Virus record (IMG/VR): IMGVR_UViG_3300047491_001207
Location: 1-35,000 of that record
DNA: 35,000 nt
Source: a virus
Reading direction: 5' to 3' (one strand)
The notes below the pieces were generated by a model. That model had not been told where the DNA came from and did not search any database. It saw nothing but the letters and a program-made list of their open reading frames with translations. Made by a program: the position numbers and the translations under genes. Shown one piece after another: positions 1-35,000 of this stretch (the first letter of the stretch is position 1; the number at the start of each line of letters is the position of its first letter).

Positions 1-1785
1 GTACCAAATCTACAAAACCAAAGTATTAAGCATGCAATTAATAAATATAAAACACCCAATAATTTAATTGAAGAAGAATCATTATTTTCTGAACTTAGGC
101 GTATTGAATTATGGAATGACCGTGTTATTAATAAACAATTATTACACAGTGGTGATGTTATTCAGAAAGAAACATTTAATTTTATTAAACAACAGGAATA
201 TCGTAAATTAGGTGAATTTATTCTCGATAAAACAAAAACAGGTGAAATTAGAAATAAAAAGAATCTGTTTAATATCGAGGAAAGATTTCAAAAAATTTCA
301 CATATTGGAGAAGAAGATGACGATTGTGAAGAAGTTATTGATAATATTAGTAGAGCACTTCGCAAAGAGTTTAGAAAAACTATACCTACTGGTGTTGAAG
401 TAATTGATGCTTTAACTGGTGGTGGACTAGGTAAAGGCGAAATTGGCGTTATTTTAACTCCGTCAGGTGTTGGTAAAACTACATTATTGACAAAAATTGC
501 AAATACTGCGTATGAAGGGGGATATAATGTGGCTCAGGTTATTTTTGAAGACACACAAGACCAAGTAAAACGTAAACATTATTCAATATGGTCTAAAACA
601 CCGTTAAGTAAAATTGATGAAAACTTGGATTATGTAACTGAAATCTCCGAAAAAAGGGCAGCAGAATTGAGAGGTAATGGTAGATTATTGGTTAAAAGAT
701 TTAGTCAGGAAAATACTACCATTGTTGATATTAGAAATTGGATGACTTCATATCAGAAAAAATTTGGAATTAAGTTTGATTTACTAATACTTGACTATCT
801 TGATTGTCTCGAATCACATAAACATTCACCCGATAGAAATGAAGCCGAATTAGCAATTGTTAAGGGATTTGAAGCATTGGCTTCTGATTTTGATATTCCT
901 GCTTGGACTGCAATTCAAACAAATCGTTCGGGGTTTGATGCTGAATTTGTTGAAGCACATCAGTCCGGTGGTAGCATTAAGAGAATTCAAAAAGCACATT
1001 TCTTTATGAGCGTCGCTAAAACACCAGACCAAAAACAAGCTGGTTTAGCTAATATCAGGATTATTAAGGCACGATTTGCACAGGATGGTCAAACGTTTAA
1101 TGATTGTATATTCAATAATGATACGTTGGAAATCCGTATTGAAGATGATAGATATAAGTACAATAAACTTAGTAAAGGTCAGAAACATCATGACTCTAGT
1201 GATATTGATAAATTAGAAAACAATATTAATAAAATGCATGTTGCAGCTAGTAATTATATGGACGATGCGTTAAGTCGAGCAAATGATGATGCTGTAAATG
1301 ATGCTGTGTTTGATAATTTACGTGACACGTATATTGCTAAAAATAATACAGATGATGTATTGAAATTACCTGAAATTACGAATAATGTGGATGAAGTCGA
1401 TGATGATAACGCAGTGCTTCAGAAAATATATCAAGAAGCTGCATTAATCGACTATGACAATTCTGAATTACTTGAATTCGGTGAACCTAGATTTGATGTT
1501 GAAAGTGATGTGATTGAAAGTCCATCAACAGTATTGAACGATTCTGAATTTAATCTTATCGGATGGAATGGCGAGTCTGGAAAAACAACAGTTGAAATTA
1601 TTAATATGCCAAGTATTGAGGTTAAGAATGAACCAAAACGACCAGTAAATTTGATTAGTGGCTCAGATATTAATGAAGTTGAAAAATTATTATCAGACCC
1701 TGATGAAGTCGAAAGACCACATATGGGCGTACATGAAATGTTACAACAAGCACGTAAAAATCAGGATGTTATGAAAAAAGATTAA
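1..1785 (+). CDS. DnaB/gp41-like replicative DNA helicase, 5'-truncated by the window edge
   Basis: The reading frame is open from base 1, so the true start lies upstream and at least 594 residues are present. A RecA-type helicase core is visible: Walker A (TPSGVGKTT) at about residues 153-161 of the visible part, Walker B (FDLLILDYLD) at about 259-268, and a sensor-like AIQTNR at about 304-309, matching the SQLNR motif of DnaB/T4 gp41 hexameric helicases. It would unwind DNA ahead of the phage replisome. The first 130 visible residues are helical and charged, as expected of the N-terminal collar. After about residue 390 comes a roughly 200-residue Asp/Glu/Asn-rich tail not seen in DnaB or gp41. 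Its function is unknown; it may be a disordered partner-docking segment. There is no clear terminator after the gene. An alternative is a recombination ATPase of the RecA/KaiC type, but spacing and motifs favour helicase. Confidence 0.9.
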   Translation, partial: VPNLQNQSIKHAINKYKTPNNLIEEESLFSELRRIELWNDRVINKQLLHSGDVIQKETFNFIKQQEYRKLGEFILDKTKTGEIRNKKNLFNIEERFQKISHIGEEDDDCEEVIDNISRALRKEFRKTIPTGVEVIDALTGGGLGKGEIGVILTPSGVGKTTLLTKIANTAYEGGYNVAQVIFEDTQDQVKRKHYSIWSKTPLSKIDENLDYVTEISEKRAAELRGNGRLLVKRFSQENTTIVDIRNWMTSYQKKFGIKFDLLILDYLDCLESHKHSPDRNEAELAIVKGFEALASDFDIPAWTAIQTNRSGFDAEFVEAHQSGGSIKRIQKAHFFMSVAKTPDQKQAGLANIRIIKARFAQDGQTFNDCIFNNDTLEIRIEDDRYKYNKLSKGQKHHDSSDIDKLENNINKMHVAASNYMDDALSRANDDAVNDAVFDNLRDTYIAKNNTDDVLKLPEITNNVDEVDDDNAVLQKIYQEAALIDYDNSELLEFGEPRFDVESDVIESPSTVLNDSEFNLIGWNGESGKTTVEIINMPSIEVKNEPKRPVNLISGSDINEVEKLLSDPDEVERPHMGVHEMLQQARKNQDVMKKD

Positions 1786-1889
1786 AATAATTTGTAAATT
1801 TTTATAAAAAATTGTAACTTTTTTAAAACTCATACGTAGGTATATATCACAAGCATATTGAAAAAAATAAAAAAATTTTTAAAAAATGC

Positions 1890-1919
1890 TTGCAGATTGA
1901 AATAAAGGTGTTATATTTG
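1890..1919 (+). promoter_or_regulatory. Bacteroidota-type housekeeping promoter for the tRNA region
   Basis: TTG at 1890-1892, a 19-nt spacer, then TATATTTG at 1912-1919. This fits the Bacteroidota primary sigma consensus (-33 TTG, -7 TAnnTTTG) exactly. Transcription would start near 1926, about 40 nt before the first tRNA. The -33 element lies in the 3' arm of a 7-bp inverted repeat (1850-1856 with 1886-1892). Confidence 0.7.
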
Positions 1920-1964
1920 CACCGTCAATTTGAAACACGTTCATTGTAAGATTGAAAATTATAT

Positions 1965-2096
1965 GGGGAAGTATGCGAATAAAAAACAAAGAATATAGTC
2001 GTAATACTCCTACGGAGAACTGGTTATGTTTTCAGTAAAGGTACAGCAATTTGTGTTGAAAACAAATGTTTGTGGGTTCAACTCCCGCCTTCCCCA
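1965..2096 (+). tRNA. tRNA, anticodon UGA (Ser-type), with a 57-nt insert in the D-loop
   Basis: Acceptor 1965-1971 (GGGGAAG) pairs with 2089-2095. The D-stem is TGC 1974-1976 with GCA 2046-2048. The anticodon stem is 2050-2054 with 2062-2066, with loop GTTGAAA (anticodon UGA at 2057-2059). The T-arm is 2072-2088 with loop TTCAACT. The discriminator is A2096, followed by CC. The gene spans 132 nt; removing about 1977-2033 leaves a normal 75-nt tRNA. The variable loop is only 5 nt, unlike ordinary class II tRNA-Ser, so the charged amino acid is uncertain. The insert holds a small hairpin (2007-2017) and ends in TGTTTTCA (2027-2034), exactly complementary to 2057-2064 across the anticodon. A paralogue with the same design lies at 3890-4024. 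Confidence 0.7.
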
Positions 2097-2123
2097 CCGA
2101 TGGTCATTTTTTGTACTTTTTAG

Positions 2124-2131
2124 TATTTATA
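2124..2131 (+). promoter_or_regulatory. GTATTTATAT-type box upstream of the first GIY-YIG gene
   Basis: AGTATTTATATT ends about 16 nt before the ATG at 2148. It is the same box seen before 3086, 7779, 13953, 20747, 21747 and 25583, so it is inferred to be a phage (late) promoter element. Confidence 0.45.
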
Positions 2132-2147
2132 TTAAAAAGTATATAAT

Positions 2148-2819
2148 ATGGCTAGAATTGAAAAAAAATATCATTTCATATATAAAACAACATGTATGTT
2201 AAATGATAGGTATTATTTTGGAATGCATTCTACCGACAATATAAATGACGGATATATGGGTTCTGGAAGAAGATTAAAACGTTCATTGAAAAAATATGGT
2301 AAAGAAAATCATATCGTTGAAATTATTGAATTTTTACCTGACAGAAAATCACTTTTTCTTAGAGAAAAAGAAATTGTTAGCTTAAATGAAATTGCTAAAA
2401 AAAATTGCATGAATTTAAAAGTTGGCGGTGATGGTGGGTTCTCTAGTGAACAGCATAGAATAAAATTTTTTGAAAAAGCAAGTGAATATTCAAAAATTAA
2501 TTCATTACTTGCTGTTAAACGTAAAGTCGAAATCCGTAAAAACAATCCAAATTGGCAGTTGGATTTAAATCGTAAGACTGGTGAAGGTGTTAGAAAATAT
2601 TATCGTGATAATAATATTGTTGGTAGTTTTTATGGAAAAAAACACAGTGAACTATCTAAGGAAAAAATCAGTAAAACAAATAAAATAGTTCTTGCTGGAA
2701 CAGGTAATTCACAATATGGCACACGTTGGATTACAAACGATATTGATAATAAAAAAATAATGAAAAATGATAATCTGCCAGATGGTTGGCATTATGGTAG
2801 AATTATAAAGAAATTATAA
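2148..2819 (+). CDS. GIY-YIG homing endonuclease with NUMOD3 motif, copy 1
   Basis: A 223-residue protein of the phage Seg-like GIY-YIG family. The N-terminal nuclease domain (about residues 8-100) carries FIY at 10-12 and YFG at 23-25 as the GIY-YIG pair, the GSGRRLKRSLKKYG helix with the conserved Arg, and a Glu in the REKEIV segment that matches the catalytic Glu. A NUMOD3 DNA-binding motif (FYGKKHSELSKEKISKTNK) follows at about 160-180. The C-terminal segment (RWITND...GWHYGR) is typical of free-standing phage endonucleases. It should cut a DNA target and spread by repair. It starts about 50 nt after a tRNA 3' end, under its own GTATTTATAT box. It is clearly paralogous to the gene at 3086-3754. 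YFG instead of YIG is a mild deviation. Confidence 0.93.
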   Translation: MARIEKKYHFIYKTTCMLNDRYYFGMHSTDNINDGYMGSGRRLKRSLKKYGKENHIVEIIEFLPDRKSLFLREKEIVSLNEIAKKNCMNLKVGGDGGFSSEQHRIKFFEKASEYSKINSLLAVKRKVEIRKNNPNWQLDLNRKTGEGVRKYYRDNNIVGSFYGKKHSELSKEKISKTNKIVLAGTGNSQYGTRWITNDIDNKKIMKNDNLPDGWHYGRIIKKL

Positions 2820-2840
2820 AGGAAACTGATTGTTATTTCA

Positions 2841-2913
2841 GTACAATTAACTCAGTGGGTAGAGTATTTGCCTATCAAGCGAAACGCCGTTGGTTCAAAT
2901 CCAGCATTGTAAA
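2841..2913 (+). tRNA. tRNA with anticodon AUC (decodes GAU, Asp)
   Basis: A 73-nt cloverleaf. Acceptor 2841-2847 pairs with 2906-2912, with a G-A mismatch at the terminal pair. The D-stem is ACTC 2850-2853 with GAGT 2862-2865. The anticodon stem is 2867-2871 with 2879-2883, with loop CTATCAA (anticodon ATC at 2874-2876). There is a 5-nt variable loop, and the T-arm is 2889-2905 with loop TTCAAAT. CCA is not encoded. A at wobble position 34 is odd for Asp, which normally uses GUC. A flanking inverted repeat (2830-2836 with 2921-2927) would clamp the precursor. Confidence 0.8.
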
Positions 2914-2953
2914 ACAATAGATAACAAACGAAATATCCTTTTTAAAAATATAT

Positions 2954-3037
2954 TGTGGGATAGTGTAATTGGTAACATATTGGGCTCATAACCCAAAGAC
3001 AGTAATGCTAGTGAAGGTTCGATTCCTTCTCCCGCTA
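2954..3037 (+). tRNA. tRNA-Met-like (anticodon CAU) with a 16-nt variable region
   Basis: Acceptor 2954-2960 pairs with 3030-3036, with a T-T mismatch at pair 1-72 as seen in spirit in initiator tRNAs. The D-stem is 2963-2966 with 2975-2978. The anticodon stem is TTGGG 2980-2984 with CCCAA 2992-2996, with loop CTCATAA (CAU at 2987-2989). The T-arm is 3013-3029 with loop TTCGATT. The discriminator is A3037, then CC. The variable region (2997-3012) is 16 nt, far longer than usual for Met or Ile2. Initiator, elongator and Ile2 (lysidine) identities cannot be separated by eye. Confidence 0.8.
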
Positions 3038-3061
3038 CCGGGGTCATTTTTGAAATTACAA

Positions 3062-3071
3062 GTATTTATAT
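3062..3071 (+). promoter_or_regulatory. GTATTTATAT box upstream of the second GIY-YIG gene
   Basis: GTATTTATAT lies about 15 nt before the ATG at 3086, in the same arrangement as in front of the paralogue at 2148. Both leaders also share GGTCATTTTT just after the preceding tRNA. Confidence 0.45.
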
Positions 3072-3085
3072 GAAAAATATAAATC

Positions 3086-3754
3086 ATGAGTAATTACAAT
3101 GACAACAAAAAGTATCATTTCATATATAAGACAACTAATATTCTAAATGGTTCATATTATATTGGAATGCATTCCACAAATAATATCAGCGATGGGTATT
3201 TGGGAAGTGGAAAAAGAATAAAACGTTCTTTGAAGAAATATGGTAAAGATAACTTCAAATTTGAAATTTTAGAATTTACTGAAAATCGTAAAATGCTGAT
3301 TGAGCGAGAAATTGCTATAGTAAACTCCGATGTCTTGAAAGATAAACTATGTTTAAACTTGAAAGAAGGTGGTTGTGGTGGATTATGTAATGAAACACAT
3401 TCTAAAAATTTTCATGCTGCTGGTGGAAGAAAAGTACGTGAGTATTTTAGAGAAATTCACGCCAATAGAATGAAAAATGATGCTGAATATCATGAAAAAT
3501 GGAAAATTGCGTATAAAAATGCAATTGGCTCTCGTAAAGGAGACACTAATCCATTTTATGGTAGAAAACATGATGATGAGTGGAAAAAAACAATTAGCGA
3601 TATTATGAGAGTAAAACAATCAGGAACTAATAATTCTCAATATAATACTTGTTGGATTACTAATGAAATTGAGAATAGGAAAATAAAAAAAGATGAAATA
3701 GTTCCAGTTGGTTGGAGATTCGGTAGAAATTTGAAGATATTGAAAAAACAATGA
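3086..3754 (+). CDS. GIY-YIG homing endonuclease with NUMOD3 motif, copy 2
   Basis: A 222-residue paralogue of the protein at 2148-2819. The nuclease domain has FIY and a canonical YIG (KTTNILNGSYYIGMHST), the GSGKRIKRSLKKYG helix, and a Glu in the LIEREIAIV helix. A NUMOD3-like motif (FYGRKHDDEWKKTISDIMR) sits at about 155-175, and the C-terminal CWITNE...GWRFGR segment matches copy 1. It begins 46 nt after the CC end of the tRNA-Met-like gene, in a leader that resembles that of copy 1. The two therefore look like duplicates of one mobile cassette (leader plus endonuclease) inserted at two tRNA 3' ends. The intervening segment between nuclease and C-terminus differs more than the ends, consistent with different DNA targets. 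It ends in TGA. Confidence 0.93.
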   Translation: MSNYNDNKKYHFIYKTTNILNGSYYIGMHSTNNISDGYLGSGKRIKRSLKKYGKDNFKFEILEFTENRKMLIEREIAIVNSDVLKDKLCLNLKEGGCGGLCNETHSKNFHAAGGRKVREYFREIHANRMKNDAEYHEKWKIAYKNAIGSRKGDTNPFYGRKHDDEWKKTISDIMRVKQSGTNNSQYNTCWITNEIENRKIKKDEIVPVGWRFGRNLKILKKQ

Positions 3755-3889
3755 ATTAGTAAGCGATTCAGTAATGGAGAGAGTAATTGCTGCAAATTGT
3801 TGAACATGAAAAGGCTGGTAGACCGTAAATTATTTCTCAGTAGTGCCTCACATAACCTCAATGACAATTACTAATTTATTCAAACAAAT
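3755..3889 (+). other. Gene-free segment with a tRNA-sized inverted-repeat element
   Basis: There is no ORF here. AGTAATTG (3782-3789) pairs exactly with CAATTACT (3865-3872), enclosing a 91-nt unit, close to class II tRNA size, with an internal GGTAGAC reminiscent of a Leu D-arm. I could not find a T-arm or a convincing anticodon arm, so I do not call it a tRNA. It may be a decayed tRNA or a small structured RNA. A TTCAGTAA element precedes it at 3766. Confidence 0.3.
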
Positions 3890-4024
3890 GGAGAAGTAGC
3901 AAAGTGATAAACAAGAAATACTATCTCAATGCTCTTGAAAAAAGAGAACTAATGGTGTTTTCAGTAAAGGTAATGCAATTGTGTTGAAAACAATCTATCG
4001 GTGGTTCAAATCCATCCTTCTCCG
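3890..4024 (+). tRNA. tRNA, anticodon UGA (Ser-type), with a 61-nt insert in the D-loop
   Basis: Acceptor GGAGAAG 3890-3896 pairs with CTTCTCC 4017-4023. The D-stem is GCA 3899-3901 with TGC 3974-3976. The anticodon stem is 3978-3982 with 3990-3994, with loop GTTGAAA (UGA at 3985-3987). The variable loop is 5 nt. The T-arm is 4000-4016 with loop TTCAAAT. The discriminator is G4024, the base typical of tRNA-Ser. The span is 135 nt; without about 3902-3962 it is a normal 74 nt. The D-stem covaries with the twin at 1965 (GCA/TGC against TGC/GCA), supporting this fold. The insert has a hairpin (CTCTT/AAGAG, 3932-3946) and ends in TGTTTTCA (3956-3963), complementary to 3985-3992 over the anticodon. 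Confidence 0.7.
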
Positions 4025-4055
4025 CATTATGCTCAGTCAAGCCTCTTATTCGAAA

Positions 4056-4192
4056 GAATAATGTAACTGGGCGAAAGACCTGATTCCCGCTAGTCCCTGA
4101 AGAAATTCAAACTGGTGGGTACGGTTTAAAAATATTAGGGAAAACGTAAAGTGTTTACAGTAACATCGGTTCGACTCCGATATTGTTCGCCA
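4056..4192 (+). ncRNA. tRNA-like RNA with encoded CCA and a structured body
   Basis: GAATAAT (4056-4062) pairs with ATTGTTC (4182-4188) as an acceptor-like stem. A clear T-arm (ATCGG TTCGACT CCGAT, 4165-4181) precedes it, and G plus CCA (4189-4192) follows. Between them there is no normal D or anticodon arm. Instead there is a long hairpin: CCCGCTAGT (4086-4094) with ACTGGTGGG (4111-4119), capped by TGAA-GAAA-TTCA (4098-4109), a GNRA loop. A GTGTTTACAGTAA element (4151-4163) resembles the end of the inserts in the UGA tRNAs. It could be a tRNA carrying an inserted RNA element, or a non-tRNA RNA that borrows the tRNA 3' end. The 5' boundary is uncertain because 4056 also lies in another hairpin (TTATTC GAAA GAATAA, 4047-4061). 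Confidence 0.45.
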
Positions 4193-4198
4193 AAAAAT

Positions 4199-4242
4199 GA
4201 GCGATTAGCCAAGTGGTTAAGGCACAAGTCCGTTAAACTTGC
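4199..4242 (+). ncRNA. tRNA-Asn-like 5' half (D-arm and anticodon arm), no matching 3' half found
   Basis: The 5' strand GAGCGAT and TA are followed by a canonical D-arm (GCC 4208-4210, AAGTGGTTAA, GGC 4221-4223). A perfect anticodon arm then follows: CAAGT 4225-4229, loop CCGTTAA, ACTTG 4237-4241. The anticodon reads GUU (Asn), but position 33 is C instead of the near-universal U. No T-arm or clear acceptor 3' strand follows in the next 600 nt; the best is AGCGAT with GTCGCT at 4363-4368, only 6 bp. Options are a split or interrupted tRNA, a pseudogene, or the tRNA-mimic domain of a larger RNA. Confidence 0.5.
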
Positions 4243-4720
4243 AAAAGAAAAGAATACTTTAAAATTGTTCCCAAAACTTATTGATTTTTGGCTGTTGGTG
4301 TCAGTGTTTTTTTAAAAAATGGGGCGCACCACCTAACATTTGATGGTTAAGAATGGTTTTTCGTCGCTAACGAGTGACTTTTTTTCAAAAAAGATGAATT
4401 TTAACTATGAAAAAGGAGTAGATAGTGAAGCCGGGAGAGCGTTAACTCAAGGGTGCACACTAAGGATAAGCAGCAATGCTCAACTCTCTAATGGTGTGTG
4501 AAGCACATATATTGTCGCCCGAAAGGATAAAAGAATGGCGTATGTGGTTAGCAAGATTCCTGATAAAAGCTATTGAGTAGTTAATTTTTTTTACTGAAGA
4601 ACTTGTTGTGTATGCAGTAAATTGAAATTTGTCGCCCATGATGGTGGCGACACAAACTTACAAGATACAACAGAACTTCTTCTCAATATTAGAGAAGCAG
4701 TGTTTTTCTGAAAAAACAAG
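4243..4720 (+). ncRNA. Structured non-coding region, candidate RNA gene(s)
   Basis: There is no ORF, but there is dense RNA structure. CACAC (4456-4460) pairs with GTGTG (4494-4498) around the GNRA hairpin AGCA-GCAA-TGCT (4469-4480). CACATA plus CGCC (4504-4509, 4516-4519) pair with GGCG plus TATGTG (4537-4546). A long imperfect arm joins 4596-4611 with 4665-4682, topped by GTCGCC/GGCGAC (4631-4636 with 4646-4651). CTTCTC/GAGAAG (4679-4684 with 4692-4697) competes with the base of that arm. The region sits directly upstream of a Ro60-like gene, the usual place for bacterial Y RNAs. No family can be assigned by eye. Confidence 0.5.
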
Positions 4721-4721
4721 T

Positions 4722-4774
4722 GGGCGGGGAACTCGACGTGGAAACGTGTCGAAGTACTTCGTCCATTTTTTTTT
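4722..4774 (+). terminator. Strong hairpin plus T-run ending the RNA island
   Basis: The outer stem 4722-4729 pairs with 4757-4764. An A-A mismatch, 2 bp and a bulged A follow, then the inner stem TCGACGTG (4733-4740) pairs with CGTGTCGA (4745-4752), closed by a GAAA loop (4741-4744). Nine T residues follow from 4766. It reads as an intrinsic terminator for the tRNA/ncRNA transcript. The GC-rich, GNRA-capped stem could also be the 3' domain of the RNA itself. Confidence 0.75.
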
Positions 4775-4854
4775 GTAGTTATTGTAACATTTTTGAATTC
4801 AATTCGTATAATTGATTCTGAATAAAATAAATTGAATTAAATTAATATTGTAGT

Positions 4855-6480
4855 ATGGAAAAATTGGTATTGACACAAAACATGGTTACATCAGTCAAGA
4901 AAGCATTGATTGATGGATTAACTATTGCTTCTGGTGCTAAGAGCGTTGCTACTTATTACCATAGCAAAGATGAACAGATGAAGGCAATACAAGCACAAAT
5001 TAAAGGCATGTATGGTCTTTCGAAAGAACTCCCCTTGATTGTTGCAACACAAAAAGGAGCAACAGGACGATTTGTATCTGAAGTATTATTAAATGAATTT
5101 AAAAATACTTTAAAGGGTGGCGCATGTAATATTGTCAATCCGATTGATTGGTATGACAATGGTTTGGGTGATAAGGTATTGTTAAATGCTTTGAGAAATT
5201 TATCTGAGAATGGTTTACCTTATGTTCTCCGTTTATATGTTGATTTGAAAAACGCCAAAGTTAATAATGAAAGGTCGAGGAAAATCTTTCTTGGTTTCAT
5301 TTGGGGTCAGCCAAATCTTGAATTTTATTCGATGAAATATCGTAATAAAATTGCCGATGTATTGAAGCATATTTATGGTCAAAAGAAAACATCAATATTG
5401 CTCTCAATTGCTCAAAAAGCCGTTAATGGTGGCGAATTTATTGCTACAGATAAGGAAATGAAGATTGCCAATGATTTGTTGCTTAAATATTATGATGGTA
5501 ATGCGATTAAAGCATTTAAATTGTTATTGTTCTTATTTAAAAAGGATAAGGGTGTTAACTATGATGCTGCTGAATTTTCATTGTTGAGCGAATACCAGAA
5601 AGCTAAGGTAAATATTAGTTTAGCAAAGCTTGTACCTGAAGAAGTATTGATTGGTTTGATTTCGAATAAAAATCATCCTCAATATAGTACAATGTGGTCA
5701 ACTGATGCACAAAAGGCTGCAACGAAGGCAATGATTCGTAAAAATGTTGAAGTTACGTCGGTAAATCAACAAGTACGTCAAACTAAATCAACAGCTAAGT
5801 TAGGTGTTGAAAAAGAGGTTGAACTTGAAAAAGCTACCGATTTCTTGGCACTTTACAAAACTGCATATGAAAATGGTTGGACTGATGAATTGAAAATTGC
5901 AATTGGTAAACTCGCAGTTAAGAAGAAAATTCAAGGATTCTTATATCAGAACATCGGTATTATCGTTGACGATAGTGCTTCTATGACTGGTAACAAGAAT
6001 GAGTCTAAGAATACACCGAGAGCAATTGCCGAATTTACTGGTTTAGTACTTCAAAATTCTGCAAGGAATTCTGTTGTTGCACGTACAAGTGAATTTAGTA
6101 CAGATTTAGCATCAGCATTTATCCAATTATTGAAAGATGAAAATGATAGTCAATATGATGCTATTTTCATCATTACCGATGGTTATGAAAATGCTTACGA
6201 TGGATTGACGAATGAAGTTATCTCAATCTGGCAAGCTGAAACTGGTAGAAGTCTACCAATATTCCAGATTTCGCCTATTACTAGTGCCGAAATGGGTGCT
6301 AATGTGAGAAAGATTGGTGATAGTGTTGTTCCTATGTCGGTGAATAATCCATCTGCAATTCAGCCACAAATCAATGCGAGATTGCTTGAAATTGACGCTA
6401 AACTTTGGTTGGAAAATGAAGTACGTCAATTGGAATCAATTTCGATTACAAGAAAAGCAAAAATTAGTGTAAACGTTTAA
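4855..6480 (+). CDS. Ro60-like (TROVE-type) helical-repeat plus vWA protein
   Basis: 541 residues. About residues 1-330 are all-helical and repeat-like, and about 362-541 form a von Willebrand A domain with the MIDAS motif DDSASM (D372, S374, S376) and a later acidic ITDG (D442). This order, a helical ring domain followed by vWA with a DxSASM MIDAS, is that of Ro60/Rsr, the ring protein that binds Y RNAs and the 3' ends of misfolded RNAs. The overall length is also in the Ro range. The helical part is too divergent to confirm TROVE by eye, so another vWA chaperone is possible. The gene follows a tRNA/structured-RNA island and is followed after 11 nt by an ARPP-1-like gene, and both contexts suit RNA surveillance. 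No strong promoter is visible between 4775 and 4854; TTG 4782 with TATAATTG 4807-4814 is a weak candidate (22-nt spacer). Confidence 0.7.
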   Translation: MEKLVLTQNMVTSVKKALIDGLTIASGAKSVATYYHSKDEQMKAIQAQIKGMYGLSKELPLIVATQKGATGRFVSEVLLNEFKNTLKGGACNIVNPIDWYDNGLGDKVLLNALRNLSENGLPYVLRLYVDLKNAKVNNERSRKIFLGFIWGQPNLEFYSMKYRNKIADVLKHIYGQKKTSILLSIAQKAVNGGEFIATDKEMKIANDLLLKYYDGNAIKAFKLLLFLFKKDKGVNYDAAEFSLLSEYQKAKVNISLAKLVPEEVLIGLISNKNHPQYSTMWSTDAQKAATKAMIRKNVEVTSVNQQVRQTKSTAKLGVEKEVELEKATDFLALYKTAYENGWTDELKIAIGKLAVKKKIQGFLYQNIGIIVDDSASMTGNKNESKNTPRAIAEFTGLVLQNSARNSVVARTSEFSTDLASAFIQLLKDENDSQYDAIFIITDGYENAYDGLTNEVISIWQAETGRSLPIFQISPITSAEMGANVRKIGDSVVPMSVNNPSAIQPQINARLLEIDAKLWLENEVRQLESISITRKAKISVNV

Positions 6481-6491
6481 AATTTGAACAT

Positions 6492-7589
6492 ATGAATACT
6501 AGAGATTTTTCAGAATTATTAAAAGGTTGTCGTCCTGTTAAGGATAGTGATGGCAACATCGTAGTTCAGTCAATAATGAACATGCAGATTGTATGTTTAA
6601 CTACTGATAATGAGTTTTCGTTGGATAGTCGTTTCGGTAATCCTTTAACTGCTTTGAAAGCAGGTAACTCTTCATATGGTCAAATTAATTTTACTAATAA
6701 AGAGAATAAGGAAATTATCGTTCCTACTCAAATGGCTGTTATGACCAAACAAACTGCCCAAAACCACGGTATGACTAAAGCAGGTTATATTCCCGCTAAA
6801 GGAAATATTACATTTAGGGATGCTGGTTGTGTTCAAGGTTCTCAAGGCGGTCATTTCAGTGACACTCAGGAGTTCCGTATGTTGCCAATATCAATGCGTG
6901 AAATGGTACTTGATACTATTGGTACTCCGGAATCATATCAAAGAATTTATCCTGCAATTAATAAATTGGGTGTTGACACACAATCAAATTCAGGTAGTTA
7001 TTTGAATGTTTATTTCGATAAATACGATAAGAAACTTGAACAGTTCATCGCACATTTTGAACGTCCAAAAAACCTTATTGGTATTGTTGTGTTGGTTGAT
7101 GACGAAATTGTTGGTATCGATAAGTTTCCATCATTCACATATGCAGAACAGGTTTGGGATATGATGATTCGTGACTGTTATGGGTCACTTGCAATTATTT
7201 CTGAATTGAAATCTAAGAAATCACGTGCAGTATTTGCTGAATCATATAATGAAGTGAAGAAACATCGTGAAGATGTTGTAACTATGCTTGAAAAAGCGTT
7301 GTTAAAGACAAAACAGAAAATGACTGCAAGTGTTCAGGAAAAGATTCAAGAATTGCTTGATTTAACTTTCGATGCAACTCCTGATACTGTAGGTAACCCA
7401 ACAGCAGGTAGTCATGCACCAAAATCATATGTCCTTAAAACTGAAGGATATGTTGGTCAGGTATTAACTGAAAACGAATACAACCATATGGTTAGTATCG
7501 TTAAAAGGGAAAGATTTGACCCAACTGCATTTCGTCAGGTAAACGAGTTAAGAAATAAAGCTCGTAAACAAGACAGATTCACATTATAA
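6492..7589 (+). CDS. ARPP-1-like domain protein, partner of the Ro-like protein
   Basis: 365 residues, cytoplasmic, with no signal or membrane segment. The pattern resembles the ARPP-1 (ARG and rhodanese-phosphatase-superfamily associated) family. A segment near residues 76-115 has the shape of the VLVPAGS...VSC(V)E block (EIIVPTQMAVMTKQTAQ...AKGNITFRDAGCVQ), where the Cys stands near a QGSQGGHFSD stretch. A later stretch near 190-240 (NLIGIVVLVDDEIVGIDKF...QVWDMMIRDCYGSLAI) matches the conserved GxVvxinGkvvGlDlF...lwpkLlrsYalda block. ARPP-1 has no proven activity that I know of and was described from gene neighbourhoods with RNA-repair and ADP-ribose-processing proteins. The C-terminal 100 residues are helical and not recognised. 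It is translated from the same message as the Ro-like gene and closed by the terminator at 7611. Confidence 0.6.
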   Translation: MNTRDFSELLKGCRPVKDSDGNIVVQSIMNMQIVCLTTDNEFSLDSRFGNPLTALKAGNSSYGQINFTNKENKEIIVPTQMAVMTKQTAQNHGMTKAGYIPAKGNITFRDAGCVQGSQGGHFSDTQEFRMLPISMREMVLDTIGTPESYQRIYPAINKLGVDTQSNSGSYLNVYFDKYDKKLEQFIAHFERPKNLIGIVVLVDDEIVGIDKFPSFTYAEQVWDMMIRDCYGSLAIISELKSKKSRAVFAESYNEVKKHREDVVTMLEKALLKTKQKMTASVQEKIQELLDLTFDATPDTVGNPTAGSHAPKSYVLKTEGYVGQVLTENEYNHMVSIVKRERFDPTAFRQVNELRNKARKQDRFTL

Positions 7590-7610
7590 TAATAGCGTGA
7601 ATAAAAAAAC

Positions 7611-7643
7611 AACCCTGTAGGAAATTTTCTTACAGGGTTTTTT
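7611..7643 (+). terminator. Rho-independent terminator after the Ro-like/ARPP-1 operon
   Basis: AACCCTGTA (7611-7619) pairs with TACAGGGTT (7631-7639), 9 bp, followed by a T-run. It separates the RNA-maintenance genes from the fibre locus. Confidence 0.9.
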
Positions 7644-7674
7644 GTTTTATGGTGTTTTTAATTTGATTTTGTGG

Positions 7675-7684
7675 TATTTATTAT
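7675..7684 (+). promoter_or_regulatory. GTATTTATTATA box upstream of the fibre locus
   Basis: GGTATTTATTATAAATAA lies between the terminator at 7611-7643 and the first fibre gene. It matches the recurrent TATTTAT box and also holds TATAAATA. If transcription starts here, the message has a leader of about 90 nt containing the two hairpins at 7689-7743. Confidence 0.45.
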
Positions 7685-7688
7685 AAAT

Positions 7689-7743
7689 AATTCCGAACAA
7701 AAAAGTTCGGAATTGGTAACTTAATGGACGGTCATTGAGTTAC
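7689..7743 (+). promoter_or_regulatory. Two tandem hairpins in the leader of the first fibre gene
   Basis: AATTCCGAAC (7689-7698) pairs with GTTCGGAATT (7705-7714) around an A6 loop. GTAACTTAATG (7716-7726) pairs with CATTGAGTTAC (7733-7743) with one T-G pair around GACGGT. There is no T-run after either, so they are not ordinary terminators. They may stabilise the message or control its translation. Confidence 0.55.
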
Positions 7744-7778
7744 GAAAAATAACCATAAAAAAATCTAAATTAATTAAA

Positions 7779-8903
7779 ATGCCATTTTTTGCAAGACCTA
7801 ACCTAGATAATGAACAATTTAAGCAAATTCAGGGTACTACATTAACATTATCGGGTCAAACCCAAATAGCTACAGTTAGTGGATTTACATTAACTGATGG
7901 TACTGGTAATAATATACCTGTTATTGCTACTGGTGGTACTAATTATGATGTTTTAACCTATCTTAATGGTAAAATTTTATTAGAACCTGTTAGTGGTATT
8001 ACTGGTAATGCATATAGCGGTAATTCACCAACGACATGTACTGTCGGTGGTTTAATTTCTGGAACTAGTATTAACGGATGTAGTATATCGTGTATTATTC
8101 AAGATATGGTAGCACCTCCGCTAAACCCGACAATAACATCACCGTCGATTGGTTTTACAATATCTCCTTCAAATATTTTATATGAAGTTGGCTCAACAAT
8201 TAGCGTAACTGGATGCACTGTTTTTGATAGAGGCTGTATTACACCAGCATATTGTGGAACATGTAGTAAAAGAAGTGGTTCTGCAGTATGTTATGAATAT
8301 AATGTGTGGGGAGTTCCCACATGTACTGTTAGCTCATTACCAAATAATTCAACATCTTTTACTCCATATCAAGCTGCACCGGGAAGCGTAAATACTTTAA
8401 CTAGTAGAACATGGTATTCTTCTGGTTGTACTCCCGCATATAATAGTCAAGGTAGTGAATATAGTGCAGCATTATCATCAGGTTGTACACCAACATCAAC
8501 AATAACGATAACTGGTATATATCCATATTACTATGGTAAAGTTGCTAGTGGAAATGTTGCTGCCGGGTTAAACAGACCATCTGCAACTGCTGCATTGATT
8601 ACTGGTGGTACTAAGGTTGTATGCAGTAGTAATAATACAATTTGCCTTAATTTTAATAGTACTTCTGATGATTACATTTGGTTTGCAACACCCGCAGCCA
8701 GCATTACTAAAACATGTTGGTACGTTGATTCTGCAAACAATGGAATAATTAGTGGTGGCACTACAGTTGGTGGTAATTTATTTCCAGCTCCCGTTACTGT
8801 TAACGGTGTTGCAAATGTGTGTTGGAGTGGGCAATCATATAAGCTATACATTAGTAATTATCAAACCACATCAAATAAAATAATTGAACTAAGAAATAAT
8901 TAA
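7779..8903 (+). CDS. Modular tail fibre/adhesin protein, short, type-A anchor
   Basis: 374 residues, low in charge, rich in Gly, Ser, Thr, Asn and Cys. Residues 1-40 hold the anchor shared with the genes at 13953, 21747 and 25583 (RPNL, then F-x-Q and LTLSG-x-TQI). From about residue 85 to the end is a domain (VGGLISG, ...PTITSPSIGFTISPS, paired Cys near GCITPAYCGTCSKRSGS) that recurs as the C-terminal part of the next gene. It is therefore a two-module fibre: anchor plus a Cys-bearing tip domain. There is no signal peptide or membrane segment. The start codon has no SD site but follows AAAAAATCTAAATTAATTAAA, as is normal for Bacteroidota phages. It heads a three-gene unit with 8911 and 10781. 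The exact receptor role is inferred from composition and position. Confidence 0.75.
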   Translation: MPFFARPNLDNEQFKQIQGTTLTLSGQTQIATVSGFTLTDGTGNNIPVIATGGTNYDVLTYLNGKILLEPVSGITGNAYSGNSPTTCTVGGLISGTSINGCSISCIIQDMVAPPLNPTITSPSIGFTISPSNILYEVGSTISVTGCTVFDRGCITPAYCGTCSKRSGSAVCYEYNVWGVPTCTVSSLPNNSTSFTPYQAAPGSVNTLTSRTWYSSGCTPAYNSQGSEYSAALSSGCTPTSTITITGIYPYYYGKVASGNVAAGLNRPSATAALITGGTKVVCSSNNTICLNFNSTSDDYIWFATPAASITKTCWYVDSANNGIISGGTTVGGNLFPAPVTVNGVANVCWSGQSYKLYISNYQTTSNKIIELRNN

Positions 8904-8910
8904 TCATAAA

Positions 8911-10761
8911 ATGTCAATAAAACTTAACGATAATATTAAAATTAATGCTGGTAAACCAATAGATACCAGATATTTAAATGCTGATAATGAAACATTTTCA
9001 TCGATTAGTGCTGTAAATTCCGAAATTCCGATTGGTGAAAGATATGTTGGCTTAACCGTTAATATCAATAATGTTGAATATTGGTATAAAGACGGTGTTG
9101 ATGATGCTGATTTAATTGAAAAATTAATTGACATTCAAAATTATGTTACTGGTGCTACTAATGTTGGATATTTCAGTGGAAAAACGGGTGTTCAAACATT
9201 ACCTATTGACCATTTGGTTGGTAGTTTATTTGATGGTAATTATTTGTCACTTTATAATTACTATTATCGTGGTACTGATGGCAATATTCATATCGGTACA
9301 CCTAGCGATGGAATACCAAAGCGTGGATATGTGAAATCAACAGGGCAGGTAAAATCTTGGATATGGAATGAATATACTGGTGGTACTGACATGTTGGGAT
9401 GGATTTTAATTGATGGTGATATCTCTAAGCAATTAGGTACATTTCAATATAGCAGCAGTCCATTGTATTACAATGGTTTAACAACATTTCCATATGTTCA
9501 AACAAGCTGGACTACAGGTAGTGCATATAATAATTCATCAAATTTGGTTATTAATACTGTTCTCGGTAGCCTAAATACTGGTAATACTATAACTATTGGT
9601 GGTAGACCATATGATTATAAGATAGATAAAGACTTGTATTTTAGAACGGTAATATCTGAAACACCTTCAATTGTAAATGTGAGAGATGATGAAACTTTCA
9701 TTTATGTTTCAGGAAAAACTGTTTCAGTTAGTGGGTCAAATTTGGGCACGACTGGTGCTAGAGTATATGCTAATACATCTGGAACTACACTTAATTTTAG
9801 AAGAATAATTGGTAGTGGTGATACTAGCGTTAGCGAAGTTGGTAATAGTATTATTGTGTATTCAAGTGGAAGTACTACACCAGAGAATAGATATAATTTA
9901 AGTAGTCCCTCAACTGTAAGTGTTGGTGGATTGATATCTGGCTCAACATTAACTGGAAATACTTCATTTGAGTTGTTTGAAAAAATATTAGTCCCGACAG
10001 TATATCCAACTCTTACAAACCCAAGTATAAATATTGCAATGTCACCTTCAGGAACAACTGAAATTGGTACTGTAATACCTACAATATCAGTTACCGGAAC
10101 ATTTAATCAGGGTTGTATTAATCCTCAATATAATGCGGTATGTGATAAGAGAAGTAATGGTGCATTATCTTATTGTTTTACTGGTGCACAAATAACCTAT
10201 TGTTGCGTTGATACCAGTAATTCTAGAACAGAATATGTTACATCATATTCGGTACTCCCGGGAGTACAAACATGGGGTGTAAAGGTTAATTATCAGGCAG
10301 GTGTTCAACCTTTTGATAGTAAGGGAAATTATTATTGTAGTCCATTACCAGTTGGCTCAACTTCAACTGAAACAGCAACAATAAACGGTATTTTACCTTG
10401 GTATTGGGGTTTAAGTAGCTCAATGTCAGTAAATAGTTCATGCATTGCATTATGTGGTCGTGATGGTCTTGGTTGTAAATGTGTTGATGATGTTACAACA
10501 GCACCACTTGAAATTACATTCAATAGCACCGCATGTGATTACATATGGTTTGCATTGCCTGCATGTTCAGATATTAAAACTTGCTGGAATGTGAATACTG
10601 GTAATAATGGTTGTGTTGGTGGTGTAGGTAATCTATTTTCCAGTGGTTGTACAGTATCTGTATCGTCATATGAAGGATGCTGGAATAATTGTGATTATGA
10701 TGTTTATGTAAGCTGTTATAAAACAGGTACTGCAGCAAATATACCAATGTACATAAGTTAA
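8911..10761 (+). CDS. Modular tail fibre/adhesin protein, type-B anchor
   Basis: 616 residues. About residues 1-75 form a second anchor type (GKPIDTRYLN, then ERYVGLTVNINNVEYWYKDG and a D-D-L segment) shared with the next gene at 10781. About 75-330 are beta-rich with repeated SGSTT-like and TGNTITIGG stretches. About 335-616 repeat the Cys-bearing tip of the gene at 7779 (VGGLISGSTLTG, SPSGTTEIG, CINPQYNAVCDKRSNG, then FNSTACDYIWFALPA against FNSTSDDYIWFATPA). It lies 7 nt after its neighbour and so is in the same operon. The Cys content is strikingly high for a phage fibre. The function is inferred: a baseplate-anchored fibre with a host-recognition tip. Confidence 0.75.
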   Translation: MSIKLNDNIKINAGKPIDTRYLNADNETFSSISAVNSEIPIGERYVGLTVNINNVEYWYKDGVDDADLIEKLIDIQNYVTGATNVGYFSGKTGVQTLPIDHLVGSLFDGNYLSLYNYYYRGTDGNIHIGTPSDGIPKRGYVKSTGQVKSWIWNEYTGGTDMLGWILIDGDISKQLGTFQYSSSPLYYNGLTTFPYVQTSWTTGSAYNNSSNLVINTVLGSLNTGNTITIGGRPYDYKIDKDLYFRTVISETPSIVNVRDDETFIYVSGKTVSVSGSNLGTTGARVYANTSGTTLNFRRIIGSGDTSVSEVGNSIIVYSSGSTTPENRYNLSSPSTVSVGGLISGSTLTGNTSFELFEKILVPTVYPTLTNPSINIAMSPSGTTEIGTVIPTISVTGTFNQGCINPQYNAVCDKRSNGALSYCFTGAQITYCCVDTSNSRTEYVTSYSVLPGVQTWGVKVNYQAGVQPFDSKGNYYCSPLPVGSTSTETATINGILPWYWGLSSSMSVNSSCIALCGRDGLGCKCVDDVTTAPLEITFNSTACDYIWFALPACSDIKTCWNVNTGNNGCVGGVGNLFSSGCTVSVSSYEGCWNNCDYDVYVSCYKTGTAANIPMYIS

Positions 10762-10780
10762 AAAGTAAAATTTAAATAGA

Positions 10781-13700
10781 ATGGCAATAATTTATAATGA
10801 TAATTTTAGTGTGCATGCAAATAAACCTGTAGATAACAGGTATTTGAATATATCAACCCCTTGGGCTTCGGTGAGTGAGGTAAATGCTAACATACCTGAA
10901 CCATATAGGTATGTTGGTTTAACTGTTAATATTGATAAAGTAGAATATTGGTATTATACAGGTACTACTGACGGTGATTTGGTTCAAAGAAGTATGGGTA
11001 GTTTAAATAATGCAATTAATGGTCTTCGAGTATTAAGTGCAACAACTGTTTCATTAGGTGGTACATTGACTGGTAATACTATTTTTAATGGTGATGCTTC
11101 GATGTATACTTTAAGATATGGGGGAGATTATAGTAGTGCATATTCTAATCGTTCTTTAGTTGATAAAGAATATGTTGATTCGATTGCAAGTGGATTAAGA
11201 CCCAAACAGGCTGTTAAGGTTGCAACAACTACAGAAATTACGCTTAGTGGGTTAACTATTGTTGATGGTTATCAACTACAAACAGGTGATAGAGTTTTAG
11301 TTAAAAATCAAAGTAGTGGTGCGACAAATGGTATATATAGTGCTAGTACTGGCACGTGGGGTCGTACTTCAGATTTTGATGGCAGTCCTAGTAGTGAAGT
11401 GGTTAGTGGTTCATATATGTTTGTCAATACTGGTAATACAAATATTGATTCTGCGTGGATTCTTTCAACGCCTGACCCTATAACAATCGGTGTTACACCG
11501 TTGACTTTTGTATTATTTACACATAGTGAATCTATTGTCGCTGGTGTTGGTATTACGATAAGTGCAACAACGGGTGGAAAACAAATTAATTTTGATGGTG
11601 CTAGTGTTGCTGGTTCATGTTTGTCATGGGATGGCACTCAATTAAATGTCGATTCTGCAAGTCAATGTATTTTAAATAATGCAATTACTGGTGGAACAAA
11701 TGGTTTGAGCGTTGTCAATCATAGTGTTAAATTAGGTGGTTTACTATCTTCAGGTGAAACAATGATATGTATGCCGTATTCCGAACCATCATCGTTGGTT
11801 GTTGGTTATGGAACACCTTCAACTTGGACTGGTGGTAGATTAAAAATATGTAGAGATAGTGCTCATGCATCTGGCAATACTGTTTGTATTGGTGCTAGAA
11901 CCAATGCAAATAATTCAATGGTCATTGCAATGTATGCTACTTCTGGGATGACGTTTGCCACAAGTATTGGTGGTGTTTCACATGGAATGAAATTAGATGG
12001 TGCTGCATTAGCTTATGATGCTTGTTATCATGCTGATTATACCAAACGTTCACTTGTTGATAAAGAATATGTTACGGGAATTACTTCAACTTTAGTTGCA
12101 ACTGCAAATAATGGTTTAAATAGAGTTGGAGATAACATTCGTTTAGGTGGTGCATTAACTGGTGATACTTATATTGATGGTAATTATACATTAAATTTAT
12201 GTGGTGATGCAAGGTTTAATTCAGATAATGGATATCAGATTTCTGGTGTTACAGTGTTTAGGACACCTCCATCAACAATTACTTCAATTTACATTGGTCA
12301 AAATGCTGGCAGTAATGAAATTGGATGTAATAATATTGGTATTGGTGAGAATAGTTTAAGTCAAAATAGTATTGTTGAATATAGTATTGCAGTTGGTAAT
12401 AATGCATTATCTGGTGCTACTGGTGGTACTGCCAATGTTGCTATTGGTAATAATGCATTTGCTGGTGATATTGCTCCTTATTATGGTGTCGCTATCGGTA
12501 ATTGCGCTTTACGTACTGGTTATGGTTCATATAGTGTTGCTATTGGTAATTGTGCACTTCACGGTGGTGGGTCTGTAAATGTTGCTATTGGCGAATCTGC
12601 GTTATATTGTGGTGGTGGTGGATTTAATGTGGCACTTGGTGATAACGCTATGTATCATGGCGGTGGATGTGGAAATATTGCAATTGGTCACTATTCTTCA
12701 TATTGTAGTGGGTGCGTTAATGGCTCTAATGTTAGTATTGGGTATTCTGCATTATATAATAATACTATTGGTAATAGTAATATAGGTATTGGTGCTCAAT
12801 CATTTAGTTGTCTTGTGTGTGGCAATTTTAATGTTGGAATTGGTAATGCAACAGGATATTATAATACCACTGGTTCGTCTAACGTATTCATTGGAAATTG
12901 TGCTGGTTTAAATGAACAAGGTTCAAATAAATTATATATTGCAAACACTAATGCATGTACTTTGATTTATGGTGATTTTGCTCAAAATTACGTGATTTTA
13001 CCGACTTTAAAGCTTAGTACTACCCCAAGTGCGGGAACTACTTCAGATGGTATTTTAGTGTGGAATTCAAGCGATAAATGCGTAAAACAAGTTAGTTGTG
13101 CTAGTGCTTTTGGTAGCGTTATTACCGGGGCAACTAATGGATTGACAAAAACAGGTAAAAATGTAGTCCTTGGTGGTACATTGACAGGTGCTACTTCGAT
13201 TAATTTAAATGAATTCGATTTTAGATTAAAATCAGATGGTAGTACATCATACGGTATTGCAGATTTCAATTTAAGTCAGACATATGCTAATTCAAAATTT
13301 GCTATTTGTTCTCGTGATGCTACTTCAGCAACAATATGGGGTATTACAGGTAATAGTACAAATATTACAGCAGTGCATTGTTCAAACAGCTCAAATGGTA
13401 GTTGTTTATCAATAAACAATGGCGATATTAATTTAACAAATAAGACTTCAAGCTGCAGTAGAGTGGTTTGTTTAGGTGCAAACGCTTTAGTTTATGGTGC
13501 TTGTTATCATGGTGATTATACAAATCGTTCGTTGGTTGATAAAGAATATGTTGATGTTTCAATATGTAATGAATCTAACGTTATTAAGGTTTGTAATGTT
13601 GGTGCACCATATACAACAACAAGATATGACGATTTTATTGGTGTAAGCGGTACTAGTTGTATTTATTTATATAATACTCCTGTCTGTGGACAAAGAGTTA

Positions 13701-13864
13701 TCGTGACGGATATTTGTGGTAATGCACTACTTGACCCAATCACTGTGGATGGTAATGGTAAAAAAATTAATAATGGCACTTGCTCTACTATCAATACTGA
13801 CTATGGGTCTATTACATACCTATATAATGGATTTTGTTGGAGTGCTGTTGGATTTATTAATTAA
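10781..13864 (+). CDS. Long tail fibre with type-B anchor and YadA-head-like repeats
   Basis: 1027 residues. Residues 1-75 are the anchor shared with 8911 (NKPVDNRYLN, RYVGLTVNIDKVEYWYY). About 126-255 form a known fibre domain (LVDKEYVDSIASGLRPKQAV, ITLSGL..VDGYQLQTGDRVLVKNQ, NGIYSASTGTWGRTSDFD), also present in 13953. LGG-x-LTG-x-T modules surround it. About 510-710 are YadA-head-like repeats (xNIGIG..SL, VAIGNNAF), followed by the NKLYIAN...LIYGDF and LPTLKL...GILVWNSSDKCVK modules. The last 100 residues form a compact Cys-containing tip (DPITVDGNGKKINNGT). Such beta-helical repeats normally form homotrimers. It is the last gene of the 7779-13864 unit; a 12-bp hairpin follows. Confidence 0.85.
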   Translation: MAIIYNDNFSVHANKPVDNRYLNISTPWASVSEVNANIPEPYRYVGLTVNIDKVEYWYYTGTTDGDLVQRSMGSLNNAINGLRVLSATTVSLGGTLTGNTIFNGDASMYTLRYGGDYSSAYSNRSLVDKEYVDSIASGLRPKQAVKVATTTEITLSGLTIVDGYQLQTGDRVLVKNQSSGATNGIYSASTGTWGRTSDFDGSPSSEVVSGSYMFVNTGNTNIDSAWILSTPDPITIGVTPLTFVLFTHSESIVAGVGITISATTGGKQINFDGASVAGSCLSWDGTQLNVDSASQCILNNAITGGTNGLSVVNHSVKLGGLLSSGETMICMPYSEPSSLVVGYGTPSTWTGGRLKICRDSAHASGNTVCIGARTNANNSMVIAMYATSGMTFATSIGGVSHGMKLDGAALAYDACYHADYTKRSLVDKEYVTGITSTLVATANNGLNRVGDNIRLGGALTGDTYIDGNYTLNLCGDARFNSDNGYQISGVTVFRTPPSTITSIYIGQNAGSNEIGCNNIGIGENSLSQNSIVEYSIAVGNNALSGATGGTANVAIGNNAFAGDIAPYYGVAIGNCALRTGYGSYSVAIGNCALHGGGSVNVAIGESALYCGGGGFNVALGDNAMYHGGGCGNIAIGHYSSYCSGCVNGSNVSIGYSALYNNTIGNSNIGIGAQSFSCLVCGNFNVGIGNATGYYNTTGSSNVFIGNCAGLNEQGSNKLYIANTNACTLIYGDFAQNYVILPTLKLSTTPSAGTTSDGILVWNSSDKCVKQVSCASAFGSVITGATNGLTKTGKNVVLGGTLTGATSINLNEFDFRLKSDGSTSYGIADFNLSQTYANSKFAICSRDATSATIWGITGNSTNITAVHCSNSSNGSCLSINNGDINLTNKTSSCSRVVCLGANALVYGACYHGDYTNRSLVDKEYVDVSICNESNVIKVCNVGAPYTTTRYDDFIGVSGTSCIYLYNTPVCGQRVIVTDICGNALLDPITVDGNGKKINNGTCSTINTDYGSITYLYNGFCWSAVGFIN

Positions 13865-13868
13865 TGTA

Positions 13869-13899
13869 TGGAAATATGTGTCAATAGCACATATTTCCA
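13869..13899 (+). terminator. 12-bp hairpin after the first fibre unit
   Basis: TGGAAATATGTG (13869-13880) pairs exactly with CACATATTTCCA (13888-13899) around TCAATAG. No T-run follows, so it may be a weak terminator or an RNA-stabilising element. The TATTTATAT box starts two bases later. Confidence 0.55.
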
Positions 13900-13900
13900 A

Positions 13901-13909
13901 TATTTATAT
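13901..13909 (+). promoter_or_regulatory. TATTTATAT box upstream of the giant fibre gene
   Basis: TATTTATATT directly follows the hairpin at 13869-13899 and lies 44 nt before the ATG at 13953. It is the same element as before six other genes here. Confidence 0.4.
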
Positions 13910-13952
13910 TATGAAAGAAAAATTATGGGAATTTTAAATAAAAACAGAGCGA

Positions 13953-16900
13953 ATGTCTATTGAAACTAAACTAAATTTAACCAATGACAAGTTTTGTCAG
14001 ACTGATGGTAGTTTATTAACATTATCAGGTGATACTCAAATTTCTAGTGTTGGTACAATAAAATATGAAACGAATCAAAGTAGTACATATACTTCTCGTT
14101 CATTGACTGATGCTGGATATGTAACAGGATTAACTAAACAATTATGTACTACCGCAAATAATGGTATTACTAAAACTGATTGTAATTTTCATCTTGGTGG
14201 GGCATTAACAGGTGACACATTTATTAGTGGAAATTATTCATTGAATATTTGTGGTAGTGCAAAATTAAATTCAAATAACGGATATCAGATTAATAATAAT
14301 ACTGTTTTAAATTCACCAAGTAATGATTATAATTCAATATTTGTTGGTATAAATGCAGGTGCTACCGGAAACACCGGAAATAATGATATTGCTATTGGCG
14401 CATATACTTTACGTAAATTAGTTTTTGGTGCTGGTGGTGGTCATAATGTCGCTATCGGTTCTCAGAACTTATGTAATAGTGCTGATGGTTGCAATAATGT
14501 TGCAATTGGTACTAGTGTGATGTCAGCGTCATGTACTGGTTCATATAATATTGGTATTGGTAGTCAATCGTTGACACGAAATTGTGGAAGCTATAATATT
14601 GGTTTAGGTGTATCTTCGTTGTTATGCAATAGAACTGGTGAATGTAATATTGGTATTGGTTTAGAATCATTAAAATTAAATTTCTATGGTTGCCAAAATA
14701 TCGCTATTGGTAATCAAACATTGTGCACTAATAGTTGTGGTAATAATAATATTGCTATTGGTCTAGGTGCTGGTTTTAGTGCTACTGGTAATAGTAGCGT
14801 GTTTATTGGTAAAAATGCTGGTTATTACGAAACTGGTTCTGATAAATTGTATATTGGAAATAGTCAAACACAGAGTTTAATTTATGGCGATTTTTTAAAT
14901 AATTTTGTGACTTTACCAACATTAAAGCTTTGTAGTACACCGGGAATAGGTACTACATCCGATAATATTCTTGTATGGAATTCTAGCGATAAGTGTGTAA
15001 AAATAGTTAGTGGTGGTGCTGTATTAACGTCAGCAATTACTGGTGCTACTAACGGATTGACAAAGACTGGTCAAAATGTTAAATTAGGTGGTATTTTAAC
15101 AGGTGATACAATAATTTATGGAAATTCAAAATCACTGTCTTTAGGAACATGTGATTGCATAATTAATGCATTTAATGTGAACTCAGGTTCGGCAAATATT
15201 CGCCCAACAGGTGCATTAACACTATATGGTGCAACTATATCGATTAATAATTTTGCTTCATATGATTGTAATTATTGCTGTTCATTTAGTAAATATTCAT
15301 TAGTTGATAAGAATTATGTTACCGGAACAACAATCTCAACAGCAAATAATGGATTAACTTCAAATAATAGAAACATACGTTTGGGTGGAACTATTACTGG
15401 TGATACATGTATTACTTATAATAATGCTAAATTAGCTTTCTGTACCGAAGGTGGTGCATGTAATATAAGTTTATGTAATTTAGGTAGTGAAGTTAAATTA
15501 TCTTCACGATGTGCTTATATGATTAGTACGTCGGTGGATAGTTGTCAAAGTAATGTTGGTGTGAAAAATGGTTGTGTTGATATTTTTTCTAATATCAGCG
15601 AATGTGGCGTTCAAATTACTGCACCAACAACAGGTGCTGTTTATATTGCTGATTATAGCAGTGGTTTTGTCAACGAATCTTTAGTGAGTAAAAGATATGT
15701 TACTGGTTTAACTACTACGTCTGGTGTACAATCAGCTAATAATGGCTTAACCAAATCAGGTACAAATGTTCGTTTAGGTGGTACATTAACCGGGAATACT
15801 GTAATTGATGGAGCATATTCATTAGGATTTAATAATTCGATTATTAATCTTACTGGTAGTAGTTGTGTTAATTTAAGTGGTGTTGTAAATTTAATTACAA
15901 CCCCGGCAGTAGGTAGTACTTCAGATAATATTCTTGTTTGGAATTCAGGGGATAAGTCAATTAAAACGGTGAGTGGTGGTGCTGTATTAACATCAGCAAT
16001 CACTGGTGCTACAAATGGATTGTCAAAAACAGGTCAAAATGTTAAATTAGGTGGTACTTTAACAGGTAATACTACAATCGGTGGGTCTAGTACTTTATGT
16101 ATTACTGCGCCAAGTATCAGCACAGATGTTCAACATTTGACATTCGATTCGAATCCAATTACACCGACAGCATTTGGTTCGTTATTTTATAAAAATAATT
16201 CATTAAATTTCAATAGAGAATTTAGTGGAGTTACATTACAAATTGGTGAAGAAACAGTTGTTAGGGTAACAAATACAACTGGTTCATTAATTGAAAATGG
16301 TAGTGCAGTTTATATTTGTGGTGCTGTGAGTGGTATTCCTGCTATTGCAAAAACGATTGCAAGTTCAAGTAGCAATGCAGTTAATACATTGGGTTTAACT
16401 ACAATGGGAATATCTGATAATAATGAAGGATATGTTACTATATTGGGACTTGTGCATGATATTGATACTTCATCGTGGAGTGCTGGTAGTAGAATTTACT
16501 TATCATCGACACAAGCTGGTTGTTTAACTGCAACAGCACCATCATATCCAAATGAAGTAATTCATATTGGATATGTTACATGTCAAGATGTATTAGGGTC
16601 GATTTTAGTTGCGCCTGTTATTGAAACATCATATACTAGTATTAGTACATTTACTGGATACACTGCAAGTACGGCTATTGTATTGAACAATAAATTGGAT
16701 AACTGCATTTTTAATAATTATACTGGTGCGACTTCAAGCACACTTGATTATTTATTGGATGTTAGTAGTTTTGCTGTTACTGGTGCGACTAATGGATTGA
16801 GTAAGTCAGGTGTTCGTGATGTTTGTCTTGGTGGAACAATATCAAATCCAGTTACTATTTGTGGTGCTAGTTCAGTTAAAATTGGTGATACTAATGGTAT

Positions 16901-19900
16901 TACATTAAGTACATCCAATACTAACGATATTGCCCTCAATTCTAAATCATGTGGTGGAATTTATATTAAATCACAATCAGGCACTAGTAATTCAACAGTT
17001 AGTTTTGTTGGTTCTGTTGGGTTGCAAGTTGATTATGACGCTGTTAATGGTTTTGCATTATATGATAATAGGGTTGGTGCTAGTCGAACTGGTTTAGTGT
17101 ATGCTGATGATTATAGCTCAAATTATGTGAATCGTTCATTAGTAGATAAAGCTTATGTGGATAGTGTTGCGACTGGTTTAGATGTTAAGTCTGCAGCATT
17201 GGTTAGTACAACCACAAATATTACATTAAGTGGTTTAACTACTGTTGATGGCATAACGTTAACGACAGGCGATAGAATTTTAGTCAAAGACCAAATAAAT
17301 GGTGCTTTGAATGGTATATATAGTGCTAGTACTGGTACTTGGGGTCGTACTAGTGATTATGATTTTTCACCAAGTGGTGAAATTAGTAATGGTAACCTAA
17401 TCCCCGTAACAAGTGGTAATACAAATGGTAATAGTATTTGGATATTAACAACGCCTAACCCAATAGTGAGTGGAGATACATTAATTTTTTCTAAATTCTC
17501 ACAACAAGCAGGAATTATTGAGGGTAATGGTATTAATGTAACGACTGTTGGTACAAATAAACAAATTTCAGTAGAGTTGCCCCCAAGTGCATGTGGTTTA
17601 CAATTTAATGGTACTGGTTTAGAAGTTGATTACGATATTTTCCGTTTAGGTTTATGTTCTGCAACAGGTGGATATGTGGATATTAGAGCAACTAAAGGCG
17701 TTGCAAGTGGAAATGAGATTCCTGTGAAAATTAACACTGGTGGAACTAATTCATTATATGTAGATTCTTCATCTGTAATTACTTGCATTGGCAATCCTGT
17801 GTTATCTGCAAATAATGGATTGAATAAGATTGGCTGCAATGTACGCTTAGGTGGGACATTGACAGGTGCTACAACAATTAATGGTGGAACTAATGCTTTG
17901 ACATTCTGTTGTGTCTGTGCATTGGGAATTGGATATACTACAAGTGCAACAATTACAGATGCGAATGCAACACCAAGAGGGTTGGTATATGCTGGAAATT
18001 ATTCAGCAACATATTGTGACCGTTCGTTAGTCGATAAAGGATATGTTGATAGTTTGGTAACATCAGGCGTATTAGCTTGTAACGGTTTAAGTAAAGTGGG
18101 AAATACTGTTATTTTAGGCGGTGCATTAACCGGAAATACTTTTATTAGTTATGGTGCAAATAGGTTGTGTTTCATTGATGGCGGTACTTCATGCATGGAT
18201 ATTATTTCTGATTGTAGCCAAATTCATGTTCAAAACACTTCATTGTGTTTAAGAAGTTGTACATTAGGTTCTTGTGTTGGTACGGTTTGTCTTACAAATT
18301 CAGGTATTATATCTATTTCAAGTAATGCTACAAATTGTGGTGTTAGGGTAACATCACCATCGACTGGTGCTATTTATAGCGCAGATTATAGCGGTAATTT
18401 TATTAATGAATCATTAGTAACTAAAAGGTATGTTACTGGTATAACTAGCTCAATATGTAGTAATTATTTATGTAGTGCAAATAATGGTTTAACTAAGTCT
18501 GGAACTAATGTTCGTTTAGGTGGTGCATTAACAGGAAACACTGCAATTACTGGTGCATATACTTTAAGTATTTGTGGTGGCGCTAAATTAAATACTGCTT
18601 GCGGATATCAAATTAGTGGTAGTACCGTATTAAGAACAAGTCCTAATTCAATTAATAATATTTTGATTGGAGAGTCTGCAGGCAATAGTACGATGACTGG
18701 CACTAATAACTTTGTAGTAGGATGTCAAGCTCTTTTAAGTAACACAACTGGCTATAATAACATCGCTAATGGTTATTTAGCACTTAATAAAAACACAATC
18801 GGTTATAATAATATTGCCAACGGTAATGGTGTACTTTATGCTAACACAATTGGTTGTAATAATATTGCCAATGGTTATAATGCTCTTTACTGTAATATTT
18901 GTGGTAATGGAAATATTGTCAATGGTTATAGTGCACTTTTTAATAATACAACTGGTTGTGATAATATTGCTAATGGCTTTATAGCACTAGCTATGAATAT
19001 AAATGGTTCTAATAATATTGCCAATGGTTATTATGCTCTTTATAATAATACTACTGGTTCTAACAACATTGCTAGTGGCTGTCAAGCATTATATTGCAAT
19101 ACAACTGCCAACAATTTAATTGCAATTGGTATAAATGCTTTATATAATAACAAATGTATTAATGCTAGTTGTAATGGTCAATATAATATTGCTGTTGGTC
19201 ACGGCTCATTAAGTGGAAATACTTATGGCTGTGCAAATTATGCTTTTGGTTATGGTGCGTTAAGCGGGAATACATATGGTTGCTATAATATTGCAAATGG
19301 TTATCAAACACTTGCGAAAAATACAACAGGCAGTGACAATATTGCAATTGGGTATCAGAGTCTTTATTCGAATACCGGAGGTACTGCTAATATTGCAATC
19401 GGCTCATCTGCCTTAAAATCAAATACAAAGGGTTTAGATAATATTGCAATTGGTTGCATTTCATTGAATGCAAATACTTTGGGATGTTTTAATACTGCAA
19501 TAGGTGGTTATTCATTGAATGCAAATACTATCGGTAATTTTAATATTGCTGTGGGTAATTCTGCACTTATGTGCAATACGTGTGGTTGCAATAATACTGC
19601 ATATGGTTATTCTGCTCTTGGTCTTAATAGCTCAGGATGTAATAATCTTAGTTTTGGATTCAGCAGTAATTTAATGAATACTACGGGAAATAATAACATT
19701 GGATTGGGATATCGTGCAGGATATTCTAATTCTACTGGCTCAAATAATATATTTATCGGAACGTGTGCAGGTTATAATGAAACAGGTTCTGGTAAATTAT
19801 ACATTGCTACAGGTGCAACAAATCAATTAATATATGGTGATTTTGCCACTAAAGAAGTAACATTGCCTAAACTTAAAGTTTGTGAAACACCTGCCACTGG

Positions 19901-20615
19901 AAGTTTTAGCGATAATGTGTTGGTATGGAACTCAAGTGATAAATGTGTTAAGCAATATAATTTATCTTCATGTTTTTCAAACGCAATAACTGGTGCAACA
20001 AATGGTTTAACTATAACAGGACAAAAAATTAAATTAGGCGGTAGTCTAACTGGTAATACAGATATTTCAGGAGCATATACATTAGGATTTAATAATTCAA
20101 TTGTTAATGTTACCGGAAGTACTTCGGTAAATATTAGTAGTAGTGGTTCTGTTAATATTAATGGAACATCGAGTGTTGGTATTACTGGTTCGGTTAAATT
20201 ACTAACAACTCCATCAAATGGAGCATGTAGCGATTCTGCGTTAGTTTGGAATTCAAGTGATAATTGTATTAAAAAGGTCAGTGCAAATGGATTGTTTGGT
20301 ATATATTCAATAACTGGTGTTTCAACGAATGCTACTTTATCTGCTGATAATCAAGTAATATTTGTCGATACTACATCGGGTGTTGTAACAATTACATTAC
20401 CTACTGCAGCAACAATTACTAATGGTAAGGTCTATATGGTTAAAAATACTGCATGTGGTTTGATAAATAATGTTATCATTGATTCTGGATTAAATTCAAC
20501 AATCGATGGCTCAAGATGTGCATTGATTAATACTAATTATGGTGCGCTTCAATTAATACGAGCATGTACTGCAGGTTCTAATAGTGTTTGGTATACGTTA
20601 TCATTCAATAACTAA
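13953..20615 (+). CDS. Giant modular tail fibre (2220 residues), type-A anchor
   Basis: Residues 1-35 are the type-A anchor (F-x-Q-x-DGSLLTLSGDTQI). Next come a first YadA-head-like repeat block (about 143-303), several LGG-LTG-NT modules (ITGATNGLTKTGQNVKLGG), and a domain at about 770-890 (VVRVTNTTGSLIENGSAVYI...GYVTILGLVHDIDTSSW) common in fibres. The LVDKAYVDS...ITLSGLTTVDG domain follows at about 1062-1183. A second, very regular block at about 1570-1946 has a 17-residue period (NTTGCNNIANGYNALYC type). The end is a C-terminal beta tip (VDTTSGVVTITLP..., about 2117-2220) resembling the end of the gene at 10781. Cys occurs at preferred repeat positions. Expected to be trimeric and virion-exposed. 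Its size suggests a fibre of great length or several stacked receptor-binding units. Confidence 0.88.
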   Translation: MSIETKLNLTNDKFCQTDGSLLTLSGDTQISSVGTIKYETNQSSTYTSRSLTDAGYVTGLTKQLCTTANNGITKTDCNFHLGGALTGDTFISGNYSLNICGSAKLNSNNGYQINNNTVLNSPSNDYNSIFVGINAGATGNTGNNDIAIGAYTLRKLVFGAGGGHNVAIGSQNLCNSADGCNNVAIGTSVMSASCTGSYNIGIGSQSLTRNCGSYNIGLGVSSLLCNRTGECNIGIGLESLKLNFYGCQNIAIGNQTLCTNSCGNNNIAIGLGAGFSATGNSSVFIGKNAGYYETGSDKLYIGNSQTQSLIYGDFLNNFVTLPTLKLCSTPGIGTTSDNILVWNSSDKCVKIVSGGAVLTSAITGATNGLTKTGQNVKLGGILTGDTIIYGNSKSLSLGTCDCIINAFNVNSGSANIRPTGALTLYGATISINNFASYDCNYCCSFSKYSLVDKNYVTGTTISTANNGLTSNNRNIRLGGTITGDTCITYNNAKLAFCTEGGACNISLCNLGSEVKLSSRCAYMISTSVDSCQSNVGVKNGCVDIFSNISECGVQITAPTTGAVYIADYSSGFVNESLVSKRYVTGLTTTSGVQSANNGLTKSGTNVRLGGTLTGNTVIDGAYSLGFNNSIINLTGSSCVNLSGVVNLITTPAVGSTSDNILVWNSGDKSIKTVSGGAVLTSAITGATNGLSKTGQNVKLGGTLTGNTTIGGSSTLCITAPSISTDVQHLTFDSNPITPTAFGSLFYKNNSLNFNREFSGVTLQIGEETVVRVTNTTGSLIENGSAVYICGAVSGIPAIAKTIASSSSNAVNTLGLTTMGISDNNEGYVTILGLVHDIDTSSWSAGSRIYLSSTQAGCLTATAPSYPNEVIHIGYVTCQDVLGSILVAPVIETSYTSISTFTGYTASTAIVLNNKLDNCIFNNYTGATSSTLDYLLDVSSFAVTGATNGLSKSGVRDVCLGGTISNPVTICGASSVKIGDTNGITLSTSNTNDIALNSKSCGGIYIKSQSGTSNSTVSFVGSVGLQVDYDAVNGFALYDNRVGASRTGLVYADDYSSNYVNRSLVDKAYVDSVATGLDVKSAALVSTTTNITLSGLTTVDGITLTTGDRILVKDQINGALNGIYSASTGTWGRTSDYDFSPSGEISNGNLIPVTSGNTNGNSIWILTTPNPIVSGDTLIFSKFSQQAGIIEGNGINVTTVGTNKQISVELPPSACGLQFNGTGLEVDYDIFRLGLCSATGGYVDIRATKGVASGNEIPVKINTGGTNSLYVDSSSVITCIGNPVLSANNGLNKIGCNVRLGGTLTGATTINGGTNALTFCCVCALGIGYTTSATITDANATPRGLVYAGNYSATYCDRSLVDKGYVDSLVTSGVLACNGLSKVGNTVILGGALTGNTFISYGANRLCFIDGGTSCMDIISDCSQIHVQNTSLCLRSCTLGSCVGTVCLTNSGIISISSNATNCGVRVTSPSTGAIYSADYSGNFINESLVTKRYVTGITSSICSNYLCSANNGLTKSGTNVRLGGALTGNTAITGAYTLSICGGAKLNTACGYQISGSTVLRTSPNSINNILIGESAGNSTMTGTNNFVVGCQALLSNTTGYNNIANGYLALNKNTIGYNNIANGNGVLYANTIGCNNIANGYNALYCNICGNGNIVNGYSALFNNTTGCDNIANGFIALAMNINGSNNIANGYYALYNNTTGSNNIASGCQALYCNTTANNLIAIGINALYNNKCINASCNGQYNIAVGHGSLSGNTYGCANYAFGYGALSGNTYGCYNIANGYQTLAKNTTGSDNIAIGYQSLYSNTGGTANIAIGSSALKSNTKGLDNIAIGCISLNANTLGCFNTAIGGYSLNANTIGNFNIAVGNSALMCNTCGCNNTAYGYSALGLNSSGCNNLSFGFSSNLMNTTGNNNIGLGYRAGYSNSTGSNNIFIGTCAGYNETGSGKLYIATGATNQLIYGDFATKEVTLPKLKVCETPATGSFSDNVLVWNSSDKCVKQYNLSSCFSNAITGATNGLTITGQKIKLGGSLTGNTDISGAYTLGFNNSIVNVTGSTSVNISSSGSVNINGTSSVGITGSVKLLTTPSNGACSDSALVWNSSDNCIKKVSANGLFGIYSITGVSTNATLSADNQVIFVDTTSGVVTITLPTAATITNGKVYMVKNTACGLINNVIIDSGLNSTIDGSRCALINTNYGALQLIRACTAGSNSVWYTLSFNN
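14380..14860 (+). repeat. First 51-bp (17-residue) repeat block in the giant fibre
   Basis: Degenerate tandem units of the NNIAIGxxxLxxxxxGx type, about nine copies, read in frame. They are more diverged from each other than the block at 18660-19790. Confidence 0.65.
18660..19790 (+). repeat. Second, long 51-bp (17-residue) tandem repeat block
   Basis: About twenty units with core N-T-x-G-C-N-N-I-A-N-G-Y-x-A-L-x-x. One unit near 19110-19180 carries a longer insertion (NNKCINASCNGQY). The part around 19100-19290 is closely matched at DNA level by 26655-26830 in another fibre gene. Confidence 0.75.
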
Positions 20616-20634
20616 TCTGAAATAAAAATAATGA

Positions 20635-20666
20635 AAATGGAAATTGAAAGATTTCCATTTTTTTTT
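20635..20666 (+). terminator. Rho-independent terminator after the giant fibre gene
   Basis: AAATGGAAAT (20635-20644) pairs with ATTTCCATTT (20651-20660) around TGAAAG, followed by a T-run to 20666. Confidence 0.8.
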
Positions 20667-20697
20667 ATAATTATATGTGTTTTTTTGAGAAATCAAC

Positions 20698-20705
20698 TAT
20701 TTATA
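20698..20705 (+). promoter_or_regulatory. TATTTATA box upstream of the glycosyltransferase gene
   Basis: ACTATTTATAAA lies 32 nt after the terminator and 41 nt before the ATG at 20747, repeating the terminator-then-box layout of this locus. Confidence 0.4.
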
Positions 20706-20746
20706 AAAAAATATAAAAAATTATAACAAATAATAATAAATTTCAG

Positions 20747-21658
20747 ATGAAAAAAGATTCAACAATCCAACCTAGCGATAAATTTGTGATTTTACATACC
20801 GAGGGTGGACACGGTAAACAAATTATGGCAACTGCAGTATGTCGTGCAATAAAAAAAGCATATCCTGATAGAAAATTAATAGTTGTTACTGCTTGGGATG
20901 GACCTTTTTTTTACAATCCAGATGTTTGGCGTTTTTATACTTTTAATCAAATGCAATATTTCTTTGATGATTTTGTTAATGAAGATACTAAAATTTTTAG
21001 GCATGAAGTATATCATAGTGAAGACCATATCCTTCAAAGAAAACATTTAACTCAATCTTGGTGTGATATGTATGGCATTCCGTATGATGGCTATAAGCCA
21101 AAGATTTATTTAAACCCAAGAGAACTTGAAATAGCTAGGGATAAAATAAAACCAGATGGTAAGCCTATTATGTTGTTACAAACTCATGGTGGTTCGCCTA
21201 ATGGACAATATTCAAAAAAATCTTGGTTTAGAGATATGCCTGTTGAAATTGCCCAAAAATTAGTTAACTATTTTAATAAATCATATCGCATATTACATAT
21301 TAAAACTCCTGAACAACCAGAATTGCAGGGAGTTGAGATGCTAAATTTGCCGTTCAGAGAATTATATGCTGTGTTTCCTCTTTCAACCAAAAGATTATTT
21401 ATTGATAGTTTTGCACAACATGTTGCAGCAGCATTGGATTTGGAAAGTACTGTGGTTTGGATTGGTAATAAACCTGAAATATTTGGTTATTCTGAGCATA
21501 TTAATATACAGCCAAATGCTAATTATGTGAGGGAACTGAATAAGTTCAGTTATCTTGACCAATTTGATATTTCAGGTCAGATACAACAATTTCCTTATGA
21601 TACAATAAATTTGTTTGATATTAATAAAATTATTGAAGCAGTAAATAAACAAAAGTAA
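20747..21658 (+). CDS. GT9/heptosyltransferase-like (GT-B fold) glycosyltransferase
   Basis: 303 residues. The N-terminal segment (FVILHTEGGHGKQIMATAVCRAIKKAYPD, residues 12-40) has the form of the first Rossmann strand and helix of GT9 heptosyltransferases (G-x-G-D-x-x-x-ATP-LRALK-x-x-YP). The C-terminal half (PIMLLQTHGGS at about 140, then LILHIK...LNLPFRELYAVF...FIDSFAQHVAAALDLESTVVWIG at about 185-245) matches the nucleotide-sugar-binding domain, including the conserved Asp-Ser/Gly then AAALD helix. It would move a sugar from a nucleotide donor to a protein or glycan. It stands alone between its own box and terminator inside the fibre locus, so fibre or linker glycosylation is a reasonable inference. 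Modification of host surface glycan is an alternative. The acceptor and sugar cannot be read from sequence. Confidence 0.75.
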   Translation: MKKDSTIQPSDKFVILHTEGGHGKQIMATAVCRAIKKAYPDRKLIVVTAWDGPFFYNPDVWRFYTFNQMQYFFDDFVNEDTKIFRHEVYHSEDHILQRKHLTQSWCDMYGIPYDGYKPKIYLNPRELEIARDKIKPDGKPIMLLQTHGGSPNGQYSKKSWFRDMPVEIAQKLVNYFNKSYRILHIKTPEQPELQGVEMLNLPFRELYAVFPLSTKRLFIDSFAQHVAAALDLESTVVWIGNKPEIFGYSEHINIQPNANYVRELNKFSYLDQFDISGQIQQFPYDTINLFDINKIIEAVNKQK

Positions 21659-21667
21659 ATAAAATTA

Positions 21668-21693
21668 AATCCCATCATATTGATGGGATTTTT
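21668..21693 (+). terminator. Rho-independent terminator after the glycosyltransferase gene
   Basis: AATCCCATCA (21668-21677) pairs with TGATGGGATT (21681-21690) with a TAT loop, followed by T residues. Confidence 0.9.
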
Positions 21694-21717
21694 ATTTGAA
21701 AATAAGTTTGGTTTAAA

Positions 21718-21725
21718 GTATTTAT
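21718..21725 (+). promoter_or_regulatory. GTATTTAT box upstream of the S74 fibre gene
   Basis: AAAGTATTTATCT lies 25 nt after the terminator and 21 nt before the ATG at 21747, the same spacing as before 2148, 3086 and 25583. Confidence 0.45.
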
Positions 21726-21746
21726 CTCTAATAATGGTAATTTAGC

Positions 21747-23804
21747 ATGGCATACGATAATAGACCAAATTTAAATTGTAGACAATTCGACCAAAAGGGT
21801 AGTGATTATTTATTTTTAGCCGGACAAAACTGTATTTGTAGTGGTGGAACAATAAGTTCAGATAATGGATATCAAGTTTCAGGTATCACTGTATTTGATA
21901 CCGGGATGGTATCAAGTTCAATTCAAATTGGCTGTAATGCAATTTCATCTGGAATTGCTGCCACTGTTGTTGGTACAGGCGCACTCGCATCAGGATTAAC
22001 CTCAATTTCAATCGGGTGCAATAGTAAATCATGTGGTAATGGTAGTATTTCAATAGGAACAGTATCAAATGCACACGCTCTTTGTGGTATCTCAATCGGA
22101 TGTGGTGGTAATGCTTGTTGCGATTATTCAATAAGTATTGGTGCTAATTCAATTTCATATGGGTCTGGTGGTATTGCTGTTGGTAAGATAACTAAATCAT
22201 ATGAAAATAGTATTTCAATTGGAAATAATTCGTGTGCAACAAATATTAATGGGATTGCTATTGGCGAAAATAGTATAGCAATTAACAGTTCAAGTATTGC
22301 TATAGGTTATAATACCCTTGCATACTGTACTTGTTCACATGTCATTGGAAATTATATATGTAATAATATTAAAGATTCTCTGGGTTTAGGCTGGTATAGT
22401 GGTGCTACATATCAAACTCCTTCAATTTTATTTTCCGATACATTATCATATTTTTATGGAAAGGGTGATGCTAAAGTAGGGTTCGGAGTTTGTAACCCAA
22501 CTGCAAGGGTTGATATATATACCACTACAACATGTGGATTTAAATTGGTTGATGGTAATCAAGGTGCTGGAAGAATATTAACTAGTGATACTAATGGTTA
22601 TGGAAAATGGTGTGCTGTAAGTTTAGGTATTACGACAGCTAATAATGGTTTAAATGTTATTGGTAGTAATGTACGATTAGGCGGTGCATTAACTGGAAAC
22701 ACTTCTATTAGTGCAAATTATACTCTCACAATTGGCTCATGTGCAAAATTAAACACTGAATGTGGTTATCAAATTAGCGGTAATACAATACTATGCACAG
22801 CTAAAAGTGATATCACCAGTGTTTTTATGGGATATAATGCAGGCTCAAATTCAGTTAATTCATATAATATTGGAATTGGTTATAGTACGTTAAAATGCAA
22901 TCCCACTGGAAATAATAATATCGCTGCTGGTTTTAAAGCATTGTGTTGTAATACTTGTGGAAGTCATAATATTGCTTTTGGTAATTCCGCACTTCAGGTA
23001 AATACTAGTGGGTGCAATAATATTGCAATCGGTAGCTCTTCATTATATACCAATTCTGTTGGGTATAGTAATGTTGCTGTTGGTGGTGGTTCACTCCAAA
23101 GCAATACTGGTGGTACTCAAAATGTTGCTATTGGTGCATCGGCTTTAGTTCAAAATACCAAAGGTAATGACAATACTGCTGTTGGTGCACTTGCATTAAT
23201 GCTTAATACTTGTGGTTGTCACAATGTTGGTATTGGATATGAATCTGTATGGAAAAACACTACTGGTTGTGAAAATATTGGTATTGGATTATTTAGTTTA
23301 TCGTGTAGCCAAACTGGAAGTAAAAATGTTGCTGTTGGTATTTGTGCCGGATTTAGTAGTGTTGGTAGTAATAATGTTTATCTGGGAAATAGTGCAGGTT
23401 TTTATGAAACTGGCTCAAATAGACTACACATTGGTAATTGTTGGTGCTGTTCATTAATATATGGTGAGTTTGATAATAAAATGGTGAAAATTGATGGCAC
23501 ATTGTGTGCTAGTTCGAATATGTGTGCTACTAATTTTATTTTGACTTCCGATGAAAGATATAAAACAAATGTTTCATCAATTTCAATTGCCCCCGTAAAT
23601 ATTGACTATAAACAATTTGAAATGTGTGATGAACCCAATCAATTGAGATATGGTGTTTTAGCTCAAGAATTACATTTAGTAAATCCTGAATTAACTAGAA
23701 TTAATTCTTGTGGATACTTAAGTGTAGCATATATTGACTTATTAATTAAAGAAGTCGCATATTTAAAATATAAAATATCTGAATTAGAAAAGAAAATTCA
23801 ATAA
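21747..23804 (+). CDS. Tail fibre with C-terminal S74 intramolecular chaperone
   Basis: 685 residues. Type-A anchor at 1-35 (RPNLNCRQFDQ...LFLAGQNCI). YadA-head-like 14-residue-like repeats at about 50-195 (SISIGCNS, GGIAVGK, SISIGNNS). A linker with a LGG-LTG module follows, then 17-residue repeats at about 350-550. The end is a Peptidase_S74 domain (about 598-685): SDERYKTNV with the catalytic Ser-Lys pair (S601, K606), YGVLAQEL, GYLSVAYIDL, and a final coiled coil (IKEVAYLKYKISELEKKI). In this family the domain assembles the trimer and then cuts itself off before the Ser. Cleavage would release about 85 residues. The stop codon overlaps the next start (TAATG), implying translational coupling. 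Confidence 0.92.
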   Translation: MAYDNRPNLNCRQFDQKGSDYLFLAGQNCICSGGTISSDNGYQVSGITVFDTGMVSSSIQIGCNAISSGIAATVVGTGALASGLTSISIGCNSKSCGNGSISIGTVSNAHALCGISIGCGGNACCDYSISIGANSISYGSGGIAVGKITKSYENSISIGNNSCATNINGIAIGENSIAINSSSIAIGYNTLAYCTCSHVIGNYICNNIKDSLGLGWYSGATYQTPSILFSDTLSYFYGKGDAKVGFGVCNPTARVDIYTTTTCGFKLVDGNQGAGRILTSDTNGYGKWCAVSLGITTANNGLNVIGSNVRLGGALTGNTSISANYTLTIGSCAKLNTECGYQISGNTILCTAKSDITSVFMGYNAGSNSVNSYNIGIGYSTLKCNPTGNNNIAAGFKALCCNTCGSHNIAFGNSALQVNTSGCNNIAIGSSSLYTNSVGYSNVAVGGGSLQSNTGGTQNVAIGASALVQNTKGNDNTAVGALALMLNTCGCHNVGIGYESVWKNTTGCENIGIGLFSLSCSQTGSKNVAVGICAGFSSVGSNNVYLGNSAGFYETGSNRLHIGNCWCCSLIYGEFDNKMVKIDGTLCASSNMCATNFILTSDERYKTNVSSISIAPVNIDYKQFEMCDEPNQLRYGVLAQELHLVNPELTRINSCGYLSVAYIDLLIKEVAYLKYKISELEKKIQ

Positions 23805-25513
23805 TGGCTAGAGTTCCTGATACAAATACATTTTCGTTACAAGATGTTGTCAATGTTGTGAATCCGGCAACTGGTGATTTAATCAGTTGCAATAATAATT
23901 CAATAGCTGAATATTTTGATGCTAGATATAGTGGCGATAAAAATTCATTGTATAATTTCAGGAATTATGGTTTTGACCCTGTAAGCAGCACTAGTACTAC
24001 GACTACTACAAGTACCACTAGTACCAGTACGTCAACAACAACACTACAGCCGTTAGATTTTGCTATAAATAGTAGTTGTACGTATTATCCTGATACACTT
24101 ACTATTTCAACCAGTTCGTATGTTGGCGGTAGTGGCGTATATTATGCGGGTACTAGTATCTTTAATAGTGAATCTGAGGCATTATCCAATACTAATTGGA
24201 TATTAGTGAATGGATTTGGTGCAGGTATTACTCCTGCTAATGGTACATATTGGGCAGTTGTTAAAGATTCTGTTGGAAATATAAAAGCAAAAAGTGTTGT
24301 GGTTTCATGTTTTCCAGCACCTTCTACAAGTACAAGCACGACTACAAGTACAACTACGACAACGCAACCACCTACAGCACCGTTCATAAATTCGATTACG
24401 TTCCCCGCAAAAACATTTAATTCAGTTACTGTCGAATCAAATGTTTCATCTGATGGTGGTAGTCCTATTACCGAACGTGGAATTTGTTATAATTTAACTG
24501 GTAACCCAACAATTAATGATAATAAAGTTTTAATGAGTAATGTAGTTGGTTTACTTTCTGTAGATGTTACTGGATTAGCACCAAATACCGGATATTACTT
24601 CTGTGCATATGCAGTGAATAGTGTTGGAATAACATACTATTGCTATCCGTTTGAGATATATACTGATGCTATTGTGACAACAAGTACCAGTACTAGTACA
24701 ACTACGACAACACAAGCACCGACTACGACTAGTACTACTACTAGTACCACTAGTACTACTACAAGTACCACTAGTACTACCACTACGACTGAAAGCACAT
24801 TAATGTATCCTTGGTATCAAGTATTTGAAAGTATTAGCGGATATTGTGGCGAAGTACCATATACTTATACTATGCCGGGATTAGAGGCATCACAATATGC
24901 TTGTTATAGTTACAATACTTGTGGATATGATTCATTTGAAGGATTCAAATTTAGGGTGAAAAATTTAGTGGTTGGTGCTCAATTATATTCATATAGTTTT
25001 GAAGGTGTACCATATTCAAGCCCAACAAACTATGGTTATTATTTTATGACAGATTCAACAGGTGCTGTATCTTATATTATTAGTTTTACTAGTGATGGTA
25101 TAATTCAATCAATTACGACAAGTTGTCCTCAGCCAACAACTACGACCACAACTAGTACTACAACGACTACTGCAGCACCGAATGCTACTGCGAGGTTATG
25201 GACTGTAACAATTCCTACAAATGTTACAAGATTAAACGTTACTGTTCTATATACAAATAATTCAGGTGTTGATAAAAACATGAAGATTAGAGTAATGAAC
25301 AATACTCAAGGTAGTTCATGGGTTGAAGGTATTGTTCATAGTATTTTTAATGGCGATACAAATGTTTCTTATTTAGATGTACTAAACATGGGTGTTAGCA
25401 ATTTTGCTGGTGATTCGTTCAGTATTGAATTAAGTCTTGATGGCGGTAGCACTTGGACAGGTACGATTTATCATAGTAATCCATTAACATTGCCATATGA
25501 TGAAAGTGCATGA
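23804..25513 (+). CDS. Multi-domain virion adhesin with Ser/Thr mucin-like linkers
   Basis: 569 residues. Residues 1-57 form an N-terminal domain (TFSLQDVVNVVNP...GDLISCNNNSIAEYFDARY...LYNFRNYG), seen in Bacteroidota phage structural proteins and probably an anchor. Four Thr/Ser runs (about 61-83, 173-190, 291-330 and 442-456) separate four beta-rich domains. The domain at about 192-290 is fibronectin III-like (P-x-I-x-S...GLAPNTGYYFCAYAVNSVG). The others are unrecognised. The linkers resemble O-glycosylated spacers, and a GT9-like enzyme is two genes upstream. The gene is coupled to the S74 fibre by a one-base overlap and ends in TGA. A role in binding carbohydrate or cell surface is inferred. 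Confidence 0.78.
   Translation: MARVPDTNTFSLQDVVNVVNPATGDLISCNNNSIAEYFDARYSGDKNSLYNFRNYGFDPVSSTSTTTTTSTTSTSTSTTTLQPLDFAINSSCTYYPDTLTISTSSYVGGSGVYYAGTSIFNSESEALSNTNWILVNGFGAGITPANGTYWAVVKDSVGNIKAKSVVVSCFPAPSTSTSTTTSTTTTTQPPTAPFINSITFPAKTFNSVTVESNVSSDGGSPITERGICYNLTGNPTINDNKVLMSNVVGLLSVDVTGLAPNTGYYFCAYAVNSVGITYYCYPFEIYTDAIVTTSTSTSTTTTTQAPTTTSTTTSTTSTTTSTTSTTTTTESTLMYPWYQVFESISGYCGEVPYTYTMPGLEASQYACYSYNTCGYDSFEGFKFRVKNLVVGAQLYSYSFEGVPYSSPTNYGYYFMTDSTGAVSYIISFTSDGIIQSITTSCPQPTTTTTTSTTTTTAAPNATARLWTVTIPTNVTRLNVTVLYTNNSGVDKNMKIRVMNNTQGSSWVEGIVHSIFNGDTNVSYLDVLNMGVSNFAGDSFSIELSLDGGSTWTGTIYHSNPLTLPYDESA
23988..25175 (+). repeat. Ser/Thr-codon low-complexity repeats (four blocks)
   Basis: ACT/AGT/ACA/ACG codon runs at 23988-24050, 24322-24369, 24676-24790 and 25130-25172, with many ACTAGTAC-type copies. 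The repeated DNA offers sites for recombination or slippage that would change linker length. Confidence 0.8.
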
Positions 25514-25526
25514 TGAAATTGATTTG

Positions 25527-25555
25527 AATATCTGATGAATTAAATAAGATATTTT
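25527..25555 (+). terminator. Weak AT-rich hairpin before the next fibre unit
   Basis: AATATCT (25527-25533) pairs with AGATATT (25547-25553), with a few T residues after it. The GTATTTATAT box starts at the end of the hairpin. Termination strength is doubtful. Confidence 0.4.
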
Positions 25556-25565
25556 GTATTTATAT
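25556..25565 (+). promoter_or_regulatory. GTATTTATAT box upstream of the 25583 fibre gene
   Basis: TTTGTATTTATATAG lies 17 nt before the ATG at 25583, a full match to the box before 3086. Confidence 0.45.
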
Positions 25566-25582
25566 AGTAAACATAGTTAAGA

Positions 25583-28500
25583 ATGGCAACTGATACTAAA
25601 CCGAATTTAATTAGTGGTAAATTTGAACAGTGTGTTGGAGATGTATTAAATCTTTCAGGATGCACTCAGATTTATGGTACAATGGATATTCATCCTCAAG
25701 GTACTATTGACTCATGTAGTGGATATAAGATATCTGGGGTTACTACTTTAATTAATCAATTTCGCTGTGGTTATGCCGGAGCATCTGGTCAACCATTAAT
25801 TGGTCAAGGTACTACAACAGCACCTACATGGGCAAATTTAAATACTGGTTACATAGCGTATAAATCAGCAAGTAGTTTTGTTGATTCACAAATATATACT
25901 GATGGTACTAATATTGCAATAGGTACAACCACATTAGATGGAAAACTTAATGTTAGTGGAAAAACAAAAACCGCTACACTTCAAATTACAACAAATGCTG
26001 GTGCTGGAAAAGTATTAGTATCCGATGCAAGTGGAAATGCTGCTTGGTGTACATTATCAGCATCAGGCATTCAAACAGCTAATAATGGTTTAAATGTTAT
26101 AGGTAGTAATGTACGATTAGGTGGTGCTTTAACTGGAAATACTTCTATTACCGGGGCATATACCCTAAGCATTTGCGGTGGTGCAATACTGAATACTACA
26201 TGTGGATATCAGGTTTCGGGGTCTACTATATTTAGGACATCACCAAATACAATATCATCAATATTAATTGGATGTGGTGCAGGTAATAACACTTCCACGG
26301 GAGCTGATAATATAGGTATTGGATACCAAGTATTGTTTAAGAATACTAGTGGTATTGGTAACATTGCAATTGGATGTCAATCACTTCAATGTAATATTAC
26401 CGGATGTTATAATGTTGCGAATGGTTTTGGTTCATTATTATATAACACAAGTGGAAATAATAATATTGGTCTTGGTAATGGTAGCCTATATTCAAATTCA
26501 ATTGGTTGTGCCAATATTGGTGTTGGATATCAAGCATTGCTTAGTAATTCAAGTGGTTGTTATAATATAGGTGATGGATTTCAAGCACTTTATTCAAATA
26601 CTACGGGATGTTTTAATATTGCACATGGATTTCGAACACTATACTGTAATACGACAGCAAATAATTTAATTGCGATTGGTACATGTGCATTATATAATAA
26701 TACTTGTATTAATGCTAGTTGTAATGGTCAGTACAATATAGCTGTTGGACATGGTGCATTAAGTGGAAATACTTATGGCTGCGCAAATTATGCTTTTGGT
26801 TATGGCTCATTAAGTGGAAATACCACTGGATGTTATAATGTAGGTATTGGTTATCAAACACTTACAAAAAATACAACTGGTCGTAATAATATTGCTAAAG
26901 GTTATCAGGCGTTAGCAAAGAATACAATTGGTATTGATAATATTGCCAATGGTTATGGGGCACTTTTTTGTAATACTTGTGGTTCATATAATATCGCCAA
27001 TGGTTGCCAAGCACTTTGTACTAATACAACTGGCTGTAACAACATAGCCAATGGTTATCAAGCTCTTTTTCTTAATACTATTGGTTGTCATAATATAGCT
27101 AATGGCAATGGTGCACTTTTTACTAATTCTTGTGGTTCATATAATATCGCCAATGGTAATTTTGCACTTATTAGTAACACAACTGGTTGTGATAATATTG
27201 GATTAGGTCAAAATAGTGGTTATTTAAACTCAACAGGTTCATTAAATATATTTATAGGTAGATGTGCTGGATATAATGAAACTGGTTCAGGTAAACTATA
27301 TATTGCTACAGGTGCAACAAACCAATTAATATATGGCGATTTTTCAATTAAAGAAGTAACATTACCTAAACTTAAACTTTGTGAAACACCCGCAGATGGT
27401 ACTTGTAGTAATTCTGTATTAGTTTGGGATTCTAGTAGTTGTTGTGTGAAAAAAGCACCATATTATAGCGGATGTACTGGTATTTTGACAGCTAATAATG
27501 GTTTGACTAAATCAGGTACGAATGTTCGTTTAGGTGGGGCGTTGACGGGTGATACAATAATTAGTGGTAGCAATAGTTTAAGTATTTGTGGAAATGTTGG
27601 TATTGGCACTATTTCGCCAACATATAAATTAGATGTTAGAGGCACTACTGCTGCAAATGGTGTGCGTTCGGCGATGGGATATGATATGTATCCTGTTCCA
27701 GACCCCACTTCACTATCAGGAGTTGTTAGTGCAGGTGGTAGCGTTGATACAGGTACACATTATTATTGGGTATCATTTACAACTGCAATAGGTGAAACTC
27801 ACGCTTTTCTTTCTAGTGTTATAACAACAACTGCTGGTAATAATACTGTCACATTAACTGTCCCAACATCAACTGACCCTAGAGTTACTGGAAGAAAATT
27901 ATATAGAACTAAAGCAGGTACTAACTATTGGCTTGAATATTATTTAGGTGCTATAAATGATAATGTAACGACAACATATGTGGATACTGCAGCAGATTCA
28001 ACTTTAAGTGGTAGTAATGCAGTAGCTAATACAAGAGCTAATACCACAAGTTATTATCTTAGTGTTAATGGTGTTAGAATTGCAATGCCAGACCCAAATG
28101 TAACTATCTTTGGTTATAATGCTGGTAGTTCTATTACTACTTCTCCACAATCTGTTTATATTGGTTCTAGTGCTGGTAGATTAGTAACTACTGGTGGATA
28201 TAATACTGTGGTTGGTTATTTGTCCCTATATACTAATGTTGTGGGTGCTTCGAATTCTGCGTTTGGAACATCTACATTGAGATATACAACAGGTAGTCAA
28301 TCTTCTGCATTTGGTTCATTAGCTTTAATGAATTTTGTCGGTGATGGCTCAACGGGTATTGGTTATGCTGCTGGTATGAATATGGGTTGTGGTAATTCAA
28401 GCACTTATTTAGGTTATATGGCAGGTTACTATCTTTCAAATGGTAGTTCTTTATTTACTGGTGCTACGAATAGTTTATATTTAGGTGCAAGCACTAAAGG

Positions 28501-29482
28501 TTCGGCAAATGGCGTATCCAATGAAATTGCTATTGGTCAAAATGCAATTGCTAAAGGTTCAAATACTGCAGTTTGGGGTAATACGTCAATAACAAGTCAT
28601 TATTTTAGTGGTAGTATAACGTTAACTGGTTCTGCCCCTACAGCTAAATTACATCTACCTGCAGGTACTGCTACGGCAGGTACAGCACCATTGAAATTAA
28701 ATTCAGGTACTAATTTAACTAATCCAGAAGCTGGTGCAGTTGAATTTGATGGCACTAACTTATATTTTACTCCATCATCGACAAGAAGAACTGTTGCATT
28801 CTTGGATTCGCCTACATTTACAGGCACACCGTTAGCACCAACTGCATGTGCAGGTACAAATACTACACAAATAGCAACAACAGCTTTTGTTACCACAGCA
28901 GTAAGTGCTGCAGGTGGTGGTGCAACTGTTGATGATGTTGCACCTACAGGAAGTGTGGGAAAATTATGGTTTCAGCCAACAAACGGTAGTTTAATGGTAT
29001 ATGCCGGGGGTGCTTGGGTTACTGGAAACAGAAACGGTATTGATGGTAAAGGTTGGACTGGTGGTTCATATAATGCATCGACAGGTATTGTAACGTTTGG
29101 CTCATCAAATGGTTTAGGATTTTCAACAGGCGATTTACGTGCTTCACTTACTGATGATTCGGTAACATATGCTAAATTAGGTACTGGTTTTAAGAACGCT
29201 ATTACTGATAATGATGGTGCATTTGACTTTTCAACTGCAGGTATTATTACTGCAAATATAAGTGGAACAACGACAATTAGTTTCACTAATTTACAAAGAA
29301 ACAAAACATTAAAAGTAAAATTGGTTATTACTAATTCGCCAACAATTAATTTCCCATCATATGCAGTAAAATTAGCTGGTAGTCAAACACTTGCGAATGG
29401 TACTTTCTATTTATATTTTGACTGTTGGGAAAGTACGGGTGGTTCAGAATTAGTTTTATATAGTATAATGAAGGCAGCTTAA
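25583..29482 (+). CDS. Long tail fibre (1299 residues), type-A anchor, mixed repeat modules
   Basis: Type-A anchor at 1-40 (KPNLISGKFEQCVGDVLNLSGCTQI). A spacer and LGG-LTG modules follow, then a block of 17-residue repeats at about 230-560 (NTTGCNNIANGYQALF type). A GKLYIATGATNQLIYGDF module is nearly identical to that of the giant fibre. At about 718-820 is a fibronectin-like fibre domain (GGSVDTGTHYYWVSF...VTGRKLYRTKAGT). A second, different repeat set sits at about 846-946. Next come AKLHLPAGT...GAVEFDGTNLYFTPS and TTQIATTAFVTTAV modules (about 1015-1110) and a terminal beta domain. Cys is abundant in the first repeat block and almost absent after about residue 950, so the protein looks like a fusion of two fibre lineages. 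It heads the last transcription unit. It is translated in near-overlap with the Gly-rich gene (one base apart). Confidence 0.87.
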   Translation: MATDTKPNLISGKFEQCVGDVLNLSGCTQIYGTMDIHPQGTIDSCSGYKISGVTTLINQFRCGYAGASGQPLIGQGTTTAPTWANLNTGYIAYKSASSFVDSQIYTDGTNIAIGTTTLDGKLNVSGKTKTATLQITTNAGAGKVLVSDASGNAAWCTLSASGIQTANNGLNVIGSNVRLGGALTGNTSITGAYTLSICGGAILNTTCGYQVSGSTIFRTSPNTISSILIGCGAGNNTSTGADNIGIGYQVLFKNTSGIGNIAIGCQSLQCNITGCYNVANGFGSLLYNTSGNNNIGLGNGSLYSNSIGCANIGVGYQALLSNSSGCYNIGDGFQALYSNTTGCFNIAHGFRTLYCNTTANNLIAIGTCALYNNTCINASCNGQYNIAVGHGALSGNTYGCANYAFGYGSLSGNTTGCYNVGIGYQTLTKNTTGRNNIAKGYQALAKNTIGIDNIANGYGALFCNTCGSYNIANGCQALCTNTTGCNNIANGYQALFLNTIGCHNIANGNGALFTNSCGSYNIANGNFALISNTTGCDNIGLGQNSGYLNSTGSLNIFIGRCAGYNETGSGKLYIATGATNQLIYGDFSIKEVTLPKLKLCETPADGTCSNSVLVWDSSSCCVKKAPYYSGCTGILTANNGLTKSGTNVRLGGALTGDTIISGSNSLSICGNVGIGTISPTYKLDVRGTTAANGVRSAMGYDMYPVPDPTSLSGVVSAGGSVDTGTHYYWVSFTTAIGETHAFLSSVITTTAGNNTVTLTVPTSTDPRVTGRKLYRTKAGTNYWLEYYLGAINDNVTTTYVDTAADSTLSGSNAVANTRANTTSYYLSVNGVRIAMPDPNVTIFGYNAGSSITTSPQSVYIGSSAGRLVTTGGYNTVVGYLSLYTNVVGASNSAFGTSTLRYTTGSQSSAFGSLALMNFVGDGSTGIGYAAGMNMGCGNSSTYLGYMAGYYLSNGSSLFTGATNSLYLGASTKGSANGVSNEIAIGQNAIAKGSNTAVWGNTSITSHYFSGSITLTGSAPTAKLHLPAGTATAGTAPLKLNSGTNLTNPEAGAVEFDGTNLYFTPSSTRRTVAFLDSPTFTGTPLAPTACAGTNTTQIATTAFVTTAVSAAGGGATVDDVAPTGSVGKLWFQPTNGSLMVYAGGAWVTGNRNGIDGKGWTGGSYNASTGIVTFGSSNGLGFSTGDLRASLTDDSVTYAKLGTGFKNAITDNDGAFDFSTAGIITANISGTTTISFTNLQRNKTLKVKLVITNSPTINFPSYAVKLAGSQTLANGTFYLYFDCWESTGGSELVLYSIMKAA
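26270..27250 (+). repeat. 51-bp (17-residue) tandem repeats in the 25583 fibre
   Basis: About eighteen in-frame units with core G-C-N-N-I-A-N-G-x-x-A-L-x-x-N-T. The stretch 26655-26830 closely matches 19100-19290, including the unusual CINASCNGQYNIAVGHG insertion. Confidence 0.7.
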
Positions 29483-29483
29483 T

Positions 29484-30542
29484 ATGTTTGGAATTGGAAT
29501 ACCTATGATAATTGTTGGTGAGGATTCATTATACTCATTCACCGAATTTACATTTACCAATGCTGCAGCTACTGGTCGATATGGACCTACTTTGGTTCAA
29601 TGTCAAACTGCTTATGCTGGACAAGTATGGCTTGCTTCATATTTTACAATGAGTACTCAGGGATATCAGTTATGGACTGTGCCTACTACTGGTACTTATC
29701 GAATTGAGATAAGCGGTGCTCGTGGTGCTAGAGTTAGTGGACAAGTATATACATCGGGAAGAGGTGTTAAAGTTAGGGGTGATATTAGTTTAACTAAGGG
29801 AGATGTATTAACAATTATAGTTGGACAATATATCGATAGTCCAAACACTGGCAATGCATCAACATATACTGGTCTTGGTGGTGGTGGTGGCAGCTTTGTC
29901 GCTAAAAGTGGTACAATATTAATTGCTGCAGGTGGCGGTGGTGGTGCTAGTACGTATACTAGTAATAGTCCACAAGGATATAATGGCGGTGATGGTTTAA
30001 CTACAACTTCGGGTGGATATGGTGATGCTGCCAATTCACTTGGTGCTGGTGGTACTGGTGGTGGTGGTGGTACAGTATATACTGCAGTATCGTCACAAAT
30101 GTATAGAGGTGGTGCTGGTGCAGGATGGTCAGCAGTTGGACAAAACGGTAATGGGTCAACAACACATCCATTTGGTCAGGTTAGTTATTATGGCGAAGGT
30201 GGTTTTAGTTACAGTGGTGGTTTTATAGGTGGTGATTATAACTATAGTTGGGGTAACCCAACAGCATATGCTTCTACACATGGAGGATTTGGTGGAGGCG
30301 GCGGTGGAAATGGTATTATTTCTGGTGGTGCTGGTGGTGGCTATTCTGGTGGTGGTATTGGTGGTGCTGGTTCATATATTGCAGGTGCTGGTGGTGGTGG
30401 TTCATATATAGTATCGACAGCTACTAATGTTGCAACAAGTAATGGTCAGTATGCGGGTTCATCCACGTTTAATGGAAATGCAATAACAAATTTATCTTCA
30501 TATAATGAAGCAATGGGATATGTAAAAATAACGAGATTATAA
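29484..30542 (+). CDS. Glycine-rich tail adhesin
   Basis: 352 residues. About 25-105 form a beta-sandwich-like part (FTFTNAAATGRYGPT, WTVPTTGTYRIEISGARGA, GDVLTIIVGQ), as in the glycine-rich domain family first defined from ALK receptors and used in phage adhesins. About 125-330 are built from poly-Gly runs (GLGGGGGSF, AAGGGGGAS, GGAGGGYSGGGIGGAGS) separated by short variable loops rich in Tyr, Ser and Asn. The end is a conserved-looking GYVKITRL strand. By analogy with T-even gp38-type adhesins, Gly runs can pack as polyglycine II helices with the loops contacting the receptor. It lies next to long fibres, so a fibre-tip or receptor-binding role is likely. Confidence 0.75.
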   Translation: MFGIGIPMIIVGEDSLYSFTEFTFTNAAATGRYGPTLVQCQTAYAGQVWLASYFTMSTQGYQLWTVPTTGTYRIEISGARGARVSGQVYTSGRGVKVRGDISLTKGDVLTIIVGQYIDSPNTGNASTYTGLGGGGGSFVAKSGTILIAAGGGGGASTYTSNSPQGYNGGDGLTTTSGGYGDAANSLGAGGTGGGGGTVYTAVSSQMYRGGAGAGWSAVGQNGNGSTTHPFGQVSYYGEGGFSYSGGFIGGDYNYSWGNPTAYASTHGGFGGGGGGNGIISGGAGGGYSGGGIGGAGSYIAGAGGGGSYIVSTATNVATSNGQYAGSSTFNGNAITNLSSYNEAMGYVKITRL

Positions 30543-30552
30543 AATTAGAAAT

Positions 30553-31137
30553 ATGAGTACAAGTATTAGTTTTCCAGCAAATCCACAAGTGGGTGATACA
30601 TATACATATGGTTCGGTGACCTATGAATGGAATGGTATTAGTTGGAATGTTAAATCAACAATTACATATCTAACCGATATTGTTCAAGATACTACTCCGC
30701 AATTGGGTGGTAATTTAGATATGAATGATAAAAGCATTCAATTGACAGCAGCACTTTCAACTAATCAATCGTATGTTGGTACTATTGAAAGCGGAACTGT
30801 TGGTGAAAATGTTGCATTTGGTGATGTTTTATATTTAAAGTTTAGTGATGGTAAGTGGTGGAAAGCAAATGCTAGTGGATATACCACAACACCTGCAGTA
30901 AGAATGGCATTGGCGACAATTACTGCGAATAATAGTGGTAATTTATTGGTTGAGGGATATATTCGTTATGATTCTTGGAGTTTCGCAACAAATAAGGTGT
31001 ATTTATCTGCATCAACTTCCGGGGCAATTACAACAACACAGCCATCAACTACTGGAAATCAAATACAGGTAATTGGCGATGCTAAAACAAGTGCAAAACT
31101 ATATTTTAAGCCATCAAGAGATGTCGGTCAAATTTAA
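30553..31137 (+). CDS. Small phage tail/fibre protein
   Basis: 194 residues. An N-terminal motif (ISFPANPQVGDTYTYGSVTYEWNGISW, about 5-32) is widespread at the start of phage fibre domains. It is followed by DIVQDTTPQLGGNLDMND (about 42-60), another typical fibre linker. About 75-194 form a beta domain (GDVLYLKFSDGKWWKANASG..., LVEGYIRYDSW, KVYLSASTSGAIT, IQVIGDAKTSAKLYFKPSRD) seen in many phage tail proteins and possibly a trimeric tip. Cys is absent, unlike the upstream fibres. It lies 10 nt after the Gly-rich adhesin and 5 nt before the next gene, so all are cotranscribed from 25583. Confidence 0.75.
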   Translation: MSTSISFPANPQVGDTYTYGSVTYEWNGISWNVKSTITYLTDIVQDTTPQLGGNLDMNDKSIQLTAALSTNQSYVGTIESGTVGENVAFGDVLYLKFSDGKWWKANASGYTTTPAVRMALATITANNSGNLLVEGYIRYDSWSFATNKVYLSASTSGAITTTQPSTTGNQIQVIGDAKTSAKLYFKPSRDVGQI

Positions 31138-31142
31138 TAAAA

Positions 31143-34100
31143 ATGGATAAAAAACAATTAGATAGACTTGTTTGGAATGAATTATTTAAGGAGCGTGAAA
31201 TAATAATCACTCAAAATAATGATGGTTCATATATTATGAATCAAATGCCGTTTCATGCTGAAATGAAATCGAAGGCAAATGATAATGAATTTCTAACATA
31301 TCGTTTTGGCGATAATTTCTTATCATATGACTTAATTAGTATTGGCTTTGATAATGGTGAAATTATTGGTAATCCAAAAACAGGTGAAACAATATTAGAA
31401 TCCGATTCTAAATTAAAATATAAAAATTGTTTTGGAAGTGGTATTGATATTGATGTGAATATCACAAAAGAGGGTGTTGGTAAAAATATTGTAATAAATT
31501 CATTATCTGACTTAGGCGAAATACCTGACAATACTGAATATGTTGATGTTTTATTTAAAATAAATACAAATTTTGATTTTAGTTTTTTAACTGAAGACGA
31601 GTTTATTATTGGCGATGTTCTGTATATTGATTCGGATAGTTATATTAATAAAGTCAAAACTTGGGATTTAAATAATTCGGTTGATGATGAAACCAAAGGT
31701 ATTTTATATCTTAAAAATGGCGAGATTTATCTTAAAAAACAAATAAGTGTTGAATATTTAAAATCGGCAATATTTCCTGTTTATAGTGATTTATTTCTCA
31801 GTTTTGGCGTAACACCAACAGGTGCTAACTTTGGCTCAAGTTTAGAATATCCTACTATATCTAAATTAGACAGTACTCATTTTGTTGTCGCATATCCTGA
31901 TATTTCAAATCTTAGTTATGGTACGGCTATTATTGGTACTATTAATGGAGGTCGAATTACTTATGGTAGTGCATACGTTTTTAATTATAGTACTACTTCC
32001 AATATATCGGTTATATCATATAATAGTACTCATTTTGTGGTAGCATATACTGATGCTGGTAATAATTATTATGGCACAGCAATGATTGGAACAGTAACTG
32101 GAACTGCAATTAGTTATGGTAGTGGATATGTGTTTAGTGCAGTGTTTGGTACTTCTAATACATCTGTTTCATTATTAGATAGTACTCATTTTGTCGTAGC
32201 ATATAATGCTAACTCAAATGGTTCTGCTGTGATTGGCACTATAAGTGGTACTGCAATTAGTTATGGTAGCACATATGTATTTAATGCTGCAGCCATTTCA
32301 TATACATCTGTTTCAGTTTTGAATAGTACTCATTTTGTTGTAGCCTATCGTGATGATGGTAATAGTAATTATGGAACTGCAATTGTTGGTACTGTGAGCG
32401 GAACTGCTATTAGTTATGGTAGTGAATATGTGTTTAATACTGCAAATAGTAATTATACATCAGTTTCGTTATTAGATAGCACACATTTTGTTGTGGTATA
32501 TACTGATGAAGGAAACGGTAGTTATGGTACAGCAATTATCGGTACTGTAAGTGGCACTGCAATTAGTTATGGTAGCGAATATGTGTTTAATGCTGCAACT
32601 ACTATTAATACATCTGTTTCATTATTAGATAGTACTCATTTTGTTGTAGCCTATCGTGATAGTGGCAACAGTAATTATGGAACAGCTATAGTTGGTACTG
32701 TGAGTGGTAGTGTTATAAGTTATGGTAGCGAATCTATATTTTATGCTGGAAATATTACTTATGTGTCTGTTTCGTTGTTGGATGATAGTCATTTTCTAGT
32801 TGCATATTATATTGGTAGTGGTAGGGTATCAATAGGTACAGTTGGTGATATTGGTATTGGCTATGGTAGCGAATATGTGTTCAATGCAGCATTTACACAA
32901 TATATATCATCTGTTAAAATAGATAGCACTCATTTTATAACAACCTATCAAGATGGCGGTAATAGTAATTATGGTACTGCAATAATTGGTACTATTAGTT
33001 TAAATAATGTAATTAGTTATGGTAGTGAATATGTATTTAATCCAGCAACCACTACTGATATATCTGTTTCGTTACTGGATAGTACTCATTTTGTTGTAAC
33101 ATATTCTGATGGCGGTAATAGTTATTACGGTACTGCGATAATTGGTACTGTAAGTGGAACTGCAATTAGTTATGGTAGTGAATATGTATTTAATGCAGCA
33201 AGCACTACATATATTTCAGCGACTATGCTGGATAGCACTCATTTTATTGTAGGTTACAAGGATGGTGGTAATAGTAGTTATGGTACAGCAATAATTGGTA
33301 CTGTAAGTGGAAGTGCAATTAGCTACGGTAGTGAATACGTATTTAATGCTGCAGCTACTGATTTTATTAGCGTTAGTGCATTAGATACCACGCATTTTGT
33401 TGTAACATATTCTGATGGCGGTAATAGTTATTACGGTACGGCAATAATTGGTACTGTTAGTGGAACGGCAATTAGTTATGGTAGCGAATATGTGTTTAAG
33501 GCGGGTAATGCTCAATATATATCATCAGCTAAAATAGATGGTACTCATTTTGTTGTAGCATATTCTACTGCATATGGTGCTGCTGTGATTGGTACTGTAA
33601 GTGGGAGCGTAATTAGCTACGGCAACACATATTGGTTTAACAATTCTCAAGTTCAAAATGATAATCCTATAAGTCTTTCATTATTAGATAGTACTCATTT
33701 TGTAGTCGCATATGGAAATAGTGATATTGGTGGTACTAAATGGGGTGCTGCTGTGGTTGGTACTATAAATGGGACGGTGATTGATTTTAATGTTGGATAT
33801 ATGTTTAATGGAGCATATAGTTGGTATTTGTCAACAGTAAATATTGATGCCACACATTTTGTTGTCACATATTATGATGGTGGTAATAGTTATTATGGTA
33901 CTGCAATTGTGGGACAAATAAATTATGATGAATTATTTTTTAACTATTCAATTTATAATAATAATTCATCGTATATTTCAATTGCTAAATTAGATAGTAC
34001 ACATTTTGTTATTACATATGCTGATGATGGAAATAGTAGTTATGGAACAGCAATAATTGGTACTGTAACAAATGGTGTAATTTCATATGGAAGTGAATAT

Positions 34101-35000
34101 GTGTTTAATACAGCAACCACTGATTTTATTAGTGTTAGTGCATTAGATAGTACACATTTTGTTGTTACATATCGTGATGGTGGCAACAGTAATTATGGCA
34201 CTGGAATAATTGGCACAGTAAGTGGAACGGCAATTAGTTATGGTAGCGAATATGTATTTAACACTGCAAGTACTTCATATAAATCAGTAATGACTTTAGA
34301 TAGTACTCATTTTGTTGTTGTTTATTCTAATGTTGGAGGACCTACTGGAAGTGCTGTAGTCGGTACTGTTAGTGGAACAGCAATTAGTTATGGTACTGTA
34401 TACGGATTTAATACTGCAACGAATTATACTTCTGCTGCATTGTTGGATAGTACTCATTTTATTGTTGGATTTTCTAATGGAGCTAATAGTAGTTATGGGA
34501 CGGCAATAATCGGTACAATAAGTGGAACTGCGATTAGTTATGGTAGTAAATATGTTTTTAATTCAGCAAGCACTGGTTATATTTCAGCGATTATGCTGGA
34601 TAGTACTCATTTTGTTATTGCATATGCTGATGATGGAAATAGTAGTTATGGTACTGCAATAGTTGGCACTGTTAGTGGAACTGTAATTAGTTATGGCAGC
34701 GAATATGTGTTTAATGCTGCAACAACTACATATGTTTCAGCAACTATGTTGGATAGTACTCATTTTATCGTGACATATACTAATGGCGGTAATAGTAGTT
34801 ATGAAACTACAATAGTTGGTACTGTGAGCGGGACTGCAATTAGTTATGGTAGTGAATATGTTACCAAACCAGTCTCAACAACATATAAAAATATTGCTCA
34901 ATTAGATAGCACTCATGCTATTGTGGGAGATAGTACTAATGGTACATATATTACATATTCTCCAACAATTATAGGTAAAATAATTAATGCTGTTAAAAAC
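31143..35000 (+). CDS. Giant repeat protein, possible beta-propeller adhesin, 3'-truncated by window edge
   Basis: The frame is open from the ATG at 31143 to the last base, giving 1286 residues with no stop, so the gene continues beyond the window. About residues 1-235 form a unique N-terminal region (MDKKQLDRLVWNELFKEREI, later DVLYIDSDSYINKVKTWDL), probably the attachment part. From about 239 there are some 20 complete repeats of about 48 residues, consensus LDSTHFVVAYxDGGNSxYGTAIIGTVSGTAISYGSEYVFN (written here as a pattern), plus a divergent twenty-first near the edge. The length and strand-like alternation suit beta-propeller blades. There are no Cys-rich modules. It begins 5 nt after the previous gene and belongs to the same unit. 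Receptor binding is inferred from its place at the end of the fibre locus. Confidence 0.8.
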   Translation, partial: MDKKQLDRLVWNELFKEREIIITQNNDGSYIMNQMPFHAEMKSKANDNEFLTYRFGDNFLSYDLISIGFDNGEIIGNPKTGETILESDSKLKYKNCFGSGIDIDVNITKEGVGKNIVINSLSDLGEIPDNTEYVDVLFKINTNFDFSFLTEDEFIIGDVLYIDSDSYINKVKTWDLNNSVDDETKGILYLKNGEIYLKKQISVEYLKSAIFPVYSDLFLSFGVTPTGANFGSSLEYPTISKLDSTHFVVAYPDISNLSYGTAIIGTINGGRITYGSAYVFNYSTTSNISVISYNSTHFVVAYTDAGNNYYGTAMIGTVTGTAISYGSGYVFSAVFGTSNTSVSLLDSTHFVVAYNANSNGSAVIGTISGTAISYGSTYVFNAAAISYTSVSVLNSTHFVVAYRDDGNSNYGTAIVGTVSGTAISYGSEYVFNTANSNYTSVSLLDSTHFVVVYTDEGNGSYGTAIIGTVSGTAISYGSEYVFNAATTINTSVSLLDSTHFVVAYRDSGNSNYGTAIVGTVSGSVISYGSESIFYAGNITYVSVSLLDDSHFLVAYYIGSGRVSIGTVGDIGIGYGSEYVFNAAFTQYISSVKIDSTHFITTYQDGGNSNYGTAIIGTISLNNVISYGSEYVFNPATTTDISVSLLDSTHFVVTYSDGGNSYYGTAIIGTVSGTAISYGSEYVFNAASTTYISATMLDSTHFIVGYKDGGNSSYGTAIIGTVSGSAISYGSEYVFNAAATDFISVSALDTTHFVVTYSDGGNSYYGTAIIGTVSGTAISYGSEYVFKAGNAQYISSAKIDGTHFVVAYSTAYGAAVIGTVSGSVISYGNTYWFNNSQVQNDNPISLSLLDSTHFVVAYGNSDIGGTKWGAAVVGTINGTVIDFNVGYMFNGAYSWYLSTVNIDATHFVVTYYDGGNSYYGTAIVGQINYDELFFNYSIYNNNSSYISIAKLDSTHFVITYADDGNSSYGTAIIGTVTNGVISYGSEYVFNTATTDFISVSALDSTHFVVTYRDGGNSNYGTGIIGTVSGTAISYGSEYVFNTASTSYKSVMTLDSTHFVVVYSNVGGPTGSAVVGTVSGTAISYGTVYGFNTATNYTSAALLDSTHFIVGFSNGANSSYGTAIIGTISGTAISYGSKYVFNSASTGYISAIMLDSTHFVIAYADDGNSSYGTAIVGTVSGTVISYGSEYVFNAATTTYVSATMLDSTHFIVTYTNGGNSSYETTIVGTVSGTAISYGSEYVTKPVSTTYKNIAQLDSTHAIVGDSTNGTYITYSPTIIGKIINAVKN
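31860..34985 (+). repeat. About 21 tandem ~144-bp repeats
   Basis: Each unit starts near GATAGTACTCATTTTGT and encodes one 48-residue repeat. Units 4, 5, 9, 10, 11, 16 and 19 are the most alike; units 7, 12, 13 and 14 are shortened or divergent. Copy number could change by recombination. Confidence 0.85.

What the first reader, a model, noticed from the sequence alone, without database searches (positions are those of the whole stretch)
4199..7643. Phage Ro60-like/ARPP-1 operon directly downstream of a tRNA and structured-RNA island
Seen: a helical-repeat plus vWA protein with a DxSASM MIDAS, an ARPP-1-like partner 11 nt later, a common terminator, and directly upstream an ORF-free region full of tRNA-like and GNRA-capped structures. 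Known: Ro60/Rsr proteins bind Y RNAs, and bacterial Y RNAs (YrlA) mimic tRNA and are usually encoded beside rsr; ARPP-1 was described from RNA-repair neighbourhoods. Inference: the phage carries its own Ro RNP or RNA-repair module, perhaps protecting phage tRNAs from host anticodon or tRNA nucleases.
Basis: partly seen in the sequence, partly recalled or inferred. Interest (0 to 1): 0.82.

Follow-up and report, generated by a model that had tools for sequence, protein, structure and literature searches.

The report
Phage Ro protein with tRNA-mimic RNA array
A group of very large uncultured phages carries a distant version of the RNA-binding Ro60 protein, paired with an ARPP-1 protein, next to a row of small RNAs that look like tRNAs opened at different places but share one stem motif, which suggests a phage-made RNA-protein machine dealing with tRNAs or with the enzymes that attack them.

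Summary
ORF 4855-6480 has a full-length Ro60 fold: the top 11 Foldseek and top 10 VIA matches in the PDB are all Ro60/Rsr/TROVE, although the profile libraries tried do not find it. ORF 6492-7589 is ARPP-1. The pair recurs in related jumbo phages and, at 28-31% identity, in a 462-kb phage. Upstream, 1965-4682 in the window, lies an array of structured RNAs sharing a two-strand stem motif (169 copies in 47 arrays, 4 elsewhere). The stem joins a tRNA-like body at the acceptor end, in the D-loop, or at the variable region of a circularly permuted tRNA; covariation supports all three bodies. Anticodons vary (least in the D-loop type), U33 is often lost and some acceptor arms are closed, so many look like mimics rather than working tRNAs. 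The acceptor type recurs 1.4 kb upstream of Ro in the 462-kb phage. The plan resembles bacterial Y RNAs, but YrlA is not matched. Best reading: a phage Ro RNP with Y-RNA-like tRNA mimics; binding and function are inferred. One phage keeps a permuted RNA but lacks Ro and ARPP-1 at this locus.

The parts
1965..2096 (+). Type B element 1: tRNA-like RNA with the shared stem motif inserted in its D-loop (motif strand at 2018)
   Evidence: A5 row 1, L001 5111-5242, minus 3146; motif hit
2148..2819 (+). GIY-YIG/NUMOD3 homing endonuclease ORF inside the array
2818..2941 (+). Type P element: tRNA-like body (ARAGORN 'tRNA-Asp(atc)' 2841-2913) whose acceptor end runs into the shared stem
   Evidence: R1 E=1.6e-25; this copy is in the model
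2954..3039 (+). Ordinary tRNA-Met (CAU)
3086..3754 (+). GIY-YIG homing endonuclease ORF inside the array
3890..4024 (+). Type B element 2: tRNA-like RNA, D-loop insertion of the shared motif (motif strand at 3947)
4138..4272 (+). Type C element: circularly permuted tRNA-like RNA (T-arm and 3' acceptor strand first, then 5' acceptor strand, D-arm, anticodon arm) enclosed by the shared stem
4596..4682 (+). Type A element: hairpin with a slightly changed motif and no tRNA-like body
   Evidence: covariation not tested
4784..4812 (+). Promoter-like site before the Ro-like gene (GTAACA-17-TATAAT); a CGTATAATTG-like box stands at a similar place in several of the 8 loci printed
   Evidence: sites of this score are not above chance in number
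4855..6480 (+). Ro60-like protein (helical N-terminal part plus C-terminal vWA with DxSxSM)
6492..7589 (+). ARPP-1 domain protein
   Evidence: PF20208, E=3.2e-14, 53.4 bits, cut-off 27
7611..7639 (+). Terminator-like hairpin after ARPP-1

Best explanation
This is a phage-encoded Ro ribonucleoprotein module. A highly diverged Ro60-fold protein and its operon partner ARPP-1 work with an array of several small RNAs (five in the window) encoded just upstream. These RNAs carry one conserved two-strand stem motif (outer helix, AAC(U/G) internal-loop strand, inner helix, WCAGUA), which I infer is the dock for the Ro-like protein. Most present a tRNA-like body, attached at different points of the tRNA fold: acceptor end, D-loop, or variable region of a circularly permuted tRNA. 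Held on Ro, the bodies would mimic tRNAs towards an enzyme that handles tRNAs. With their varied anticodon loops they most likely act as baits for host tRNA-cleaving nucleases; alternatively they tether such an enzyme to Ro. Shown here: the predicted protein fold, the gene pair, the RNA secondary structures and their shared motif, and conservation of the neighbourhood. Inferred: expression, binding of the RNAs to Ro, the part played by ARPP-1, and the bait function.
For: Ro fold: AlphaFold model (pLDDT 74.5, pTM 0.67); top 11 Foldseek hits all Ro60/Rsr/TROVE, best E=5.4e-6, next unrelated 0.067; VIA top 10 all Ro60, Z 12.1-14.5, within residues 12-530 of the model, next a lone vWA at 10.6. Pair: side by side in LR756500.1 at 27.8% and 31.3% identity. 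RNAs: type C, 40 sequences, 97.9% of cells paired, 21 of 35 pairs with a double change, 215 double-change cells against 62.0 in shuffles; all 7 pairs of the permuted acceptor stem have double changes. Type B: 35 sequences, 98.1% paired, 148 against 38.6. Type P: 25 sequences, 94.6% paired, 56 against 17.1. Occurrence at E<=1e-12: type P in 40 of 47 loci, type C in 46 of 47, one each (models built from 25 and 40 of these). Motif: 169 copies on the + strand of 47 upstream stretches (138.6 kb), 1 on the - strand, 4 elsewhere (471.8 kb), mean 0.4 in 30 first-order random sets. Mimicry: U33 in 26 of 40 type C and 24 of 35 type B, against 42 of 42 array tRNA-Met; 14 triplets among 40 type C; 6 of 40 type C acceptor arms closed by a 5-nt cap without CCA. 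Distance: R1, built without it, finds a type P RNA 1.4 kb upstream of Ro in LR756500.1 at 88.7 bits, E=4.5e-17; the next of 15 hits in that record has 52.9 bits.
Against: No binding or expression data. TROVE and YrlA profiles do not match. One 140.8-kb phage record (G007) has a type C RNA (124.9 bits) and a second motif copy between genes like those that flank the window's locus (by eye), but neither Ro nor ARPP-1 there, and no Ro in the record by sequence; the record may be a fragment. Type B anticodons are mostly UGA (20 of 35), so diversity is not equal across types, and U33 is kept in 22 of 25 type P. In LR756500.1 three ORFs lie between the type P RNA and Ro, and the two further RNAs there score no higher with R1 than tRNAs do (43.2 and 25.2 bits). 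RNA_ligase genes in 7 of 8 phage records suit a ligation reading as well. The motif helices of type P barely vary and give no covariation; those of type A were not tested.
Confidence: 0.6

Rival explanations
1. The shared motif is a small unknown intron or processing element. The D-loop and variable-region types are intron-containing tRNA genes, and the permuted and acceptor types are permuted precursors that are cut, circularised or ligated into working tRNAs, perhaps with phage RNA ligases.
For: Removing the motif from type B leaves a plausible D-arm (by eye); the motif has its strands in both orders, as in permuted introns; RNA_ligase over cut-off in 7 of 8 phage records; many type C copies keep CCA after the acceptor strand.
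Against: The motif also encloses hairpins with no tRNA body; U33 is absent in 14 of 40 type C and 11 of 35 type B (two of the 35 have 6-nt loops); 6 of 40 type C acceptor arms are closed by a 5-nt cap; type P has no CCA at the acceptor end and runs on into the motif; a possible guide helix in type B shows no covariation.
Confidence: 0.17
2. The RNAs are adaptors that tether Ro to a nuclease (PNPase, as YrlA does in RYPER) for decay or quality control of structured RNA, not nuclease baits.
For: YrlA does this with a tRNA-like domain (PMC8394870, passages).
Against: The varied anticodon arms have no counterpart in YrlA, whose likeness is to the D, T and acceptor arms (same passages); the two-gene operon holds no recognised nuclease.
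Confidence: 0.2
3. Ro/ARPP-1 and the RNA array are neighbours without a working link; the RNAs serve translation or regulation on their own.
For: G007 keeps a type C RNA and a second motif copy without Ro and ARPP-1 at this site; the Ro operon may have its own promoter.
Against: A type P RNA stays near Ro in a phage whose Ro is only 28% identical; of 73 stretches found by RNA patterns alone 51 hold Ro, and the other 22 hold at most 1807 nt beyond the element.
Confidence: 0.1
4. The protein is a vWA co-chaperone (MoxR-vWA type) unrelated to RNA.
For: Such pairs occur in jumbo phages (PMC7824862, passage).
Against: Full-length Ro60 matches stand above the lone-vWA matches; the operon partner is ARPP-1, not a MoxR ATPase.
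Confidence: 0.02

Closest known systems
Ro60/Rsr (TROVE) proteins, phage examples included: Thermus phage phiLo Ro60 (PDB 9l5y), Gordonia phage VanLee 'Ro-like RNA binding protein', ROT/TROVE proteins of some jumbo phages (PMC7824862, passage), Ro60-related ORF of Vibrio phage pir03 (PMC7765460, passages)
   Same: Full-length fold: helical N-terminal part plus vWA with DxSxS; phage-borne
   Different: 12-14% identity to solved Ro60; no TROVE profile match; operon partner ARPP-1
Bacterial Y RNA YrlA (RF02553)
   Same: Stem formed by the 5' and 3' ends plus a tRNA-like domain, encoded beside a Ro homologue (types P and C)
   Different: No YrlA match at E<=10; several RNAs per array; complete anticodon arm; type B carries the stem as an internal hairpin
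Listeria phage CKA15: three highly transcribed regions near an Rsr-like gene (PMC12282133, passages)
   Same: The authors suggest a phage Rsr with Y RNAs encoded within 2 kb
   Different: One of several suggestions there, without structure evidence. In phage P100, which I used as a related record, R1 hits lie only at 124-129 kb with at most 45.1 bits; I did not locate the Rsr-like gene in P100, and TROVE does not match it
ARPP (PF20208) of ARG-centred ADP-ribose conflict systems (PMC9503650, passages)
   Same: Pfam match above cut-off
   Different: Partner here is a Ro-like protein; that pairing is not among the contexts in the passages read
Circularly permuted tRNA genes of algae and archaea (recalled)
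   Same: 3' half encoded before the 5' half
   Different: Here some are closed at the acceptor end, U33 is often lost, and the RNA is enclosed by a conserved stem motif

Membership tests
Ro60/Rsr (TROVE) | Helical-repeat N-terminal part followed by vWA with MIDAS DxSxS, over the full length | tested here: met
   (predicted model; TM-scores 0.27-0.41, so ring geometry is not shown); DxSxSM invariant
Ro60/Rsr (TROVE) | TROVE profile (PF05731) match by sequence | tested here: not met
   (no match; the family rings in one of 14 control genomes)
Ro60/Rsr (TROVE) | Binds Y RNA and misfolded RNA | not testable with these tools
   Needs protein
Bacterial Y RNA (YrlA type) | 5'/3'-end stem plus tRNA-like domain | tested here: met
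   Types C and P; type B has an internal stem instead, type A no tRNA-like domain
Bacterial Y RNA (YrlA type) | Match to Rfam YrlA RF02553 | tested here: not met
   (in one search no control genome passed the family's cut-off either)
Bacterial Y RNA (YrlA type) | Encoded beside a Ro homologue | tested here: met
   exception G007
ARPP-1 (PF20208) | Profile match above the curated cut-off | tested here: met
   53.4 against 27 bits; LR756500.1 partner 88.5 bits
ARPP-1 (PF20208) | Absolutely conserved Cys and Gln | tested here: inconclusive
   C13, C113, C229 and several Gln are invariant in 26 sequences; which ones the paper means was not determined
Working (permuted or intron-containing) tRNA | Invariant U33 (recalled rule) and a maturable acceptor end | tested here: not met
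   not met by many copies; other copies, and most of type P for U33, do meet one or both

The most novel reading that the evidence does not exclude
The array is an evolving display library: a phage Ro/ARPP-1 particle carries several tRNA mimics whose dock enters the tRNA fold at three different positions and whose anticodon loops are diversified between phages, so that together they bait, and perhaps with ARPP-1 disarm or repair, the tRNA-attacking effectors of many hosts. Building one docking stem into circular permutants of tRNA would be a new RNA design principle.
Probability: 0.3. Interest if true: 0.93.

Novelty: new variant of a known kind. Interest (0 to 1): 0.8.

Why it matters
What bacterial and phage Ro RNPs do is a long-open question. 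Comparative data here give covariation-backed RNAs, a candidate docking motif with natural variants, and a possibly enzymatic partner, so the RNA-binding rule and the purpose of the tRNA mimicry become directly testable. If the bait reading is right, it is a new kind of phage counter-defence against tRNA-cleaving immunity, and it would explain why homologous phage 'tRNA genes' change anticodon freely. It also warns that some annotated phage tRNAs, including odd suppressor-like ones, may not be tRNAs.

Tried and rejected
Sequence searches with the Ro-like protein in Pfam, PHROGs, NCBIfam and PDB (phmmer and profile) gave no Ro or TROVE match; PADLOC was not tried. A genome-contig scan with A1 matched 24 stretches by pattern, none a relative. 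A viral scan with the LR756500.1 Ro-like protein found only a 100% copy. Rfam at gathering and relaxed thresholds found only tRNA matches of note. The ARPP-1 model was too poor to search (pLDDT 54.6). A competing 5' helix in type B was tested as a possible switch or guide helix: 79.2% paired, but covariation score below its shuffles. Paper searches: the listings for permuted phage tRNAs, tRNA decoys and huge-phage structured RNAs showed no title on this arrangement; apart from PMC7824862, I opened none of those papers. Searches on phage Ro/Y RNA and on ARPP gave the papers whose passages are cited; searches added none. Preprints and most subscription journals are not held.

Rows dropped: 47 upstream regions remain of 63 after removing 16 with identical last 400 nt. 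A3 uses 40 unique sequences of 42 regex hits (two of them with ends re-found). A4 uses 25 of 26 sequences with both ends found among 33 regex hits (L048, whose tRNA body lacks arms, left out; 7 without a matched end not aligned). A5 uses 35 of 46 rows (10 overlapping or false rows and the variable-region case L045 left out). A6 and A7 take 29 of 63 unique type A hairpins plus the window copy, and 28 of 63; their pairs were not counted. A1 and A2 use 26 sequences each (window included) of the 63 loci that hold Ro. In whole-record searches with R1 or R2 only the best 150 candidates per record were scored where there were more.
Full report
What was found. The window is part of a 246-kb IMG/VR virus record (L001, 100% match). 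Downstream of a DnaB-like helicase lie an RNA array (about 1965-4682), then the 541-aa protein 4855-6480, 11 nt later the 365-aa protein 6492-7589, and a terminator-like hairpin at 7611-7639.

The proteins. The 541-aa protein matches no family by sequence except a weak vWA hit (E=0.16); TROVE does not match. A scan of viral contigs gave 62 loci with relatives at 57-83% identity, the window's own record among them at 100%. In an alignment of 26 the DxSxSM and TDG residues are invariant. Its AlphaFold model (pLDDT 74.5, pTM 0.67) matches Ro60/Rsr/TROVE structures in the first 11 Foldseek ranks (best E=5.4e-6; next unrelated hit 0.067) and the first 10 VIA ranks (Z 12.1-14.5 within residues 12-530; next a lone vWA domain at 10.6). 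Two of the VIA rows were released in 2025: a Trove domain (9kop) and Ro60 of Thermus phage phiLo (9l5y). TM-scores are low (0.27-0.41), so the fold class is clear but the ring geometry is not. Among predicted viral structures the best match is 'Ro-like RNA binding protein' of Gordonia phage VanLee (E=7.4e-6). The second protein is ARPP-1 (PF20208, 53.4 bits, cut-off 27). Of 63 loci with Ro, 53 have ARPP-1 next; the other 10 break off inside Ro. In the 462-kb record LR756500.1 the Ro-like protein is 27.8% and ARPP-1 31.3% identical, the two ORFs 8 nt apart, ARPP-1 at 88.5 bits.

The RNA array. I compared up to 3-4 kb upstream of Ro in 47 non-redundant loci. Several arrangements share one motif: an outer helix, an AAC(U/G) internal-loop strand, an inner helix, then WCAGUA on the 5' strand. 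Type P: the motif stem runs on from the acceptor end of a tRNA-like body; model R1 finds it in 40 of 47 loci at E<=1e-12 (built from 25 of them). Type C: the stem encloses a circularly permuted tRNA (T-arm and 3' acceptor strand, cap, 5' acceptor strand, D-arm, anticodon arm); model R2 finds it in 46 of 47 (built from 40 of the sequences). Both occur once per locus at that threshold. Type B: the motif is a hairpin inside the D-loop; 35 sequences from 29 loci were aligned. Type A: hairpins with the motif but no tRNA body, 71 found by regex in the 47 loci; the window's own copy has a G before CAGUA, was missed by that regex and was added. In L045 (7033-7173) the motif hairpin sits in the variable region of an unpermuted tRNA-like RNA, the linear counterpart of type C (by eye).

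Structure evidence. Type C: 97.9% of 1400 cells paired; 215 double-change cells against a shuffled mean of 62.0; slid controls 38-55% paired; all 7 pairs of the permuted acceptor stem and all 5 of the anticodon stem have double changes. Type B: 98.1% paired, 148 against 38.6, though further pair types do not exceed shuffles (275 of 500 reach the observed value). Type P: 94.6% paired, 56 against 17.1; its motif helices barely vary and show no covariation. Shuffles do not keep relatedness, so these numbers are not probabilities. The 5'-strand motif occurs 169 times on the + strand of the 47 upstream stretches (1 to 6 per locus, mostly 3 to 5), once on the - strand, 4 times elsewhere in the same loci, and 0.4 times on average in first-order random sequence. 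In the window it occurs at 2018, 2824, 3947 and 4143 and nowhere else in 35 kb on either strand.

Mimics rather than tRNAs. The anticodon triplet differs from phage to phage in type C (14 triplets in 40) and type P (14 in 25), less in type B (9 in 35, UGA in 20). U33, which working tRNAs keep (recalled), is present in 26 of 40, 22 of 25 and 24 of 35, against 42 of 42 tRNA-Met in the same arrays; in other fetched loci, which include P100 and some array members, 64 of 68 ARAGORN tRNAs have it. Six of 40 type C acceptor arms end in a 5-nt cap without CCA. Type P has no CCA at the acceptor end and runs into the motif. Other copies do keep CCA and U33, so some could still be processed.

Link between RNAs and proteins. 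Model R1, built only from the close group, finds a type P RNA in LR756500.1 1.4 kb upstream of Ro at 88.7 bits (E=4.5e-17), with three ORFs between. It is the strongest of 15 hits in the 462-kb record; the next has 52.9 bits. Two D-loop-insertion RNAs can be read further upstream by eye, but their R1 scores (43.2 and 25.2 bits) are no higher than those of tRNAs. In six related phage records four have one R1 hit above 115 bits and two have none; every other listed hit is at most 55.9 bits. In Listeria phage P100 the best is 45.1. Starting from RNA patterns alone, 73 viral stretches matched; 51 hold Ro, and 22 do not but hold at most 1807 nt beyond the element. Six of the 22 were searched as whole records with the Ro protein: 2 have it, 4 do not. 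Of those 4, G011 has the RNA at the contig end, G008 shows no RNA by R1 or R2, G012 is only 8 kb, and G007 is a true exception: between a helicase gene and a homologue of the window's gene 7779-8903 (both by eye) it has two motif copies, one in a type C RNA of 124.9 bits, but no Ro or ARPP-1. Both proteins are thus missing together there, while part of the array remains. The other 16 of the 22 were not followed into whole records.

Interpretation. The plan (a Ro homologue beside RNAs with an end-to-end stem and a tRNA-like domain) is that of bacterial Ro/YrlA RNPs (PMC8394870, passages). YrlA itself is not matched, and its tRNA likeness is to the D, T and acceptor arms. The authors of PMC7790460 suggested that the YrlA tRNA-like domain could competitively inhibit an anticodon nuclease (passages). 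The varied anticodon loops here fit that idea better than a fixed tether does. Phage RNA ligases (PF09414 over cut-off in 7 of 8 records; RtcB in 0 of 8 over cut-off) fit a tRNA-damage setting. ARPP is described from ADP-ribose conflict systems with a proposed action on ribose (PMC9503650, passages), so its role here could be at damaged or ADP-ribosylated RNA ends; this is inference.

Known or new. Phage Ro proteins are known (PMC7824862 and PMC7765460 passages; PDB 9l5y), and PMC7765460 says that YrlA has been reported in several phages. A phage Rsr with nearby abundant RNAs has been suggested as a Y RNA system (PMC12282133, passages). In the listings and passages seen I did not find the Ro/ARPP-1 pair, an array of several tRNA mimics with one stem motif, or the permuted attachment. 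Hence 'new variant of a known kind', with a bolder reading kept open.

Noticed in passing
window 3800-3880 approx.: Another conserved element (GAACATGAAAAGGCTGG...GTAGTGCCTCACATAA...), start found by regex in 11 of 47 arrays, without the shared motif and without an Rfam match.
   Followed up: no
window 4028-4066 approx.: Small hairpin with AAGCCTCTT...TAATGTAAC between array elements; AAGCCTCTT found in 12 of 47 upstream stretches.
   Followed up: no
window 4285-4380 approx.: Conserved element after the permuted RNA (GGCTGTTGGTGTCAG...CCTAACATTTGATGGTTAAGAATGG); TAACATTTGA found in 38 of 47 upstream stretches.
   Followed up: partly
window 2148-2819 and 3086-3754; L007 and L013 between Ro and ARPP-1: The array and operon attract homing endonuclease genes (GIY-YIG here; HNH-type by eye between Ro and ARPP-1 in two relatives).
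   Followed up: partly
type C anticodon loops in L046, L048, L051, L056, L058, L060; type P in L004, L028, L031, L033, L047, L050: These tRNA-like bodies carry UUA or UCA anticodons that a tRNA finder may call stop-codon or selenocysteine tRNAs, which may mislead claims of genetic-code changes in phages.
   Followed up: partly
window 21747-23804: Tail-region protein with a weak likeness to trimeric autotransporters (YadA model, E=1.8e-8, 33.8 bits against a cut-off of 750).
   Followed up: no
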